Positions 1 to 64,000 of a DNA stretch of 64,000 nt are shown in pieces. Within the stretch, counting starts at the first letter, position 1. The number at the start of each line of letters is the position of its first letter. Under the pieces are notes generated by a model. That model saw only the letters and a list, made by a program, of their open reading frames with translations, had not been told where the DNA came from and did no database searches. The DNA is from Fimbriimonadaceae bacterium (lineage in GTDB: Bacteria; Armatimonadota; Fimbriimonadia; Fimbriimonadales; Fimbriimonadaceae), in NCBI GenBank assembly GCA_019187105.1, contig JABAQM010000001.1, positions 2,324,734 through 2,388,733 of the forward strand. The letters run 5' to 3'. The position numbers were made by a program, and so were the translations under genes.

Positions 1-1494
1 GAGCGCATCGAACGGGCGGCCATGAAGCACAACGACGTCAAGTATGTGCTGTCGAATGTTGGATCCCGCGGCGGAGGATTCCAGGCCGGCGACCAGGGTA
101 CCAACTACGGGCAGGTCACGATAACGCTGAACGACAAGATGGCGCTGCTCGACCGAATCACCTTTTGGAAAAAGCACGAGGAGAAGCTGCGTACCCGCAG
201 CGACATTGCCGTCGCTGCCGACCTGCTGGAAGCGGTTGGAACGGTGCCGGGCGCCCAGATCAATATCGCCGCTTCGAACGGCTTCGGGTTTGGATCGCCA
301 ATCCAAATGTCGTTTGCATCCGAGAACCGCGATCTCCTCGTTAAAACCGTCACGGATATCAAGCAGCGGCTCCAAGCCGGTGCGATTCAGGGCGTCATCA
401 ACCCCGAGATCAGCTCCAAGCCCGGAAAGCCGGAGTTTCGAGCCATTCCCGACCGTGTGCGAATGGCTGATGCCGGCGTCACCGTCGCCGACATCGCCAA
501 CACGATGCGGATGATGTATGAGGGCAACGAGGACGTGAAGTTCAGAGTCCAAGGCCGTGAATACAACATTCGCACGATGCTTGATCTCGAGGATCGAAAC
601 AACCCTCGGATTATCGATCAGCTGCCGGTCGCCTTTGAGCAGGGCAACCCGATCTTCCTGAGCCAGGTCGCAAAGATCGAAGAAGGCGTCGGACTCGACA
701 AAATCGAGCGCCGCAGCCGAATCCAGGAGATCCAGGTAACCGCCGGACTGCTACCGGGCAAGGCAGCGGGAACGGTTCAGGCCGAAATCAACACGTGGCT
801 TGAGAAAGAGAATCTGGTACCGGAAGGGGTGCGAAAGGTCGAGCTGGGACAAGCACAAATCCAGGCGCAAGAGTCTGGCTACCTGTTTGGTGCCCTCTTT
901 ATGGGCTTCATCCTGGTCTACATGCTCCTTGCGTCGCTCTACGACAACTTGCTCTATCCGTTCATCATCCAACTCGCCCAACCCCAGGCGATGGTCGGCG
1001 CGTTGCTCGCTCTGATCTTCACCGACAAGGCCCTGAATATCGTCGGCTTCATCGGCATCATCACGCTGGTCGGTTTGGTCGGCAAGAACGCGATTCTGCT
1101 TGTCGACTACACCAACACCCTGCGTGAGCGCGGCAGAAATCGCCACGATGCGTTGGTCGAAGCAGGACCGATCCGGCTTCGGCCAATCATGATGACCTCG
1201 CTCGCGGTCGTGCTCGGCATGCTTCCCGTCGCTCTGGCGATCGGGCGGGGCTCAGAGTTCCGGGAGACGATCGGCATCACGATCATCGGCGGCGTCATTC
1301 TTTCCACCGCCTTAACCCTCCTCATCATCCCGTGCTCGTACACGATCTTCGATGACCTGAGCCTCGCGATCGGTCGGTTGTTCCGACGTATGTCGGGGCG
1401 TGGCAAGGGTGGTCCAACGGACGACGACACTCCTTCGGGAGACGGCCGCTACGAAGGCGACATGCCCGAGTCGGAAGCTACGGTGCGCTCGTAA
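1..1494 (+). CDS. RND efflux permease, C-terminal part (5' truncated)
   Basis: Inner-membrane proton-driven efflux permease of the HAE1 (AcrB/MexB) type, exporting drugs or other small molecules through a tripartite envelope pump. The frame is open from base 1, so the gene starts upstream; 497 residues are visible. The first ~280 residues are porter/docking domain. They are followed by helices starting at YLFGALFMGFILVYMLLASL, the RND motif GLVGKNAILLVDY, and the repeat-2 signature EAGPIRLRPIMMTSLAVVLG. The C-terminus is a hydrophilic Gly/Asp-rich tail. The stop lies 17 bp inside the end of the convergent O-antigen-ligase gene, leaving no room for a terminator. Family assignment is firm; substrate is unknown. 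Confidence 0.93.
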   Translation, partial: ERIERAAMKHNDVKYVLSNVGSRGGGFQAGDQGTNYGQVTITLNDKMALLDRITFWKKHEEKLRTRSDIAVAADLLEAVGTVPGAQINIAASNGFGFGSPIQMSFASENRDLLVKTVTDIKQRLQAGAIQGVINPEISSKPGKPEFRAIPDRVRMADAGVTVADIANTMRMMYEGNEDVKFRVQGREYNIRTMLDLEDRNNPRIIDQLPVAFEQGNPIFLSQVAKIEEGVGLDKIERRSRIQEIQVTAGLLPGKAAGTVQAEINTWLEKENLVPEGVRKVELGQAQIQAQESGYLFGALFMGFILVYMLLASLYDNLLYPFIIQLAQPQAMVGALLALIFTDKALNIVGFIGIITLVGLVGKNAILLVDYTNTLRERGRNRHDALVEAGPIRLRPIMMTSLAVVLGMLPVALAIGRGSEFRETIGITIIGGVILSTALTLLIIPCSYTIFDDLSLAIGRLFRRMSGRGKGGPTDDDTPSGDGRYEGDMPESEATVRS

Positions 1495-3574
1495 ACTCCG
1501 CCGCCCGGGCTTCGGCCTTGGCTGCATCTTCGGTACGTCCTTGGCTGCGGTAGATATCCGCCAAGTCAAGGGCGGCCTGCTTTCCACGGTCCATCACGTC
1601 CTGTACGTCCTGCAGAGTCTCTCCCGCCCAAGGAATCGGCGGCTGCTCCTTCGCCATACGGATCACCAATGGGGCAGTCTTCAGGCGATACTCGTCAAAT
1701 CCACTCAGGGCCGCTTCGAGCATCGCAATCCGCTCGGCGGGATCGGGTGATTGGCCGGCAATGAAGAGCCTTGCGCGAAAGGTTTGGGTCGGAACCAGCT
1801 CCGGGATCGCTCGAATCTTGAAGACGGGCTTTGCCTCGATCCGAACCAGTCGTCGTGCGACATTGAGCGCCTCCTGGTCCTCGTGCAGCGAGCGGTGCAG
1901 TTCGAGCAGCTGCTCGAGGGCAAACAGGTTGTTGGGGTCGAGTTCGAGCGCGCCGTTCAGCGCCAGTTTCGCGGCGTCGGGCTGGCCGGCCGCGGCATAG
2001 CCCCGCGCAAGTGCGCGGAAATGGCGGGTCGTCGGCATCCGGTCTTTGGCCGTTCGAAGGTCTTCCAGCAACTCCGCCGGATTCTCGGTCGCCATCGAAC
2101 CCATCAGATAGGGCGCCTCCGCGTCCAGGGGGAGCCAGGCCCTTGCGAACGCGATGCCGGCAAGGGCTTCCTGCGGACGCCCAAAGGCTAAGTCGCCGTG
2201 GATTCTTGCCTTGAGATGTTCGGCGAAGGCGAAATACACAAGAGGGAGAATCGCCAAGGCAACGACGGCAATCGCAAACGGCCGTCGAGCCCAACGCGGA
2301 ATTGATTCGGGGGACGAACCATCCGCGGCCAGCTGCAGCCCGATGCCAAGCATCAGAAAAAAGGAAAGGCAAAGGCCCGGGTAATACAGGCTGCTCTCGA
2401 TAAGGTTGTGTCCAGAGAAGGCCAGCACGCCGCTGACCACCGCTGCCCGCAGGACATTGGTGTCGCGAGGCAGCTTGGTCGCTCCGCGAAATGCCTCCGC
2501 CAGCCAGAGTCCCAGGGCAATGATCAAAACGAAGGGGGCCAGCCAAGTCGCCTCTGCCCCGAGCTGCAGCGGCGTGTTGTGGGCGAGGTTCGTCTGCTGG
2601 ATTCTGCCAGGCTGGGCGGAATAGTAGCGAAACGCACCAAGTCCGACACCGGCAGGGTGGTTGTTGGCGATGTCCATCGCGCTGAGCCACAGCAGTTTTC
2701 GGAAGCCAACCGATTGCTCCTGGCTGGCGGCTGGATTGCTCAGTCGCGACACAGCGGTCTTGTCTCCCGGCTTCGCTTGAGCGTTAAGCGCAACCGTGAA
2801 GATGACACCGACCAGAAGTGGCAGGATCGCCCAAGCGGCCTGCCGGGGCTGTCGCCATGCAACCGTGAGAATGGCGAAGATGAGGAGTCCAATCGCGGCG
2901 CAGAGAATGCCACCCTTCGACTGGCTGAGGATCAGGGTGATCGAGATTGCCCCGGCGCAGGCGCCCGCCGCGATGTTCCATGGACGGCGAGCGGTCGCGG
3001 CCAGGCCGATCGCCGCAAAAAGCCCAAGGATAAGCATCCCGGCAAGAGCGTTCTGGTTTACCCAGTCGGCAAAGACGCGCCATGTCGGATCGATCGCGCG
3101 AGCGTCCGCATACTCCGAAATGCCCTTTAGAGCCGTGATCGTGCATCCCGCAGTGAGTCCGGTGAGCGCAGCAACCGGTCCGATCCGCCGGCCCAACACC
3201 ATCGGGACCAGCGTATAGGCAAGGATCGAACCCATGAAGACGAGAAAGACCTCGATACTCACCGGCTTGAACCGGGAAACGACAACCGAGAACAAACCCA
3301 GCGTCAGCAGGAGGTTTAGCGCGATGACGACCTTCACGTGTGGCATCTGCAGCACCTGCTCCCGCCAAAGCTTGACCGTCAACAGGGTCAAAAGCGGAAC
3401 GACCAGGACCGCAAAGGTGGAGAGGGGAATCTCCGGTCCGCCAAGAATGCCGCGCAGCCATGCGCCAAATCCATGCTCGATCGGCATCGGCTGGGTACTG
3501 ATCTGGCCCCCGATGATCGGAACCAGGAAGAGCACAGCAACGATGAGCCAGGTTCCGCGACTCAGTTTCGTCAT
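1478..3574 (-). CDS. O-antigen ligase/polymerase-like protein with C-terminal TPRs
   Basis: Polytopic membrane protein of 698 aa. Roughly the first 430 residues form about 10-12 hydrophobic helices with a Wzy_C (O-antigen ligase) layout: a large soluble loop, then an SGHNLIESSLYYPG motif before a final helix pair. The last ~230 residues are soluble, with TPR-like segments (ALARGYAAAGQPDAAKLALN, ALNGALELDPNNLFALEQLL). I place the start at the ATG at 3574, whose ATGA overlaps the stop of the upstream GT2 gene. An upstream in-frame start would read back through that gene and gives a non-membrane leader. Coupled with two glycosyltransferases, it probably polymerises or ligates a surface glycan. 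It could instead modify another glycoconjugate. Confidence 0.85.
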   Translation of the reverse strand: MTKLSRGTWLIVAVLFLVPIIGGQISTQPMPIEHGFGAWLRGILGGPEIPLSTFAVLVVPLLTLLTVKLWREQVLQMPHVKVVIALNLLLTLGLFSVVVSRFKPVSIEVFLVFMGSILAYTLVPMVLGRRIGPVAALTGLTAGCTITALKGISEYADARAIDPTWRVFADWVNQNALAGMLILGLFAAIGLAATARRPWNIAAGACAGAISITLILSQSKGGILCAAIGLLIFAILTVAWRQPRQAAWAILPLLVGVIFTVALNAQAKPGDKTAVSRLSNPAASQEQSVGFRKLLWLSAMDIANNHPAGVGLGAFRYYSAQPGRIQQTNLAHNTPLQLGAEATWLAPFVLIIALGLWLAEAFRGATKLPRDTNVLRAAVVSGVLAFSGHNLIESSLYYPGLCLSFFLMLGIGLQLAADGSSPESIPRWARRPFAIAVVALAILPLVYFAFAEHLKARIHGDLAFGRPQEALAGIAFARAWLPLDAEAPYLMGSMATENPAELLEDLRTAKDRMPTTRHFRALARGYAAAGQPDAAKLALNGALELDPNNLFALEQLLELHRSLHEDQEALNVARRLVRIEAKPVFKIRAIPELVPTQTFRARLFIAGQSPDPAERIAMLEAALSGFDEYRLKTAPLVIRMAKEQPPIPWAGETLQDVQDVMDRGKQAALDLADIYRSQGRTEDAAKAEARAAEFTSAP

Positions 3575-4476
3575 CGCTTGAGAATTCGCCTCCGAAGTTC
3601 GTCGAAGCCATTCTTGATCAGGAACAAGCTCGCTCGCAGGGTCAGTCCGAGGGCAGCAAAGGCGAGGAGAAACGGTCGGGCAGGCAAGAAGGCCCTCGAC
3701 ACCATGTTCTTTCGATAAAACCGGAACATGGACCGATGAAACTGGATGATCATCCTGTTGGCGACGCGGTCGGTGCTGCGTCCGATCGCGTGGGTGATCG
3801 ATCCGAAAGGCACGTAGACGACATCGAGGCCCGCTTCGTGGGCCCTCCAGCAGAGGTCCACGTCTTCGCAATACATGAAGAAGTCCTCGTCGAACAACCC
3901 GATTCGGTCGATCGTTTCCTTGGTGACCCACATCGCGGCCCCGCTCACCCAGTCCACGCTCCTCGCCTGGTCGTGGGGCCAATCCGTCATCAGGTAGTCG
4001 CGGGTGAAACGATTGTTAGGGAAGAGCCTTCCGAAAATCGTGTTCCTGAACAGGGCCGCAAAGGGATTGGGGAAACGCCGACAGCTGAGTTGAAGGGAAC
4101 CATCCGGATTCAAAAGCTTAGGACCGAGGATGCCCACTTCAGGATGGTCGCGGCGAAAGGTGAGCAGCGAAGCGAGCGCACCGGCATGTACGACGGTATC
4201 GGAGTTTAGAAGGAAGGCGTCCTTTCCTTGGCGCTCGCGCACGGCGAGATTATGGCCGCCGGTGAACCCAAGGTTGGTCGTTTGGGCGAGCAAACGCACT
4301 TCGGGAAATTCTTGCGTCACCATTTCCGGCGACCCGTCCACGGAGGCATTGTCAACGACGATAACCTCGAATTTGGCCTCAGATTGGACGGTACGCAGGG
4401 AAGCAAGGCAATCTCGCAAGTCGTTCACCGTGTTCCACGAGCAAATAGTGATGCTAACGTCTAAATCCTGCATCAA
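3571..4476 (-). CDS. GT2-family glycosyltransferase
   Basis: GT-A fold glycosyltransferase, 301 aa, of the rhamnosyltransferase-like GT2 group. The N-terminus has ITICSWNT, FEVIVVDNASVDGS, the NLGFTGGHN motif and a DxD-equivalent LLNSDT. A later FFMYCEDVDLCWRAHEAG carries the ED acidic motif, and a hydrophobic segment near the end may anchor it to the membrane. It presumably transfers a sugar from a nucleotide donor to a lipid-linked glycan. Its start overlaps the end of the second GT2 gene by ~20 bp and its stop overlaps the ligase-like gene (ATGA), so the three are likely translated as one unit. Met2 at 4473 is an equally possible start. Confidence 0.9.
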   Translation of the reverse strand: MMQDLDVSITICSWNTVNDLRDCLASLRTVQSEAKFEVIVVDNASVDGSPEMVTQEFPEVRLLAQTTNLGFTGGHNLAVRERQGKDAFLLNSDTVVHAGALASLLTFRRDHPEVGILGPKLLNPDGSLQLSCRRFPNPFAALFRNTIFGRLFPNNRFTRDYLMTDWPHDQARSVDWVSGAAMWVTKETIDRIGLFDEDFFMYCEDVDLCWRAHEAGLDVVYVPFGSITHAIGRSTDRVANRMIIQFHRSMFRFYRKNMVSRAFLPARPFLLAFAALGLTLRASLFLIKNGFDELRRRILKR

Positions 4477-5323
4477 AGCCTCTTGCCCGGTACAGTGCGG
4501 CGAGCCAAATCAGGCCCGCAGCGAACGGAAACACCAGTAGCCCTGCGCCTCCCAGCATATGCTTCTTCGCATAACGAATCAGGCTGCGATGGGATTCCCA
4601 TATCATCGACTTTCGCACCTGTCGCGTACTCATGCCACCGTGGTGGAGAATCGAGAGGGTGGCCTCGTACCACGTCTGCCAACCCTTATCGGCCAAGCGC
4701 TTCAGCAGGTCGACATCGTTAAAGAAAATTGGAAAATCCTCATCGAAGGGGTGCTTCGGGTCGCCGACGGCGGCCAGCGCCTCGCGGCGGAACAAAAGGA
4801 ACGTCCCCATCGGTTGAGGCGCCGGGCCGGAAACATCATAGTCAAAGCCATCCAGACGGTAGGAGTCCCAGCCCGAGCCTGGAAACCGCCTTCCCAAGCC
4901 GGTGATATCGCCAATGATTCCCTTCCAAGTTGGAAATCCACGAACTGAAGACTGCCTGGTGCCATCTGGATCGAGCAGGCGAATCGCCACGCAGCCACGG
5001 TCGGGCTTGGCGTGCAGCACGGCTTCTGCCTCGGCAAGCGTGGGACGAAGGAACTCCGTATCCGGGTTCAGGGCCAGGAGACTGGAGCCCGAAGCAAAAG
5101 AAAAGGCTAAATTGTTGCCAGCGGCATAGCCGGTATTTCGTCCTGCTTCGACCAGCTTGACCTGTGGAAAATCGCGCAAGACCATGGCCGCAGCACCATC
5201 GGATGAGGCGTTGTCAACGACGATCACTTCCAGCGGAAGGTCCGGATGAAACCGGAAAATTGAACCTAAACATCGTTGCAGAAGGTCCGCGGTGTTCCAG
5301 TGAACGATGAGGACGCTTAGCAT
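4454..5323 (-). CDS. GT2-family glycosyltransferase
   Basis: Second GT2 glycosyltransferase (289 aa), first gene of the glycan block. It shows SVLIVHWNT, EVIVVDNASSDGA, AGRNTGYAAGNN, LLALNPDTE (the DxD position) and DFPIFFNDVDLLKRLADKG. A C-terminal hydrophobic stretch (GGAGLLVFPFAAGLIWLAAL) is a likely membrane anchor. It is clearly related to the next gene, but the two are too diverged to be a recent duplication. No Shine-Dalgarno sequence is visible; a TACCCT hexamer ends 13 nt before the ATG. It is divergent from the LysM/NlpC gene, with 138 bp between the two starts. Confidence 0.9.
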   Translation of the reverse strand: MLSVLIVHWNTADLLQRCLGSIFRFHPDLPLEVIVVDNASSDGAAAMVLRDFPQVKLVEAGRNTGYAAGNNLAFSFASGSSLLALNPDTEFLRPTLAEAEAVLHAKPDRGCVAIRLLDPDGTRQSSVRGFPTWKGIIGDITGLGRRFPGSGWDSYRLDGFDYDVSGPAPQPMGTFLLFRREALAAVGDPKHPFDEDFPIFFNDVDLLKRLADKGWQTWYEATLSILHHGGMSTRQVRKSMIWESHRSLIRYAKKHMLGGAGLLVFPFAAGLIWLAALYRARGFDAGFRR

Positions 5324-5365
5324 CGATGAGGCGCTTAGGGTACCCGTCGGATGAGACTGCTGAAG

Positions 5366-5395
5366 TTGACGAGGCCATCCCGTTCCGGGTATCGT
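5366..5395 (+). promoter_or_regulatory. Predicted sigma70-type promoter of LysM/NlpC gene
   Basis: TTGACG (5366-5371) and TATCGT (5390-5395) are separated by 18 bp, 67 bp before the predicted TTG start. This gives a leader of about 60 nt. Confidence 0.45.
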
Positions 5396-5414
5396 CTATG
5401 TAATTGTTGGGGGG

Positions 5415-5431
5415 GCCGCCGTGGGGGCGGC
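5415..5431 (+). other. 5'-UTR hairpin before SD of LysM/NlpC gene
   Basis: GCCGCC (5415-5420) pairs with GGCGGC (5426-5431) around a 5-nt loop. The stem ends 16 nt before an AGAGGAGG ribosome site at 5447-5454. It could protect the leader or shape ribosome access; no known riboswitch consensus matches. Confidence 0.4.
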
Positions 5432-5461
5432 GAACTCTCGGCGCCAAGAGGAGGATCAGCC

Positions 5462-6973
5462 TTGAAATATAGACTGTGTGCCTTGTGGGCCGGCTTGCTG
5501 AGCGTAAGCGTGTCCTTCGCACAAGACAAAACCCATACCGTGCAGCCCGGAGAGACGGTCAGCCAGATCGCGGCAAAGTACGGAGTATCCACAACCAAAC
5601 TGCTTGAACTCAATAGCGTCACGAAGCCCGAGCGGGTCCGTGACGGTGCGGTCCTGAAGATTCCAAACGAGAAACTCCCGGCTGAGGCACCCAAGGTCGA
5701 TGGTCCGGGCAAGTACCACGTCCGTAACGGAGACCACGATTGGGCAATCGCCAAAAAATTCGGCATCACCGCCCACCAGCTCCACGCCATGAATCCCGGC
5801 GTGGATTGGCGCAAGCTCCAAATCGGTCAAGCTCTCGCGGTTCCAGGCGATAACCAAACGATTTTCAGCGCCCCGAAAGTGGTGCTGGCCGCTAACAAGC
5901 CGGCTGCGCAATCTGTTGCTGCCAAACCGGCCAAGCAAGTTGCAAAGCACAAGGTTCGCGATGGCGAAAACGACTGGATCATCGCCCGCCGCCTTGGCAC
6001 AACCGTTTCCAAGCTTCACGCCGCTAATCCAGGTACGAAGTGGAGCCGTCTCCAAATCGGGCAGGTTCTGAACGTTCCCGGCGGCCGCACCGCTCCCGTC
6101 GCGAAGATCCGTACGCGTTATGCAAAGGTTTCTGGCGAGGGCGTCGGAATCCGCCGCGGGGCTACGGTGAACAGCGAGCTTCTCACCCGCGTACCGTCCG
6201 GCACGCTCGTCGCCGTTCTCGACCGCCAAAGCGACTGGTACAAGCTGCAGTTCCCGCGCGGAACGGTTGGATGGGTCCGAGGCGACTTTCTGACGCCGGT
6301 GTCGAACCGGGAAATCGTACGCGCAACTTCGAAGCGAACGCAATATGCCTCCCACACGAACAAGCGGACCAGTTCAAAAAAGCGATCGAGCGGATCCTAT
6401 GCCAAGCGCCGTCCGTACCGCAAGGAGTCGGAAAGCGATGTCCTTGCCTATAGCGACAACGGCGACCTGGACCTACTCGACAAGGCCTATTCGCTGCGCG
6501 GCACCCGCTATCGATATGGCGGGACGAGTCGCAACGGGTTCGATTGCTCTGGATTTGCCGGCTACGTCTACAAATCCCAGGGAGTAAAGCTCCCCCGGAC
6601 TTCCCGTGAGCAGTCGAAGGTTGGGCAGAAGGTCAGCAAGGGCTCGCTTCAGAAGGGCGACCTCGTGTTCTTCAAGACGCGCGGCGGTTCGCGTGTCAGC
6701 CACGTCGGCATCTATGCCGGCAACGGCAAGTTCATCCATGCTAGCAGCGGCAGCGGACGAGTCCGCGTTAATTCCCTGAGCGATGGCTACTATAGCCGAC
6801 GCTTTGCCGGAGCCCGAAGGGTGACGAAGAGCCTCAAGGCGTCATCGAAGGCAACCGCCTCGAAGTCGACATCCACAAAGACGCACGTCGCCAAGAACGA
6901 GTCAACCAAGGTTGAAGCCGCCGAGCCGGCCAAGCCAAAGATTCAGATCGGAACCGACGAGCTCGCGAAATAG
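5462..6973 (+). CDS. Secreted LysM x3 - SH3b - NlpC/P60 peptidoglycan hydrolase
   Basis: Predicted cell-wall endopeptidase, 503 aa. I choose the TTG at 5462 because a strong GAGGAGG lies 7 nt upstream and translation from it gives a clean signal peptide (KYRLCALWAGLLSVSVSFAQ). Three LysM modules follow (about residues 22-66, 75-123, 155-203), then a bacterial SH3 domain (about 210-275, ending GTVGWVRGDFL). An NlpC/P60 domain (about 340-455) carries the catalytic Cys in FDCSGF, His in SHVGIY and a third polar residue in FIHAS. The tail is Lys/Ser/Thr-rich and low complexity. LysM binds glycan and NlpC/P60 cuts stem-peptide D-Glu-diamino acid bonds, so a role in wall remodelling is expected. 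Confidence 0.93.
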   Translation: MKYRLCALWAGLLSVSVSFAQDKTHTVQPGETVSQIAAKYGVSTTKLLELNSVTKPERVRDGAVLKIPNEKLPAEAPKVDGPGKYHVRNGDHDWAIAKKFGITAHQLHAMNPGVDWRKLQIGQALAVPGDNQTIFSAPKVVLAANKPAAQSVAAKPAKQVAKHKVRDGENDWIIARRLGTTVSKLHAANPGTKWSRLQIGQVLNVPGGRTAPVAKIRTRYAKVSGEGVGIRRGATVNSELLTRVPSGTLVAVLDRQSDWYKLQFPRGTVGWVRGDFLTPVSNREIVRATSKRTQYASHTNKRTSSKKRSSGSYAKRRPYRKESESDVLAYSDNGDLDLLDKAYSLRGTRYRYGGTSRNGFDCSGFAGYVYKSQGVKLPRTSREQSKVGQKVSKGSLQKGDLVFFKTRGGSRVSHVGIYAGNGKFIHASSGSGRVRVNSLSDGYYSRRFAGARRVTKSLKASSKATASKSTSTKTHVAKNESTKVEAAEPAKPKIQIGTDELAK

Positions 6974-6989
6974 CAGCCGACAAGCACGC

Positions 6990-7022
6990 GCCCTGAGGTC
7001 CATTCGGCCCTCAGGGCCTATT
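6990..7022 (+). terminator. Rho-independent terminator after NlpC gene
   Basis: A perfect 9-bp stem (GCCCTGAGG 6990-6998 with CCTCAGGGC 7009-7017) has a 10-nt loop and is followed by CTATTTTA. It ends immediately before the start codon of the next gene at 7025. Confidence 0.7.
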
Positions 7023-7024
7023 TT

Positions 7025-7801
7025 ATGAAAGCCTTCGATCCCGATCCGACGCTGCGTTGGCTGTTCTGGATGATCCATCCCGACGACGAACTCGCGATCT
7101 GCGCCTGGATCCGCCAGCTCGTGCGAAACGGAGCTGAGGTCCACCTCGCTTGGACCCATCGCACGGAGGTGCGCGAGCTCGAAGGCCGGGCGGCTGCGGC
7201 GGCCTTGGGCGTTCCGGACCACCGACTGACCTTCTTGAACGGCCGTGACGGCCACGTGGTGGAGCAGCTAGACGACCTGCTGCCTGAAATCCAGCGGACG
7301 ATCACCACGATCAACCCGAATCGCCTGGTGACAGCGGCGTTTGAGCAGGGCCACCTAGACCACGACGCGACCAACCTGCTCGTGAATGCGGCCTGGCGCG
7401 GTCCGGTGCTGGAGGTTCCGCTGTACCACGCCTACACCGGCTGGTACCAGACCCTTAACAGGTTTTCACGACCGGATGGCGAAGAAATATGGCCGCTCGA
7501 TGACGAGGCCCGGCAATTCAAGAAGCGCCTCGCGAGGACCGGATACCCAAGCCAGACGATATGGCGAATCGGCGTATGGTACGAGGTGGCTCACCGGGTT
7601 CAGGGCGGCAGCGCAAACCTGTTGCGGGAGGAACGCATGCGCTGGCAAACTGCGACCGACTACCTGAAGCCGAACCATCCTGAACCGATCGCTTCCCGGA
7701 TATTGGAAACCGAGCATTGGCGTCGGTGGGTTCGGGCGGTCGAGCCGTTCCTTAGAGCAAATCGGATCGGCTATCGCGAAGGCTCTCCAGGATCTTCTTG
7801 A
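7025..7801 (+). CDS. PIG-L/LmbE-family deacetylase
   Basis: Zn-dependent N-acetyl-glucosamine-type deacetylase, 258 aa. The family motifs are present: HPDDE (metal His and Asp plus catalytic Asp) near residue 18, then VRELEGRAAAAALGV, and the third metal ligand in FEQGHLDHDATN near 110. The length is normal for the family. Substrates in the family include GlcNAc-PI, mycothiol or bacillithiol precursors and glycopeptides; the substrate here is unknown. The ATG follows the previous terminator directly, and no Shine-Dalgarno sequence is apparent. The last 50 bp overlap the 3' end of the convergent mannose-1-phosphate guanylyltransferase gene. Confidence 0.88.
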   Translation: MKAFDPDPTLRWLFWMIHPDDELAICAWIRQLVRNGAEVHLAWTHRTEVRELEGRAAAAALGVPDHRLTFLNGRDGHVVEQLDDLLPEIQRTITTINPNRLVTAAFEQGHLDHDATNLLVNAAWRGPVLEVPLYHAYTGWYQTLNRFSRPDGEEIWPLDDEARQFKKRLARTGYPSQTIWRIGVWYEVAHRVQGGSANLLREERMRWQTATDYLKPNHPEPIASRILETEHWRRWVRAVEPFLRANRIGYREGSPGSS

Positions 7802-8819
7802 CGTCCTGGGCTCTCTCCTTCGGCATGACGAGTACGGCGTCTGGCGTGGAAACAATAACCAACCCCCTGACACCGATCGCCGCCACAAGCGGACCTCCCT
7901 CGACATAAACCACCGAATCGTTGGCCTCGTGAAGAACGGCGCCTCCAAGGGCGACGTTCCCGGACTCCCCGGCGGGCATAAAACGATCCAGCGCGTCCCA
8001 GCTTCCGGCGTCGTCCCAATCGAATGTGGCCGGGGCGACGGCGACCTGTTCCGCCGATTCCATCACCGCGTAGTCCACGCTGATCTTCGGCAACTGGGCA
8101 AACCGTTCGGCGGCGTCGTCGGATCGAAGCTCCCGCAGGCGGGCTGCGATTTCAAAAACGCCGGTGGCGAGCTCCGGTTGACTCCTTTCAAGCTGCGCCA
8201 TGAAGGAATCGAGCTTCCAAAAGAACATTCCGGAGTTCCAGAGAAAATTCCCTGATGCCAGAAATACTTCGGCGGTGGGAAGGTCGGGCTTCTCCCGAAA
8301 TCGCTTGACTTCAAAGATCCCGTTACCGAGATCGGTTCCGGTCTCAATATAGCCGTAGCCGGTTTCCGGCCGGGTTGGTGGAATGCCGATCGTCCCGAGG
8401 GCGCCGGTTGCTTCGACGTGGTCCCAGATCCTGCCAACTGTGGCGTGGAACTCGCTGACCGGCGTAATGAAGTGATCGCTCGCCACCACCGCCATGCTAA
8501 CCGTCTCCCTGGCGCTTGGATCGGCTGCGAGCAGGTTGGCGGCCAGCCAGACCATGCAGCCGGCCGTGTCGCGCTTGCAAGGCTCGGCGAGAATGGCCCT
8601 ATCTGGAATCGCGGCTCTGATCGGGTCGACGAGCTGTGGAGCGGTCGCAATGTAGACGCCGTCTTCCGCGACCAAGGGAGAGATTCGGCTGACGGCCTGC
8701 TCGATCATGGAGCGGCCCGAGCCGTCCAGGGACAGCAGTTGCTTCGGGCGACTCGCTCGGGAGAGTGGCCAAAAGCGCTCGCCGGAGCCGCCCGCCATCA
8801 CGACGGCGATCCTACGCAC
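7752..8819 (-). CDS. manC: Mannose-1-phosphate guanylyltransferase
   Basis: Makes GDP-mannose from GTP and mannose-1-phosphate, feeding mannose, fucose or rhamnose into surface glycans. The 355-aa protein has the nucleotidyltransferase signature AGGSGERFWPLSR followed by PKQLL, EPCKRDTAGC, the VVASDHFI metal motif, GYGYIE, RFREKPD and the FLWNSGMFFW motif. It is the short form, without the C-terminal phosphomannose isomerase (cupin) domain. Its ATG abuts the stop of the preceding lipoprotein gene, so it is co-transcribed with that pair. The 3' end overlaps the convergent PIG-L gene by 50 bp. Its product could supply the glycosyltransferase block nearby. Confidence 0.93.
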   Translation of the reverse strand: MRRIAVVMAGGSGERFWPLSRASRPKQLLSLDGSGRSMIEQAVSRISPLVAEDGVYIATAPQLVDPIRAAIPDRAILAEPCKRDTAGCMVWLAANLLAADPSARETVSMAVVASDHFITPVSEFHATVGRIWDHVEATGALGTIGIPPTRPETGYGYIETGTDLGNGIFEVKRFREKPDLPTAEVFLASGNFLWNSGMFFWKLDSFMAQLERSQPELATGVFEIAARLRELRSDDAAERFAQLPKISVDYAVMESAEQVAVAPATFDWDDAGSWDALDRFMPAGESGNVALGGAVLHEANDSVVYVEGGPLVAAIGVRGLVIVSTPDAVLVMPKERAQDVKKILESLRDSRSDLL

Positions 8820-9245
8820 CTACTCGATATTCCTCTTGAATCTCACCATCGACTTCTGGATTTCGATGTCGAATTCGTCATTCGATTTCCAAATCGGTTT
8901 GAATTCCTTGTTATAGCGCTTGACGATCGTGTTCTTCGCATCCTCAACCTCATGCTGCAAATCTGGAGCATCCAGCGTTACCTCTTTAAACGACGGCGAG
9001 AAGGTCTCTCCGCCATTGGTGGAGCTATAGGTGCCGGTTGCATGGATCGTCATGGAGCCGGCGTTCGGAATGATCAGCGTATTGCGGAGGTCGAGTCTCT
9101 TGTCAGGTGAGAATTCGAGAATGAAGGTTTCGGTATTGCCCTGCATGGGCCGCTCGGCGATCCAGGTTCCCACGAGCTTGTCGCCCTTGGCACACCCGGC
9201 TAGGATCAGCAACCCAACCAAAAGAGCCGCGAGCTGCTTTTTCAT
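8820..9245 (-). CDS. Lipoprotein, paralogue of the next upstream gene
   Basis: Secreted lipoprotein of 141 aa with a signal peptide and lipobox (LLILAGC). The mature part is a compact beta-rich domain starting DKLVGTWIAE and ending WKSNDEFDIEIQK then VRFKRN. It aligns end to end with the preceding gene's product, so this is a tandem duplication. The VGTW start resembles small lipocalin-like or heat-resistant-agglutinin-type domains, but I cannot assign a function. A TAAACT hexamer lies 8 nt before the ATG and there is no Shine-Dalgarno sequence. It is followed without a gap by the guanylyltransferase gene. Confidence 0.8.
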   Translation of the reverse strand: MKKQLAALLVGLLILAGCAKGDKLVGTWIAERPMQGNTETFILEFSPDKRLDLRNTLIIPNAGSMTIHATGTYSSTNGGETFSPSFKEVTLDAPDLQHEVEDAKNTIVKRYNKEFKPIWKSNDEFDIEIQKSMVRFKRNIE

Positions 9246-9256
9246 GGTGGGACAGT

Positions 9257-9682
9257 TTATTTCTTTCGCTTGAAGGTTACGGCGGCGCCCTGCATGTCAA
9301 GCGTGAACTCGTCGTCGGACTTCCAATTTGGAGTCAGCTCCTTGTTGAACTGATCCTTGACGCCCTTGGTGATCATGTCCTTCATGGACTCAAGCTGCTT
9401 ATTGTCGACCGCAACGGTTTCGATGGTCGGCGTGATCGTTTTGCCGTTTTCCTTGCTCACATAGGTGCCGTTCGCGGTCATCTTAAAGGCGCCGATCTGT
9501 GGCGCGGTCGCCTCGATCGTCATCTCCATCTTCTTGTCAGCCGACATGTTCATCGTCATGATCTGCTTGACGCCCATCTGCTCGATTTCGGCGTTCCAAA
9601 TACCAACGATCTTGTCTTTGGCTGCGCAGCCGAACGACAGTGCCACAACGGCAAGGACTGCCGCTCGAACGAGAATTCGCAT
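9257..9682 (-). CDS. Lipoprotein, first of a tandem paralogous pair
   Basis: Predicted lipoprotein of 141 aa (lipobox LSFGC), mature start DKIVGIWNAE, end WKSDDEFTLDMQG then VTFKRKK, matching its downstream paralogue. Longer in-frame starts exist. I choose the ATG at 9682 because TATCCT ends exactly 6 nt upstream and because both paralogues then have the same length of 141 aa. The core is a small beta-rich domain with Met/Lys-rich central strands (MTMNMSADKKMEMTIEA). Function unknown. Confidence 0.78.
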   Translation of the reverse strand: MRILVRAAVLAVVALSFGCAAKDKIVGIWNAEIEQMGVKQIMTMNMSADKKMEMTIEATAPQIGAFKMTANGTYVSKENGKTITPTIETVAVDNKQLESMKDMITKGVKDQFNKELTPNWKSDDEFTLDMQGAAVTFKRKK

Positions 9683-9688
9683 CGCCAT

Positions 9689-9694
9689 AGGATA
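9689..9694 (-). promoter_or_regulatory. -10-like box 6 nt before lipoprotein ATG (9682)
   Basis: TATCCT on the minus strand, then 6 nt, then ATG. It decides between two ATGs that are 6 nt apart. Confidence 0.5.
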
Positions 9695-9821
9695 CCAGTC
9701 GCCGTCAGTCGACCTTCTTGCCTGAACCAGACCGAAGGCGTCGCCGGCAAGGTGCGTTGCGCTGTAAACCTCGCACGAGGACCAGCTACATTTCTTGGCG
9801 AAATCGCCAATAAGCCTATTG

Positions 9822-10004
9822 GTGAACGTCTCGAATTCGACCCAGGTCGATAGCATGCTCCGAGCGCTGCAGTCCGGGGAGGGCATGAAGGAGCAGCTTC
9901 AGGTGAAACTGCTGCGGAAGACGCTCGACAGCCAAAAGGAGCAGGCGGCCGAACTGATGCGGCTCCTTGAAGGCAAGGGCCGGATCATCGATATCCGCGT
10001 TTAA
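9822..10004 (+). CDS. YjfB-like putative motility protein
   Basis: Small protein (60 aa from the GTG at 9822; TTG 9795 or ATG 9855 would give 69 or 49 aa). The core LQVKLLRKTLDSQKEQAAEL followed by MRLLEG is the amphipathic pattern of the YjfB_motility family, whose members are about 60 residues long and occur in flagellated or twitching bacteria. Function in the family is unproven. The start is uncertain because no candidate has a good ribosome site. It lies alone between a divergent lipoprotein gene and a convergent peptidase gene that overlaps its stop by 4 bp. No motility gene is adjacent. Confidence 0.6.
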   Translation: MNVSNSTQVDSMLRALQSGEGMKEQLQVKLLRKTLDSQKEQAAELMRLLEGKGRIIDIRV

Positions 10005-11041
10005 GCCCAGCCGTATTGCCCGTTGTGGGCTTCCTCGATGTACCGTGCAAGCAGGTCGATGCACGCCTGAACGTCGCCTCTATGTACAGTTTCGTTCACG
10101 GTATGCACATATCGTGTCGGAATCGAGAGGGTGAAGGAAGGGATACCGCCGTGAAGCCTCTGGATCGCTCCTGCGTCTGTGCCCCCGAACGGCAGCACCT
10201 CCATCTGATGAGGAATGTTGTGGTTTTCTGCCAAAGACCTAAAGTGATCGACGACCTTCGGATGGCAAATCAAGGAGCTATCCATGATCTTAATGGCGGC
10301 GCCCTTGCCTAGCTGGGTGATCTGATCCGGGTCGGGAATTCCCGGGATGTCGTTGGCAAGCGTGATGTCGATCGCCACCGCGATATCGGGCTGCAATCCG
10401 GATCCGCTCGCCGCGGCTCCCCTGAGCCCAATTTCCTCCTGAACCGTTGCGACCGCATACAGGTCCACCTTGTGCGAACGCGCCGCCTTCACGGCTTCAA
10501 TCATCACGAATACCGCGACGCGGTCGTCCATGGCCTTGCAGGTGTAGTGATCGCCTACCTGAACGAAGGTGCGATCCATCGTCACTGAGTCGCCGAGGCG
10601 AACCTTGCCCTTGGCGTCCTCGCCGGATATACCCAGATCGACGAAGTAGTTGTCGATCTGCGGCGGTTTGCTCATTTCTTCCGGCGTCAAGAGGTGCTTG
10701 GGCTTGGTTCCCAGCATCAGAACGCCCTGAAGCGGCCCATTCTGGGTGTGGACCATAACCCGTTGGCTGGCCATTTGGCGAGGGTCCCAGCCGCCCAGCG
10801 GCTGAATGCGGAGGAATCCCTTTTCGTCGATATGCTTGACCATGAAGCCAATCTCATCCATGTGAGCGGCCAGCATGAGCTTCTTTCCAGGCCCAGCCTG
10901 ATGGGCGATGACGTTGCCCATCCAGTCGACCGTGATGTCGCAGTGATCCTTGAGCTCCTCGATCACAATCTCTCGGATGGCCTCCTCTCGTCCAGGTACG
11001 CCGTGGGCCTCGGTAAGCCGCTTCAACAGGTCAACATTCAT
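10001..11041 (-). CDS. M42-family metalloaminopeptidase
   Basis: Cytoplasmic dinuclear-zinc peptidase (346 aa) of the M42 (TET/glutamyl aminopeptidase) family, which forms dodecameric tetrahedra that trim short peptides. Metal and catalytic motifs are present: AAHMDEIGF near residue 64, the bridging Asp in CKAMDDRVA, the catalytic Glu pair in TVQEEIGLRGA, an Asp in VAIDIT and the last His in RYVHTVNE. The length is typical. TAAAAA lies 6 nt before the ATG and GGGA directly before it, so the start may be leaderless. It is sometimes annotated as an endoglucanase, an old misnomer for this family. Confidence 0.93.
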   Translation of the reverse strand: MNVDLLKRLTEAHGVPGREEAIREIVIEELKDHCDITVDWMGNVIAHQAGPGKKLMLAAHMDEIGFMVKHIDEKGFLRIQPLGGWDPRQMASQRVMVHTQNGPLQGVLMLGTKPKHLLTPEEMSKPPQIDNYFVDLGISGEDAKGKVRLGDSVTMDRTFVQVGDHYTCKAMDDRVAVFVMIEAVKAARSHKVDLYAVATVQEEIGLRGAAASGSGLQPDIAVAIDITLANDIPGIPDPDQITQLGKGAAIKIMDSSLICHPKVVDHFRSLAENHNIPHQMEVLPFGGTDAGAIQRLHGGIPSFTLSIPTRYVHTVNETVHRGDVQACIDLLARYIEEAHNGQYGWA

Positions 11042-11047
11042 GGTCCC

Positions 11048-11053
11048 TTTTTA
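11048..11053 (-). promoter_or_regulatory. -10-like box 6 nt before M42 peptidase ATG
   Basis: TAAAAA on the minus strand, 6 nt before ATG 11041. It lacks the final T of TANNNT, so it is weaker than the others. Confidence 0.3.
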
Positions 11054-11122
11054 CCGTGACGAGGTTCGCGTCAGTTCCTGGAAGCAAACTGCATGTCGAT
11101 GCGTATATAACGTGGAGGAGTT

Positions 11123-11482
11123 GTGAACCAAGTCGGCATCGAAGACCTTCAGGAAACCGCCCACGCCGCAAGCGACCACTTTTGCCCGGTAAATGCCGCG
11201 CTGGAAATCCTCAACCGCCGCTGGACCCTCCATATCCTCCGTGCCCTACTCTCTGGACATGGCCGCTTCAATGACCTCGGCCGCGTTACCGGCATCAATC
11301 CCCGCACCCTCTGCACGCGGTTGCGGGAGCTGGAGGCGGACGGGATCGTCGCCCGCAAGGTGGGCGAGCATGCCCTCGATGTGGAGTACTCCCTGACGCC
11401 GATGGGTTTGGAGCTCGGCAATCTACTGAGCGATCTGAGCGGCTGGGCGCGGACCTGGATTCAAGCCCCCTGCGTAGAATAA
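11123..11482 (+). CDS. HxlR-family transcriptional regulator
   Basis: Winged helix-turn-helix DNA-binding protein of 119 aa. It carries the HxlR hallmark: a Cys near the N-terminus in CPVNAALEIL, then NRRWTLHILRALLSG, the recognition helix in INPRTLCTRLRELEADGIV, and the wing VEYSLTPMGLEL. The GTG start has a GGAGGAG ribosome site 2-3 nt upstream (short spacing). A TATATAA stretch 14-20 bp upstream may be its -10. Some HxlR proteins sense electrophiles or oxidants through the conserved Cys. The regulated gene is not evident; the PafA-like gene follows by 4 nt and could be co-transcribed. Confidence 0.88.
   Translation: MNQVGIEDLQETAHAASDHFCPVNAALEILNRRWTLHILRALLSGHGRFNDLGRVTGINPRTLCTRLRELEADGIVARKVGEHALDVEYSLTPMGLELGNLLSDLSGWARTWIQAPCVE
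11475..11480 (+). promoter_or_regulatory. -10-like box 6 nt before PafA-like ATG
   Basis: TAGAAT ends 6 nt before ATG 11487. The box overlaps the HxlR stop codon, so the ligase-like gene could have its own leaderless transcript. Confidence 0.5.
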
Positions 11483-11486
11483 CAAC

Positions 11487-12953
11487 ATGAACCCGGGACC
11501 CGGCGACCGTATCATCGGGGTCGAGACCGAGTTTGGGTGCCTCGTCGCCGACGAGACGCTCGGTGCGCCGGAAGAAGCCGTTGCCGCGATCAAGGACTAC
11601 CTGTTCTACGAGCTGAAAGTCGGGGCGATCGACCTCCACTCCCGAGATGAGGTGTTCGAGCCCGCCCAGTCCGGAGGCTTTCTCATTAATGGAGCGCGCC
11701 TTTACATCGACGCGGTTGGCTCACACCTTGAATACGCAACTGCCGAAACCCGCAGCCTGAAGGATCTGGTCGCCAACGATCGCGCTGGACAGCGGCTGAT
11801 CGTCCAGGCGATTCGGGAACTCGACCTGCAAGACCAGATCTCGGTCTACAACAACAGCATCGATCACTTCGGCGGCCATACGTTCGGTTGCCACGAAAAC
11901 TATCTCGTGCGAATGGACGAGGACTTCTTCTCGGCACAAGTTCACTATTTGTACGGCTTCCTCATCACCCGCCAGATCTATGCCGGCGTTGGGAGGGTCG
12001 GTGGACACATCCTAACCAACGCCCTCATACGGCCGAGCTACCAGGAAGTCATGGAACACCCGATCGATTACATCTGGGTGAGCCAGGTTTACGGCGTGCT
12101 TCCAGACCCCGAGGTCGAATTCCAGCTCAGCCAGCGCGCCGACCATATCCTGAAAACCGTTGCGAGCCGCGTCCGCTTCAATCGTGCGCTCATCAATCCG
12201 AAGTGGGAGCATTACTATTCCCACGACGGCATGCAGCGGCTCCACCTGCTTTTTGGGGAATCCAACCAAAGCGAATATGCCTACGCGCTGAAGGCGGGAA
12301 CGACCTCGCTGGCCCTACGGCTGCTCGAAGACAACGCGCTCGACGAAACCTTCTTCGTTGCCCAGCCTCTCGAGTGCCTACGAAACATCAGCCGCGATGC
12401 CTCATACGCTTGGCCGGTGGTTATGCAGGATGGATCCACGGTAGGGGCGGTGGAGCTCCAGCGACGGTATCTGGCGCTTGCTGAGCGCTATCGCGGATCC
12501 AGCGAAGAGACCGATTGGGTGCTCAACGAGTGGGCCGGAACACTCGCCACCCTCGAGAAGGACCCGCTGTCTCTCGGCGATCGGCTCGATTGGGTGGCGA
12601 AGAAAAAGATAGTGGATGAATATCGCCGTGCGGAGGGTCTCTCAGCTCAGGACGACGCCCTTCATTCGGTTGACCTCGAGTACCACAACATCGACCCCGA
12701 TCGAAGCCTCTTCCATGCTCTCCAGGAAATGGGAGTAATGAAACGGTTCATAACCGACCTCGACATCTTGGAAGCGATGGCGGAGCCGCCGGTAAACACT
12801 CGTGCGAAGGGCCGAGCGCAGCGAGTCCAGCAGGTGCTGGCGCGCCGTTCCCGCGGTGTCTACGCCTTCGACTGGAGCGGGGTCGCCCTCGACCGCCACG
12901 GATACGAAGAGATGCCGGACCCTTACGAGACGTACGAGCTCGTCGGCCCCTAG
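11487..12953 (+). CDS. pafA: PafA/Dop-family Pup ligase-like protein
   Basis: Carboxylate-amine ligase fold of the Pup ligase (PafA)/deamidase (Dop) family, 488 aa. Conserved features are the ATP/Mg motif GVETEFG (residues 11-17), INGARLYID with the probable catalytic Asp75, SHLEYATAET, FGCHENYLV, QLSQRADHI, LHLLFGESN and the PafA-type C-terminal segment PPVNTRAKGRAQRVQ. The stretch between GVETEFG and NGARLY is short, without the long Dop loop, so it resembles PafA. One extra residue separates Asp75 from VGSH. PafA links Pup (or UBact in Gram-negatives) to lysines for proteasomal degradation. No Pup/UBact, proteasome or ARC/Mpa gene lies in the window, so its partner is unknown. Confidence 0.85.
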   Translation: MNPGPGDRIIGVETEFGCLVADETLGAPEEAVAAIKDYLFYELKVGAIDLHSRDEVFEPAQSGGFLINGARLYIDAVGSHLEYATAETRSLKDLVANDRAGQRLIVQAIRELDLQDQISVYNNSIDHFGGHTFGCHENYLVRMDEDFFSAQVHYLYGFLITRQIYAGVGRVGGHILTNALIRPSYQEVMEHPIDYIWVSQVYGVLPDPEVEFQLSQRADHILKTVASRVRFNRALINPKWEHYYSHDGMQRLHLLFGESNQSEYAYALKAGTTSLALRLLEDNALDETFFVAQPLECLRNISRDASYAWPVVMQDGSTVGAVELQRRYLALAERYRGSSEETDWVLNEWAGTLATLEKDPLSLGDRLDWVAKKKIVDEYRRAEGLSAQDDALHSVDLEYHNIDPDRSLFHALQEMGVMKRFITDLDILEAMAEPPVNTRAKGRAQRVQQVLARRSRGVYAFDWSGVALDRHGYEEMPDPYETYELVGP

Positions 12954-12969
12954 CCGGGCTTTGGGAACG

Positions 12970-13317
12970 CTAGGCGCCGAACGGCTTTTCGCCAAGCATA
13001 TGTCCGCACCATGAGCAAATGTCGCGGGCGCGGATGAGCAGCCTGCGCTTGCACTCCGGACAAACCTCTTCCGCCGAAAACATGCGGCCGTCCTCGTTGC
13101 CGTCGCGAGCGTCGATTTCCTGCATTTTGGCGATGAGCTGGTCGTCCGTCACTCCGAGCTTCTCTCCCAGAAGCTCCCACATGGCCGCGCAGGACAGCTG
13201 GAGCGCGTCAACACGATCGGCGACTTCGTCGACGGCGATCTCGATGCGGTCCGACACTTCGGTATAGGAAGGGCCCATCCGCATTCCGTACCGATTTCCA
13301 AACGGGAATCCAAACAT
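12970..13317 (-). CDS. Small zinc-ribbon protein
   Basis: Soluble protein of 115 aa. The N-terminal ~20 residues are Gly/Met/Arg-rich, a helical acidic segment follows (about 20-75, DRIEIAVDEVADRVDALQLS), and the C-terminus has a four-Cys zinc ribbon (CPECKRRLLIRARDICSWCG). No known domain is recognised beyond the ribbon. I choose ATG 13317 because CATAAT lies 6 nt upstream and the longer frame reads back into the divergent methyltransferase. The gene is convergent with the PafA-like gene, with 16 bp between stops, which is not evidence of shared function. Confidence 0.75.
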   Translation of the reverse strand: MFGFPFGNRYGMRMGPSYTEVSDRIEIAVDEVADRVDALQLSCAAMWELLGEKLGVTDDQLIAKMQEIDARDGNEDGRMFSAEEVCPECKRRLLIRARDICSWCGHMLGEKPFGA

Positions 13318-13323
13318 GGCGGC

Positions 13324-13329
13324 ATTATG
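13324..13329 (-). promoter_or_regulatory. -10-like box 6 nt before zinc-ribbon ATG
   Basis: CATAAT on the minus strand, 6 nt before ATG 13317. Confidence 0.5.
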
Positions 13330-13384
13330 GCCAATCCTTTCGCTGGGGTTCCCTGCCCGAACCGCCCATAATGAACATTGCGCC

Positions 13385-14209
13385 ATGGATCGCCTCAGCG
13401 AAAAGGAGTTCTGGGACTCCAAATACGGAGCCGAGCACACTCAAATCACCGAGAAGGCGATTGCCCGGTCGTCCGCCACTGGCCTGCGCGACCTGATGCG
13501 GCCATACGAGGACTACATGCTTTGGGACGTCCTCTACGAGCGCTACCTCCCTCATGAGAAAGGGCTGAAGGCGCTCGAGATCGGCTCCGCGCCCGGCGAT
13601 TACCTCATCAGGCTCGCCCGTCGGTTTGGATACGAACCGTTCGGCGTCGAGTACTCGGAGGCGGGAGCCGAGTTGAACCGGAAGGTGTTCGCGGATAACG
13701 GTTTTCCCGCTGACAACGTCATCCTCAACGACTTTTTCGACGAGAAGTTTCTGACCGAGCACGCCGAGCGCTACGACCTTGTGATTTCGCGCGGGTTTAT
13801 CGAGCATTTCGATGACCCGAAGTCGGTGAACGAGAAGCACCTGCGTTTGCTCAAGCCAGGGGGCACGCTCGTGGTCAGCATTCCGAACCTGCTCGGCTAC
13901 AACATGTTTTCGACCAAGGTGTTCGATCCGCAGGTCATCCCCAAACACAACCTAAAGATCATGGAGAAGGCGAACTTCAGGGCTTCGTTCGACTTTCCAA
14001 ATCTCGAGCCGCTGTTCTGCGATCATTTCGGACGGTTCCAGTTCGTGGTGGTCGGCAGCGCCCGCAATTCCTTGATGTTCCAGCTTCACCGCGTGTGCTC
14101 AAAGCTGCAGATGCCGCTTAACATGCTGCAACGGCTCATTTGGAAGGATCGTGGTATCGGCAACGGCACGTTCGGCGCCCGGTTGATGTACATCGGTCGA
14201 AAGAAGTAG
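13385..14209 (+). CDS. Class I SAM-dependent methyltransferase
   Basis: Rossmann-fold methyltransferase, 274 aa. Motif I is ALEIGSAPGDYLIRLARRFG (about residues 55-74), followed by the acidic Glu in FGVEYSEAG. Post-motif LVISRGFIEHFDD and the LLKPGGTLVVSIPN strand complete the UbiE/BioC-type (Methyltransf_11/23) pattern. The C-terminal region ends in a Lys-rich tail. The substrate is unknown. Start ATG 13385 follows GCGCC; the longer frame would begin in the divergent gene's promoter region. Confidence 0.88.
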   Translation: MDRLSEKEFWDSKYGAEHTQITEKAIARSSATGLRDLMRPYEDYMLWDVLYERYLPHEKGLKALEIGSAPGDYLIRLARRFGYEPFGVEYSEAGAELNRKVFADNGFPADNVILNDFFDEKFLTEHAERYDLVISRGFIEHFDDPKSVNEKHLRLLKPGGTLVVSIPNLLGYNMFSTKVFDPQVIPKHNLKIMEKANFRASFDFPNLEPLFCDHFGRFQFVVVGSARNSLMFQLHRVCSKLQMPLNMLQRLIWKDRGIGNGTFGARLMYIGRKK

Positions 14210-14217
14210 GTCAAATA

Positions 14218-14234
14218 GGTCCTATCGGTCCTAT
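14218..14234 (+). repeat. Two-copy 9-bp tandem repeat before maf
   Basis: GGTCCTAT occurs at 14218-14225 and 14227-14234 with 1 nt between. The second copy runs into the TATAAT of the maf promoter, so it could be a regulator site or chance. Confidence 0.45.
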
Positions 14235-14237
14235 AAT
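14232..14237 (+). promoter_or_regulatory. Perfect TATAAT 6 nt before maf GTG
   Basis: TATAAT (14232-14237), then CTCCCG, then GTG 14244. This is the best-matching leaderless signal in the window. Confidence 0.6.
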
Positions 14238-14243
14238 CTCCCG

Positions 14244-14843
14244 GTGACCTACCCCGTCGTCCTCGCCAGCGCTTCGCCGCGTCGACAGGAGATTCTTGCC
14301 CGGCACGTACAAACGTTCCTCATCGATCCCGCCGATATCGACGAGGATGCGCTCTCCACCGACAATCCCTGGCAAACCGCCCAAAACCTCGCCCGAGAGA
14401 AAGCTCTCACCGTCGCCGCCCGGCATCCCGACAGCCTGGTGATCGCGGGGGATACCGTCGTGGCGATCCCGAGCCGGGATAGTGGCCTCACCCCAAACGA
14501 CGAGCCCCACGAGATGCTTGCCAAACCGCTCGACCACGAGGATGCGGTGAGAATGCTCGAACGGCTCCAGGACAAGTCCCATCTGGTCGTTACCGGACTT
14601 TGCCTAAAGTGGCCGAAGGGGATGAAACTGGCCACCGAAACCTCACGCGTCTGGTTTCGACCGCTCGCGCCACAAGATATCGAGAACTATCTGGAGCTGG
14701 GCGAGTCCATGGACAAGGCCGGGGCCTACGCTTATCAGGGGGAGGGGAAGCGAATCGTGGAGCGGGTGGACGGGTCCGAAACCAACGTCATCGGCCTGCC
14801 GGAAGAACTGCTGACCGAATCCCTGCGGCTGGTATCCTCGTAA
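14244..14843 (+). CDS. Maf-family nucleotide pyrophosphatase
   Basis: Maf/HAM1-like house-cleaning enzyme (199 aa) that hydrolyses non-canonical or modified NTPs such as dTTP/UTP or m7GTP to NMP and PPi. It has the N-terminal [12 protein letters not shown] motif, the catalytic IAGDTVVAI Asp, [13 protein letters not shown], and [16 protein letters not shown] near the C-terminus. Family members are ~190-200 aa, so it is complete. The GTG start is set by TATAAT 6 nt before it. The next gene, acpP, starts 44 bp downstream. Confidence 0.93.
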
Positions 14844-14887
14844 GACCCAGTTGCGAGGGGTTTCCCCCGATAGGTAAGGTGCACATC

Positions 14888-15130
14888 ATGTCCGCTGATC
14901 AGATTTTTGAGCGCGTTAAGAAGGTTACTGTCGAGAAGCTCAGCGTCAAGGAGGAAGAAGTTCTTCCGACCGCGTCGTTCACCGAAGATTTGAACGCCGA
15001 TTCACTCGACGTCGTGGAACTGGTTATGGCGTTTGAAGAAGAGTTTGGAATCGATATTCCGGACGACGACGTTACCAGCCTCAAGACCGTCCAAGACGCC
15101 TGCAACTACATTCAGAGCAAGGCTGCTTAA
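14888..15130 (+). CDS. acpP: Acyl carrier protein
   Basis: Type II fatty-acid synthase acyl carrier, 80 aa and strongly acidic. The 4'-phosphopantetheine attachment Ser lies in [19 protein letters not shown] (near residue 41). It carries the growing acyl chain as a thioester in the cytoplasm. The start ATG at 14888 has AAGG 9-12 nt upstream. A longer frame (from 14600) would run through maf and is not credible. Its TAA overlaps the fabF ATG by one base (TAATG), giving the common acpP-fabF coupled pair. Confidence 0.97.
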
Positions 15131-16383
15131 TGATCGAAGGGCCTCCGACCTCGGGTCGGGTCGTGGTCACCGGTATCGGAATGATCACCCCGCTCGGAAC
15201 GGGAGCGGAGCGATCTTGGGAACGAATCGTCCGCGCCGATAACGCGGTGGACCGCGTGTCCCACTTCGACATCAGCGAATTCTCCACCCAGGTCGCTGCC
15301 GAAGTCCGCGATTTCAACGCCGCCGACTGGCTCGACGCCAAGGAAGCGAAGCGGATGGACCGGTTCATCTGCTTTGCCGCTGCCGCTGCCCAGATGGCGC
15401 TTGACGACGCTTGCTTTCCAAGCGACGACGCTCTGCGGCGCGAGACCGGCGTGCTGATCGGCTCTGGAATCGGCGGCCTCACCTTCTTGGGCGAGCAGCA
15501 CCGGCGTCAGATCGAAGGCGGACCCAGCCGGGTCTCACCCTTCCTTGTGCCCTACATGATTCCCGACATGGCGAGCGGCTACGTGTCGATCCTCCATGGC
15601 CTAAAAGGGCCGAACACGTGTATCGTTTCCGCCTGCGCAACCGGGGCCAATTCCATCGGTGAGGCCGCCCACATCATCCGTCGTGGCGACGCGGTGGCCA
15701 TGCTTGCCGGCGGCGCAGAAGCGCCGATCGGCGAAATCGGCATGGCCGGCTTTTGTGCCATGCGGGCGATGACGACCCGAAACGACGATCCTGCCCACGC
15801 GTCGCGGCCGTTCGATAAGGAGCGTGATGGCTTCGTCATATCTGAAGGTTCAGCAGTGGTCGTCTTGGAAGACTATGATCGGGCCAAGGCCCGTAACGCG
15901 AAGATTTATGGCGAGATTCTCGGTTACGGCATATCCGGCGACGCTTTCCATATCACCCAGCCCGATGCCGATGGCGACGGCGCTTACCGTTCGATGATGA
16001 TGGCGCTCCGGACAGCGGGACTGGAGCCTTCGACGATCGATTACATCAACGCTCACGGCACGTCGACGCCTTACAACGATCGCCTCGAAACGCATGCAAT
16101 CAAGCGGGTGTTCGGCGAGGCGACACCGCCGCCCGTCAGCAGCACGAAGTCCCAGATTGGCCACTCGCTTGGAGCCGCCGGGGCGATCGAAGCCGCAGTT
16201 TGCTTGCTCGCGATGCGCGATGGGGTCCTTCCGCCGACGATCAACTACGAATTCCCCGACCCAGATTGCGACCTGGATTACGTGCCCAACGCCTCGCGCA
16301 AGGCGAAGTGCGACATAACCCTCTCGAACTCCTTTGGGTTCGGCGGTCATAACGTGACGCTGATTTTCGGCAAAGCGGCATGA
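15130..16383 (+). CDS. fabF: 3-oxoacyl-[acyl-carrier-protein] synthase II
   Basis: KAS II condensing enzyme, 417 aa, which elongates acyl-ACP with malonyl-ACP. It has the catalytic Cys in SACATGANSIGEA (near residue 169), His in NAHGTSTPYND (near 308) and His in KSQIGHSLGAAGAIE (near 344), plus the C-terminal SFGFGGHNVTLIF glycine-rich loop. The length is typical. It is translationally coupled to acpP upstream and to the recombinase gene downstream (ATGA overlap at 16380). Confidence 0.97.
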   Translation: MIEGPPTSGRVVVTGIGMITPLGTGAERSWERIVRADNAVDRVSHFDISEFSTQVAAEVRDFNAADWLDAKEAKRMDRFICFAAAAAQMALDDACFPSDDALRRETGVLIGSGIGGLTFLGEQHRRQIEGGPSRVSPFLVPYMIPDMASGYVSILHGLKGPNTCIVSACATGANSIGEAAHIIRRGDAVAMLAGGAEAPIGEIGMAGFCAMRAMTTRNDDPAHASRPFDKERDGFVISEGSAVVVLEDYDRAKARNAKIYGEILGYGISGDAFHITQPDADGDGAYRSMMMALRTAGLEPSTIDYINAHGTSTPYNDRLETHAIKRVFGEATPPPVSSTKSQIGHSLGAAGAIEAAVCLLAMRDGVLPPTINYEFPDPDCDLDYVPNASRKAKCDITLSNSFGFGGHNVTLIFGKAA

Positions 16384-17243
16384 GCTCGCGGTCGCTTGAC
16401 GACCATCTCCAAGGCTTTCTCGACCTCCTCGCAACCCGGCGATCGCCCCACACCGTGCGGAGTTATGGGGTGGACCTTGCACAGCTTAGCGGCATCATCG
16501 GGGACGGGGAGCTCACCACCGAGACCATACGCGCCTTCCTGCGCCGGTACGGAGCGACTCCGGTAACCCGCGCGCGAAAGCTTAGCGCCGTCCGAACCTT
16601 CTGCAAGTACCTCATTCAAATCAGGGCGCTCCCGGGCGACCCCACCGAACCGCTTGAGGCGCCGGTCAAACGCCGGACGCTTCCCAAATCGATCAGCCAG
16701 CAGCAGGCCAGCGAACTTCTTGATCAAGACACGAGGTCCAAGACGCCGCTTCGCGATCAGGCCCTGCTGGAGCTCATCTATGCCGCCGGCCTTCGGGCGA
16801 GCGAGGTAGTGGGTATCGATCTGCCCGACCTCCGCCTGGGCGAAGGCATCGTCCAGGTCCGTGGCAAGGGCAGCAAGGACCGCCTCTGCCTGTTTGGCGA
16901 GACGGCGGCAAAGGCTCTACAGGACTACATCGACGGTGAACGCTGCCAGCCCCCCGCCGGCCGAGCCCTCTTTACCAATGCGAAGGGTGGCCGGCTCACC
17001 ACCCGGACCGTCCAAAACGTGGTGAAGCGTTGGGCTCGGCAAGCGGGGCTGTCGCCCGACATCAGCCCCCACACCCTGCGCCACAGCTTTGCCACCCACC
17101 TGCTCGACGGCGGCGCCGATCTGCGCTCGGTGCAGCAGCTCCTGGGCCACGAGAGCCTCGCCACCACTCAGATCTACACGCACGTCAGCATCGAGCGGCT
17201 AAGAGACGTCGTGCGGCACGCGCACCCCAAGAGCAAAGGGTGA
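16380..17243 (+). CDS. Xer-type tyrosine recombinase
   Basis: Site-specific recombinase of 287 aa, most like XerC/XerD, which resolve chromosome dimers at dif. An N-terminal SAM-like core-binding domain (1-100, with TRARKLSAVRTFCKYLIQ) is followed by the catalytic domain. The active-site set is complete: Arg in AAGLRASEV, Lys in VRGKGSKDR, HTLRHSFATH (His and Arg), LLGHES (His) and the nucleophile Tyr in TTQIYTHVS. Coupling to fabF and the housekeeping setting argue for a chromosomal Xer protein, not an integrase; no attachment-site repeats flank it. I cannot tell XerC from XerD. Confidence 0.9.
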   Translation: MSSRSLDDHLQGFLDLLATRRSPHTVRSYGVDLAQLSGIIGDGELTTETIRAFLRRYGATPVTRARKLSAVRTFCKYLIQIRALPGDPTEPLEAPVKRRTLPKSISQQQASELLDQDTRSKTPLRDQALLELIYAAGLRASEVVGIDLPDLRLGEGIVQVRGKGSKDRLCLFGETAAKALQDYIDGERCQPPAGRALFTNAKGGRLTTRTVQNVVKRWARQAGLSPDISPHTLRHSFATHLLDGGADLRSVQQLLGHESLATTQIYTHVSIERLRDVVRHAHPKSKG

Positions 17244-17256
17244 ACGGTCCGGAAGG

Positions 17257-18825
17257 CTACGGCTGGATGGAGCCGGCAACTTCGCCGTCGGCGATTCCCA
17301 GATGTCGTCCCAACGCCGCTTCGAAACAACCAAGATCTGGCAGCGGCGGCGTACCGTTTCCGGTATCTGGAGCGGTTGCGACATCGACAAACCTCAGGAG
17401 ATTGTTTCTATCAAAGTTGCCAAGACCCGCAAACTTCGTCTTGTCACCGGCATCCACGCAAGGCGATGTCAGTTTTAGACGTAGGTTGGTTGGAAATGTG
17501 ATGAACTGCGGGTTGCTGTCAAAACAATTGGGAAACTTCTCAGGATCGATTGGGTCCTCTCCCGGACGCGATATCCACAGATTATGAATGCAGCTGTAGC
17601 TGGCCTTTTTCACCTGAGCTTGACTGACAACGCCATCATAGTCGGAGTTATCCCAAAAGATGCAGTTTGAAATGTCCGTTATGTAATTACCGATCCCGTT
17701 ATACCAAACGCCTCCAGTTTCGTGGGCGGTGTTTCTCACGATCGTGCAGCCAACCATCTTTAGCTCGTAGTCCTGGTAGAAGTATGCGCTGACCGCGCCA
17801 CCAACGCCACTGGCATCATTAGCGGCAGGCGCACGATTATATTGGAACAAGGAATTGCTAATCGTTATCGGCTTCCACGAGTGAATGCCGCCGCCCAGTC
17901 CTGCGGTATTTCCATCGAACGTGCAGCGATCGACGGTAAGGGCGCCGCCGAAATTATGGATCCCGCCACCGTAACTGGGATAACTCGAGAAGAAGGGCAA
18001 GGAAACATTCGATTTGAAGGTGCAGTTGACCACCACCGATGGAGCTGTGCCATTGAATTCGATTCCCGCGCCATTGCCAGAGGAAGCGTCGGCCTCCGCA
18101 TGGTTGTCGTAGAAATAACACCCTGATACGAGGCAACCCGCCGACCCCGCTGTGGCGATGCCAACCCCGCTCACAAATCGTCCCCAATTCTCCACAAATC
18201 GGCAGTTCGAGATGGTGGCGAACCCGTTCAAAACGTACAGGCAACTCCCTCTCGTCTGATAACCGCTGTTCCGTCGGAACGTGCAATTGCGAAGCTCAAA
18301 GGTACTTGACTCAGCCGACAGGCCCGCTCCTGCGGCATAGATTCCATTTCCTTGAGCAATGACCAGGCCGTCGACTACGGTTCCCTGGGCCGCGCCCGTC
18401 AAAGTGACGACGCGCAAGCTGTTCGGCGAATTCACCAGCCAGCCGTTGTACCACGGGTTACCAAAGAAGTCGTCGTCACCAAGATCGCCGCTAAAGATCG
18501 TCTCGTTAAGCGTCCAATTGCGCTGATGGCGCTTCCACTCCGTGCCAACGAAACCGCCAAAGACCTTGACCCCTGAAGGTATCGCAAAGGAGGCATTGAC
18601 ATCGCCTGGTTCGCCGGGATGATAAACTCCCTTAGCGATCCAGATTTCGTCGCCCGACAACGCCGTTTGAAAGGCAGAATGGGGATTGGTGAATGCATTG
18701 GCCCAATCGACACCCGTATTATTTCCGGCCGCTCCATGGCGTACATAAACAACCTTGCCCTCAACTGGGACTGCCCAACTAAGAAAGGCCGCAATGGCCA
18801 GCGTCACATGTAAGGTTCGTAGCAC
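17257..18825 (-). CDS. Secreted right-handed beta-helix protein
   Basis: Secreted protein of about 522 aa built from pectate-lyase-like parallel beta-helix coils. Repeated elements have the form NCTFxxNxG: LRNCTFRRNSGY, ISNCRFVENWG, SGCYFYDNHAE, VVNCTFKSNVS, VDRCTFDGNTAGLGGG, ISNSLFQYNRAP, MVGCTIVRNTA. The C-terminus has a typical LTSPCVDAGD and DLGCFE ending, as in choice-of-anchor or polymorphic-outer-membrane-like proteins. I choose GTG 18825 because it puts a signal peptide (LRTLHVTLAIAAFLSWAV) at the N-terminus. ATGs at 18891, 18924 and 18927 extend the frame; 18924 has TTTAAT 5 nt upstream. No catalytic residues are assigned, so it may be structural or carbohydrate-binding. Codon use seems more A+T-rich than its neighbours. 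Confidence 0.78.
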   Translation of the reverse strand: MLRTLHVTLAIAAFLSWAVPVEGKVVYVRHGAAGNNTGVDWANAFTNPHSAFQTALSGDEIWIAKGVYHPGEPGDVNASFAIPSGVKVFGGFVGTEWKRHQRNWTLNETIFSGDLGDDDFFGNPWYNGWLVNSPNSLRVVTLTGAAQGTVVDGLVIAQGNGIYAAGAGLSAESSTFELRNCTFRRNSGYQTRGSCLYVLNGFATISNCRFVENWGRFVSGVGIATAGSAGCLVSGCYFYDNHAEADASSGNGAGIEFNGTAPSVVVNCTFKSNVSLPFFSSYPSYGGGIHNFGGALTVDRCTFDGNTAGLGGGIHSWKPITISNSLFQYNRAPAANDASGVGGAVSAYFYQDYELKMVGCTIVRNTAHETGGVWYNGIGNYITDISNCIFWDNSDYDGVVSQAQVKKASYSCIHNLWISRPGEDPIDPEKFPNCFDSNPQFITFPTNLRLKLTSPCVDAGDKTKFAGLGNFDRNNLLRFVDVATAPDTGNGTPPLPDLGCFEAALGRHLGIADGEVAGSIQP

Positions 18826-19025
18826 TTCTATAAAAGCATAACATTTATGGTTGCCTGAAAGACATGCACAGATAACTCTGCGATGCTGCATGAAGTGTGT
18901 GCGTGATAACACTAACCGCAGCATCATGCATTAAAGCGATGATGCTACCAATACAATGGACGCTGGCCTCGCAACACTCCCTTGGGTTCTTGCCAGAGCC
19001 TTGTAAGTCAAAGCGTGGACAGAGA

Positions 19026-19610
19026 TTATTCGATTTTTAATCGCTCGATCGGCAGTTCGATCATGTCCCGCAAGGCTTCTCGCTGGCCGCCCGAGACCCC
19101 GACGAACCTCATCTCGACCACCGAGCCCTGCTCGCCCCAACCGCGCGTGATCGAGCGGACCTGGTCTTTCTCCTCGCGCGTCATCAGCTCGGTCCCGCTA
19201 TCGGTGAAGATCACCAGCCTTCCGCGACAGGAATTCGCGGTCATCGCTCTATCGACTCTGACCAGTAGCCGGGCAAGGTTGGTCCCTTCCTTGGCCGTTT
19301 GGTGCTTCATCAATTCGCGGATAACATGGGGCGCCTTCTCCTGATCGGGCGGTGGACCCGAGAACACCTCGGCGGGGTCATGGTCGAATCGAAAGACGTA
19401 AACCTGCTCCTTGCTAGGCACCTTCCCAAGCTCGGACTTGGCCGCACTGAACAAGCTGGAATGGTAGTTGCGCGCCGAGGCCGAAGTGTCGACGGCGATA
19501 AAGGTCACCAACGGCTTGTCAGCGGACTTGCCGTCGGCGACGATTCCCGGCTCGCCGCAGCCAAGGCATGCCAAGCATGCCGCAAAGCTAAGCCAAATAC
19601 TGTTTCGCAT
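19026..19610 (-). CDS. vWA-domain lipoprotein
   Basis: Lipoprotein of 194 aa (signal peptide then lipobox CLGC) with a von Willebrand factor A-like domain. The MIDAS start is FIAVDTSASARNYHS (DxSxS) and a later strand reads RGRLVIFTDSGTELM. A Thr in KEGTNLARLL may supply the third MIDAS loop. It probably binds a divalent metal and a protein partner outside the cytoplasmic membrane. Its start overlaps the end of the upstream 4-TM protein gene by 23 bp, so the two are likely co-translated and may act together. Specific function unknown. Confidence 0.8.
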   Translation of the reverse strand: MRNSIWLSFAACLACLGCGEPGIVADGKSADKPLVTFIAVDTSASARNYHSSLFSAAKSELGKVPSKEQVYVFRFDHDPAEVFSGPPPDQEKAPHVIRELMKHQTAKEGTNLARLLVRVDRAMTANSCRGRLVIFTDSGTELMTREEKDQVRSITRGWGEQGSVVEMRFVGVSGGQREALRDMIELPIERLKIE

Positions 19611-20949
19611 AGCCCCTCGAGATCATTTCGCCGGTCAGAGCCTTTTCGGTATCGGCGATGTGGCTGTTGAGCGCGTCGATCTGGCCGATATAGGCGCATA
19701 GCGCGCGATAGTCGTCCTGCTTTTGGTAGGATTCGAGGTCTTCAACCCGCGGTTCCCGCTCGGCAAGCCCGTCGTCATGGCGCTGTCGAGAGCCGTTCAG
19801 CTTTTCGCGCCAATGCTCCAGGCTCTCCTCGTGGGCTCGCCGGTGATCCTCGATCGTCTGGAGTTCCAGATCGTGGCGCTTCTGCTCCAATTCCAGACGC
19901 CTGTCTTGCGATGCCTGCCAATCGGCTAGGTCGGCTTGGAATTCCGCATCGCGCTTGGCGGTGCGGACCTCATGCTCGCGCAAGGCCAACTCATAATGCC
20001 GGTTGCGAACGTCTTCATGCGTCACCGACCGCTGACCCTTTTGGTGCCCCAGGAAACCGGAGAACAGCATCGTAGCCGTGGAGACCGCCATCGCGACGAG
20101 AATTGCGGTCGAGGCCGGGACGGTTGGATTGCCGTCGAAGCTCGACTTCGCCGAATAGGCAACGATGGCTTGGCCGCCGAGCCAGCCTTCGACGAGGATG
20201 AGTCCCACCGATACCAGTCCCGCAAGCGCGAGATACCAGCGACTGGATGCGGCCGCCTCCTTCTTGAGCTCGGCGGTTGGCGGAGGTGAGAGCCGGCCAA
20301 GCATATAGCGCCGCCCTGCTTCCGACCACATGACATCCATCAGCAGCTTGATCCCCACGATTGCGGCCACGCCAACCAGCAGACCACCAATCAAGAAGGT
20401 TCGATCTTCGGGCCGGGAGTACGGCAATCCCGCGATGGTTAACAGTCCAAACCCGATAAAGAGTCCGACGATCGCGGCGCCGATCCACGAAACAATGGAT
20501 TTCCAGGTGGCTGCCCGCTGCCACTTCGCATCGACGTCCGCCGGTCTCGGCACCGTCTCCAGGTCAGGTACTGCCGGGCGGGGAAGGGGCTCCGGAGCAA
20601 CCGGCTTTTGCAATGGCAAGGGAGCGTCCGCTTCCGCATGGGGCGAGGGTTCATCGAGGAGTGCCAAGGCGGGCCGCTCCGGCAGGATCGGCTCGGAGTC
20701 GACGATCACCACTCGCGTAAACGAGTTGTCTTCCGCCTTGTAAATCAGCCCGATATTGCCGGCATGTTCGCTCGCCTTCTTCTGCAAGGCAAGCCGCTCT
20801 TCCTTCAACCGTGCGATTTCGCCCCTCGCTGATTGCCGAACCATGTCGGTTTCGAGCGAAAAGCCGCGTTTTCGCTCCCGCTCCGCCGCATAGCGGACCT
20901 GCACGGGATCAATCGATTCGACGACGCCGTTAGTGGTTTCGCTGTCCAT
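19588..20949 (-). CDS. Four-TM protein with C-terminal coiled coil
   Basis: Unrecognised membrane protein, 453 aa from ATG 20949. Residues 1-60 are charged and helical (AERERKRGFSLETD) and a Pro-rich linker follows (about 95-145). Four hydrophobic helices lie in two pairs (IGAAIVGLFIGFGLLTIAGL, TFLIGGLLVGVAAIVGI, YLALAGLVSVGLILVEG, STAILVAMAVSTATMLF). The last ~130 residues form a long charged coiled coil rich in Glu, Arg, Asp and Gln (LADWQASQDRRLELEQKRHD). TATCTT lies 7 nt before the ATG. It overlaps the vWA lipoprotein gene, suggesting a two-component envelope unit. Confidence 0.75.
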   Translation of the reverse strand: MDSETTNGVVESIDPVQVRYAAERERKRGFSLETDMVRQSARGEIARLKEERLALQKKASEHAGNIGLIYKAEDNSFTRVVIVDSEPILPERPALALLDEPSPHAEADAPLPLQKPVAPEPLPRPAVPDLETVPRPADVDAKWQRAATWKSIVSWIGAAIVGLFIGFGLLTIAGLPYSRPEDRTFLIGGLLVGVAAIVGIKLLMDVMWSEAGRRYMLGRLSPPPTAELKKEAAASSRWYLALAGLVSVGLILVEGWLGGQAIVAYSAKSSFDGNPTVPASTAILVAMAVSTATMLFSGFLGHQKGQRSVTHEDVRNRHYELALREHEVRTAKRDAEFQADLADWQASQDRRLELEQKRHDLELQTIEDHRRAHEESLEHWREKLNGSRQRHDDGLAEREPRVEDLESYQKQDDYRALCAYIGQIDALNSHIADTEKALTGEMISRGYAKQYLA

Positions 20950-20956
20950 TCCAAAC

Positions 20957-20962
20957 AAGATA
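20957..20962 (-). promoter_or_regulatory. -10-like box 7 nt before 4-TM protein ATG
   Basis: TATCTT on the minus strand, 7 nt before ATG 20949. It favours this ATG over an upstream in-frame one. Confidence 0.45.
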
Positions 20963-21106
20963 TGGATAGGCGGCCTAGTAGGTTGCACCTCCATTCATTT
21001 CACGGGACGGGTTTGCGGTTGTTCGACAATTCGATGCGGAACCTGTCAGGATTACCGATAGGGACGGCTGTTCCTTTCGGCTACCATTTCGGGGGTTTCG
21101 CTTAAG

Positions 21107-22912
21107 GTGCGCCTTCTATCGTTAAGGACCACGATCCTCGCTACAACCATCGGCATCTTGATCTGCACGGTGGCCGCTGTCGTCTGGGTTACCCAGCGCC
21201 GCTGGACCGAGTCCACCGATTTGCTGTTCAAAGAGGTGCTGACCAAGGCCTCGCTGGAAATCCGCCAGCATGTCCGATCCCTGCTTGAGGTAGGCGAAAG
21301 CGAGGGTGAGCAGCTCGGCGCCTATGTCCTGCGCCAGCCAACCGGAATTGCGGACAGGAAAGCCGTTCTCGACGACCTCGCCCCTCTTCTCGTCGACCTG
21401 GTCCGGTCCCACCGCGACCTCACCTATGCCTCGGTAGGATTCGAAGACACCGGCGATTACGTCCATGCCCATCGGGCCAGCGGCGGAGCGCTGGAGATAC
21501 AGACGAGCCGGGCCGAAGACGGACGGTTCGTGCGCCAGGACAGGATCGTCGGAAAGGGATCGCAGCCGCCTGTAGTCTGGGACTACGATCCAAGGGAGCG
21601 ACCTTATTACACGCTGGCGAAGCGACTGCGGGAAAGCGCTTGGACGGAGACCTACAAATTCCTCGACCTCGTGGGGGGCAAGCCCAAGGAGGAGTCGATG
21701 GGGGTGACGTACGCGATTCCAATCCAAAGTCCTTCGGGCAAATTGGTGGGGGTGGCTTCGATCGACATCAGCCTAAAGTCGCTCGACAGCTTTCTCCGGC
21801 GCGTGCGCGTGAGCAAGACAGGCTTCGCAGTTTTGATCGAGTCGATTCCCGGCAAGGAGCCTCGGCTGCTCGCCGGTGACCGTGGGAGAATTCGGAATTC
21901 CGAAGTGCTCGCGGCTGTTGATGGTCTGCAGCCCGATTCGACCGCCAACGAGGTTGAGCTTGAAATCGCCGCTGCTAAGAACATGGGATTGTTGACGCGC
22001 GTCCGCCAAGATGGGCCGCCGTGGATCGTGGGTTCCTTCATCCCCGAACGTGAGCTGATCGGACCGATCGAGTCGATCGTCCGGCAGACCATGGTGCTGA
22101 TCGCCGCGGGACTGGTCATCGCGATGGTGGCCAGCATTTTCATTGCCACCTTTGTAAGCCGGCCCATCCGCAACATCGTCGCGAGAGCCGATCGAATCCG
22201 CGCACTCAAGATGCGGTCGGAAGGAGTGGAGCCGAGTCGCATTCAGGAGGTGCGGCAACTCGATGACGCCTTTCGGCGGCTCGAGAGCACGATGACGAGC
22301 TTCACCCAGTTCGTTCCCACCGACGTCGTGCGTGCGCTTCTTGCAAGCGGCAAGAAAGCTGAGCCACAAGGCGAGCTTCGCAATGTGACCGTCATGTTTG
22401 CCGACGTCGAGGGCTTCACCGCGATCGCAGCCAGTGAAGACGCCGACCGAGCGGTAAAGCTCCTCTCGCACTTCTTCGAGATCATCACGGAAGCGGTCGA
22501 AACGAATGGAGGCATGGTCGATAAGTTCATCGGCGACGAGGTAATGGCGGTATGGGGCGCGCTTTCCGACGATCCAAGTCACGCCGCCTCGGCATGCCGG
22601 GCGGCACTGCAGGCGATGTCGAGAATTCTCGTCGAAGGCAAGCTTCGGGTGCGCATCGGCATACACACCGGCGAAGCGGTGGTCGGGATCATCGGAACAC
22701 CCGCTCGGCTGAACTTCACCAGTATCGGAGATGCCGTTAACGTGGCCAAGCGGATCGAGGCGGCCAACAAGAACCTAGAGACGAGAATCCTGATCAGCCA
22801 GGAGACCCTGGAACTCCTCGGCGACGGCTTTTCCACACGCGACCTCGGCAACGTTTCGGTTCCCGGAATGCCCAGGCCGCTTCATGTCTACGAGCTCGTC
22901 GCCGAACGGTAA
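21107..22912 (+). CDS. Membrane sensor adenylate cyclase (Cache-HAMP-class III)
   Basis: Signal-transducing cyclase of 601 aa. An N-terminal TM helix (about 8-27) is followed by a ~300-residue extracytoplasmic sensor resembling a double Cache domain ([21 protein letters not shown]). A second TM ([20 protein letters not shown], about 330-350) leads into a HAMP linker and a class III cyclase domain (about 425-590). Metal Asp residues are in [10 protein letters not shown] and [11 protein letters not shown]; the adenine-selecting Lys is in VDKFIGD; Thr and the transition-state Asn/Arg lie in [13 protein letters not shown]. It probably makes cAMP in response to an external ligand. GTG start; no Shine-Dalgarno sequence visible. 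hisG follows by 26 bp. Confidence 0.9.
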
Positions 22913-22938
22913 CGACGCACGGGTACCTTCTGGTCTGG

Positions 22939-23811
22939 ATGAAACTGCGGTTGGGATTGCCGAAGGGAAGCTTGCAGGACGCGACGTTCAGCCTCTTTCG
23001 AAAGGCTGGCTTTGAGTTTAGAATGTCGTCGCGTAGCTATCAGCCTGTCGTAGACGATGATGAGCTTGAGCCGATCCTGCTGCGCCCCCAAGAGATCCCG
23101 TCCTATGTTTCAGATGGCGTCATCGATGCCGGACTGACAGGTCACGACTGGGTGTGTGATACGGGCGCCAAGGTCCGCGAAATCTGTGAGCTTCGTTATA
23201 GCAAGCTCACTTCGAACCCGATTCGCGTGGTTCTCGCCGTCGACCAGGAAAGTCCCATAAACACGATTGAGGACCTCGGAGGCAAGCGGATCGCGACAGA
23301 ATACGTCCGCCTCACCCAGCGCTATCTTTCGGAGCGGGGCGTGGACGCGCATGTCGAATTCAGCTGGGGCGCCTGCGAAGTCAAGGTTCCCGAACGATTG
23401 GTCGATGCGATCGTGGTCAACACCGAGACTGGATCGTCGCTACGGGCCCACAACCTCCGGATCGTGGAAACTCTGCTCACCTCCACGACCCGCTTTGTCT
23501 GCAACGAAGCCGCTTGGGCCGATAGCTGGAAGCGCGAGAAGCTGGAATCGTTGGAGATCCTGCTGTCCGGGGCGATCCGGGCCTCCACGCTCGTCGGGCT
23601 GAAGATGAACGTTCCCCGGGCCAACCAAGACCAAATCCTAAGTCTGCTCCCCGCCCTGCAGACGCCGACGATATCGCCTTTGGCCGACGACGCATGGCTG
23701 GCGGCGGAAGTAATTATCGCAGAAACGGAGGTACGAGATCTCATCCCCGCCCTCAAACGAGCGGGGGCAACCGGCCTCGTCGAGTACCCCCTGAACAAGG
23801 TCATTCCATAG
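22939..23811 (+). CDS. hisG: ATP phosphoribosyltransferase, long form
   Basis: First step of histidine biosynthesis: ATP + PRPP to phosphoribosyl-ATP. The 290-aa length and the C-terminal ~75-residue regulatory (ACT-like) domain mark the HisG-L hexameric, histidine-inhibited form, which needs no HisZ. It shows the N-terminal [38 protein letters not shown], the PRPP-binding region [15 protein letters not shown], and C-terminal [27 protein letters not shown] hexamer ends 9 nt before the ATG. No other his gene is adjacent. Confidence 0.96.
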
Positions 23812-23883
23812 TCGTTGGTGATCCTGGTCACACCGTGATCTGCCTCACGGAATCCAGCGTTCTAGAGACCTAACCTGTTCCTA

Positions 23884-23904
23884 TGACCCGAGTTGCTTGG
23901 GTCA
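23884..23904 (+). other. 5'-UTR hairpin before propeller lipoprotein
   Basis: TGACCCGAG pairs with CTTGGGTCA (one G-U pair) around a 3-nt loop and ends just before the GGAGAACAGGAA ribosome site. It is a possible leader-stabilising stem. Confidence 0.4.
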
Positions 23905-23919
23905 ACAGGAGAACAGGAA

Positions 23920-25470
23920 ATGACTCTTTCAACCAAGAACTACAGCCATACGATCGCACTCGGAATCGCCATCGCCGCCCTCGTTGCGGTGGGCTGCGGT
24001 GGCGGCGGATCGACGGCAGGGACGACCGGCGGCGGGACAACAACCGGAGGCGGCAACACGAATGGCGGAACTAACGGCGGTACCGGTGGTCAGGGCAATG
24101 CTCAGGTCACGGGCCAGCTGATCGGCGCCGACGGTGCTGCCGTGGCGGGCGCCAGCCTTTCCCTAGCGGCCACCGGACGGGATAACGAGACGTTCACTGC
24201 CACTTCCGCTGCGGACGGCACCTTCGTCTTCGACGGTCTTCCGAGTTCCAGCTACACCTTCTCGGCGGACATCCCCGACGGCTCCTACGAAGGCGTGGAA
24301 GTGACGGTCGATGTCCAGGGCAACGCCAAGGTCGACCTCAGTATGAAGTTGGCGCCGCGCAGAAATCCGATCGTTAAGCTCGATATCGTGGCCCCGCCCT
24401 CCGACGGACCCGGCGGCAGCTACCGCCTCGGATTCGAGTATTCCTTCCGGGCCATGGCCACGCGCCAAGACGGCTCGTCGTTCGACGCCAAAGTGAACTG
24501 GCGGGTGCAGGGCGGAATCGGGGACATCAGCGCGGAAGGCATCTTTACCGCCAGGACAGAAGGCGATGGCAAAATCATCTGCTACTTCCCGAACAAGGGC
24601 GGCGAGGTCTCTTATGGCTACAACCTGACGGTCAAGGACCCGACCGGAGGTCGCGCGCTATTGGTGTCGAACGGCAGCAAGAAGATTTCGGCTTACGATG
24701 CGGGCACAGGCGGCAAGATTCGAGACTACGAATCCGGCCTTTCAACGGATGACTTTGTCGGACTCTGCCAGGGAGCAGACGGCAAAATCTTCGCGGTGGA
24801 CGTGAACGGCCGTCTTGGCCGACTCGACCTCGCCGGCAAGCAATTCGATGCCTACACCTCGCCTCTCGGTTCTGGCGCCTACGATGTCGCCCGCTCCGAT
24901 GACGGCTGGCTGTGGGTTGGCGTGCGAGATGGCATTTATCGAATAGATCCCGAAACCGGCGTCAAGACCGTGGCCGCCACCAATGGCAACCTTCACAAGG
25001 TTTACGACATGCAGTTCGGCCCGGATGGCGCCCTGTACGTCGTCAACAACAAGACGTCGGCCTACAACGGGATTGCCAGATTTGTTCGAGATGCCAATGG
25101 GCTGAAGTTCGACCGGTTTATCGTAACCGAGGCCAGCAGCGGCGGTTCCGGCATGCGAGACCCCGTCGGTGTGGCTTTCGCGGACAACGGCAATATGATC
25201 GTCGCCGACACCAACGGTAATCGCATCCTTGTCTTCACCGCATCGGGCGCCTTTATCGGCTACGGCCCGCAGCTCGCCGGCAGCCCGGGTCACATCGTGT
25301 TCGACTCCGTCGAGAAGGATCTGCTCTATGTGGCGACGACAAAGGGGCTCGCCCGGTTCCGGTACGGTGGCGGAAGCAACTTCGAAAAGATCGCCGAGTC
25401 AGGGCGGGAGTACTTCGTAACCGGAGGGTGCGACAGCGTGATGATCATCGACCAAGCGCTGGTTCGCTGA
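23920..25470 (+). CDS. Lipoprotein with carboxypeptidase-regulatory-like and beta-propeller domains
   Basis: Surface or periplasmic lipoprotein of 516 aa. ATG 23920 follows AGGAGAACAGGAA; a longer frame from 23893 has no ribosome site. The signal peptide ends in a VGC lipobox. A ~35-residue Gly/Thr/Asn linker follows, then a carboxypeptidase-regulatory-like beta domain (GQLIGADGAAVAGASLSLAA), an Ig-like segment, and NHL/SMP-30-like propeller blades (GADGKIFAVDVNGRLGRLDL, FADNGNMIVADTNGNRILVF). NHL-type propellers bind ligands or proteins; no enzyme site is evident. TSS and promoter are unclear. Confidence 0.85.
   Translation: MTLSTKNYSHTIALGIAIAALVAVGCGGGGSTAGTTGGGTTTGGGNTNGGTNGGTGGQGNAQVTGQLIGADGAAVAGASLSLAATGRDNETFTATSAADGTFVFDGLPSSSYTFSADIPDGSYEGVEVTVDVQGNAKVDLSMKLAPRRNPIVKLDIVAPPSDGPGGSYRLGFEYSFRAMATRQDGSSFDAKVNWRVQGGIGDISAEGIFTARTEGDGKIICYFPNKGGEVSYGYNLTVKDPTGGRALLVSNGSKKISAYDAGTGGKIRDYESGLSTDDFVGLCQGADGKIFAVDVNGRLGRLDLAGKQFDAYTSPLGSGAYDVARSDDGWLWVGVRDGIYRIDPETGVKTVAATNGNLHKVYDMQFGPDGALYVVNNKTSAYNGIARFVRDANGLKFDRFIVTEASSGGSGMRDPVGVAFADNGNMIVADTNGNRILVFTASGAFIGYGPQLAGSPGHIVFDSVEKDLLYVATTKGLARFRYGGGSNFEKIAESGREYFVTGGCDSVMIIDQALVR
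23995..24105 (+). repeat. Low-complexity Gly/Thr/Asn linker coding region
   Basis: Imperfect GGC/GGN and ACN codon repeats encode the linker right after the lipobox Cys of the propeller lipoprotein. Such flexible spacers tether a lipoprotein domain away from the membrane. Confidence 0.7.
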
Positions 25471-25480
25471 TCCTCCGCGA

Positions 25481-25486
25481 TACACT
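25481..25486 (+). promoter_or_regulatory. -10-like box 6 nt before kynU GTG
   Basis: TACACT, then CTGGCG, then GTG 25493, placed 10 bp after the previous stop codon. Confidence 0.5.
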
Positions 25487-25492
25487 CTGGCG

Positions 25493-26734
25493 GTGACCTC
25501 TCGCGCCGCCGAACTTGATCGCCTCGATCCCCTTGCTTGGGTTCGGGGCGAATTCATAATCGAAGAGGGCGGACCGATCTACCTGGATGGCAACTCGCTC
25601 GGTCGGTGCCCGCGGGCCGCCCTCGAGATCCTCCGCAAGGCGGCAGAAGCCGATTGGGCGAACGGTCTGGTGCGGTCATGGTCTTCCTGGTTTGATCTAC
25701 CCGCCCGCTTGGGAAGCGAAATTGGCAGGTTGATCGGGGCGGCCGGCGACTCGACCCGCGTCTCGGACTCCACGTCCGTCAACCTCTATAAGCTGGCGTC
25801 TGCGGCGCTGCGCAGGAACCCCGCCCGCAACCGCATCGTCACCGACGACCTCAACTTCCCGAGCGACGTGTACGTGCTGCGCGAGGTTGCCGAACGAGCG
25901 GGAGGGTTGCTTACGATCGTCCCCAGCGACGGGATCCACGGCCCCGTCGAGGGAATCAACGAAGCCATGGGCGAGGACGTGGGCGTCTTGTCGCTCAGTT
26001 TGGTCGCCTACCGGAGCGGCTACCTCTATGACGGTTCGCGCCTTGGCAAGATGGCCAAATCGTTTGGAAGCCTTATGTTATGGGATCTGAGCCATGCGGT
26101 CGGCGCGGTGCCTATAGATCTCGGCGAATGGGACGCCGATATGGCGGTTGGCTGTTCGTACAAGTATCTGAACGGCGGCCCCGGCGCCCCGGCGTTCCTG
26201 TACGTTCGACCGGACCTAGCCGAAACGCTTGCAGCTCCCATCCCGGGTTGGTTTGGACATGCGGAAGCATTCGGATTCTCGCTCGATTACACTCCCGGCC
26301 AGGGGATCGAGCGGTTCACCGTCAGCACGCCGCCAGTGCTGTCAATGGCCGCGATGGAGCCGGGGCTTGCGCTTCTCAACCGAGTAGGCGTCGAGGCGGT
26401 TCGGGAGAAATCGATCAGCCAAACCGCCTTTATGATGGAATGCTGGACCGGCGAACTGGAGAGTCTCGGCTTTGGAATCTTGACGCCGACCGATCCGGCA
26501 AGGCGGGGCGCTCACGTCACACTCTCCCACGAGCATGCCCTTGCCATCGATCTCGCGCTGATCGAGGAGGAGGGGGTCATTCCCGACTTTCGCGGCCCAA
26601 ACGGTCTCCGCCTCGGATTCTCGCCACTCTACACAACCTTCTCCGAGATCGAGGAAGCAGCACGCCGCATTCGGCGGGTTGTCGAATCGCGCCGCTACGA
26701 GAAGTACAGGAGTGTAAGACCGCGCGTAACGTAA
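25493..26734 (+). CDS. kynU: Kynureninase
   Basis: PLP enzyme (413 aa) cleaving kynurenine or 3-hydroxykynurenine to anthranilate (or 3-hydroxyanthranilate) and alanine. Typical KynU features: IYLDGNSLGRCP, SDSTSVNLYKL (phosphate-binding region), DDLNFPSDVYVL, LVAYRSGYLYD, LWDLSHAVGAVPIDL, and the Schiff-base Lys in GCSYKYLNGGPGAPAF. The GTG start has no Shine-Dalgarno sequence but a TACACT box 6 nt before it. No tryptophan dioxygenase, formamidase or quinolinate gene is adjacent, so its route (tryptophan breakdown or NAD synthesis) cannot be decided here. Confidence 0.95.
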   Translation: MTSRAAELDRLDPLAWVRGEFIIEEGGPIYLDGNSLGRCPRAALEILRKAAEADWANGLVRSWSSWFDLPARLGSEIGRLIGAAGDSTRVSDSTSVNLYKLASAALRRNPARNRIVTDDLNFPSDVYVLREVAERAGGLLTIVPSDGIHGPVEGINEAMGEDVGVLSLSLVAYRSGYLYDGSRLGKMAKSFGSLMLWDLSHAVGAVPIDLGEWDADMAVGCSYKYLNGGPGAPAFLYVRPDLAETLAAPIPGWFGHAEAFGFSLDYTPGQGIERFTVSTPPVLSMAAMEPGLALLNRVGVEAVREKSISQTAFMMECWTGELESLGFGILTPTDPARRGAHVTLSHEHALAIDLALIEEEGVIPDFRGPNGLRLGFSPLYTTFSEIEEAARRIRRVVESRRYEKYRSVRPRVT

Positions 26735-26752
26735 GACAGGCCTAGCCAGGTC

Positions 26753-26767
26753 GAACCGGTCCGGTTC
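26753..26767. terminator. Hairpin between convergent kynU and creatininase genes
   Basis: A short perfect inverted repeat (GAACCG, 3-nt loop, CGGTTC) lies between the two stops. The plus strand continues TACTTTGTTG, a poor U-tract, so termination is uncertain. Confidence 0.35.
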
Positions 26768-27537
26768 TACTTTGTTGACCACCACGATTCGATCGCTTGC
26801 TCCCACGAGTCGACGAGGTAGCTGCGCATGTAGGACTCAAGCTGCGTTTCCGCCTGTTCGTAATATTTGACCAACTCCGCCGGTTCCGCGTTATCCATCC
26901 AAGACAGCCAGGCATCGAGCGCGTGACTGAATAGCATCCGTCCTTCGGTAGACGAACCATCCCGGGGGTCCTCACCGAGCACGGCATCGACTTGCGGTTC
27001 GAGCCGGGCCGAAAGGCGATCGCCACGAAACAGGCTGCCGTCCACGGCCAGAATTTGCGACGTCTCGTAACGGCCGGCATGGTCCAGCAGCTCGTCCCTG
27101 GCGAGCGGCTGTAGCGGGGTCGCCGCGAACGCCCGAAACTCGTCAAACGCCTGGATGGCTCGCGAGGCCGCCCGATAGAGCTCCACGAGCTGGCCCTGGG
27201 CGTAATGCCCGGTGACCAGGCAAACCGTCTTGAATCCCATGTCCGCCAAGCCCGATAGAACGTCATCGACGACGGCCACAAAAGTCGTTGAGCGGACTTG
27301 GAGCGAGCACCACGAAGGCAATGTCGTCATCGCGACGTTGAGCGCGGGGAACAAGACGCCAGGTCTCGCCCCAGCCAGCAACGAGGCAAAGTGGGACGCA
27401 ATCAGGCTGTCCGTACCGAGTGGCAGATGGTCCCCGTGCCACTCGATCGCACCAAGCGGCAAGATCGCGGGCCTGCCGGCCTCGACCGCCTCTGCGACTT
27501 GCTCGGGGAAGGCACGCTCGATTGGCAGGTACGGCAT
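26767..27537 (-). CDS. Creatininase-family amidohydrolase
   Basis: Metal-dependent hydrolase of the creatininase superfamily, 256 aa from ATG 27537. The N-terminal PLGAIEWHGDHLPLGTDSLI holds the Glu, His and Asp metal ligands, and LVTGHYAQGQ holds the next His. The C-terminal ~100 residues diverge from creatininase. Family members include creatinine amidohydrolase, FAPy deformylase (ArfB) and the mycofactocin peptidase MftE; which reaction applies here cannot be told. It starts 4 bp after trmFO ends and is probably the last gene of an mrdA-trmFO-creatininase transcript. Confidence 0.85.
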   Translation of the reverse strand: MPYLPIERAFPEQVAEAVEAGRPAILPLGAIEWHGDHLPLGTDSLIASHFASLLAGARPGVLFPALNVAMTTLPSWCSLQVRSTTFVAVVDDVLSGLADMGFKTVCLVTGHYAQGQLVELYRAASRAIQAFDEFRAFAATPLQPLARDELLDHAGRYETSQILAVDGSLFRGDRLSARLEPQVDAVLGEDPRDGSSTEGRMLFSHALDAWLSWMDNAEPAELVKYYEQAETQLESYMRSYLVDSWEQAIESWWSTK

Positions 27538-27541
27538 GGGA

Positions 27542-28867
27542 CTACGCGACGGTGATTGGCAGGGTGGCAAGCCAGGCATCGAACGCCGCCGCGGCCGCCG
27601 CCAGCTTTGCCGCCTGTCGCTGCGACTTGTCCTTGATCGGTGGCTCCGGATCGGGGAAAAGGCCCCAGTTGATATTCATCGGGGCGAAGTCGCGGGGAGT
27701 TTCGTCCTGCAGGTGCGAAATCAGGCTCCCATAGGCTGATGCGCGCGGGGGCGGCTGCGGCAGATCTCTTCCCTCCGCCATCAGGGAAGCCGCAATGCCG
27801 GCCCAGATGCCCATGGCTGCGCTCTCGACATAGCCCTCCACACCCGTGATCTGGCCAGCCAAGAACACGTTTGGCCGATGCCGCAGCTGCAGACAAGGGG
27901 AGAGGCTTCGGGGCGCGTTCACATAGGTGTTGCGATGGATGACGCCGTACCGGACGAACTCGGCTTGGGCCAATCCCGGAACCATCTGGAGCACGCGCTT
28001 CTGCTCCCCCCATTTCAAGCGGGTTTGGCATGCCACCAGGGAATACAGCGTCTTTTCGCGATTTTCGGGCCTAAGCTGCAGCACCGCATAAGGTCGTCGA
28101 CCGGTACGAGGATCGGTGAGTCCGACCGGTTTGAAGTTACCGAACGCCAAGGATCGGGGACCCCGCTCGGCGATGGCTTCGATCGGCATGCAGCCCTCGA
28201 AGTACTTCACGCCTTGCTCGAAGTCATGGATCGGGGCGCGTTCTGCCGCCAACAGGGCTTCGATAAAGGCTTCGTATTCTGCTTTGTCGAACGGGCAGTT
28301 TAGATAGTCGTCACCACCTTTATCGTATCGGCTTTGGGCAAACGCAATCGAGCGGTCGATGGTGGAGGCGTCAACAGTCGGGCTAACGGCATCGAAGAAG
28401 TAGAGGTGTTCCTGACCCGTGACCTCGGCGATCCACCGGGCCAGCGGCTCGGTCGTCAGCGGTCCGGTCGCGATGATGGTCGGTTCGTCCCCAATCTCCG
28501 AGGGGTCGAAGAGGCGTCTCTCGACGGTTATCCGAGGGTGTCGTTCAATCTGGCTGGTGATGTCGGCGGCGTAAAGCTCACGATCAACGGCAAGGGCCTC
28601 GCCACCCGGAACCGAATGCTTCTCGCCGGTCGGTATGACGATCGAGCCGAGGGCCACCATTTCTGCCTTCAGCCTTCCGGCGGGGGACGTCCCAAGCTTG
28701 GACTTGAAGCTGTTGCTGCACACGAGTTCCGATAGCAGGGAAGTCTTGTGAGCCGGGGTCATCTGAACCGGCCGCATCTCGACGAGCCGGACCGAGACGC
28801 CTCGATTGGCCGCGGCCCACGCGGCCTCAACCCCTGCAAACCCACCGCCGACGATCGTGACACCCAC
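27542..28867 (-). CDS. trmFO: tRNA (uracil-54-C5)-methyltransferase, folate-dependent
   Basis: FAD/folate enzyme (441 aa) that methylates U54 in the T-loop of tRNAs using 5,10-methylene-THF. It has the N-terminal FAD motif VGGGFAGVEAAWA, MTPAHKT, the redox Cys in ELVCSNSFKSKLG, the second Cys in YFEGCMPIEAIAERG, GLTDPRTGRRPYAVLQLRPE and the C-terminal FAD contact NVFLAGQITGVEGYVESAA. The GTG start is set by TACCCT 6 nt upstream, which lies partly within the end of mrdA. Length and motifs are complete. Confidence 0.96.
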   Translation of the reverse strand: MGVTIVGGGFAGVEAAWAAANRGVSVRLVEMRPVQMTPAHKTSLLSELVCSNSFKSKLGTSPAGRLKAEMVALGSIVIPTGEKHSVPGGEALAVDRELYAADITSQIERHPRITVERRLFDPSEIGDEPTIIATGPLTTEPLARWIAEVTGQEHLYFFDAVSPTVDASTIDRSIAFAQSRYDKGGDDYLNCPFDKAEYEAFIEALLAAERAPIHDFEQGVKYFEGCMPIEAIAERGPRSLAFGNFKPVGLTDPRTGRRPYAVLQLRPENREKTLYSLVACQTRLKWGEQKRVLQMVPGLAQAEFVRYGVIHRNTYVNAPRSLSPCLQLRHRPNVFLAGQITGVEGYVESAAMGIWAGIAASLMAEGRDLPQPPPRASAYGSLISHLQDETPRDFAPMNINWGLFPDPEPPIKDKSQRQAAKLAAAAAAFDAWLATLPITVA

Positions 28868-28871
28868 CCGA

Positions 28872-30695
28872 TCAGGGTACTTGATTGGGGGAACGCCCTC
28901 CTGCCGCCACTAGCCCTTCCGATTGCCGTTCACCGAAGAGGTGGTGTCGAACGATCTCAGCCGCGATCGGCGCGGCGACGTCACCCCCGTGTCCTGCGTT
29001 TTCGACGAGAACCGCAATCGCGATCCGCGGTTTGTCGGCAGGAGCGAAGCCGACGAACCAGCTATGAGTGAGGTGATTGGCGCGGTTCTCGGCCGATCCC
29101 GTTTTTCCACCCCACTCGAGCCCGGGAATGGTGGCAGTGCGACGGGCCGTTCCGGACTGAATGACCTGAACCAGTGCGCTGCGGAGGTTGGTCCACATCG
29201 AGAGTGGTGCCGCGACTTTGCGCGGTGGCTCCGTCTCCAAGGGGGTGGCCGTTGCGGTTTCCATGGCTTCCTGGATCGCCTTCACCAGATGGGGACGATG
29301 GGAGACGCCGTTGTTGGCGACGATCGAGATGAGATGCGCCATCTGCAGCGGAGTGCAGGAGATCTCCCCTTGGCCAATCGAAAAATTCGCAGTATCGCCT
29401 GGGTACCAGCGTCCATCAGGGCGCCATCGCTTGATCCAGGCGTCGGTAGGAACGATGCCGCCAGACTCGCCCAGCAAATCGATGCCCGTCTTTGCCCCCA
29501 GCCCCATTTCCGCGCAGGCTTTGCGCAGACTGTTCTCGCCCGCCCGCATCCCGAGCGTTATGAAGTACACGTTGCAGGACTTGGCCAGCGCCGACTGGAA
29601 GGCGACCGAGCCGTGGCGCGACATGCACCGGACGTTGCGGTTGCCGACCCGGACCGATCCGCCGCAAAAGACGGGCGAATGCGGATTGAACTGCCCAGCC
29701 AGCGTCGACGCCAGGGTGGTGACAATCTTGAACGTTGATCCGGGAGCATAGGCGCCGGCGATCGCCCTATTGAACTGAGGCTTGTCGGGATCGTCCTGGA
29801 GCATCTTGAATTGGGCGCGGCTGATCCCGCCCTCGAACCAAGCCGCATCGAAGGTGGGGCTGCTGACCAGAGCAAGGACTTCGCCGGTGGCCGGATCGAT
29901 TGCGGCCACCCCGCCCTTACGGCCGGCGAGGGCTTGCAGAGCCACACGCTGCAGCTCGGCATCGAGCGTTAGGATCAGTTTCTTGCCGGGAGTTGCGCGC
30001 TCGGTTGCGATATCGTAAAGCCGGGTGCGGCGGGCATTAACTTCCAGCATCTCCCGGCCCGCCGAACCCATGAGCATCGGCTCATAGATATATTCGATGC
30101 CGACTTTACCGACATACTTCGGCGGCTTGAGCTTTAGGTCTTCAAGACGCTTGACATCCTTATCATTCGGTGTCCAAACATATCCTAGGATGTGACAGTG
30201 GGTCTTGGTGTCGGGGTAGTAGCGCATCGGCTGCGATTCGACACCAATGCCGGGGTACTCATCCTGGCTCTCTGCGATGCGCGTCGCCACCTCGATCGAG
30301 ACACCGGCCGTGATCGGCGCGTGAACGTCAGGCAGCCACGCATTCTTCGCAACCTCGTCTTCGAGCTTCTGAAGCGGAATCCCGGTCATATCGGAGACGT
30401 GCCTCAGAACTTCGGGATGACGCTGGATTTCGCGCGGCTTGGCGGTGATCACGATAACGGGCTTGATGCCCGCCAGCAGCCGGTCCTTGCGATCGACGAT
30501 AAGGCCGCGTGGCGCCAGCTTGGTCACGCTCATGGTTCGAAGAGCCTCCGCTCGCTCCCGAAGATTGTCCGCTTGAGCCACCTGCAAGTACCAGAGCCGA
30601 AGAAAGAAGATCACGAAGATGAGCAAAAACAGCACCGGCACGATAAGGTGCTTGAACTCGGCCTTCTTCTCAATCGGGGCGTGAATGACGGACAA
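28872..30695 (-). CDS. mrdA: Penicillin-binding protein 2 (elongation transpeptidase)
   Basis: Class B PBP of the rod/elongasome complex, 607 aa, cross-linking peptidoglycan in the periplasm. A single N-terminal TM (LIVPVLFLLIFVIFFLRLWY) is followed by the dimerisation/pedestal domain (APRGLIVDRKDRLLA) and the transpeptidase domain. Its motifs are SxxK in APGSTFKIVT (Ser near residue 319), SxN in KSCNVYF and KTG in GGKTGSAEN. The QGEISCTPLQMAHL segment is PBP2-typical. The TTG start has TATAAC 5 nt upstream and no Shine-Dalgarno sequence. No mreBCD or rodA gene is adjacent in the window. Confidence 0.95.
   Translation of the reverse strand: MSVIHAPIEKKAEFKHLIVPVLFLLIFVIFFLRLWYLQVAQADNLRERAEALRTMSVTKLAPRGLIVDRKDRLLAGIKPVIVITAKPREIQRHPEVLRHVSDMTGIPLQKLEDEVAKNAWLPDVHAPITAGVSIEVATRIAESQDEYPGIGVESQPMRYYPDTKTHCHILGYVWTPNDKDVKRLEDLKLKPPKYVGKVGIEYIYEPMLMGSAGREMLEVNARRTRLYDIATERATPGKKLILTLDAELQRVALQALAGRKGGVAAIDPATGEVLALVSSPTFDAAWFEGGISRAQFKMLQDDPDKPQFNRAIAGAYAPGSTFKIVTTLASTLAGQFNPHSPVFCGGSVRVGNRNVRCMSRHGSVAFQSALAKSCNVYFITLGMRAGENSLRKACAEMGLGAKTGIDLLGESGGIVPTDAWIKRWRPDGRWYPGDTANFSIGQGEISCTPLQMAHLISIVANNGVSHRPHLVKAIQEAMETATATPLETEPPRKVAAPLSMWTNLRSALVQVIQSGTARRTATIPGLEWGGKTGSAENRANHLTHSWFVGFAPADKPRIAIAVLVENAGHGGDVAAPIAAEIVRHHLFGERQSEGLVAAGGRSPNQVP
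28874..28879 (-). promoter_or_regulatory. -10-like box 6 nt before trmFO GTG
   Basis: TACCCT on the minus strand, 6 nt before GTG 28867, overlapping the last codons of mrdA. Confidence 0.45.
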
Positions 30696-30700
30696 GTGAC

Positions 30701-30706
30701 GTTATA
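30701..30706 (-). promoter_or_regulatory. -10-like box 5 nt before mrdA TTG
   Basis: TATAAC on the minus strand, 5 nt before TTG 30695. Confidence 0.4.
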
Positions 30707-30826
30707 AACGTAATTGAACCTCCACCCCATTCCCGAATGGGCAGGCCACCTACTTATAGAGGTCAAAATTCCGGGCTGCAAAGGCCGAGGGACCGGGCAA
30801 CTTGCGGATTCAGGGAGCGTTCATCT

Positions 30827-30839
30827 GGCATTCAATGCC
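30827..30839. promoter_or_regulatory. Palindrome upstream of PEP-CTERM gene
   Basis: GGCATTCAATGCC is a perfect 6-bp inverted repeat with one central base, 74 bp before the ATG at 30913. It is a possible operator in the 217-bp mrdA/PEP-CTERM intergenic region. The same region also holds a GGCCGC/GCGGCC hairpin at 30873-30891 just before the ribosome site. I see no gene in it. Confidence 0.35.
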
Positions 30840-30912
30840 CGCTAATTTGGGGGGCGGAGACTCTTCTACGCGGGCCGCCCAAGCGGCGGCCATTTGAATA
30901 GGAGAGTTACCC

Positions 30913-31779
30913 ATGAAAAAATGCTTCCTTTTGGCCGGGTTCGCGGTTTTGGCGGTTGGCGCCGGCGCCCAAGAAACGTACGGACTGACGACAGACAACC
31001 GTCTTATAAGCTTCGACGCAGCCAATCCGACAGCCCTAAATTCGAACGTGCAGATCACTGGGCTCAATCAACAGAACGAGCTTGTGCTCGGCATCGACTT
31101 CCGGCCCAAGACGGGCGAGCTCTACGCGGTGGGCTCGTCGAACCAAATCTACAAAATCAACACGTCGAATGGTGTGGCGTCTGCCGTCGGAGGCACGTTT
31201 GCGCCGCCGTTGACCGGCGTCGAATTCGGCTTCGACTTCAATCCAACCGTGGACCGAATCCGACTGACCGGAAGCACCGGCCAAAACCTACGGCTGCATC
31301 CGGACACCGGCGCCGTGGTTTCCGTGGATGGCACCCTTGCCTATGCGGCGGGTGATCCGAACTTCGGCGCGGCTCCAAACGTGGTGGGATCGGCCTACAC
31401 CAACAACTTCAACGGTGCCGGCTCGACGACGTTGTACAACATCGACTCGGATCTCGACATCCTTGTCACCCAGATTCCACCGAACAGTGGCACGCTGAAT
31501 ACGGTGGGAGGTCTCGGCATGAAGGTCGGCAGCCTCGTCGGCTTCGACATCATGACGGTCTCGGGCAACAACATGGCCTACGTCGCCGCTGTTGAAGAAG
31601 GCGACTTCAGATCTTGGTTCCACCGGATCGACCTGGCGACGGGCAAGCTGAACACGATCGGCGCAATCGGCGGTACGGCTTTCTTGGTGAGAGACATCGC
31701 CCTGAATCCGGTACCGGAACCCGCGACGATCGCCGCCTTGGGACTTGGCGTAGCGGCTTTCCTTCGCCGCCGCCGCTAA
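30913..31779 (+). CDS. DUF4394-like PEP-CTERM secreted protein
   Basis: Exported protein of 288 aa. AGGAGAG lies 8-9 nt before the ATG; a signal peptide (CFLLAGFAVLAVGAGA, cleaved near AQ) is followed by a DUF4394-type beta-propeller-like domain. Repeats such as LVLGIDFRPKTGELYAVGSS and VEFGFDFNPTVDRIRLTGST are diagnostic. The C-terminus is a PEP-CTERM sorting signal: VPEPATIAALG, a hydrophobic helix, then RRRR. Proteins of this type are processed by exosortase; no exosortase gene is in the window. Function of DUF4394 is unknown. Confidence 0.9.
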   Translation: MKKCFLLAGFAVLAVGAGAQETYGLTTDNRLISFDAANPTALNSNVQITGLNQQNELVLGIDFRPKTGELYAVGSSNQIYKINTSNGVASAVGGTFAPPLTGVEFGFDFNPTVDRIRLTGSTGQNLRLHPDTGAVVSVDGTLAYAAGDPNFGAAPNVVGSAYTNNFNGAGSTTLYNIDSDLDILVTQIPPNSGTLNTVGGLGMKVGSLVGFDIMTVSGNNMAYVAAVEEGDFRSWFHRIDLATGKLNTIGAIGGTAFLVRDIALNPVPEPATIAALGLGVAAFLRRRR

Positions 31780-31798
31780 AAGGGGGCGGGAAACATCA

Positions 31799-31829
31799 GA
31801 GACCCCGATTGCTCGGGGTCTCCTTTTTG
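31799..31829 (+). terminator. Rho-independent terminator
   Basis: A perfect 10-bp stem (GAGACCCCGA/TCGGGGTCTC), a 4-nt loop TTGC and then CTTTTTGTT. It ends transcription of the PEP-CTERM gene before the convergent one at 31847. Confidence 0.92.
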
Positions 31830-31846
31830 TTGGCTGATGAAAGGCG

Positions 31847-32515
31847 TTAGCGACGCGCTCGGCGACGCCGCATCGCGACCAGGCCAACCGCCATCGCGGT
31901 CAGCGTTGCCGGCTCGGGAACGACATCCGCCTCGAGATGGACATTGTCAAGCGCCCAGCTTTCATCGTCTTTGTGCTGCAGTCCTTCTCCATAGAACTTG
32001 ACCTGCAGGCTGCTCGACGAGTGAGCGAAGGTGAACTGGAGCCTGTAAAGGGTGTCGCGACCGTAGAAGTCTCCGAAGCCGAGCAGCCCCTCCCCATCGC
32101 TGTCGGTCTTGCCGGCAAACGGACCGCCGCCCAAGGGAGTGGCGTCCGAATAGCTTTGCGATGGGCTCCAGTTGGAAAACGTGGCATGCAGCAAGTCCGC
32201 ACCGTCCGCGCTGAACCGGAGATGATCCGGCCCATGCCCGCCATCGTTTCCGTCCCAGGAGTTGATGACGAAGAGATCGAGGGTCAGCGTCACCGTGGTA
32301 TGGGACGCAAGGCCGTTAAGTTCGAGTGTCGAGCCGTCGCTGCTGCCAAACTTGCCAAGAACCTTGGTTGAGCCATTCGGCGCGTCCATAACAGGTCCGT
32401 TGGTGAAGCCAGTCGCGACACCCGATTCGAAGTCGTTGTGAAAGATGGTCGTTTGCGCAAGTGCCCCCGTTGCGCTTAGGGCCAACAGAATCAAGGAAGT
32501 TGAGAAGTATCTCAT
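31847..32515 (-). CDS. PEP-CTERM secreted protein
   Basis: Exported protein, 222 aa: signal peptide (TSLILLALSATGALA), a single beta-sandwich-like domain rich in Gly, Ser and Asp (FHNDFESGVATGF, SSSLQVKFYGEGL, WALDNVHLEADV), then VPEPATLTAMA, a hydrophobic helix and an Arg-rich end. The DNVHLEA strand before PEP resembles domains that end in carbohydrate-binding-like folds. It is probably surface-sorted by an exosortase. It is convergent with the DUF4394-like gene. No Shine-Dalgarno sequence is obvious. Confidence 0.85.
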   Translation of the reverse strand: MRYFSTSLILLALSATGALAQTTIFHNDFESGVATGFTNGPVMDAPNGSTKVLGKFGSSDGSTLELNGLASHTTVTLTLDLFVINSWDGNDGGHGPDHLRFSADGADLLHATFSNWSPSQSYSDATPLGGGPFAGKTDSDGEGLLGFGDFYGRDTLYRLQFTFAHSSSSLQVKFYGEGLQHKDDESWALDNVHLEADVVPEPATLTAMAVGLVAMRRRRARR

Positions 32516-32548
32516 GGTAACGGCAACAGTGTTCAGCGTTACTGTGAA

Positions 32549-33904
32549 TTAGCGTGAATTCTCACCGGCATTCGGTGCGCCAAGCCTGATTCGGTCCAGC
32601 GGCAGAAGCGGCAGTCGGTTTCGCCTTCGCATTTCTGATGCCGCCGCGAGAAAGGCTTGCCGGGTCGCCTCGTCCACGGCAATGGTAGCCAGACTTTCCG
32701 TCGCTTGGATAGCGAGGAGGGGGCTGCCAAACTCGCTCGAGAAGTCCCGCAGCTTGGCAAAAATCGGGCGGGCGTCATCGACCCGGCCGCCCCTCATGAG
32801 AAGATAGGCTTCCGCAGCTAGGAACTGCGACTCAAGCCGGCCACCCATCACGGGCGGCGCCATACGGCGAGCCTCCTCCAGGAGAAGTTCGCCCTCTTGG
32901 ATCCGGCCGGCCAAGGTCAGATAGATCGCTCGGTGTACCCGACGTATGGCAATCATCGGCACGTCGTCGTCATCGTCCTCTATCTCGCCGAGGATCTCGA
33001 TCGCCCGATTGAGGTCGCCGCTGTATGCATGGCAGTGCGATTCGGCATGCCGTATCCGTCGGGCGTATGGGCTGAGGCCGCTGGACGTCAGGATGCGAGC
33101 GGCATCGTTGATCAAGGTGTGCGCGCGATCAAAGCGGCCGACGAAAATGAGGGCCATTGCCGCCGCGAAGGCGAGGGCCGTCCAGTCTTCGGGGCTGTCA
33201 TCGGGGCTTGTGTGGGACAGGGCGCGCTTGGCCGACTCCAACCCCCGATCGCTCTCGCCTCTCCACATCTGCACGATCGCAAGCTGAACTTGACCCCATA
33301 AGAAATGGCGATCTGCCGGTCCGCTCGCCTCCAGGCCCGCTGTCAGCGCATCGTCGAGGAGGTTGAGCGGCAGGCTCGGAATGAGCTCTCGAACCGCATG
33401 CAGGACTTCAAGGGAGCGGCCCGGGTTCTGGGCCATCGTCCACTGCACCACCCGGATCGCACCGCTAACGGCACTGGACCAATCGCCCTTGGGCGAGAAC
33501 GTTGCACATTCGATACGCCACGAGTTAAAAACGGCCTCCGGCATTTCCGGTAGCAACTCGCCGGTGGTCGCAACCTCCTCGCCGTCGAGCCTTGCCACCG
33601 CGTCGCACTGCACCGGAGCAAGTACCAAGCGGCACGTTTCTCGGTCGCCGGCGATGCACTCGTTTGGCTGGAAGGCTCTGTTGGCCTGAGCGATCGCCTG
33701 CCGCAAGCTCTGACGCTGCATGGAGGCTGGACGATTTGGCCAGAGGTCGATGGCCAACTGCTGTCGCGGAACGGCGTTGCCACGATGCAGGGCCAGTAGG
33801 GCGATAACGGCTTGGGATTTCCGTGAGGGAATCTCGACCGGTTCTCCGGTAGGCGATGTGGCTCGAAATCCTCCCAGGAGATCGATGCGCCAGCCCTGAC
33901 TCAC
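32549..33904 (-). CDS. SARP-like regulator: winged helix plus TPR repeats
   Basis: Predicted transcriptional regulator of 451 aa. Residues 1-95 form an OmpR/SARP-type winged helix (RIDLLGGFRATSPTGEPVEI, SRKSQAVIALLALHRGNAVP, RQSLRQAIAQANRAF). From about residue 150 to the end it is all-helical with TPR-like pairs (LESAKRALSHTSPDDSPEDW, RAIEILGEIEDDDDDVPMIA). No clear BTAD, ATPase or receiver domain is visible, so TPRs may sense a protein or peptide. The GTG start has CATACT 6 nt upstream and no Shine-Dalgarno sequence. Target genes are unknown. Confidence 0.75.
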   Translation of the reverse strand: MSQGWRIDLLGGFRATSPTGEPVEIPSRKSQAVIALLALHRGNAVPRQQLAIDLWPNRPASMQRQSLRQAIAQANRAFQPNECIAGDRETCRLVLAPVQCDAVARLDGEEVATTGELLPEMPEAVFNSWRIECATFSPKGDWSSAVSGAIRVVQWTMAQNPGRSLEVLHAVRELIPSLPLNLLDDALTAGLEASGPADRHFLWGQVQLAIVQMWRGESDRGLESAKRALSHTSPDDSPEDWTALAFAAAMALIFVGRFDRAHTLINDAARILTSSGLSPYARRIRHAESHCHAYSGDLNRAIEILGEIEDDDDDVPMIAIRRVHRAIYLTLAGRIQEGELLLEEARRMAPPVMGGRLESQFLAAEAYLLMRGGRVDDARPIFAKLRDFSSEFGSPLLAIQATESLATIAVDEATRQAFLAAASEMRRRNRLPLLPLDRIRLGAPNAGENSR

Positions 33905-33910
33905 GGGCTA

Positions 33911-33916
33911 AGTATG
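33911..33916 (-). promoter_or_regulatory. -10-like box 6 nt before SARP-like GTG
   Basis: CATACT on the minus strand, 6 nt before GTG 33904. Confidence 0.45.
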
Positions 33917-34049
33917 CTGCACGAATTCGGACGAGGAACCGTCCACTAACCAGCACTAGTTATTCCGAATGAAGCAGGCCAATGAGCACCATTCGCGTTG
34001 AGGCGGGTTTCACGACAACACATGCGGGCAACAGACTGGGGGCCTGCTC

Positions 34050-35192
34050 GTGACGGTCGATCCCTTTATCGGTTGCTGCGGCTTCTTCTTGGGATGGCTG
34101 GTGCTCTCAGGCCTCGATGCACACTTCATTGCAAAAAGCTTTAAGGTACTGCCGAAGGCTCTGGTGCCGCGCTTTCTCATCGCGAACGCGGTCGCGATGA
34201 TCGTTGCGACCTATCTCACCAGTTCGGTGCCCTCAGAGATTCCCGAATACTCGATGGATCCTAACCTTAGCGGGAAGTATCGAATGGCGGCATCGTGGTG
34301 CGCATGTTTCGTCGCTCTCGTGATCGTAAAGTGGCCGTTCGTCAAGGCTGCAGGCGGCGATTCGGTTAGCTGGTGGCGCTCCCTTTCGATAAGCCTGCCG
34401 GTACAAGCGCTGAACTATGCGATCTTATTCGGTTCGGCTTATCTCATCGACCTCGGCAACTCTCAGCCACAAGTCGACTACCAGGCCAAGCTAACAAGGG
34501 CGTCCGAGTTGCCGGCCGCGTGGGTGTACTTCGTGGACACCGACGAGCGCGCCCTTTACCGTGCCCGTTTCGGTGACGCCACCGGCTATTGTGAGAAGGT
34601 GGCCGATAACATTCCTACCGTTGGACCCGAGGCCTCTTCAGCGATCATCTGGCAGCCGAGTATCGGTTACGCCGTCCACATCTTCAGCTATAACTGGACC
34701 GGTTCCGCCTGGTACCACAAGCTCGCGGTCCAGCCGAAACCAGAGCAGCTTGAGCACTTCACGGATGCATTTCGCCAGGAGATTCACGTCGAAAGGCTTG
34801 GCAATCCCGCTGAGTACTCCTCCGGTATCCGTTCTTTTTTCGACCAAAGCGGCGATCAACAGGGCCTCTGGCCGGTCGACAGCCAATTCTCGGCGGGACT
34901 GAGCGTTCAACCTCGGTTTGACAAGCGCTACCGGGTCTACCGACAATCGACCTATTGCCCCGACCATCCGAGCAACATCACGATCATGCCCAACGGGTTC
35001 ATGTTCCTGACCCTGGGTCGTCGGATTTATATCGTGGATCTATCGCTGCGCGAAATTTCATTCTGGCGCGAGGGCGCGGCGCCGTCTGCAGTGCTCGATG
35101 CACCTGGCATTCCGGCCAATGAACGCAACGGAAAGCGTGACGACAGTTATCGGATAACGTACGACAACTACCAACCTGGCTTTCTGGATTAA
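34050..35192 (+). CDS. Membrane protein of unknown function
   Basis: Unrecognised protein, 380 aa from a GTG start. Four hydrophobic helices occupy the first ~135 residues (GCCGFFLGWLVLSGLDAHF, LIANAVAMIVATYL, WCACFVALVIVKW, LNYAILFGSAYLIDLG). A ~240-residue soluble C-terminal region follows, rich in Tyr, Trp and Asn (AVHIFSYNWTGSAWYHKL, IIWQPSIGYAVH). Its topology suggests an extracytoplasmic domain. The 145 bp before it show no clear ribosome site or promoter, so the start is uncertain. Its 3' end faces the terminator of the opposite lipoprotein operon. Confidence 0.65.
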   Translation: MTVDPFIGCCGFFLGWLVLSGLDAHFIAKSFKVLPKALVPRFLIANAVAMIVATYLTSSVPSEIPEYSMDPNLSGKYRMAASWCACFVALVIVKWPFVKAAGGDSVSWWRSLSISLPVQALNYAILFGSAYLIDLGNSQPQVDYQAKLTRASELPAAWVYFVDTDERALYRARFGDATGYCEKVADNIPTVGPEASSAIIWQPSIGYAVHIFSYNWTGSAWYHKLAVQPKPEQLEHFTDAFRQEIHVERLGNPAEYSSGIRSFFDQSGDQQGLWPVDSQFSAGLSVQPRFDKRYRVYRQSTYCPDHPSNITIMPNGFMFLTLGRRIYIVDLSLREISFWREGAAPSAVLDAPGIPANERNGKRDDSYRITYDNYQPGFLD

Positions 35193-35201
35193 CGGCCGAA
35201 T

Positions 35202-35237
35202 AAAAAAAGAGCCCGCCCCGGACAAGCCGGAGCGGGA
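35202..35237 (-). terminator. Rho-independent terminator of DUF3500-like lipoprotein operon
   Basis: Read on the minus strand, CCCGCTCCGG, a short loop and CCGGGGCGGG form a GC-rich stem (one mismatch) followed by seven T (35202-35208). Confidence 0.85.
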
Positions 35238-35250
35238 ATCGGGGAGAAAG

Positions 35251-36885
35251 TTAGAACCCAAATGCCGCGTTATAGTCGCTGGATTTATCGCGCCAAATGC
35301 TTCGGAAACTGATCGTTCCCGTGAAGACCGATCCGTTTACACAAACGAATTCGATCCATACATGTGGGCCATCGATTCTGGCGTAGTCGCCATGATTGGT
35401 CATTAACGGAGAACCTGCGAAACCAACATACGTTCCTTCGATGTCGGCCTCATAGAGGGCCTGGTAAGGGCCACCGACCGGGCTATCCTGTGTCCATGCC
35501 GCGATCGCTGCACGCAGTAGGTCGCGCTGGTCGCCCGTTAGCATCGACGTTGGGATTCCGCGATCGGTCGTACCGGTGAGGAAGTTGCTGCGAGCATCCT
35601 TGCCTTCGCCAAGCATGACGTCCGCGTAAGTGCCGGGAAGCTTCGCTGCGTTCAGTTGGTCCGTGTTCAGCGATACGATGAGAGCTTGGATTGCCTTGTG
35701 CTGCTGCTGCAACGGGGCGTAAAGGGTGCCGCCGTCGTTAAAGGTCTGCGGCTCGGCAGCAAGGAAGTACGGGGTCGACGACTTCAAGGTCGATCCGGTG
35801 AAGTACAGGTTGGTGGCATAGTTATTGCCGCTCAGCTGCATCATCCAGTTCCCATTTTCAGTGGGCCGACCGACAAATCCCAAATAGATGTAGTCGGCGT
35901 TGTAGCCTCCTCTGATCATGCCGAGCGCCGTATTCGCCTTGCGAACTTCGCTCATCCGCTGGTAGCCGGTGGTGCCCAAAGCAGCTCTGACAAACCGGTC
36001 CCAATGCTCGCGCTGTTCGTTAGTCAAGGACGAGTACGAAACGCCGTTGCGCAAGCTGTGGGAGCCGTCGGCATCCGGCGAAGCCGGCCCAACCGACCAC
36101 CTGGCCGCATCCGAGGCGGTTTCGCCGACCACGGTCGCCTGCTGCTGCGCCGCCGTCAGCGAATTGATGTAAAGATTGGCGAGCCCGGCCAGGGACGAGA
36201 TTGTCGCCGACGTTACCGCAATCGGAACCGCAGTGCTCTTACCCGACTCCGATTCACGGACCGTAATATTGGCCGTTCCGATCGCTACGCCCGTCACCAG
36301 TCCATTGGCATCGACTGTGGCAATCGACGTGTCCGAGGATTCCCAAGACACGGTGGAATTGGCGGTAAGTACCGTCCGTCCCAAAAGATCGAGTGCGCCC
36401 ATGCCGAGCTGCACCGTGTTGCCGACCACGACCGTGGGCGCCAATGGAGTTACTTCCAGGCGGTCGATGGTCGAGTCCATCGTGATGGTCAGGTTCGACG
36501 TTGAGCCCGCCAGAATCGTCACCGATTTGGTGGCGCTAGCTTGGGGAACGCCAGAGCCGTTGTTGGAAGGAAACGCCTCGGCCCGAAGCGTGAGCGGTCG
36601 CACGGGGAGGTTGGTGAAGGTCACCGTGGTGCGACTCGTTCCCGCTGGTGGCCGACTAACCGTCTGCGACTGTAAAACCGAGGATCCATCCAGGAAGCTC
36701 ACAGTGATGCTGTTTGCCGCGATGGGAATCAGTCGCGTCTGCTCAGGCCAATCGATTGTTAGCTCGGCAGAGCCTTCGCCGGTCATCTGGTCGGCGCCGC
36801 CTCCGCTTCCGCCGCATCCGGCAAGCAAGGTTAAGATGGCAAAGAGATAAATAAGAAAGCGCGATTTCAAATCTGCACGTGTCAT
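35251..36885 (-). CDS. Lipoprotein with Big2 and DUF3500-like domains
   Basis: Large secreted lipoprotein, 544 aa. ATG 36885 is chosen because TTGAGG lies ~9 nt upstream. The signal peptide ends in the lipobox TLLAGC. An Ig-like region (about 35-130) precedes a bacterial Ig-like group 2 domain (VTPLAPTVVVGNTVQLGMGA, SSDTSIATVDANGLVTGVAI). The C-terminal ~320 residues look like DUF3500 (GNWMMQLSGNNYATNLYFTG, TPYFLAAEPQTF, LQQQHKAIQALI). In DUF3500 as I know it the corresponding segment usually reads GHHL; here it is GNNY, so any His-dependent function may be lost. It starts 1 bp after the 44-aa lipoprotein gene stops. Confidence 0.8.
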   Translation of the reverse strand: MTRADLKSRFLIYLFAILTLLAGCGGSGGGADQMTGEGSAELTIDWPEQTRLIPIAANSITVSFLDGSSVLQSQTVSRPPAGTSRTTVTFTNLPVRPLTLRAEAFPSNNGSGVPQASATKSVTILAGSTSNLTITMDSTIDRLEVTPLAPTVVVGNTVQLGMGALDLLGRTVLTANSTVSWESSDTSIATVDANGLVTGVAIGTANITVRESESGKSTAVPIAVTSATISSLAGLANLYINSLTAAQQQATVVGETASDAARWSVGPASPDADGSHSLRNGVSYSSLTNEQREHWDRFVRAALGTTGYQRMSEVRKANTALGMIRGGYNADYIYLGFVGRPTENGNWMMQLSGNNYATNLYFTGSTLKSSTPYFLAAEPQTFNDGGTLYAPLQQQHKAIQALIVSLNTDQLNAAKLPGTYADVMLGEGKDARSNFLTGTTDRGIPTSMLTGDQRDLLRAAIAAWTQDSPVGGPYQALYEADIEGTYVGFAGSPLMTNHGDYARIDGPHVWIEFVCVNGSVFTGTISFRSIWRDKSSDYNAAFGF

Positions 36886-36886
36886 A

Positions 36887-37021
36887 TCAGCTGACCTCAA
36901 CATTTGTGTTGAAACTAGGGTCGTCGTCGCCGTTGCCGCCGCAACCGGCTGCAAGGAGACCCGTGGTGGTCAAGGCGACGAGAAGTGCAAAGAGGCGAAA
37001 CCTTGTCGTTGCAGTTTTCAT
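36887..37021 (-). CDS. 44-aa lipoprotein
   Basis: Very small lipoprotein: MKTATTRFRLFALLVALTTT followed by GLLAAGC and a 17-residue tail rich in Gly, Asp and Asn (GGNGDDDPSFNTNVEVS). Signal peptide, lipobox and stop are all clear. Longer in-frame starts add only unlikely sequence. It directly precedes the DUF3500-like lipoprotein gene with a 1-nt gap, so the two are one operon. It could be an entericidin-like or structural peptide, or the remnant of an older N-terminus. Confidence 0.6.
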   Translation of the reverse strand: MKTATTRFRLFALLVALTTTGLLAAGCGGNGDDDPSFNTNVEVS

Positions 37022-37032
37022 AGTAGTCCCGC

Positions 37033-37053
37033 GTAAACCTAAATCCTGTTTAC
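37033..37053. promoter_or_regulatory. Inverted repeat before 44-aa lipoprotein
   Basis: GTAAAC, 9 nt, GTTTAC, centred ~22 bp before ATG 37021. A candidate operator or weak hairpin. The rest of the gap 37054-37217 shows nothing I can name. Confidence 0.35.
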
Positions 37054-37217
37054 AAATGGAGAAACGATTTTTTGGATGATTACAGGACTTCAGCATCCGC
37101 TAAGCATTAAGGAGCCGTATGATTTGACAGCGCGGAGCCAATTACAAGCCTTTATGTTCGGCAAGGCTTTTGCCGGTAAGGAACTGAGAAATCGCCCACG
37201 ACTCTATCGAAGGTGGA

Positions 37218-37241
37218 CCCCCGCATGGACCGGTGCGGGGG
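37218..37241 (-). terminator. Hairpin after argF
   Basis: A perfect 8-bp stem (CCCCCGCA/TGCGGGGG) with an 8-nt loop, 12 bp past the argF stop. No U-tract follows on the minus strand, so it may be Rho-assisted or an mRNA 3'-end stabiliser. Confidence 0.45.
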
Positions 37242-37252
37242 CCATGGCGCCC

Positions 37253-38206
37253 CTACAGCTTGCCTTCAAGAATGAGCTTCATCAGCGCCTTCTGCGCGTG
37301 CATCCGATTCTCTGACTGGTCAAAGACGCGCGACTGCGGCCCGTCGATGACCTCTGCCGCGACCTCGTGGCCCCTAATCGCCGGCAAACAGTGGAGGAAG
37401 ATCGCTTCCTTGGCGGCGGCATCCATCAGCTTCTCATCCACCTGGAATTTGGCGAACCGGCTGATTCGCTCCACGGCCTCAACCTCCTGGCCCATGCTCA
37501 CCCAGACATCGGTGTAGACCACGTGCGCGCCCTCCACCGCGAGAGCTGGGCGATAGACCTGCGTCACGCCGGGCTGCTGATAGACGATCTCGTCACACTC
37601 ATAACCTGGCGGAGTGCACACGACGGTCTCATGGCCGAGACGAGCAGCGGCGACAGCAAAGCTGTTCGCCACGTTGTTGCCATCCCCGATCCACACTACT
37701 TTCAGCTTCTTCGGGCCGAAAATTTCTTCGATCGTGAGAAGGTCGGCAAGAGCCTGGCAGGGATGTTCCTTGTCGGTAAGCGCGTTGATGACCGGCACCG
37801 TCGCATGCTTGGCCAGCTCCGCGATGTCCTTGTGGCGGTTAAGTCGGGCAACGATCAGGGTGCACCAGCGCGACAAGACCTGGGCGGTGTCGGAAATCGA
37901 TTCACGGACGCCCATCTCGATATCGTTCTTGGTCAGGTAGCTGGCATGCCCGCCAAGCTCGTGAAAGGCGGTCTCGAACGATACCCGAGTTCGTAGCGAC
38001 TGCTTCTCGAAGATCATTGCCATGAGACGATTTTCGACATGGTGGATCGTCTGTGGCGAGGTCTTCCACTGGGCCTTGAGCTTCATCGCCTCGTCCAGGA
38101 TCAGCCTGAACTGATCGCTGTCGAGGTCGCTTGAGGCAAGGACATGCCGAGGCGCCTTGGCGCCGTTCGTATAGTTCACGGGTTCGGTTATGGTGGATAG
38201 TGACAA
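37253..38206 (-). CDS. argF: Ornithine carbamoyltransferase
   Basis: Arginine biosynthesis enzyme, 317 aa: ornithine + carbamoyl phosphate to citrulline. The carbamoyl-phosphate motif is SLRTRVSF (Leu where many have Thr; this variant is known in the family), followed by HPCQALADL, WIGDGNNVANS (ornithine-loop region), DVWVSMGQE and the catalytic Cys in FLHCLPA. The start is TTG 38206 with AAGGAG 8-9 nt upstream. It is the only arg gene here. A long leader with two hairpins precedes it. Confidence 0.95.
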   Translation of the reverse strand: MSLSTITEPVNYTNGAKAPRHVLASSDLDSDQFRLILDEAMKLKAQWKTSPQTIHHVENRLMAMIFEKQSLRTRVSFETAFHELGGHASYLTKNDIEMGVRESISDTAQVLSRWCTLIVARLNRHKDIAELAKHATVPVINALTDKEHPCQALADLLTIEEIFGPKKLKVVWIGDGNNVANSFAVAAARLGHETVVCTPPGYECDEIVYQQPGVTQVYRPALAVEGAHVVYTDVWVSMGQEVEAVERISRFAKFQVDEKLMDAAAKEAIFLHCLPAIRGHEVAAEVIDGPQSRVFDQSENRMHAQKALMKLILEGKL

Positions 38207-38230
38207 GCTGGAATCTCCTTTTGAATCGCT

Positions 38231-38307
38231 GGCGCACCATCGCGCCGCTGGCGAATGAATGAAGGGGATTTGCGGGATCGCAGGTGATCGTCCTGGGCAA
38301 ATCCCCT
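38231..38307 (-). promoter_or_regulatory. argF leader with two hairpins
   Basis: A perfect 11-bp stem (AGGGGATTTGC 38263-38273 with GCAAATCCCCT 38297-38307, 23-nt loop) and a GGCGC/GCGCC hairpin at 38231-38246 lie between the divergent argF and moaA starts. On the argF side they would sit in its leader. No U-tract follows, so attenuation is only a possibility. The rest of 38308-38455 shows no gene. Confidence 0.4.
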
Positions 38308-38455
38308 AGGCACGACGACGGCTGTCACGACGCACGCGAACGGTCCCGTAACCGCTGACCGGCTTCGTTTCGCCAAACATCTCGGTGGTGGCGAGGACCA
38401 TTGAGGACGGAGTGTACCTTCGACGGGTGGTGGTCCCGACTGCGATACTATAGAC

Positions 38456-39448
38456 ATGGTGAACACTGCCCCGCTGGTCGATCGCTTTGGCCGTGTCCAC
38501 ACCTATTTGCGGATTTCGGTAACGGATCGGTGCAACTTCCGCTGTCGATATTGCATGCCGGCGGAAGGCTTGAACTGGCTTCCGCGAATGGAAGTCCTTT
38601 CGTTCGAAGAAATCGAGCGTCTAACGCGGCTGTTTGTAAGCCTGGGGGTTGACAAGATCCGGCTCACCGGTGGAGAGCCCACCGTTCGAAAAGACCTTGA
38701 GCTTTTGATCGATCGACTCGCCGGGATTGACGGGGTGAGGTCATTTTTGATGACAACAAACGGCTCCACCCTCGCCACCAAGGCCGGCAGCTACCGCCAA
38801 GCCGGTCTGACCGGACTGAACATCTCGATCGATTCCCTCAAGCCGGATCGCTTCAAGGAGATCACCCTTCGCGACGAGCTTTATCGGGTGTTGCGAGGCA
38901 TCGATGCTGCGATCGAGGCTGGCTACGAAAGCGTGAAGCTCAACATCGTCGTGATGGCTGGAATCAACGACGACGAGCTGCTCGACCTCGTGGAGTTCGC
39001 TCGTCATCGCCCGGTCGTCGTGCGCTTTATCGAATTCATGCCTTTCGAAGGCAATGGGTGGCAGCAAGCGTCGGTCTTCACCTATCGCCAGATGCGCTCC
39101 ATCATCGAGTCGCGCTACGACTTGGTTCCGCTGGCTACCGAGGCATCCGCGGTGGGCAAGGATTTCGGAATCGACGGGTTTGCCGGGACGATCGGCTTCG
39201 TCACCTCGATGACCGAAAGTTTCTGCGACGGCTGCAATCGCTTGAGACTTACGGCAGAGGGCGCGTTCAAGGCGTGCCTTTTCGCAGGTTCGGAAACCAG
39301 CCTTCGCGATCCCATGCGCCAAGGCGCCGACGACCAAGCCTTGGAAGGGATCGTCCGAGAGGCCCTGAGCCGCAAGTGGCGCGGCCATCCCCCGATGGAC
39401 CTTCTGCCTCAAGTTAAGAACCGGAGCATGGTGGCGATCGGTGGCTAG
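38456..39448 (+). CDS. moaA: GTP 3',8-cyclase (radical SAM)
   Basis: First enzyme of molybdopterin synthesis, 330 aa. The N-terminal radical-SAM cluster is CNFRCRYCMP and the second 4Fe-4S site is formed by CDGCNRLRLTAEGAFKACLF. LTGGEPTVRKDL is the SAM-binding region, and the protein ends in the catalytically required Gly-Gly. It converts GTP to 3',8-cyclo-GTP for MoaC. TACTAT lies 4 nt before the ATG. It heads a tight five-gene run; the next gene overlaps it by 8 bp. Confidence 0.97.
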   Translation: MVNTAPLVDRFGRVHTYLRISVTDRCNFRCRYCMPAEGLNWLPRMEVLSFEEIERLTRLFVSLGVDKIRLTGGEPTVRKDLELLIDRLAGIDGVRSFLMTTNGSTLATKAGSYRQAGLTGLNISIDSLKPDRFKEITLRDELYRVLRGIDAAIEAGYESVKLNIVVMAGINDDELLDLVEFARHRPVVVRFIEFMPFEGNGWQQASVFTYRQMRSIIESRYDLVPLATEASAVGKDFGIDGFAGTIGFVTSMTESFCDGCNRLRLTAEGAFKACLFAGSETSLRDPMRQGADDQALEGIVREALSRKWRGHPPMDLLPQVKNRSMVAIGG

Positions 39449-40361
39449 GGAAGGCATGCGCGATGTTTCCGGAAAGGTAACGAGCTTGCGAGAAGCTCGG
39501 GCGGAGGCTACGCTCCGCGTATCGCCGACCACAATCGACTTGCTCCGCAGTGGCAAGGCGCCAAAGGGCGATCCGCTGCCCGTCGCGCGTGTCGCCGCCA
39601 TTCAAGCAGCGAAGAACACGCCGCAGATCATCCCCTATTGCCATCACGTGCCCGTTGACTACGTGGGCGTCGACTTCGACATTTCTGATTCGGCAATCAG
39701 AGTTGAAGTCGAAGTCAAGGCGATTTATCGGACGGGGGTCGAGATGGAAGCCATGACCGCGGCAGCGGCGGCGGTGCTCAATCTCTTCGACCTCCTGAAG
39801 CCGGTGGACAAGGCGATGACCGTGGAGTCGGTCCGCCTGCTTGAGAAGACCGGAGGAAAGACCCAGTTTGCCTACCCGGAAGCCTTTCGGGCCACCGTTA
39901 TCGTGGTGTCGGATTCCGTTTCCGGCGGCAAGGCTAGAGACCGCTCCGGCGAGCTTCTGAGACAAAGGCTGTGTGAGGAGGGTGGCGTCGTTGGCGAGGT
40001 CGTGGTGACACCCGACGACGTGGATGCTATCTCCACCGCCGTACTCGGTGCGGTCGCCCTCGACCCCGAGTTGGTGATGCTCACCGGCGGGACGGGAGCG
40101 GGACCCAGGGATCACACACCCGCCGCCATCGTTCCTTTGCTTTCGGCCCGGCTCAACGGCATCGAGCACCGGCTCCATGCGTATGGTCAGGATCGCCTGC
40201 CAACAGCCATGCTGGGTCGGCCGTTCGCGGGCTTGGTCGACAAGTCGATCGTGATTGGACTGCCCGGCGCCCCGGGTGCGGTGGAGGATGCAGTTCGGGC
40301 CCTGTTCCCGTACCTGAAACACGCGTTTCACATCGTCCGAGGTGGAGGACATGATCGCTGA
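39441..40361 (+). CDS. Bifunctional MoaC-MoaB/MogA fusion
   Basis: 306-aa fusion for two Moco steps. Residues 1-150 are MoaC, cyclic pyranopterin monophosphate synthase (KGDPLPVARVAAIQAAKNTP, IPYCHHVPVDY, TGVEMEAMTAAAAAVL, VDKAMTVE). Residues 155-306 are a MoaB/MogA molybdopterin adenylyltransferase (VIVVSDSVSGGKARDRSG, MLTGGTGAGPRDHTP, VIGLPGAPGAVEDAV). The GTG start overlaps the end of moaA. MoaC-MoaB fusions are known in other bacteria. It links a mid-pathway step to the Mo-insertion stage; both active sites look intact. Confidence 0.93.
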   Translation: MAREGMRDVSGKVTSLREARAEATLRVSPTTIDLLRSGKAPKGDPLPVARVAAIQAAKNTPQIIPYCHHVPVDYVGVDFDISDSAIRVEVEVKAIYRTGVEMEAMTAAAAAVLNLFDLLKPVDKAMTVESVRLLEKTGGKTQFAYPEAFRATVIVVSDSVSGGKARDRSGELLRQRLCEEGGVVGEVVVTPDDVDAISTAVLGAVALDPELVMLTGGTGAGPRDHTPAAIVPLLSARLNGIEHRLHAYGQDRLPTAMLGRPFAGLVDKSIVIGLPGAPGAVEDAVRALFPYLKHAFHIVRGGGHDR

Positions 40362-41571
40362 GGCCGCCACCCTGATCGATTTCGAAGACGCCCTGCGAAT
40401 CGTCCGGAGTGAGGCCCACCCGATGCCGACAGAAGTCGTCGAACTCCCATACTTGCTGGGTCGCGTACTGGCCAAGCCCATTCATACGCGATACGACCAG
40501 CCCCCCTTCGACAATTCGGCGGTCGACGGGTTCGCGATTTGTCCCGCCGACATTCAAGCCGGAACCGATCACCGTAGCTTTTTAATACGTGGCGAGATGC
40601 CGGCAGGGTCGGCCGAGGAATTTCGACTTGAGCCAGGCGAAACCGTGCGGGTGTTTACGGGTGGAGCACTACCTGCCAACACCGGCGGCATCGTGATGAA
40701 AGAGTTCGCCGAGGTCGAGGGTAGTTCTGCGAGATTCACGGTGGCAGGTGCGATGGGTGACCACATTCGATTCGGCGGATCCGAGGCAAGAGCCGGGGAA
40801 GCCTTCGTTCAACCTGGGCTGATTACGCCGCCTGTGATGGCTGCCCTCGCCGTTGCGGGCGCCTCACAAGCAGACGTCTTTGCGCTGCCGAAGGTCGGCA
40901 TCCTCGTAACCGGAAGCGAGTTGGTGTCGCCGGGCGAAAGTTTGGCACGAGGCCAGACCTACGAGTGTAATGGAACCGCCCTGGCCGGAGCCATCCGAGC
41001 CCTCGGATTCCATGACCCGACCGTTCTGCGCGTCGACGACACCGTGGAATCGACGACGTCCGCACTGAAGCGGCTGATGCAGAACTGCGACGTGCTAATC
41101 ACGAGCGGTGGGATATCGGTGGGGGAATACGATCTCGTTAGGCGTTGCCTCGGCAACCTGGGAGCCCGTGAGTACTTCTGGCAAGTGGCCATGAAGCCTG
41201 GAAAGCCGGTCTACTTCGGACGAGCCGGGGATTGCGCCATCTTCGGCCTGCCCGGAAATCCCGTGTCGGCCCTTGTCACGTTTTCTCTGCTGGTCAGGCC
41301 CTACTTGCGCGCGATTTGCGGGTTGCCGGATGAGCGCTCGTCCTTGTGCCTACCCACCACCGAATCGCTGCAAAAGAAGGCGGGGCGAACGGAATTTGTG
41401 CCTTGCCTTTGGGATCAAGAAGGGGCCGAGCCGATCTTGGGCCGGGCATCCCACAAGACAAGCTGCCTCGCTGAGGCAAACGGGTTGCTTGTTCTGCCGA
41501 AAGACCTGGACTCGCTGCCGGCCGGCGAATCCGCCAATGTCATCGAGCTCCGATGGGGGATGGAATCTTGA
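40351..41571 (+). CDS. moeA: Molybdopterin molybdenumtransferase
   Basis: MoeA (406 aa) inserts molybdate into adenylated molybdopterin. It shows PPFDNSAVDGFAI, RVFTGGALPANTGGIVM, GSEARAGEAFVQPG, the catalytic-domain LVTGSELVSPGE, ITSGGISVGEYD, VAMKPGKPVYFGR and GLPGNPVSALVTF, and C-terminal domain IV. Start ATG 40351 overlaps the previous gene by 11 bp; GTG 40342 is an alternative. GGAGG lies only 2 nt before the ATG, so coupling by overlap is more likely than an ordinary ribosome site. Confidence 0.95.
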   Translation: MIAEAATLIDFEDALRIVRSEAHPMPTEVVELPYLLGRVLAKPIHTRYDQPPFDNSAVDGFAICPADIQAGTDHRSFLIRGEMPAGSAEEFRLEPGETVRVFTGGALPANTGGIVMKEFAEVEGSSARFTVAGAMGDHIRFGGSEARAGEAFVQPGLITPPVMAALAVAGASQADVFALPKVGILVTGSELVSPGESLARGQTYECNGTALAGAIRALGFHDPTVLRVDDTVESTTSALKRLMQNCDVLITSGGISVGEYDLVRRCLGNLGAREYFWQVAMKPGKPVYFGRAGDCAIFGLPGNPVSALVTFSLLVRPYLRAICGLPDERSSLCLPTTESLQKKAGRTEFVPCLWDQEGAEPILGRASHKTSCLAEANGLLVLPKDLDSLPAGESANVIELRWGMES

Positions 41572-41810
41572 AGCGTGTTTCGGTTTCCTACTTCGCAGTC
41601 CTGCGCGAACAGCGAGGACTCAGCGTCGAACACTTGGACACCCGGAGCCTGACGGTCGCGGAGCTCTATGGGGAGCTCCAGCAGCGGCACGGACTGAAGC
41701 TAAGTCCAACTCTCGTACAGTTTGCCGTGAACGGCGCATTTCGGTCGGGCGAAACCGAGCTTCGCGACGGCGACGAGGTCGTCTTCATCCCTCCTGTGGC
41801 AGGTGGCTAG
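41553..41810 (+). CDS. moaD: Molybdopterin synthase sulfur carrier MoaD
   Basis: Beta-grasp ubiquitin-like protein, up to 85 aa, ending in the required Gly-Gly (FIPPVAGG), which MoeB adenylates and a sulfurtransferase converts to a thiocarboxylate. RVSVSYFAVLREQRG and ELRDGDEVVF are typical. The TTG at 41568 (80 aa, overlapping the moeA TGA) may be the true start because the family begins with a Lys/Arg-Val strand and GGA lies ~6 nt before it. It is immediately followed by the gene for its two partners. Confidence 0.93.
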   Translation: MGDGILKRVSVSYFAVLREQRGLSVEHLDTRSLTVAELYGELQQRHGLKLSPTLVQFAVNGAFRSGETELRDGDEVVFIPPVAGG

Positions 41811-43244
41811 ATGTTTCGTATAACCACCGAGACACTGGTCGCACCGCCCATGGATCACGACGGAGCCGGGGGGTTCGTCACCTTCGAAGGCAAGGTGCGG
41901 AACCGCAACGAAGGCCGGCTCGTGGAACGGCTGGAGTACGAGGCTCACGTCGACCTGGCGGAATCGGAAGGACGCAAGATTCTGGAAGAAGCCAAACGCG
42001 CTTTCGGTCTCTTGGAGGCCCGTGCGGTTCATCGCGTGGGGGTGCTCGAAATCGGTGAGACTGCCGTGTGGATAGGTGTCGCAGCGGCTCATCGGAACGC
42101 CGCCTTTCGAGCCTGCTCGTACATCATCGACGAAATCAAGATACGAGTGCCCATCTGGAAGAAGGAGCACTATGCCGATGGGGAATCGGGCTGGATCGGC
42201 GTCGACGGCACGGAACCGGCCAACCTGTATCGACGCCAGACGATTCTCCCGGAAGTTGGGGAAGAAGGTCAGGCAAAGCTGGCTGCCGCGCGGGTGTTGG
42301 TCGTTGGTGCCGGCGGATTGGGGTGTGCTGCGCTGCCCTATCTCGTTGGAGCAGGTGTTGGGCGGATCGGCATCTCCGAAGGGGACATGGTGGAAGCGAG
42401 CAATCTTCATCGCCAGGTGCTGTACGGCTTCGGCGACCAGGGTCTCGCCAAGGGTGAGCTTGCGTCCGACGCCATCCGGCGCCAGAACCCGTTTGTGGAG
42501 GTGGAACGCCATGACCGCCTTACCCTCTCCAGCGCGGAGCAAATCGTATCGAACTACGACATCGTTCTCGACGGAAGCGACAACTTCGCCACGAAGTTTC
42601 TTCTCAACGATATCTGTTGCCGCCTCTCGAAGCCGTTGGTTCTGGCAAGTTTGTTTAGATTTGAGGGCCAATTGCTGATCGTTTGTCCCGATTCGCCCGG
42701 TGGCTGCCTGCGTTGCCTTTGGCCGGACGCCCCCTATGACGGATGCGTGGGCACCTGCGCCGAAGAGGGCATCCTTGGATCGGTTGCGGGCGTGTTCGGG
42801 ACGCTGCAGGCAACTGAAGTCCTAAAGGTGATCTTGGGTCTCCCTTCCGCTGCCGCCACGACGATGGTGGTACTGGACCTTCGGAGTCTGGAGCTTCGGC
42901 ACCTTAAGCGGGCGCGACGCGCCGAATGTGCCTCCTGTGGTACGGGTACGGCCACGGTCGCCATCGACCTCGACTGGATCGCGGCGAGCGAGCGCGGCCT
43001 GGCTGTGGTCGACATCCGAGAGCCTGAGGAATGGGACGAAGAAGGCGGATTGCCGGATAGCGAGCGGATTCCCATGAGCTGCGGCGACCGTCTTCGCGAA
43101 CGGGCACGTAAGGGGCCGGTGCTGCTGGTCTGCGACGGAGGCGTCCGATCATCCGAAGCCGCCCGCTCCCTCCGTGCCGACGGGATCGAGGCCTACTCGC
43201 TCGCCGGAGGCCTTCGGGGAATGGCTGGGATCTGGAGCCGATGA
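41811..43244 (+). CDS. MoaE-MoeB-rhodanese triple fusion
   Basis: 477-aa protein uniting three Moco functions. Residues 1-135 are MoaE, the large molybdopterin synthase subunit (GAGGFVTFEGKVRNRNEGR, AVHRVGVLEIGE, VPIWKKEHYADG). Residues 138-375 are MoeB/ThiF adenylyltransferase (VVGAGGLGCAALPYL, SNLHRQVLYG, LDGSDNFATKF, Cys in GCVGTCAEEGILG). The zinc pairs are CLRC and CASC. Residues 385-477 are a rhodanese-like domain with a possible catalytic Cys in LVCDGGVRSSEAA. MoeB-rhodanese fusions are known (MOCS3); the extra MoaE domain puts both MoaD partners on one chain. The ATG follows the moaD stop directly. The stop lies inside a tRNA gene on the other strand. Confidence 0.92.
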   Translation: MFRITTETLVAPPMDHDGAGGFVTFEGKVRNRNEGRLVERLEYEAHVDLAESEGRKILEEAKRAFGLLEARAVHRVGVLEIGETAVWIGVAAAHRNAAFRACSYIIDEIKIRVPIWKKEHYADGESGWIGVDGTEPANLYRRQTILPEVGEEGQAKLAAARVLVVGAGGLGCAALPYLVGAGVGRIGISEGDMVEASNLHRQVLYGFGDQGLAKGELASDAIRRQNPFVEVERHDRLTLSSAEQIVSNYDIVLDGSDNFATKFLLNDICCRLSKPLVLASLFRFEGQLLIVCPDSPGGCLRCLWPDAPYDGCVGTCAEEGILGSVAGVFGTLQATEVLKVILGLPSAAATTMVVLDLRSLELRHLKRARRAECASCGTGTATVAIDLDWIAASERGLAVVDIREPEEWDEEGGLPDSERIPMSCGDRLRERARKGPVLLVCDGGVRSSEAARSLRADGIEAYSLAGGLRGMAGIWSR

Positions 43245-43307
43245 CCGGATTCGAACCGGTGACCTGCTGTTTACGAAACAGCTGCTCTACCACTGAGCTA
43301 CATCGGC
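43236..43307 (-). tRNA. tRNA-Thr (CGT)
   Basis: Cloverleaf on the minus strand: acceptor GCCGATG/CATCGGC, D arm GCTC AGTGGTA GAGC, anticodon arm GCTGT TTCGTAA ACAGC with anticodon CGT (reads ACG, Thr), and T arm ACCGG TTCGAAT CCGGT. The discriminator is U and CCA is encoded (43233-43235). The 3' end of the tRNA overlaps the stop region of the Moco fusion gene by 9 bp. Confidence 0.97.
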
Positions 43308-43317
43308 AGACCGATCT

Positions 43318-43347
43318 ATTATGGGTTCTCAGGCCCGGCTTCTGCAA
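43318..43347 (-). promoter_or_regulatory. Predicted promoter of tRNA-Thr
   Basis: TTGCAG (43342-43347) and CATAAT (43318-43323) on the minus strand with 18-bp spacing. The -10 ends 10 nt before the tRNA 5' end. Confidence 0.55.
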
Positions 43348-43483
43348 GGCTGTCTGACAGGGGGATTGATCGCCGACCCTGGGGCTGGCGACGATGGCCC
43401 CGATCTTGATCTCTCGTGATTCGGAACGTTCGAGGGGTACCCTACGTCTGGTCTTCAGGCGCACCACGCCACTCGCGACCGAC

Positions 43484-44773
43484 ATGGAAGGCGTACCGAC
43501 ATCCACCGAAGGGCAACGCATCCTCGCCGTCATCGTTTTTACCGATGTCGTCGGCTTTACCAAACTCGCCAGCAAGAATGAGCAGCGAGCGTTTGAAGTC
43601 GTCCATCAGCACCTCAACCTCATGTCGGAGATGTGCGTTCGAAACGGCGGACAGGTGCTGAAGTCCACCGGCGATGGACTCCTGATGAGCTTCGCAAGCG
43701 CTGTTCAAGCCGTTCAATGCGCGCTCCAGATTCAGCACGACCTGCACGAGAGGAACAAGCTTGTACCGACCGAAGAGTGGGTGCAGCACCGGATCGGCAT
43801 CCACCTTGGCGACATCATCGTGACCGAGTCGGACGTGTTTGGTGATGGCGTGAACGTGGCGGCCCGGCTCCAGCAGGAAGCCAAGCCCGGGGCCATCTGC
43901 CTCTCCCGAACGGTCCACGATGTGGTTAAGGGCAAGCTTCCCGTGGAACCGCAGTATCTGGGTCCGCGCCACCTCAAGAACGTTATCGAACCGGTCATGG
44001 TCTGGCAATTCCCGCCGATCGGGGAAGCGACCACCGGGGATGGCGCCCAAGGCAAAACGACGGCCGAAATCTTTCGCGAGCTTGGACCGAGCGAGGAGGG
44101 AGGCGCTGAGGGCGCAAAGGGCAGCGCGATGGTCGTGGCTAGCGTCGTCTGCGTCATCGCCGCTATTGGCTTGATCTGGATGTTCACCCGACCTGCCGGT
44201 GACTCATCGGCCGCCGTCGAGGACACCAAGTCCAAAACGAAATCGACGGTTGTGAAACCCGCTCCTCCTGAAGGGGACAAGGGCAAGGTCGAACCGCCAA
44301 AGACGGAGGAAACCCAGGTCCCCGCTAGCCTCGCCGATAATTCGGAGCTAAAGACCAAGCTCGCCGAATTTCTCAAGACCTACGATTTCAGCGGCTTTGT
44401 ATCGTGGCTTGAGACCTTCGAGCCGGCCAGGAACGCAGAGGGCGAGGCGATGATCGCAAAGTACAAGAAGCTTGCCGAATTCCGAACCTGGATGGAATCC
44501 CAGATCGCCGCAGCCAAGCCGGAAACTCCGCTTGTCCTGGCCAATAGCCGGATCTATGCCGGACAGGATGGAGGCGTGTTCGTTGAGGATGCCGCCGGCG
44601 CCCAGCTGAAGTTCTTTCAGGATCTGCCTCCATCCACGCTGATGGAATTGGTCGGCGCAGCGGTCGTCAAGGGCCAGGCTCCGCCACCCACGCCGCTCTC
44701 CGCAATCGACGAGTGGTGCATGCTGTTCGCGGCGGAATTCGGCGTCGCCAAGCCGAACCTCGGCCAGAAGTAG
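43484..44773 (+). CDS. Class III adenylate cyclase with one TM and C-terminal domain
   Basis: 429 aa from ATG 43484 (a longer frame from 43394 adds an unlikely leader). Residues 1-175 are an N-terminal class III cyclase: metal Asp in VFTDVVGFTKL and GDGLLMSF, adenine-site Lys in VLKSTGDG and Asp in SDVFGD, and Asn/Arg in GVNVAARLQ. A TM (VVASVVCVIAAIGLIWMF, about 220-240) leads to a Lys/Pro/Glu linker and a ~130-residue helical extracytoplasmic end (LAEFLKTYDFSGFVSWLETF). The catalytic domain is cytoplasmic, so the C-terminal part may sense an envelope signal. This layout is the reverse of the other cyclase at 21-23 kb. Confidence 0.88.
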   Translation: MEGVPTSTEGQRILAVIVFTDVVGFTKLASKNEQRAFEVVHQHLNLMSEMCVRNGGQVLKSTGDGLLMSFASAVQAVQCALQIQHDLHERNKLVPTEEWVQHRIGIHLGDIIVTESDVFGDGVNVAARLQQEAKPGAICLSRTVHDVVKGKLPVEPQYLGPRHLKNVIEPVMVWQFPPIGEATTGDGAQGKTTAEIFRELGPSEEGGAEGAKGSAMVVASVVCVIAAIGLIWMFTRPAGDSSAAVEDTKSKTKSTVVKPAPPEGDKGKVEPPKTEETQVPASLADNSELKTKLAEFLKTYDFSGFVSWLETFEPARNAEGEAMIAKYKKLAEFRTWMESQIAAAKPETPLVLANSRIYAGQDGGVFVEDAAGAQLKFFQDLPPSTLMELVGAAVVKGQAPPPTPLSAIDEWCMLFAAEFGVAKPNLGQK

Positions 44774-44802
44774 CCTGCCTGCAGGTACCGTAAAGCTCAG
44801 AG

Positions 44803-46284
44803 ATGAGCGACCAACAGGGGATCTTTCTTGGCCTCGGCGAGCAGCCGGTTTACATGCTTCCGCGCTTCGGCAATCGCCACGGACTCATCGCCGGTGCGAC
44901 CGGAACCGGAAAGACCGTAACCCTGCAAGGTCTAGCCGAAGGCTTTTCTTCTCTTGGCGTTCCAGTGTTCATGTCCGACGTCAAGGGAGACCTGTCTGGC
45001 ATGTGCATGTCCGGTGGCGGCAACCCCAAGCTCGAGGACCGCGCCAAACAGATCGGGCTAGATCCCTACCACCACTCCGCGTTTCCCGTTCGGTTCTGGG
45101 ATGTTTTTGGGGAGCAGGGCCATCCGATTCGGGCGACGATCTCCGAAATGGGGCCACTCCTCCTCGCGCGGCTGATGAACCTCAACCCGACCCAGGAGGG
45201 CGTCCTGACCCTCGCCTTTCGCGTTGCCGACGACCAAGGATTGCTGTTGCTGGATCTGAAGGACCTGCGCTCGATGCTTACGTTCGTCGGAGACCATGCG
45301 GCCGAGCTCAAGACCCAATACGGGAATGTCAGCACGGCAACGGTCGGAACGATCCAGCGGGAGCTGCTTACCCTTGAGAGCCAGAACGCCGAGCAGTTCT
45401 TCGGCGAGCCCGCTCTCCAGCTCCAGGACTTCATGGCGAAGGCCTCGGACGGTCGCGGCTTCGTCAATATCATCGAATCGAACAAGCTGATCCAGAACCC
45501 GAGAACGTACGCGACCTTCCTGCTTTGGCTGTTAAGTGAGCTGTTCGAGGAACTGCCCGAGGTCGGCGACCAAGATCTCCCTCGGCTGATCTTCTTTTTC
45601 GACGAAGCCCATCTGCTCTTTTCGGATGCGCCCCCGGCGCTGATTGACAAGGTCGAGCAGGTGGTGAAGCTGATTCGCTCGAAAGGTGTCGGGGTCTGGT
45701 TCTGCACCCAGAATCCGCTCGACATTCCCGATGCGGTTCTCGGTCAGCTGGGCAATCGGGTCCAGCATGCCCTGCGTGCGTTCACGCCGCGTGACCAGAA
45801 GGCGGTGAAAGCAGCCGCGACGACATTCCGCCAAAATCCGGCCTTCTCGACCGAGGAAGCGATTACCCAACTCGGCGTTGGCGAGGCGTTGGTCTCGCTG
45901 CTGGAAGAAAAAGGCACGCCGATGATCGTCCAGCGAACGCTGATCCGGCCCCCCGCATCACGCCTCGGTCCGGCTGACGAGCTCGATCGGCGCGCGGCAG
46001 TAGAAAGCTCGCCGGTGTTTGGCAAGTATGAGCAGCCGATCGACCGGGAGTCGGCCTATGAACTCCTGAGTCGCCGCGCGCAACAGGCCGCGGTCGAAGA
46101 GCAGCAAGAAAAGGAGCGGGCAGAGTCGGAGAAGGCGGAAGAGAGGGCCGCTCGGCAGTCCTCGGCGCGGCGATCAGACACGCCGATGGAATCCATGCTG
46201 AAGAGCGTGCTGCGCAGCGCCGGCTCACAACTCGGCCGGGCCCTCACCCGGGGACTCCTGGGCGGCTTGCTCAAGCGCAGGTAG
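44803..46284 (+). CDS. HerA-like P-loop ATPase (DUF853)
   Basis: 493-aa ATPase of the DUF853/YjgR family, related to HerA/FtsK translocases. Walker A is [20 protein letters not shown] (residues 27-46), followed by DVKGDLSGM. Walker B is [15 protein letters not shown], and [20 protein letters not shown] holds the sensor and arginine-finger region. The C-terminus is charged and helical ([20 protein letters not shown]), followed by a Gly-rich end ([10 protein letters not shown]). Function in the family is poorly defined; a nucleic-acid motor is likely. No nuclease (NurA) partner or defence gene is adjacent. Confidence 0.88.
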
Positions 46285-46359
46285 CGGGTCCACGATAGCG
46301 AAAGGGACACATCCTCCGCGCTTTCGCGGCCAAATGGCTCACCAACCGGGCATGAACGG

Positions 46360-46365
46360 TAAAGT
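46360..46365 (+). promoter_or_regulatory. -10-like box 6 nt before S10 peptidase ATG
   Basis: TAAAGT, then AACCCC, then ATG 46372. Confidence 0.45.
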
Positions 46366-46371
46366 AACCCC

Positions 46372-47862
46372 ATGCCCGAGCCAGTAAAGTCGGCCGAAGA
46401 GCCGAAAAAGCCACCTGCGTTCGTCGAGGAAGAACCGGTCGTCACCAAACACTCCACGACGATCGGGGGAGTCGAGCTTCGATACGAAGTGACCGCGGGA
46501 AGGATCCCGCTCAAGAACGAGCTCGAAGAGATCGACGCGCAAGTCTTCTTCATGGCCTACCGGCGTACGGATGTCGATGGCCCGCGCCCTCTGCTCTTCA
46601 CCTTTAACGGCGGTCCGGGATCACCTTCGGTTTGGCTTCACCTCGGGATGCTCGGGCCCAAGCGCATTCCTATGGAACCCGGCGTTCAGTTGCCGCCCCC
46701 GCCCTACCGGCTGGTCGACAACGAAAACAGCTGGCTCGACGTTGCTGACCTTGTCTTTATCGACCCGGTTGGCACCGGTTACAGCCGGCCCCACACCAAG
46801 GAACTCGGCGAGAAGTACTGGAGTCTAGAAGGCGATATCGAGTCGGTCGCCGAGTTCATCCGCCTCTACCTGACGCGCTATGACCGCTGGGGATCGCCGC
46901 TCTATCTGGTCGGCGAGAGCTATGGGACGATGCGGTCGGCAGGAATCGCCGGACGCCTCGTTGACCGGGGAATCGCGTTCAATGGTCTCGTGCTGGTATC
47001 CAGCATCCTCAACTGGCAAACGGCGCGGTTCTTTAAGGGCAACGACCTTCCGTACGTCCTCTTCCTGCCCACCTACGCGGCCACCGCTTATTACCATGGC
47101 AAAGTGAAGCGGGCTATCGGACGGGCGGGGCTGCAAAGCTTCCTGGCCGAGGTTGAAAAGTTTGCCGGCGGCGAGTATTGGGTTGCCCTATCGAAGGGCG
47201 ACCGGCTTTCGGCCCGGGAGCGACAGGCCGTTGTCGCGAAGCTGCAACGGTTTACCGGCCTGTCGGCCGAATACCTTGAGCTCAGGAATCTTCGAATCAA
47301 CATCCACGGCTTCTGCAAGGAGCTACTTCGTGACAAGCGGAGAACGGTTGGGCGGATCGATAGTCGCTTCACCGGTATCGACGACAACGCGGTTGCCGAG
47401 AAGCCCGAGCATGATCCGAGTATCTCGGCTCTCATGCCGCCTTACACCGCCGCATTTATGCAATACGTCCGGCAGGAACTTGGCTACAAGACCGACATCG
47501 AGTACTCCATCTTCGACGGCATCAAGAAGCCTTGGGGCTGGGGGAATGCAGCCGAAGGCATGCCCGACACAAGCGAAGCCCTCCGCAAGGCTATGTCCAA
47601 GAATCCGCACATGAAGATCTTCATTGCAAGCGGATACTACGACTTGGCAACGCCGTACTTCGCCACTGAGTACACGGTCGGGCATATGGGCCTCGATCCG
47701 GCGATAAGGTCCAACATCGAGACCCAGTACTACGATGCCGGCCACATGATGTACATCCACGAGCCGGCATTGGCGCGGCTGAAGGCGGATATCGCCGCAT
47801 TTCTGGGGCGGAGTGCGGGCATCGCGGCCCAGGAACCGAAAAAACGGCGACGCAAAACCTGA
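46372..47862 (+). CDS. S10-family serine carboxypeptidase
   Basis: 496-aa peptidase of the carboxypeptidase Y family. FTFNGGPGSPSVWLHLG (oxyanion region, family NGGPG motif), the nucleophile Ser in LVGESYGTMR (near residue 184), Asp in SGYYDLATPY and His in YDAGHMMYIH form the catalytic triad. There is no obvious signal peptide: the N-terminus is PEPVKSAEEPKKPPAFVEEE, so it may be cytoplasmic, unlike most S10 enzymes, which are secreted or lysosomal. The C-terminus is Lys/Arg-rich. It releases C-terminal residues from peptides. Confidence 0.92.
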   Translation: MPEPVKSAEEPKKPPAFVEEEPVVTKHSTTIGGVELRYEVTAGRIPLKNELEEIDAQVFFMAYRRTDVDGPRPLLFTFNGGPGSPSVWLHLGMLGPKRIPMEPGVQLPPPPYRLVDNENSWLDVADLVFIDPVGTGYSRPHTKELGEKYWSLEGDIESVAEFIRLYLTRYDRWGSPLYLVGESYGTMRSAGIAGRLVDRGIAFNGLVLVSSILNWQTARFFKGNDLPYVLFLPTYAATAYYHGKVKRAIGRAGLQSFLAEVEKFAGGEYWVALSKGDRLSARERQAVVAKLQRFTGLSAEYLELRNLRINIHGFCKELLRDKRRTVGRIDSRFTGIDDNAVAEKPEHDPSISALMPPYTAAFMQYVRQELGYKTDIEYSIFDGIKKPWGWGNAAEGMPDTSEALRKAMSKNPHMKIFIASGYYDLATPYFATEYTVGHMGLDPAIRSNIETQYYDAGHMMYIHEPALARLKADIAAFLGRSAGIAAQEPKKRRRKT

Positions 47863-47865
47863 GAT

Positions 47866-47884
47866 TTGGCGTAGAATAAGCCAA
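47866..47884. promoter_or_regulatory. Inverted repeat over metal-transporter start (candidate operator)
   Basis: TTGGC, 9 nt, GCCAA, a perfect palindrome spanning the TAGAAT box (47872-47877) and touching the ATG at 47884. Its position would let a bound repressor (MntR/DtxR- or Fur-type; inference) block initiation of the four-gene importer. Confidence 0.5.
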
Positions 47885-48807
47885 TGCTAAATTTCAGAGC
47901 GGCGGCTATCTTTTTGGCTTTGGTCGGACTTCTGGCCGGTTGTGCACCGGAACAACAGTCCTCGGCCACGCGAAAGCTGAAGGTCGTCGCTACGACGGGC
48001 ATGGTTGCCGATTTAGCAAAGAACGTTGGTCTCAATCTGGTCGAAGTCGAGGCAATCATGGGTCCCGGCGTCGATCCACACCTGTACAAGGCGTCTCCCG
48101 GAGATGTGCAGAAGCTCGCTGATGCAGACCTGGTCCTCATCAGCGGCCTCCACCTGGAAGGAAAGATGGCGGATGTTCTGGAGAACCTCGGTCGCAAGAA
48201 GCCGGTCGTCGCGGTAACCGAGGGCGTCAGCGAGGCCAAGCTGATCTCCATGCCGGGCCAGGCCATCGCCCACGATCCCCATTTGTGGTTCGACGTCGAG
48301 CTCTGGTCTGAATGCTTGGATCCGATCGTCGAGGCCCTTGGTCGTCTGCGGCCACAGAATTCCAGCGTCTTCGCATCGAATGCGACGAGATACAAGGCCG
48401 AGCTCAGCAATCTTCACGCCGAAGTCAAGGAAACGATCGCGGAGATCCCGAAGGCACAGAGGGTCATGATCACCGCCCACGACGCTTTCCAGTATTTCGG
48501 TCGAGCCTACGATATCGAAGTTAAGGGCATCCAAGGCATCAGCACGGAATCGGAGGCCGGGCTTGCCGAAATCAACAAGCTTGTCGATCTGATCGTCAAC
48601 CGCCGGGTTAAGGCCGTTTTCGTCGAAAGCTCGGTCTCGCAGAAAAACGTCCAAGCTCTGGTCGAGGGCGCCCAGAGGAGAGGTGCCGCCGTCCGGGTAG
48701 GCGGCCAGCTCTATAGCGACGCGATGGGAGATCCTGGCACCGAAGACGGAACCTATGTTGGTATGGTGCGCGCGAACGTCCGCACTCTGGTTGGTGCGCT
48801 CAAATGA
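47884..48807 (+). CDS. Mn/Zn ABC transporter substrate-binding lipoprotein (TroA/ZnuA-like)
   Basis: Cluster A-I metal-binding lipoprotein, 307 aa, lipobox LLAGC. Metal ligands by position: His in GVDPHLYKAS, His in AHDPHLWFD, His in MITAHDAFQYFG and Asp in YSDAMGD. This is the His-His-His-Asp set of TroA/ZnuA. The His-rich loop of classic ZnuA is absent, so Mn, Zn or both are possible. It delivers metal to the two permeases encoded downstream. TAGAAT lies 6 nt before the ATG, within an inverted repeat. It overlaps the ATPase gene by 4 bp. Confidence 0.92.
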   Translation: MLNFRAAAIFLALVGLLAGCAPEQQSSATRKLKVVATTGMVADLAKNVGLNLVEVEAIMGPGVDPHLYKASPGDVQKLADADLVLISGLHLEGKMADVLENLGRKKPVVAVTEGVSEAKLISMPGQAIAHDPHLWFDVELWSECLDPIVEALGRLRPQNSSVFASNATRYKAELSNLHAEVKETIAEIPKAQRVMITAHDAFQYFGRAYDIEVKGIQGISTESEAGLAEINKLVDLIVNRRVKAVFVESSVSQKNVQALVEGAQRRGAAVRVGGQLYSDAMGDPGTEDGTYVGMVRANVRTLVGALK

Positions 48808-49523
48808 CGGCTTGTACTGTTCGCGATCTGGTGGTCGCGTATGGCGACCATATCGTGCTCGATAAAATCGACGCGGACTTTCGGGCGGGTTCTCTAACCG
48901 CGATCGTGGGACCGAACGGAGCCGGAAAAAGCACGCTGATCAAGGCCATTTTGGGATTGGTCCCGAAACTGACCGGAACGGTCGAGGTCTTTGGCGAGAA
49001 GTTCGACGGTTTCCATCGACGAGTGGCCTATGTGCCCCAACGGGAAAGCGTGGACTGGGATTTCCCCGTTTCCGCGCTGGATGTGGTGATGATGGGCACG
49101 TACGGCCGAATCGGCTGGTTCAAAAAGCCGACCAGGGCCGAAATCGACTCCGCAAAGAGCGCAATCCACAAGATGGGCTTGGACGGGCTGGAACGGCGGC
49201 AGATCGGTCGGCTATCCGGCGGCCAGCAGCAGCGGGTGTTCCTCGCCCGGGCACTTGCCCAGCAGGCCGATCTTTACTTCATGGATGAGCCGCTGGTCGG
49301 CATCGACGCCGCGACCGAGCAGGTCATTCTCGACATTTTTCGCGAGCTCAAAGCTGCCGGCAAAACGGTCGTTGCCGTGCACCACGACCTGCAAACCGTC
49401 GCCGACGACTTCGACAACGCTCTGCTGATCAATCGCTCCGTGGTTGCCGAAGGGCCGGTGGGCGAGTCGCTGTCGGCCGATCACCTCGCCGCGGCCTACG
49501 GCCGGAGGATGGCAGCGTCTTGA
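48804..49523 (+). CDS. Mn/Zn ABC transporter ATP-binding protein
   Basis: 239-aa ABC ATPase that powers the importer at the cytoplasmic face. Walker A is VGPNGAGKSTLIKA, the Q-loop AYVPQRESVDWDFP, signature LSGGQQQRVFLARAL, Walker B DLYFMDEPLVGID and H-loop AVHHDLQTV. The Q-loop sequence is typical of manganese/zinc systems (ZnuC/TroB/MntB). It overlaps its neighbours by 4 bp (ATGA) at both ends. Confidence 0.95.
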   Translation: MTACTVRDLVVAYGDHIVLDKIDADFRAGSLTAIVGPNGAGKSTLIKAILGLVPKLTGTVEVFGEKFDGFHRRVAYVPQRESVDWDFPVSALDVVMMGTYGRIGWFKKPTRAEIDSAKSAIHKMGLDGLERRQIGRLSGGQQQRVFLARALAQQADLYFMDEPLVGIDAATEQVILDIFRELKAAGKTVVAVHHDLQTVADDFDNALLINRSVVAEGPVGESLSADHLAAAYGRRMAAS

Positions 49524-50494
49524 CCTACAACACCTGGCTGGTGGTGGTCGGTGCGGGCTTGCTCGGCGCCCTCTGCGGCATGGTCGGAAGCTTCGCGGTG
49601 CTTCGAAGGCGGTCCCTACTGGGGGACGCCCTCGCCCATGCCACTCTGCCAGGAATTGCCCTCGCCTTCTGGCTCACACAGACGAAAAACCTGGTCGTGC
49701 TGCTCCTCGGAGCGCTGGCGACCGGCCTGATTGGAGTAGGTGCGATGGCATGGATGCGCCGGCATACCAAAACCAAAGAGGATGCGGCGCTTGGCCTGAC
49801 ATTGAGTGTGATGTTCGGTGCCGGCATCGCGCTCTCTCGCATGGTTCAGAACGCGGTGCCGGGCGGCGCCAAGGCCGGACTCGACAGCTTTATACTCGGC
49901 AAGACGGCTGGAATCGTCTTCGCCGACGCAATCCTCGTTGGTGTGGTCTCCCTGGCCGCCTTGCTGGTTCTCATATTCGGCTACCGGGCGTTCAAGCTCG
50001 TGACGTTCGATTCCCACTTCGCGCATACCCTTGGCTGGAACACGGCCTGGATCGATTTCGCCCTGATGGGACTGATCGCCATCGCGGTGGTGGTCGGACT
50101 GCCAATGGTGGGCATCGTGATGGTGGCCGCGCTCACGATCCTCCCTGCCGCTTCGGCGCGTTTCTGGACGGAACAGTTGTCGCTCGTCGTCGCCCTATCT
50201 GCCGTCTTCGGGTCTGCAAGCGCGGTGATCGGAGCCCTTTCCAGCGCCGGGATGACGGCGATGCCCACCGGGCCGTGGATCATCCTTACGGGTGGCGCGC
50301 TCTTCCTCGCGTCAGGGCTCTTCGCGCCGAACCGAGGGGTGATTGCCGCCTACATTCGTCGTGTCCGGTTCCGGAGCGCGATCCTCGAGGATGTCCGGCG
50401 CCATGCCGCCGCCCGTGATCTCGCCAAGTCGAAGCCCGTCGGAGAAACCAAATCTCCTGCCCTCAATATGCAGCCTTCGGAGTCCGGCACATGA
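49520..50494 (+). CDS. Mn/Zn ABC transporter permease 1
   Basis: ABC-3 family permease, 324 aa with 8-9 hydrophobic helices. The family pattern is seen in GMVGSFAVLRRRSLLGDALAHATLPGIALA, whose LLGDALAH contacts the ATPase, and in the coupling region LGWNTAWIDFALMGLIAI. It starts within the ATPase stop overlap. A hydrophilic ~45-residue C-terminal extension (VRRHAAARDLAKSKPVGETK) is longer than usual for the family. Confidence 0.92.
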   Translation: MTYNTWLVVVGAGLLGALCGMVGSFAVLRRRSLLGDALAHATLPGIALAFWLTQTKNLVVLLLGALATGLIGVGAMAWMRRHTKTKEDAALGLTLSVMFGAGIALSRMVQNAVPGGAKAGLDSFILGKTAGIVFADAILVGVVSLAALLVLIFGYRAFKLVTFDSHFAHTLGWNTAWIDFALMGLIAIAVVVGLPMVGIVMVAALTILPAASARFWTEQLSLVVALSAVFGSASAVIGALSSAGMTAMPTGPWIILTGGALFLASGLFAPNRGVIAAYIRRVRFRSAILEDVRRHAAARDLAKSKPVGETKSPALNMQPSESGT

Positions 50495-51372
50495 TCACGT
50501 TCTGGACGGTCGCCACCGCCTTGCTGGCCGCCGTACTCTGTGCAAACCTGGGTGTCTGGCTCGTGCTACAACGCCAAAGCCTGACTGCCGACGCCATCAG
50601 CCACTCTGTCCTGCCCGGACTGGTCGTGGCCTTCCTCCTGTTTGGAAGCCGCAACCCGTTGCCGATGATCGTCGGCGCCGCTGCGGCCGGCCTCGCAACC
50701 GTCTTTCTCACGCGACTGATTCGCGACCTGCTCGGCGTAAAGGAAGACGCGGGGCTTGGAATCGTCTTCAGTGTGCTCTTCGCGCTGGGCGTCATTCTGA
50801 TCACTCGGTATGCGTCCCAAGTCGATCTCGACCCCGGGTGCGTGCTATACGGCCTGGTCGAGTTCGTCGCCTTGGACACGATCCCTGTCGCCGGCGTGGA
50901 GATTCCCCGTGCGCTGCTCAACATCCTCCCGGCTGCCGGCATCGCCGCAGTCGTGCTATGGGTGGCACGCAGGGAGCTCGCCGTGATGGCCTTCGATCCC
51001 ATGCTCGCAGCGACGCTGGGAAAGCGCCCGGGCATGCTCTACTACGTCCTCATGGCCGTCATCGCGATCGCAACCGTTGCCTGCTTTGAAGCGGTTGGCT
51101 CCATCCTCGTTATTGCCATGCTGATCGGTCCTGCCGCGATCGCCCAGCTGCTCACCGTAAGGCTGTCGTCGATGTTCGCCGTCTCAACTGCCGTCGGTGT
51201 GGTGTGCGCGGTAGCCGGCTACTTCTCCGCGACCGCGCTGAACACGTCCGTGGCCGGAATGATGTCGGTGTGGGTCGGCATTCTGTATATTGCTGCCGCG
51301 GCGGCGACTAAACTGCGCTATCGCAACGTTGGCAAATCGGGCGCCCAGGCGGGCCAGTTGAGCCGTACCTGA
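50491..51372 (+). CDS. Mn/Zn ABC transporter permease 2
   Basis: Second ABC-3 permease, 293 aa, 8-9 helices, with VLQRQSLTADAISHSVLPGLV and VACFEAVGSILVIAMLIGPAAIAQLL. Two different permeases, as in TroABCD and SitABCD systems, probably form a heterodimer. The start overlaps the first permease by 4 bp. The last 55 bp overlap the 3' end of the convergent secreted-protein gene. Confidence 0.92.
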   Translation: MITFWTVATALLAAVLCANLGVWLVLQRQSLTADAISHSVLPGLVVAFLLFGSRNPLPMIVGAAAAGLATVFLTRLIRDLLGVKEDAGLGIVFSVLFALGVILITRYASQVDLDPGCVLYGLVEFVALDTIPVAGVEIPRALLNILPAAGIAAVVLWVARRELAVMAFDPMLAATLGKRPGMLYYVLMAVIAIATVACFEAVGSILVIAMLIGPAAIAQLLTVRLSSMFAVSTAVGVVCAVAGYFSATALNTSVAGMMSVWVGILYIAAAAATKLRYRNVGKSGAQAGQLSRT

Positions 51373-52970
51373 CAGGTGCCCGCGCTCGTAGCCTGTCCGG
51401 TAATGGTGAGGGTGCCAAACCGTTCCAAAACCTTAAGGCCCTGGATGTTCGAAATCGCCGATAGCTGCGGCGTGGCTGCGGCTAAAAGCTCGATGCGTTG
51501 CTCGCCGATCTGAGCGTCCCAGGATAGCTTCCAGCCCGTTCCCAAACGGGAAAGAGTAACTGGCGGGCCCGAGATCTGCCTGAGTGGAGACCGGGCAGCC
51601 GCGACCACCGAATCGCCAAGCCAGTGCTGAATCGGATCCTTCGCCAACTCCCAGGCGAGCATCGCCCCTTGGGTCCGGGTCGTCACGCTCGAGTTCCATG
51701 CCGCTGCGGAAGCAAGCGCGGTCGGGTCGTTCAAGCCCTGAATGCGCCAGGTCCGCCAGTCCATTCGCCAAATCAAGCTGGTCAGCAGCGAGTTGTCCGG
51801 CGTCGTCTGGCCGGTCAGAGAGTGCAAGGCTTGTCCGATCAGGGCCTGAACGGCGCAGGCCTCAAGCCCTTCCGACTCACCGTAAGGCATGGTTTGCCGC
51901 GTCCACGGCTCGGTTTCATATTTGGCGCCTAGCAGATAGTCGTTGTGAACGCCGTCGGCGAAACGATTCCAATTCGGATCTCGGCCATAGGTCACGGCAG
52001 AAGTTGCCAGGCGCATGACGCCGGCTGCGTCGAACGGGTCCGAACCGATTGGAGCGGGGAGATCGAGCGTGTTCACAAAAACAGGCGAGCCCACAGGGAT
52101 TCGAAGCGGCCTGAACATCGCGCGAATCTCGCCGCCCCTAACATAAGCGAGCGGACCAGCCTCGTCGCTCGCATCGGCATGGGTCAACGGTGAGAGGCAC
52201 AGCTCGGTCCGCTTCGCCAATGGCGTCGGCACGACGGCGATCGGATGGTCGAGCTTCCATGTCACGGTTAGCGTGTCGCCAGCTTGCGACCAGTTGGACC
52301 CAATGACCTGGGCCGAAGGGGAGGTCCAAAGGCCCTCATGCCGGGCGCAAGCCTCAACGAGCGCGGCAAGATGTTCCACGCTGGCCACCGGCAAGGTCCG
52401 TAGGCCGAGCGGAAGGCAGAATCGGTACCACCCCTTGCTCCCCTTGCCGGTCTCGAGCCGATAGTCACCGTCGGCGCCTTCGAGCCGAAAGGACGACGGC
52501 TCGCCCAGGGTCGCCACCAGGATGGGCGGCTGAGACGACCCCAAAGACAGTACGGCCCATCGCGTTGCCGCCGTGGGAACTCCCGGACCGACGCTTGCGC
52601 CTGGCCACGACAGGTAAGGGATTTGCCCCGTCTTCAGCCTGAACCGAATGCCTCGCGGGAAGTGGGCTTCGAACCCGGGGGATAGGAGATTGACCCGAAT
52701 CTTATCCGGACCTCCCGCCGAGAAGCGGCAGAGCGCGGTAAAGCGCTTGTCGGAGATCTCCACGAGCTTGACGATTTTTAGCGGGAAGGGAAAGTTGAGG
52801 GCGTCCGCTCCCGCCCACTTTGCTTGAAGGCCATCGGCGGTCAGGTTAAAGCCAGGCACTTCGGGAAAGGGACGGTATCCAAAGCGACCGAAGGGCCCGC
52901 ACCAAGCAGCGCAGACCCAGGATACAGCCAACACAAAGGCAACGAATCGAAAAACCAACCCGCGAATCAG
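51318..52970 (-). CDS. Secreted protein of unknown function
   Basis: About 550 aa, unrecognised. The mature part is beta-rich N-terminally (VPGFNLTADGLQAKW, KIVKLVEISDKRFTALCRFS) and has a helical centre (GLEACAVQALIGQALHSLTG). The start is unusual. The frame extends upstream to an ATG at 53075 inside the CAP gene, but a TATACT box (52977-52982) ends 6 nt before a CTG at 52970, and TTG follows at 52958. Both give a signal peptide (LVFRFVAFVLAVSWVCAAW). The 3' end overlaps the convergent permease gene. Confidence 0.7.
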   Translation of the reverse strand: MIRGLVFRFVAFVLAVSWVCAAWCGPFGRFGYRPFPEVPGFNLTADGLQAKWAGADALNFPFPLKIVKLVEISDKRFTALCRFSAGGPDKIRVNLLSPGFEAHFPRGIRFRLKTGQIPYLSWPGASVGPGVPTAATRWAVLSLGSSQPPILVATLGEPSSFRLEGADGDYRLETGKGSKGWYRFCLPLGLRTLPVASVEHLAALVEACARHEGLWTSPSAQVIGSNWSQAGDTLTVTWKLDHPIAVVPTPLAKRTELCLSPLTHADASDEAGPLAYVRGGEIRAMFRPLRIPVGSPVFVNTLDLPAPIGSDPFDAAGVMRLATSAVTYGRDPNWNRFADGVHNDYLLGAKYETEPWTRQTMPYGESEGLEACAVQALIGQALHSLTGQTTPDNSLLTSLIWRMDWRTWRIQGLNDPTALASAAAWNSSVTTRTQGAMLAWELAKDPIQHWLGDSVVAAARSPLRQISGPPVTLSRLGTGWKLSWDAQIGEQRIELLAAATPQLSAISNIQGLKVLERFGTLTITGQATSAGTCQVRLNWPAWAPDLPTLR

Positions 52971-52976
52971 ACGGAA

Positions 52977-52982
52977 AGTATA
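52977..52982 (-). promoter_or_regulatory. -10-like box 6 nt before possible CTG start
   Basis: TATACT on the minus strand, then TTCCGT, then CTG 52970; TTG 52958 is the next allowed start. Confidence 0.4.
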
Positions 52983-53025
52983 CGGTCGAATGATCGACCT
53001 CGGTCGGGATACAGAGCCAGCCGAT

Positions 53026-54243
53026 CTATTTGTCGCCGGTGGTAAACGTCCACGTCCGTTCGATCGACTCGCCAAGGTGGGTCTTAGCGATCAAGCTAAC
53101 TTCGTACTTGGTGAGCTGACGAAGCGGAGCTTTCGGAAACATGACAGCGGCGTAAGGAGTTTCCTGCCTCAAGTAGCTGTCGTATCGGCCGGGGCCGCCC
53201 TTGTGGGGAACGTTGATCAGCAGCGGCACGTCGAGGGCCGCTTGACCGTCGGCCGACAGCTCTTTGAGCGCAGCGTATTCGAGTTTGATGCAAGCCTCAC
53301 CCGCCATCCCATTGACGAGGTCTGGCGTCGAATGGGTGAAGACGATGGGATAGCCCACGGGTCGTCGTGCGCCATCCGCTGCCCACAGGATCAGCGGATC
53401 GGGCCGCTCCTGATCCCGCCAAAGAACGGGTACGCCGGTCTCGCCCGCGCCCGGACTGATAACCGTTCCGCTTTCCGTCGGCGCGCCCATGTTGATCGCC
53501 AGTTTGTCGCCTTCGAAAGCGGCGCCAAAGGGCAAACTGCCAGGGAACATAAAACGAGCCCGGTGGTAGGGCGCATCGAAGATCTTGCGGACGGACTCCG
53601 GCATCGATCTGAATCCTGCGCTAAGGACCTCGGACACATTGTCCATATAGCCATAAGCCTGAGCCCGCTCGGTGGCAAAATTGCCCACGAACAAGGGGAG
53701 GTCGTCGCGCTGCTTGTGGCCGGTGGACTTGTTGTGGTTTAGGTACTGGGTATGGGCGGCAGCGGCGGCACAAAGGGCGGGATCGATCCGATATTCGGGC
53801 AAGTTGAGCCTTCGGCGAATCTCGTTGCACTCGAGCATGACCTGCCGAGCCGTATCGCCGATGGCGGGTATCGACTCGCCGGCATCGTCCGGGACGGTGA
53901 GGGTCCAGCGTCGTCGTCGGCCCTCGCCACCCGGGACGGTGAACTCAACCACAACTTGATGCTCGCCCGGCGACAAAGGTGCGGCAAGCTGGCTCTTGGC
54001 CATCGACCGTTCAGGGTCGTACACGATTGGGCTTTCGTTCCCATCGATCAGGAGCTTGACGGTTTCGACCTTGCCGCCATTCTCTTGCTTCAGCCGCCAA
54101 AAGATGACCGGCGTTCGTAATCGGCTGACCTGCATGGGTCCCGAGGCCCCGACTCGCACCGTTCCCTCTTGTCCCATGGCAACAGCCGCCAATAGAATGG
54201 CTGCCAGTCCAACCGAAAGTTTCCCCATTGAATCTCGACCCAC
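53026..54243 (-). CDS. Secreted CAP (SCP/PR-1) domain protein
   Basis: Exported protein of 405 aa, GTG start at 54243 with AGGA 8 nt upstream; ATG 54228 is also possible. The signal peptide is VGLAAILLAAVAMGQE. An Ig-like domain (about 25-125) is followed by a CAP domain (about 130-290): LECNEIRRRLNLPEYRIDPA, CAAAAAHTQYLNHNKSTGHK, FGAAFEGDKLAINMGAPTES. His residues of the CAP cavity appear in AAHTQYLNHN and STGHK. The C-terminal part is a second beta domain (YEVSLIAKTHLGESIERTW). Bacterial CAP proteins often act in the envelope or bind lipids; function here is unknown. Confidence 0.85.
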   Translation of the reverse strand: MGRDSMGKLSVGLAAILLAAVAMGQEGTVRVGASGPMQVSRLRTPVIFWRLKQENGGKVETVKLLIDGNESPIVYDPERSMAKSQLAAPLSPGEHQVVVEFTVPGGEGRRRRWTLTVPDDAGESIPAIGDTARQVMLECNEIRRRLNLPEYRIDPALCAAAAAHTQYLNHNKSTGHKQRDDLPLFVGNFATERAQAYGYMDNVSEVLSAGFRSMPESVRKIFDAPYHRARFMFPGSLPFGAAFEGDKLAINMGAPTESGTVISPGAGETGVPVLWRDQERPDPLILWAADGARRPVGYPIVFTHSTPDLVNGMAGEACIKLEYAALKELSADGQAALDVPLLINVPHKGGPGRYDSYLRQETPYAAVMFPKAPLRQLTKYEVSLIAKTHLGESIERTWTFTTGDK

Positions 54244-54353
54244 TTCCTTCTTCCTCTTGCCGGCGCACCGGCATATCGAGAGTAATGCGGGTCTGGTGGT
54301 ATCACGGGACTTTCGCCCGCAAACCTGGTTTATCTCTCGGCTAAATACCTATT

Positions 54354-55160
54354 TCATCTGGGCTCTTCACCGGCGATACGGTTGATCCACACTCGGAGCA
54401 AGGTGAGGAATTCCTCCCTGGCGTGGCGCTCGATCCACGGGTAATGGCCGCAACGGTCCCACTGGTGGAAATCCAGTTGGGGAATATACGGAGTAAGGGA
54501 ATCGCGGATCATCTCTCCCGGGTGCGGATCGTACGCGCCATGCAACATCAGGACGGGGCAGGTGATTCCCGCAAGGCTCTGCGGATAGCGACCTTCCGCT
54601 TGGAGGCGCACCATGTCTGCCCAAGTTTCGACGTTACCTACCTCATCGACTTCGAATCCCTCGGGCTCCGGAAGAACAGCCTCAAAGGTATAGGCCGAGG
54701 CGAGATTCGCCCGGATTTCGGTGCGCGGAACGTCCTCCCCGGCCGTTCGACGTTCCAAGAGCGAGCGGAGCGTCGGAGAAGCCTGACCCTCGATGCGACG
54801 TTTCATTTCGGCACGGGATTCGAGGTCCCACGTTCCTGAACCGACCATAACCACGCCAGCGGTAGCGGAGGGATGGTCCGCAGCCGTGCAAGCTGCCAGC
54901 ATCGCGCCCCATGAGGATCCGACCAAGATCATGGGATCATGCCCGGCCCAATCGAGCCATGCCGAACGCATGTCCGCTATGTGCCGGTCGACGGTCACGG
55001 GTACAGATCCGCTGCGCCGCTGCAGCGGCTCGACAACGCGAAACTCGGAGCACATATCCCGACACAGTCCTTCCATCTGTCCTTGCGCGCCAGGACCCCC
55101 GTGGAGTAACGCGATGCGGGTTCCCCCATGGCCGTAGTGCCGGCAAGCAATCGGCTCCAT
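54354..55160 (-). CDS. Alpha/beta hydrolase (proline iminopeptidase-like)
   Basis: 268-aa hydrolase. The oxyanion motif is LLHGGPGAQGQM (HGGPG is typical of proline iminopeptidases), nucleophile Ser in LVGSSWGAML (near residue 83), Asp in LHGAYDPHPG and His in RCGHYPWIE. A helical cap domain lies between. It is likely cytoplasmic, with no signal peptide. The substrate could be a peptide or a small ester/amide. Confidence 0.88.
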   Translation of the reverse strand: MEPIACRHYGHGGTRIALLHGGPGAQGQMEGLCRDMCSEFRVVEPLQRRSGSVPVTVDRHIADMRSAWLDWAGHDPMILVGSSWGAMLAACTAADHPSATAGVVMVGSGTWDLESRAEMKRRIEGQASPTLRSLLERRTAGEDVPRTEIRANLASAYTFEAVLPEPEGFEVDEVGNVETWADMVRLQAEGRYPQSLAGITCPVLMLHGAYDPHPGEMIRDSLTPYIPQLDFHQWDRCGHYPWIERHAREEFLTLLRVWINRIAGEEPR

Positions 55161-55213
55161 CCAGACTTCATTCTGGCGCGTTGCCTACGAACGGTTTGAT
55201 ATCATGGTGAGCG

Positions 55214-56053
55214 GTGGGAATGCGACGCGGTTTTACGCTTATCGAATTGCTGGTGGTGATCGCGATCATCGCCGTGCTTGCTGCGATCTTGTTTCCAGTC
55301 TTTGCGTCCGCCAAGATCTCGGCGAAGGTCACCAGCTCGCTGAACAGCATGAAACAGCTTGCCTTGGCGTTCCCAATGTACTCCGCCGACTCCAATGATC
55401 GGATCGTGTGGGACTATGGATACGGCACCCAGGAACACAGCGACCCCTACATGAATGGCAACACTTGGGTCGGCAGGATCTTTCCGTATGTGAAGAACCG
55501 GTCGGCATTCTTCGACAAGATGGTGCCGGAGCCGAAGGGCGATCTCTTTGATGACCCGTACTATCCCCAATACAACTATCGCTGGGAGTGGATTACCAAC
55601 TACTCGATCAACTCCGATGGGTTCAGCCGCTATTGGTCGGGATCAAGCTGCCAGAGCATCAATTGGGGAGGAGAGGGAAACGGTCGCTATATGACGAACA
55701 TTGCCGACCCCGCCCAACGATTGGCGGTCGCCCCGACCCGATATGCCAATCTGCCTTACTCCTGGACGCGGTTCTACGCGATCGATGCGGCATGGCCCAC
55801 GATGGATCGCTACGCGGGCGGCTGGGATTGGTATCAGCTCATATGGGACGCCCGGCGGCAATACCCGGGCCCGAAATTCACCGCTGCTTACGCGGATGGT
55901 CACGCCGGGAAGTTTGGTAGGGAGAAGTTCGTTGTGTACTACGCGGACAGCAGCAATGGACAAAACGAGGCGACGACCTACGCGCAATTCTGCGCGAAGA
56001 TGGACGAGAAGCAGCTCTGGCCATTCTGGGGGAAGGCATGGTCAAGCGATTAG
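55214..56053 (+). CDS. Prepilin-like protein with type IV leader
   Basis: 279 aa. The N-terminus MRRGFTLIELLVVIAIIAVL is a PilD-type leader: cleavage after Gly, then Phe1 and Glu5, followed by the long hydrophobic helix. The rest is a secreted domain ending with a TAAYADGHAGKFGREKFV segment, resembling the H-x-DG region of the DUF1559/prepilin-like proteins abundant in Armatimonadota and Planctomycetota. GTG 55214 and ATG 55220 are alternative starts. It may be a pseudopilin, a surface filament subunit or an adhesin. Its last 16 bp overlap the small lipoprotein gene. Confidence 0.88.
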   Translation: MGMRRGFTLIELLVVIAIIAVLAAILFPVFASAKISAKVTSSLNSMKQLALAFPMYSADSNDRIVWDYGYGTQEHSDPYMNGNTWVGRIFPYVKNRSAFFDKMVPEPKGDLFDDPYYPQYNYRWEWITNYSINSDGFSRYWSGSSCQSINWGGEGNGRYMTNIADPAQRLAVAPTRYANLPYSWTRFYAIDAAWPTMDRYAGGWDWYQLIWDARRQYPGPKFTAAYADGHAGKFGREKFVVYYADSSNGQNEATTYAQFCAKMDEKQLWPFWGKAWSSD

Positions 56054-56202
56054 GACTCTTGCTGATGTCGCTCGGACTCGTAAGTTGCGGAACCGATGTC
56101 GGCCCCAACGACCCCATCATGACCAGGGAGGATTCGGAAAGGCGTGAGTCCGACAAGTACACGCCTGAAGAGGCGGCAGCTCGGGAACAGCGGCAGCGCT
56201 AA
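56038..56202 (+). CDS. 54-aa lipoprotein following prepilin gene
   Basis: Small lipoprotein: MVKRLGLLLMSLGLVSCG (lipobox LVSC) plus a charged 36-residue tail (REDSERRESDKYTPEEAAAR). A strong GGGGGAAGG ribosome site precedes the ATG at 56038. The start overlaps the prepilin stop by 16 bp, so the two are coupled. The tail is probably unstructured. It may be an accessory to assembly or export of the prepilin-like protein; this is inference from coupling only. Confidence 0.75.
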   Translation: MVKRLGLLLMSLGLVSCGTDVGPNDPIMTREDSERRESDKYTPEEAAAREQRQR

Positions 56203-56236
56203 ATCGGAAGCAGCGGCTCCAACGATCCTTCGAAGG

Positions 56237-56749
56237 TCACGGGCCTTGGGCGAGCAATCGCGCGCGCAGATCGTCCCCGCTCGAGCCACCGTCGTCTTGG
56301 ATCGGAATATAAAGCTCGGTTTCCCACTTCGAGGTGTCCGGCTCCATCGCGGGATCGGTGACGTAACAGTCCCACGGTGGGCTCGCATCAGGCTTGAGGC
56401 CGAGGCGATGAACCTCGGCCCAAAACGCCATCCACGCGTCCGCAAGGGCCTCATACGGGCCTGTATGCAGCGTCATCGCCGCCCGGCAGGCATGGACTTT
56501 CTTGAGATAGGGGCTGCCGACCGCGGTGGCCGGATCGATCACAAACGCTGCCTCGATAACGCAGTCCGGTTCCCGCCACTCCACGTAGTAGATGCAGGGC
56601 GGCGCGATCGTCTCAGCGTTCGGGTGAGCCTGGACGATCTCGCCAAAGAGACCCGAGATCGTGGGACCGAGCTCCTCCTTGCGGCAGGTGGCGCGCTTGG
56701 CAAGCACCATTGCCTCCGGAACGTCCACGATCTCGATGTCAACGGCCAT
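56237..56749 (-). CDS. GyrI-like small-molecule-binding protein
   Basis: 170-aa cytoplasmic protein with a GyrI/SHS2-like effector-binding fold: VDIEIVDVPEAMVLAKRAT, CIYYVEWREPDCVIEAAFVI, ACRAAMTLHTGPYEALADAW, and C-terminal WETELYIPI with the conserved aromatic/Glu residues. It has no DNA-binding domain, unlike AraC-type GyrI regulators. Its role is unknown; homologues bind or hydrolyse xenobiotics. It is 3 bp downstream of the malate dehydrogenase gene, so is likely co-transcribed. Confidence 0.82.
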   Translation of the reverse strand: MAVDIEIVDVPEAMVLAKRATCRKEELGPTISGLFGEIVQAHPNAETIAPPCIYYVEWREPDCVIEAAFVIDPATAVGSPYLKKVHACRAAMTLHTGPYEALADAWMAFWAEVHRLGLKPDASPPWDCYVTDPAMEPDTSKWETELYIPIQDDGGSSGDDLRARLLAQGP

Positions 56750-56752
56750 GGC

Positions 56753-57682
56753 CTACTGGATCTGAGCCCAGACGTCCTTGAGTGATTGGGCCGACTTGTG
56801 CAACCCTTCGCGCTCCGCTTCGGAACACTGAGGCGCCACGATTTCGGCAACGCCCTTCCGGCAAAGCTTGGTCGGAAGGGAGAGGCTGACATCCGAGATA
56901 CCAAGCGTCCCGGTCTGGGCTGCGCTCACCGGCATGAGCTTGCCTTGGTCCAGCGCCATGGCTTCGACGACGGCCTGAATGCTGATGCCGACGGCTCGAC
57001 CAGCGCCACCCTTGAGCCGAATGACCTCTGCACCCGACTTCTTGGTGAAGTCAAAAATTCCGGTCGCGGTTTCATCGCTAAAGCCGGCAAGGCTCCGGAT
57101 GGCGATGCCGTTGATGGTGGCGGTGGACCACATCGGCACCATGGAATCGCCATGCTCGCCGAGGATGAGCGCCTGAATGTCGGTTGCCGCCACCTTGAAA
57201 TGATCGGCCAGCATCGAACGGAACCGACACGTGTCGAGCACGGTTCCGAGACCGATGACCTGTGGCTCGGGGAGCAGACCGCTCTTTACGGCCAGGTGGG
57301 TCAGGATATCGACCGGGTTGGAAACCACCAGAATCGTGGCGCCATCGGCAAGCTTGACACCCTTAAGGCTGTCGAGAATCTGCTTAAAGAGGCCGACGTT
57401 TCGATTAATCAGCTCAAGCCGGCTCTCATCGGGCTTTCGACGCAGGCCGGCGGTGATGACGACACAGTCGCTGCCTGAGACCACGTCATAGTCGCCGCTG
57501 ACGATCCGTTGGCTGGAGCTTAGCGCCGAGCCATGCCGAAGATCGAGTGCTTCCCCATCCGCCATATCACGGTTGGCGTCGACGAGAGCGATTTCGGAAA
57601 CGATGCCGCCAATCTGCAGCGCAAACGCCGCGTCGGAGCCTACACGGCCACCGCCGCCAACGATGCTGACCTTAAAACCCAT
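56753..57682 (-). CDS. mdh: Malate dehydrogenase (LDH-like type)
   Basis: NAD-dependent oxidoreductase, 309 aa from ATG 57682. NAD motif is SIVGGGGRVGSDAAFAL, the NAD-selecting Asp lies in ALVDANRD, and the catalytic set is the Arg of ESRLELINRN, Asp/Arg of VLDTCRFR and His of GEHGDSMVP. The specificity loop reads TAGLRRKPDES: Arg at the position that is Gln in LDH and Arg in MDH, which favours malate/oxaloacetate. The residue before it is also Arg (usually Pro), an oddity. CATAAT lies 6 nt before the ATG. A longer frame from 57757 has no signals. Confidence 0.9.
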   Translation of the reverse strand: MGFKVSIVGGGGRVGSDAAFALQIGGIVSEIALVDANRDMADGEALDLRHGSALSSSQRIVSGDYDVVSGSDCVVITAGLRRKPDESRLELINRNVGLFKQILDSLKGVKLADGATILVVSNPVDILTHLAVKSGLLPEPQVIGLGTVLDTCRFRSMLADHFKVAATDIQALILGEHGDSMVPMWSTATINGIAIRSLAGFSDETATGIFDFTKKSGAEVIRLKGGAGRAVGISIQAVVEAMALDQGKLMPVSAAQTGTLGISDVSLSLPTKLCRKGVAEIVAPQCSEAEREGLHKSAQSLKDVWAQIQ

Positions 57683-57688
57683 GCTTGG

Positions 57689-57694
57689 ATTATG
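57689..57694 (-). promoter_or_regulatory. -10-like box 6 nt before mdh ATG
   Basis: CATAAT on the minus strand, then CCAAGC, then ATG 57682. Confidence 0.5.
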
Positions 57695-57705
57695 GCAGGG
57701 GGAGG

Positions 57706-58581
57706 CTACTCTCGGTCCCAGGCGTAGGCGTCGCTGTCGAATATCAGTCCGCCCCAATCGGGCTGCACATCGCAGCCGGCCGTCAGCTCAAATAGCGACT
57801 TGGAATCCGCCGAACCATCCATATTGCCGACGTTGATCTGACCGTTGTGCCACGGCCAGACGCCGCCATAGCTGATCGACTGCGTGCGCCGCATTTGCGA
57901 CCATTTGTCCTGGCCGATGAAGAGCCTGTCATTGCCAGCGGTCGGGAAAGTGTCTTCAGCCTGCCCGTCCTTGTCCCGGTCGATGTAGCGGCAGGGCGGT
58001 ACGACCAGGTGGGATCCGCCACCAGTGGGCCTTCCGTCAAAGGTGATCTCGTGGACCGAGTCCATAAAGACCATCGTGCGGGAAGGATTGCCAACGTCAG
58101 ACGTCGCCGTCGAGATCGTCAGCCAATTGCCCTGCTCGGTGGAAACCAGTGGCGCGAAATAAAGGTAGTTGTAGCCAAGGTTGGAGCGTTGACTGGCACG
58201 GTAATACTGCGAAACGGTGTCCCCCAAAACGAGGTCGTCATCAAACGTCGCATCCCGGTCCGCGATCGCGGTGTAGTCGCTCGGGCAGAAATAAATGGAG
58301 AAATTCGTGGTGTAAGGCAGCGATACCTGGATCCATGTCCGGTCGTTGCTCGAGTTCCGGTCCTCGCCACCGTTGTAACCCGCCGGCATGAAGCGATCCT
58401 CATAATCGTTGAGATAGATCAGCGAAGCCTGCAGAACACTGCGGAAATTGGAAATACAGACCGCTTGCTGGCCTCGGAGGCGGGCGGCACGGAACACTGG
58501 GAACAAGATCCCAGCGAGGATGCTGATGATCGCCAGTACGATCAAAAGCTCCAGTAGCGTGAACGCGTTACGGCCCTTCAT
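57706..58581 (-). CDS. Prepilin-like protein with type IV leader
   Basis: 291 aa from ATG 58581 (GAGAGAGGG directly upstream). Leader MKGRNAFTLLELLIVLAIIS: the residue before Phe1 is Ala instead of the usual Gly, with Glu5 present. The secreted part has FCPSDYTAIADRD and a WPWHNGQINVGNMDGSADSK segment of the H-x-DG type, close to those of DUF1559/type II secretion-like pseudopilins. It probably forms or decorates a pilus-like structure after PilD cleavage. A TTTGCA-17-TATAAT promoter lies in the end of the preceding GNAT gene. Confidence 0.88.
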   Translation of the reverse strand: MKGRNAFTLLELLIVLAIISILAGILFPVFRAARLRGQQAVCISNFRSVLQASLIYLNDYEDRFMPAGYNGGEDRNSSNDRTWIQVSLPYTTNFSIYFCPSDYTAIADRDATFDDDLVLGDTVSQYYRASQRSNLGYNYLYFAPLVSTEQGNWLTISTATSDVGNPSRTMVFMDSVHEITFDGRPTGGGSHLVVPPCRYIDRDKDGQAEDTFPTAGNDRLFIGQDKWSQMRRTQSISYGGVWPWHNGQINVGNMDGSADSKSLFELTAGCDVQPDWGGLIFDSDAYAWDRE

Positions 58582-58610
58582 CCCTCTCTCAACGGGAGTC
58601 TCCAACCCCA

Positions 58611-59384
58611 TTATAGCAACGCATTTCCGAAATGCAAACTGTAAGCCTGTAATTTTCCACTGTCATAAAACTGCCGGGCCCGGTACCAGCCCGCCAAATC
58701 GTGCGAACACTGGAGCACAAGAGGCACCTGCAACTCATCCGCCACCGCCATTGCTGCCTCTAAGACTTGTGATCCCAGCCCCTGGTTCCTTTGCGAGGAG
58801 GCCACACATAGGTTGTAGAGGCCAAGACTGTTGGGTGTCCGGCTGAGCATGACGGCGGCAACCAGCCGCCGATGATCCCCAAGATAGGCCAGATCGAACT
58901 TCGACCGCATCGTCGATTCCACCACGCGACGCCGAGACGCGGCCGGCTGCCCAAAAAAGAACTGGCTGACCATAAACTCCGCGACCCGCTGGCGGTCGCG
59001 TGGCAGCTGGGCCGTGCGCAACACAACGTCTCGGCCCGAGGCAGGTACTTCCCGGGCTAGCATGGCCAGTTCGGGATGGCCCCGGAAACCATGCTGGCTC
59101 AACAGATGCGAAAACTCGGCGGGCACATCGCCTGTCATCGAAAAGACTCGCATCGAGGGTCGCCGAACGCATAGCTGCTGTAACTCTTCTAACGCCGCGT
59201 TTTCGGAAATTGAGTGCGCAGAAAGATCGATTCCGAGCGAAAAATTGTGTAAGGAGTGCTGCTCTTCGCTCGTTGATATCGTGGCCCACTTCTCACGCCG
59301 TATCGTCACGCCGCCCGTCGCGAGTGCCAGCCCAACGTACGTTTCGACCACGTTCTCGCGGCAAGCATCGAGGGCCCTGGTCAC
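58611..59384 (-). CDS. GNAT-family N-acetyltransferase
   Basis: 257 aa from GTG 59384, which overlaps the previous gene's TGA (GTGA); a longer frame from 59543 runs back into that gene. The GNAT fold is in the C-terminal ~130 residues: NSLGLYNLCVASSQRNQGLG carries the acetyl-CoA motif A (RNQGLGSQVLEAAM), then the QFYDSGKLQAYSL strand. The N-terminal half looks like a degenerate second GNAT domain. Substrate is unknown. Confidence 0.82.
   Translation of the reverse strand: MTRALDACRENVVETYVGLALATGGVTIRREKWATISTSEEQHSLHNFSLGIDLSAHSISENAALEELQQLCVRRPSMRVFSMTGDVPAEFSHLLSQHGFRGHPELAMLAREVPASGRDVVLRTAQLPRDRQRVAEFMVSQFFFGQPAASRRRVVESTMRSKFDLAYLGDHRRLVAAVMLSRTPNSLGLYNLCVASSQRNQGLGSQVLEAAMAVADELQVPLVLQCSHDLAGWYRARQFYDSGKLQAYSLHFGNALL
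58612..58640 (-). promoter_or_regulatory. Predicted promoter of prepilin-like gene
   Basis: TTTGCA and TATAAT on the minus strand with 17-bp spacing, at the end of the GNAT coding region. Transcription would start ~25 nt before ATG 58581, giving a short leader with a ribosome site. Confidence 0.6.
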
Positions 59385-60577
59385 AAGACGATGTTCCAAA
59401 ACACCCCCCACGTCGTCCGCCTCGCCGAGAACGTGGCGCCAACGAAAAGGCCGCTGCTGATCCGGTAGCCGACGAAGCCGAGAGGTCCCTTTGGGGTGAG
59501 AAGGGCGGATGCGATCGCATCCCCCTGTCGATTGGAGCGCCACAAATCGATTCCAACCGCGACTTGTACACCGAACGCATCCGAACCCTGGACACCGAGC
59601 CGGATGGTGGGCGCCCCTATGGACTTGGGCGGATCGTAAGGCCGCCCAAGCATCGAGGCTGCCAGAAAGTCCGATACGACCCGAATGATCCGACGTTCAA
59701 TGAGGGCGCTTCCGTAATGTCCCGTGTCCACCCATAGCGACTTGGCATTACCCAACGACGCGATCAGCCGCTCGGTGGCCACAGGCGGCATGACCGTGTC
59801 GTATCTGGCTCCAATCGCTAACGTGGGCCTCTTATCTTCGGGGTCGAGCCGCGATCGTGGTTCGACCGGCGCCAGCTCTTCGCGCAGCCGCTCTTCGTTG
59901 TAGCCTTGGCGACGGAGCATGTCCCGGAGGTTGACCGTGCGGGAGCTGCGCCATAAGATATGAGCCAGATCGACTCCGCCGAGCGAGAAGGTCGCCGTCC
60001 TCACGCGAGGATCGACGGCCAGAGTCAGTGAAGAAACCACCGCGCCAAGACTGGTCCCGGCCAATCCGACGCCGTCGTGAAGGAACTCCGGCCTTGAATT
60101 CACCCAGTCGATGGTCCGGCGCACATCGCTTACCGCCTGCACGATCGACGATCTGAGAAACGGGACATCGGGGCGGAGTGCCATCTCTCCCGAGGTTTTT
60201 CCTGCCGGCGTCCTCGACATGTGATAGGGCAGCGCGATCATCACCGCTCCGAGCCCCCTCGCGACGAGCTCTGACGCGATTGCCGATTCGAGCCGGAGGT
60301 CCGTAGCCCCGAGGTAGTGCAGAACGATTACCGCCGGTACGGGACCCTCCCGTCGCTTCGGAAGGCGCACTCGTAAGGCCACCACATCGTTTTCCGGATA
60401 AGGCGATCGCACAGCGGAAGGGAAGTAAACGTCCCAGTCGCCATCAGCCCGAAGGGTTGGTTCGCTGAACGTAATCGGAGGCGGTGGTTGCGCGGGGTCC
60501 TCGATCTGCGCCAAAGTGGGAAGCACGAGCAGGACGCTCCAAAACGCTATGACGGCCTTAAATATTCTTGTCGCCAT
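59381..60577 (-). CDS. Secreted alpha/beta hydrolase with beta-rich C-terminal extension
   Basis: 398 aa from ATG 60577, signal peptide FKAVIAFWSVLLVLPTLAQ. The hydrolase domain (about 60-310) has VIVLHYLGATD, the nucleophile Ser in LAGTSLGAVV, Asp in GARYDTVMPP and His in DTGHYGSAL. This resembles acetyl-xylan-esterase/dienelactone-hydrolase types. The last ~75 residues (IRLGVQGSDAFGVQVAVGID, GFVGYRISSGLFVGATFSAR) look like alternating amphipathic strands ending in an aromatic residue cluster. They could be a small beta-hairpin anchor. The gene's 5' end overlaps that of a divergent gene by 29 bp. Confidence 0.82.
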   Translation of the reverse strand: MATRIFKAVIAFWSVLLVLPTLAQIEDPAQPPPPITFSEPTLRADGDWDVYFPSAVRSPYPENDVVALRVRLPKRREGPVPAVIVLHYLGATDLRLESAIASELVARGLGAVMIALPYHMSRTPAGKTSGEMALRPDVPFLRSSIVQAVSDVRRTIDWVNSRPEFLHDGVGLAGTSLGAVVSSLTLAVDPRVRTATFSLGGVDLAHILWRSSRTVNLRDMLRRQGYNEERLREELAPVEPRSRLDPEDKRPTLAIGARYDTVMPPVATERLIASLGNAKSLWVDTGHYGSALIERRIIRVVSDFLAASMLGRPYDPPKSIGAPTIRLGVQGSDAFGVQVAVGIDLWRSNRQGDAIASALLTPKGPLGFVGYRISSGLFVGATFSARRTTWGVFWNIVL

Positions 60578-62555
60578 TTGCCTGCAAGCCCCCGCAACCT
60601 CGGTGGTGCAGAGCGGCTTCAGTTTAGACAACGATTTAGAGGCAGTGCTCGGTACCGCCGGACTCAATACCCGCACCGCAAGGCTCGACCAGAACATCTT
60701 GTCGCAGTTCCGGCAAGGGGAGTTCGCCTCCACGCTGTTTGAGGCCTGCTATGAGAATCCCTGGCGAATGCCGTTCCACATGAACATTGCCCGGCAGCAG
60801 CTCAACACGACGAGCAGCAAGCCGAGCGACAGCCTGATGACCATTGGTCGGCTGCAGGGCGTGGGGATTCGCCGAACCCTCATCGGTAACCCGATCGACG
60901 CGGCGATCAAGGCTTCCGAAAATCAGGATTCCCTTGCCGGTGTCCTCGCCAAGATGAAGGCCGCTGGCGTCATCAAGAAGGATTTTCCGACCTTGGCGTC
61001 CGTACCCCGGGATGTGCAAAAGGCGGCGGCGCTGGTCCTGCAAGTGGCCCTGGATACGATTCCCTATCGGCGGGCTGCCTTCGCCGCCATCTCGGATCTG
61101 AGCAAGGCGTATCAAGATGCCCTGCGCTCCGAGAGCGGTTTCGAAAGTCCTGAGGCCGCCGCCGCGACCTTGAGGACCTACCGGTCCGTCGACATGAAGT
61201 TTCTGGCAGCCGGTGCCCACGATGTCACCCTTGCCGCTCAGCAGGCGATCCCGCTGCTTCAAGCCGTATCGCCCGCCGAGGACTTTCGATGGGAGTTGGA
61301 AACCGCCTGGGGGGCAATCCTCCTCTGCGGTGGGAAGAACGATATCCACGTCGACAAGCCGACCTTGCTGCTCATTGACACCGGCGGCGCCGATACCTAC
61401 GTCAACCTCCCCGCCAACCAGTCCGCGACGAACTGGTTGAGCATTGTGCTCGATACCAGCGGCAAGGACAAGTACGTTTCCGATATCGCCCTAGCCAACA
61501 CCTCGCTGCCCCAGTGGTCGGGCCGAAGTGGGGGGCGTAGCCAGGCAGGGCCAGGTGGTGCCGTCTTGGGCTATGCCGTCCTGATCGACCACGCCGACGA
61601 CGATATCTACCGCTCGCACCGGCCGGGTTTGGCATCGGCGAACTTTGGCGCGGCGGCGGTCTTCGATGCCGCGGGTAACGACACGTACGAGCAATATGCG
61701 GATGGCCAGGCATTCGCTCGGTTTGGTTTGGCGGTGCTCGAAGACCTTGCCGGCGACGATCGCTACACCGGTTTTACGCAAGTGCAAGGATGCGGACTCA
61801 CAGGCGGCGCGGCGGCACTCATCGATCGCGGCGGACGGGACGAGTACGTTGCTGTCGATACCGTTATCGACTTTCCATCGCCGCAGTCCGCCGAACACAA
61901 CGTGAGCATGTCGCAAGGCGCGGGCTACGGGCGACGAGCGGACTACCTCGATGGCCACAGCCTGAGCGGAGGGGTCGGAATACTCTTCGATCAGGACGGA
62001 AACGACAGCTACACGTGCGGTGTGTTTGGACAGGGCGTCGGCTACTGGGAAGGCATCGGCGCGCTGTGGGACGCCAAAGGCGACGACCAATACAAGGGCC
62101 AGTGGTACGTCCAGGGGGCATCCGCCCACTTTGCGATCGGATACCTCGAGGATGAGGCAGGCAACGACACCTACACGGCACCGATGAACATGGCTCAAGG
62201 CGCCGGCCATGACTTCGGCCACGGCATGCTCGTCGAGCGGAGCGGAAATGATGTTTACCAGGCGCCAAACCTCAGCCTGGGCGCAGGCAATGCCAACGGC
62301 CTGGGAATCTTCTTTGAACTTGCCGGAGACGATCGCTATGCCTCATCGGGCATCACGCTGGGCAAGGCGGCCGAAGCACCGAAGAACACGCTTCGGGAAC
62401 GCGCCATCTGCCTTGGCCTGTTTGTTGATGCAGGCGGCACCGACACCTATCCGGAAGCCGCGGCTTGGGCCAAGAATGGACAACGCACGGCGAACATCAC
62501 GGATAGGGGCCCAACCCCTGCCGAGGGCCAACTCGGCATTTTCTTCGACCGGTAG
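60549..62555 (+). CDS. Secreted protein with twelve GxDxY repeats
   Basis: 668 aa from ATG 60549, signal peptide MTALNILVAICLQAPATS; a GTG at 60516 is alternative. Residues ~20-265 are mostly helical, of unknown fold. From about residue 275 to 640 there are twelve repeats of hydrophobic-[DE]-x-x-G-x-D-x-Y at about 20-35 residue spacing: LIDTGGADTY, VLDTSGKDKY, LIDHADDDIY, VFDAAGNDTY, LEDLAGDDRY, LIDRGGRDEY, LFDQDGNDSY, LWDAKGDDQY, LEDEAGNDTY, LVERSGNDVY, FFELAGDDRY, FVDAGGTDTY. Several are preceded by Q-G-x-G. It resembles Ca-binding GND repeats (RTX-like) but is not canonical. Function unknown. Confidence 0.8.
   Translation: MTALNILVAICLQAPATSVVQSGFSLDNDLEAVLGTAGLNTRTARLDQNILSQFRQGEFASTLFEACYENPWRMPFHMNIARQQLNTTSSKPSDSLMTIGRLQGVGIRRTLIGNPIDAAIKASENQDSLAGVLAKMKAAGVIKKDFPTLASVPRDVQKAAALVLQVALDTIPYRRAAFAAISDLSKAYQDALRSESGFESPEAAAATLRTYRSVDMKFLAAGAHDVTLAAQQAIPLLQAVSPAEDFRWELETAWGAILLCGGKNDIHVDKPTLLLIDTGGADTYVNLPANQSATNWLSIVLDTSGKDKYVSDIALANTSLPQWSGRSGGRSQAGPGGAVLGYAVLIDHADDDIYRSHRPGLASANFGAAAVFDAAGNDTYEQYADGQAFARFGLAVLEDLAGDDRYTGFTQVQGCGLTGGAAALIDRGGRDEYVAVDTVIDFPSPQSAEHNVSMSQGAGYGRRADYLDGHSLSGGVGILFDQDGNDSYTCGVFGQGVGYWEGIGALWDAKGDDQYKGQWYVQGASAHFAIGYLEDEAGNDTYTAPMNMAQGAGHDFGHGMLVERSGNDVYQAPNLSLGAGNANGLGIFFELAGDDRYASSGITLGKAAEAPKNTLRERAICLGLFVDAGGTDTYPEAAAWAKNGQRTANITDRGPTPAEGQLGIFFDR
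61366..62460 (+). repeat. Twelve-copy protein repeat region (GxDxY)
   Basis: The DNA encodes twelve diverged units sharing [DE]xxGxDxY. The spacing is irregular and nucleotide identity between units is low, so this is an old protein repeat, not a recent DNA duplication. Confidence 0.75.
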
Positions 62556-62569
62556 ACTGCAAGGCCGCC

Positions 62570-63259
62570 ATGATCCCTATTCGTGACACCCGGCTAAGCT
62601 TTCGGGCGCCGGTCGTTACGTACACCCTGATTGCCCTCAACATCCTGATCTATCTCTGGGATCGGCAATGGCGGCTCGCCGGGGACAACATCGCCTTTGC
62701 GGACTGGATGATGCGGCCGCAGGACATCACCTCGTTCCTCAAGGGACAGGGTGAGCTATCGGACTTGACGCCGCTCTTTACAAGCATGTTCTTGCACGGC
62801 AGCTTGGCGCATCTGCTCGGCAACATGCTGTTTCTGTTCGTCTTCGGAGACAACGTCGAGCATGCGCTCGGTCCGCGCCGGTTCGCGATCTACTACCTCT
62901 TCTGGGGCTTCGTGGCTGCGGCCGCTCATGTGGCAGTGGACCCGCAGTCATCGATTCCAACCTTGGGCGCATCAGGTGCGATCGGTGGCGTCCTCGGCGC
63001 TTATTTCCTCCTCTTCCCCGGGCACAGGGTCACGATCGTGGTGCCCCCGTTCGTCTTTAATCCGTTCGAGGTGGCCGCCTGGATACCGCTGGGATTGTGG
63101 TTCGTTTGGCAGATCCTCTTTCCCCAGGAGGGCGTGGCGAATTGGGCGCATGCTGGGGGCTTCATGGCGGGCATGGCGACCGTCTTGATCATGGGAGGTC
63201 GCGACAAAGTGCTGGCGCGTCTGAAGCCGGAGCCACCGCCAATCTGGTATGAATCCTAG
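62570..63259 (+). CDS. Rhomboid-family intramembrane serine protease
   Basis: 229-aa polytopic protease with about six helices. The loop-1/TM2 motif is HGSLAHLLGNMLFLFVFG, the catalytic Ser lies in GASGAIGGVLGAYF (TM4) and the catalytic His in ANWAHAGGFMAGM (TM6). It cuts transmembrane segments of substrate proteins. TAGACT lies 11 nt before the ATG, with AAGG between. Its end overlaps the next gene's start by 11 bp. Confidence 0.93.
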   Translation: MIPIRDTRLSFRAPVVTYTLIALNILIYLWDRQWRLAGDNIAFADWMMRPQDITSFLKGQGELSDLTPLFTSMFLHGSLAHLLGNMLFLFVFGDNVEHALGPRRFAIYYLFWGFVAAAAHVAVDPQSSIPTLGASGAIGGVLGAYFLLFPGHRVTIVVPPFVFNPFEVAAWIPLGLWFVWQILFPQEGVANWAHAGGFMAGMATVLIMGGRDKVLARLKPEPPPIWYES

Positions 63260-64000
63260 CCTGCCCCGCACCTTTTGGCCCGGCGTCATCCTGACCGGAG
63301 TCGTCGCCCTCTATTCTCTGGCGTTTCGACACCGGATCGAAGTGTCCAATCGCGCGGTGGCCCCCCTGCTCGAGCTCGCAGTCGTCCAAGATATCGCCGC
63401 TGTTTCTGGGGTTGAGATCACCGATGCCCTCAGGCGCCTCCAAACGGCTGGCCTTGGTGGCGTGGTTCTGCCGGAGACCACGGTCCGGGACCAGGTGGCC
63501 GCAGGCGCCATGCGGTTGGAAGGAGACCCCGAAAAGGTGGCTGTCGTCCTCACTCACCCGTCTCCACGGATGTTCGCCGCCATCACCCACCGCTACCGAT
63601 CCGCGGTCGTGATCGACGAAAACCGTATCGAGATTCCCGGCGTGGGCACCGATGGCGTCCTTTCAACGCCGCTTGGTCTGCCCGAGGAAAGCTGCGAAGC
63701 GATCAAGCGATCAGGCCTCCTCATTGTCGCCCGGCATTCGAACCCGCTGGGAGCAGGGCCGGACTACGCCCGACAAACACTGGAGGACTCCAAAGCTTGT
63801 GGCACCTCCACTTTCCTGCCCATGGGCGAGCAGGTGCTGGGACAGCGAACCGGCATTGACGGCCTTGCGGAGACGCTGCACCAGCTCGACATGACTTACG
63901 CGACGCCCGAGTTTGCCAAGATCGCCGGGGATGCCAAGGCGGTGAAACTCCTCCAGGACCGTGTGATCCGCCTCCACAGCGTGCAGGCGGCAGAAGTCGA
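63249..64000 (+). CDS. DUF5693-like membrane protein, N-terminal part (cut by window end)
   Basis: Open frame from ATG 63249, overlapping the rhomboid stop, and still open at base 64000 (250 codons visible). An N-terminal hydrophobic helix (FWPGVILTGVVALYSLAF) is followed by an extracytoplasmic region typical of DUF5693: VSNRAVAPLLELAVVQDIAA, ITDALRRLQTAGLGGVVLPE, GTDGVLSTPLGLPEES. In that family a multi-TM C-terminal half follows. Function unknown; translational coupling to rhomboid is clear. Confidence 0.75.
   Translation, partial: MNPSLPRTFWPGVILTGVVALYSLAFRHRIEVSNRAVAPLLELAVVQDIAAVSGVEITDALRRLQTAGLGGVVLPETTVRDQVAAGAMRLEGDPEKVAVVLTHPSPRMFAAITHRYRSAVVIDENRIEIPGVGTDGVLSTPLGLPEESCEAIKRSGLLIVARHSNPLGAGPDYARQTLEDSKACGTSTFLPMGEQVLGQRTGIDGLAETLHQLDMTYATPEFAKIAGDAKAVKLLQDRVIRLHSVQAAEV

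Follow-up and report, generated by a model that had tools for sequence, protein, structure and literature searches.

The window analysed here, the whole stretch of 64 kb (C1:2324734-2388733), encodes a protein of the Pup ligase family, and the question raised by this locus is which system the protein serves. The gene, pafA (11487..12953, + strand), has an ATG start and an intact frame, and encodes a predicted Pup/UBact ligase of 488 amino acids. The original prediction described it as an orphan that may serve a remote proteasome locus or be a second ligase working with a different carrier or substrate. In agreement with the first part of that description, genome-wide profile searches with PF03136, PF20513, PF00227, and PF16450 placed no further Pup ligase within the window span, and neither UBact nor a 20S subunit nor ARC. 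The gene is very probably the single, ordinary PafA of a complete UBact-proteasome system, the remaining genes of which are located elsewhere on the same contig.

PF03136 (Pup_ligase) spans the window PafA over its full length (positions 1-440 of 441) and scores 411.6 bits, far above the cut-off of 25. The ATP/Mg motif GxExE (G11-V-E13-T-E15; 11517..11531, + strand), within GVETEFG, the catalytic Asp75 (11709..11711, + strand), and the HENYL motif of residues 136-140 (11892..11906, + strand) were all present as originally noted. G11, E13, E15, D75, H136, E137, N138, and Y139 were invariant in an alignment of 15 PafAs from Armatimonadota, Nitrospira, and one Chloroflexota MAG. Asp75 aligns with Asp64 of Corynebacterium glutamicum PafA, and this position is occupied by D in 58 of the 58 armatimonad PafAs, in the PDB PafA, and in all aligned Dops. 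The Dop-loop of about 37-40 amino acids was not found in the window PafA, as the original prediction had also stated; every aligned PafA shows a gap where Dops carry the loop.

Beside the catalytic Asp, the window PafA aligns as D75-A-V77-G78-S79-H, followed later by EYATA. Residues near the catalytic Asp are known to split ligases from depupylases, PafA having V, G, and S and, further on, A, T, and A (PMC7947786, Table 1), and all of these residues in the window protein are of the PafA kind. The Dop signature D-H-x-H-P-E-Y and the Dop-loop are absent from it, and both are present in the other family member of this genome (L003:9341-10810). The window PafA falls below the NCBIfam equivalog cut-off of TIGR03686 (286.1 bits, with 551.3 needed). 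This model appears to be tuned to actinobacterial sequences, because the Dop and the 20S subunits of the genome also miss their cut-offs. The NCBIfam margin between PafA and Dop is only 12 bits (286 v 274 bits), which is too weak to call a PafA; therefore, the tree, the residues, and other evidence were used.

The tree comprised 65 rows, including the window PafA, 38 Fimbriimonadales PafAs, Nitrospira and Chloroflexota PafAs, and the Dops from the same loci; PafA sampling outside Armatimonadota consisted of one Nitrospira, one Chloroflexota, and one Nonomuraea sequence, and PDB sequences. The window protein nests inside the 38 Fimbriimonadales PafAs (SH-aLRT 99), which are joined by the Nitrospira and Chloroflexota PafAs (SH-aLRT 100), and the same-locus Dops are found on the opposite side. 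In the quick tree built without constraint, the fragment of C. glutamicum PafA, which has a long branch, was misplaced. This is regarded as a search artefact, because a constraint holding all PafA rows together raised the likelihood (lnL +32.6, p-AU 0.86). The match on a Tsukamurella record (L151) proved to be a Dop, and a scan of viral contigs with the C. glutamicum PafA as query revealed no relative.

The AlphaFold2 model of the window PafA (mean pLDDT 86, pTM 0.90) fits crystal structures of PafA as well as those of Dop, in both cases along most of the chain (Foldseek TM to query 0.68-0.78, Z 38-44). The overall fold thus does not discriminate between both enzymes and was left out of the PafA call. 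A helix was modelled at residues 216-231, as in PafA and unlike Dop, although with modest confidence (pLDDT 59-68 for residues 221-250). A hydrolase or deamidase of the Dop kind, and not a ligase, would be compatible with the PDB sequence matches, which are narrowly led by a Dop (223 v 187 bits), and with the non-discriminating fold comparison, in which Dop structures have the highest Z (44.1 v 42.4) and rows 1-6 are nearly tied. Such an enzyme is nevertheless very unlikely, since the Dop-loop is missing, the D-(A)-V-G-S-H and EYATA residues are of PafA type, the alpha-loop helix is predicted by the model, the tree groups the protein with PafAs, and a separate Dop with a Dop-type signature adjoins UBact. 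Tree, residues, and absence of the Dop-loop support the window protein as a putative PafA-type ligase, not a Dop, in agreement with the original prediction.

The genome has a size of 3.307 Mb and is rated 99.6% complete. The genome-wide search with PF03136 revealed exactly two Pup_ligase genes, the window pafA and a gene at C1:1420352 (L003:9341-10810, 1.42 Mb). The latter corresponds to Dop, with 356 bits for TIGR03688 and 273 bits for TIGR03686, the signature D-H-G-H-P-E-Y, and the Dop-loop. Directly after dop, the genome encodes a UBact of 70 amino acids ending in RSGQ (L003:10780-10992), above the cut-offs of both PF20513 (70.5 bits) and NF033388 (72.4 bits), which is followed by the 20S beta subunit prcB (TIGR03690 match). 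The 20S alpha subunit prcA (TIGR03691 match) is located at C1:502 kb (0.50 Mb). ARC, an ATPase in which the AAA domain and both OB domains were matched, is encoded at C1:961 kb (0.96 Mb; L007:1114-2772). UBact, both 20S subunits, ARC, Dop, and PafA are therefore all encoded on one contig, as six single-copy genes at four places.

A complete UBact-proteasome set that lacks its own pafA is thus present on the contig of the window, the very finding that the original prediction had named as one that would make the gene an ordinary ligase. The remote proteasome locus which it proposed exists, very probably with the window gene as its ordinary ligase. The term orphan is wrong at genome scale; pafA looked orphan because a view of 64 kb cannot reach the partners at 1.42, 0.50, and 0.96 Mb. 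A second, specialised ligase that acts apart from the remote locus and uses a different carrier or different substrates would agree with a pafA that is unlinked to ubact and with an alpha-loop unlike that of actinobacterial PafA. However, the genome possesses one Dop, one UBact, and no other PafA, and the same PafA type, with its alpha-loop and extra residue, is found inside complete proteasome operons of other Armatimonadota, which makes such a role highly improbable.

The genome also encodes HslV (L004:1483-2022, C1:3023335, 3.02 Mb; NF003964 246 bits), so that a 20S proteasome and the HslV protease coexist. Seventy-seven distinct UBact termini from relatives and the genome itself correspond to RSGE (41), RSGQ (35), and RTGE (1), the own copy ending in Gln; the need for deamidation by Dop therefore varies within the phylum. 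ARC of Armatimonadota (L121-L149, L152-L199) carries a short hydrophobic pair at its C-terminus, in most cases as NII or TVI, and as PII in the own copy. Nitrospira ARC has the tail QII, whereas actinobacterial ARC has GQYL (Tsukamurella, L151). The armatimonad tails lack GQYL, and the proteasome-docking tail is therefore of another type.

Among 61 genomes, the own one and relatives, the Pup ligase family was found in 59, UBact in 54, and ARC in 58. In the family of the window, pafA never adjoins dop in the genomes listed, and the distance between both genes in single-contig genomes is 0.92 Mb in the own genome, 1.85 Mb in G007, 1.0 Mb in G010 and in G018, and 1.2 Mb in G032. The genes dop, ubact, and prcB stay joined in this family, and prcA is also located elsewhere. 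Two sister families possess dop-ubact-prcB-prcA-pafA in one cluster (f2 loci L101-L103 and f3 locus L104), while in other f2 genomes (G041, G049) pafA has moved away. In the rest of Armatimonadota, dop-ubact-prcB-prcA-pafA were found in this order in 18 out of 18 fetched clusters (L182-L199), which were picked for closely spaced dop and pafA, with about 15 other draft genomes having both genes on different contigs. ARC lies upstream in 17 of the 18 clusters, and none was seen within the fetched stretch of L193. All six genes also occur in this order at locus L049 of Nitrospira. Isolation of pafA would thus be a lineage-specific scattering of genes, with a stepwise break-up of the operon as the simplest reading: an ancestral operon ARC-dop-ubact-prcB-prcA-pafA would have been scattered in the family of the window, probably Fimbriimonadaceae, leaving pafA alone.

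Among the neighbours compared, no gene near the window pafA recurs beside pafA in relatives; therefore, its present place looks arbitrary, and guilt by association gives nothing. An HxlR-family regulator (11123..11482, + strand; PF01638 69.9 bits) ends four bases before the start codon of pafA, and both genes are possibly co-transcribed. An HxlR-type regulator was not found near pafA in relatives. A record titled 'Methanoregulaceae archaeon isolate SJ84' (JADZEW010000001.1, L044) contains an armatimonad pafA 65% identical to that of the window, and its title seems to be wrong.

Two genomes of 1.5 Mb from the family of the window (G029 and G227) lack the Pup ligase family, and G029 also lacks UBact and ARC, which suggests that the whole system was lost on genome reduction. 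These two genomes, together with the position of pafA outside the operon, could be taken as signs that the window gene is a decaying leftover, uncoupled from the proteasome. Against this, its frame is intact, the protein is 57-72% identical to the PafAs across the family, with invariant catalytic residues, and nearly every UBact-bearing relative has PafA. Decay is therefore scarcely credible, and an ordinary ligase with a displaced gene remains the preferred reading.

The original prediction had pointed to an extra residue after Asp75. This residue, Ala76 (11712..11714, + strand), is indeed present in comparison with actinobacterial PafA, which has D-V-G-S-H. However, it is not special to the window copy: the position is filled in 58 out of 58 armatimonad PafAs (A in 54), which have D-x-V-G-[SD]-H, operonic copies included. 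The insertion is a phylum-wide trait, common to all armatimonad PafAs compared, and was ruled out as the mark of a special enzyme.

Another region that differs from actinobacterial PafA is the alpha-loop, residues 216-241 (QRADHILKTVASRVRFNRALINPKWE; 12132..12209, + strand). The consensus in Armatimonadota is ...[AS]SRVRFNRA[LIM][IV]NPKW[ED]..., in which the NTRD motif is replaced by NPKW. In the numbering of the window, P238 is found in 58 of 58 armatimonad PafAs, K239 in 57, W240 in 53, R228 in 56, and R230 in 58. In C. glutamicum numbering, this corresponds to T206 to P (58/58), R207 to K (57/58), D208 to W (53/58), A196 to R (56/58), and T198 to R (58/58). R137 and R218 of C. glutamicum are also replaced in Armatimonadota, the former mostly by M, A, or I and the latter mostly by H, T, or Q.

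In C. glutamicum PafA, R207 forms together with R137 and R218 the 'site 2' that guides substrates, and R207A abolished the pupylation of FabD and the in vivo pupylome, while phospho-Pup was still formed (PMC10465538). The same arginine is essential in Mycobacterium smegmatis (R193; PMC7947786). It is not kept in the window PafA, which has Lys239, so that activity of this enzyme would not be guaranteed. The arginine is a feature of characterised actinobacterial PafAs and is not known to define the family. Both the arginine and D-E-P are retained in the Dop of the window genome, which keeps NTRD, and in the PafAs from Nitrospira and Chloroflexota. The Chloroflexota PafA possesses R-V-R-F as in Armatimonadota, yet keeps N-L-R-D, and therefore the two changes of the alpha-loop are separable.

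Judged from the alignments, the chemistry would be kept and the recognition rim changed, most likely with a new basic patch of R228/R230 and K239, which suggests a phylum-specific way of choosing substrates. It is conceivable, and we propose it tentatively, that Armatimonadota rebuilt the substrate-recognition rim of PafA, exchanging the R137/R207/R218 cluster for P-K-W and R228/R230 on the helix, with a different target-picking surface and probably a different rule. A plain conservative swap of Arg for Lys at R207, with unchanged function, is also possible. No paper describing the armatimonad alpha-loop change was found in the open-access collection searched, which covers few subscription papers and not the first UBact reports.

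Which genes are present, where they are located, and that the window protein is a PafA are results of the tools used, and we infer the biochemical steps from the actinobacterial pathway. By homology, Dop would convert the encoded C-terminal Gln of UBact to Glu, PafA would activate the C-terminal residue with ATP and attach UBact to lysine side chains of its targets, the ARC ATPase would unfold the tagged proteins into the 20S core, and Dop would recycle the tag. Within this scheme, the rebuilt alpha-loop would most likely alter target recognition, not chemistry. These results remove a false lead to an orphan ligase, and show how a bacterial ubiquitin-like system can remain complete although its operon has been broken up. 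The altered alpha-loop is a modest lead; it is a phylum-wide rewrite of the only part of PafA with a demonstrated role in substrate recognition, and offers a natural comparison for how a single ligase selects many targets.

Similar to actinobacterial PafA (C. glutamicum, PDB 4BJR/4B0T; M. smegmatis), the window PafA possesses the common fold, GxExE, the catalytic Asp with its V-G-S-H and A-T-A neighbours, HENYL, and a predicted helical alpha-loop, and lacks the Dop-loop. It differs by an identity of about 30%, by the residue added after the Asp, by Lys, Pro, and Trp in place of R207, T206, and D208, by the loss of R137 and R218, by the presumed use of UBact instead of Pup, and by a gene unlinked from the rest. 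With Dop (A. cellulolyticus 4B0R and the copy of the genome) it has the fold and the catalytic Asp in common, whereas the Dop-loop, D-H-x-H-P-E-Y, and NTRDEPHAD are present in Dop and absent from the window protein. The UBact-proteasome loci of Nitrospira (L049) and of the operonic Armatimonadota comprise the same six components, and the latter also the same PafA type; the Nitrospira PafA, unlike that of the window, keeps NTRDEP and lacks the V-G insertion. In contrast to these loci, the six genes of the window genome are split over four chromosomal places.
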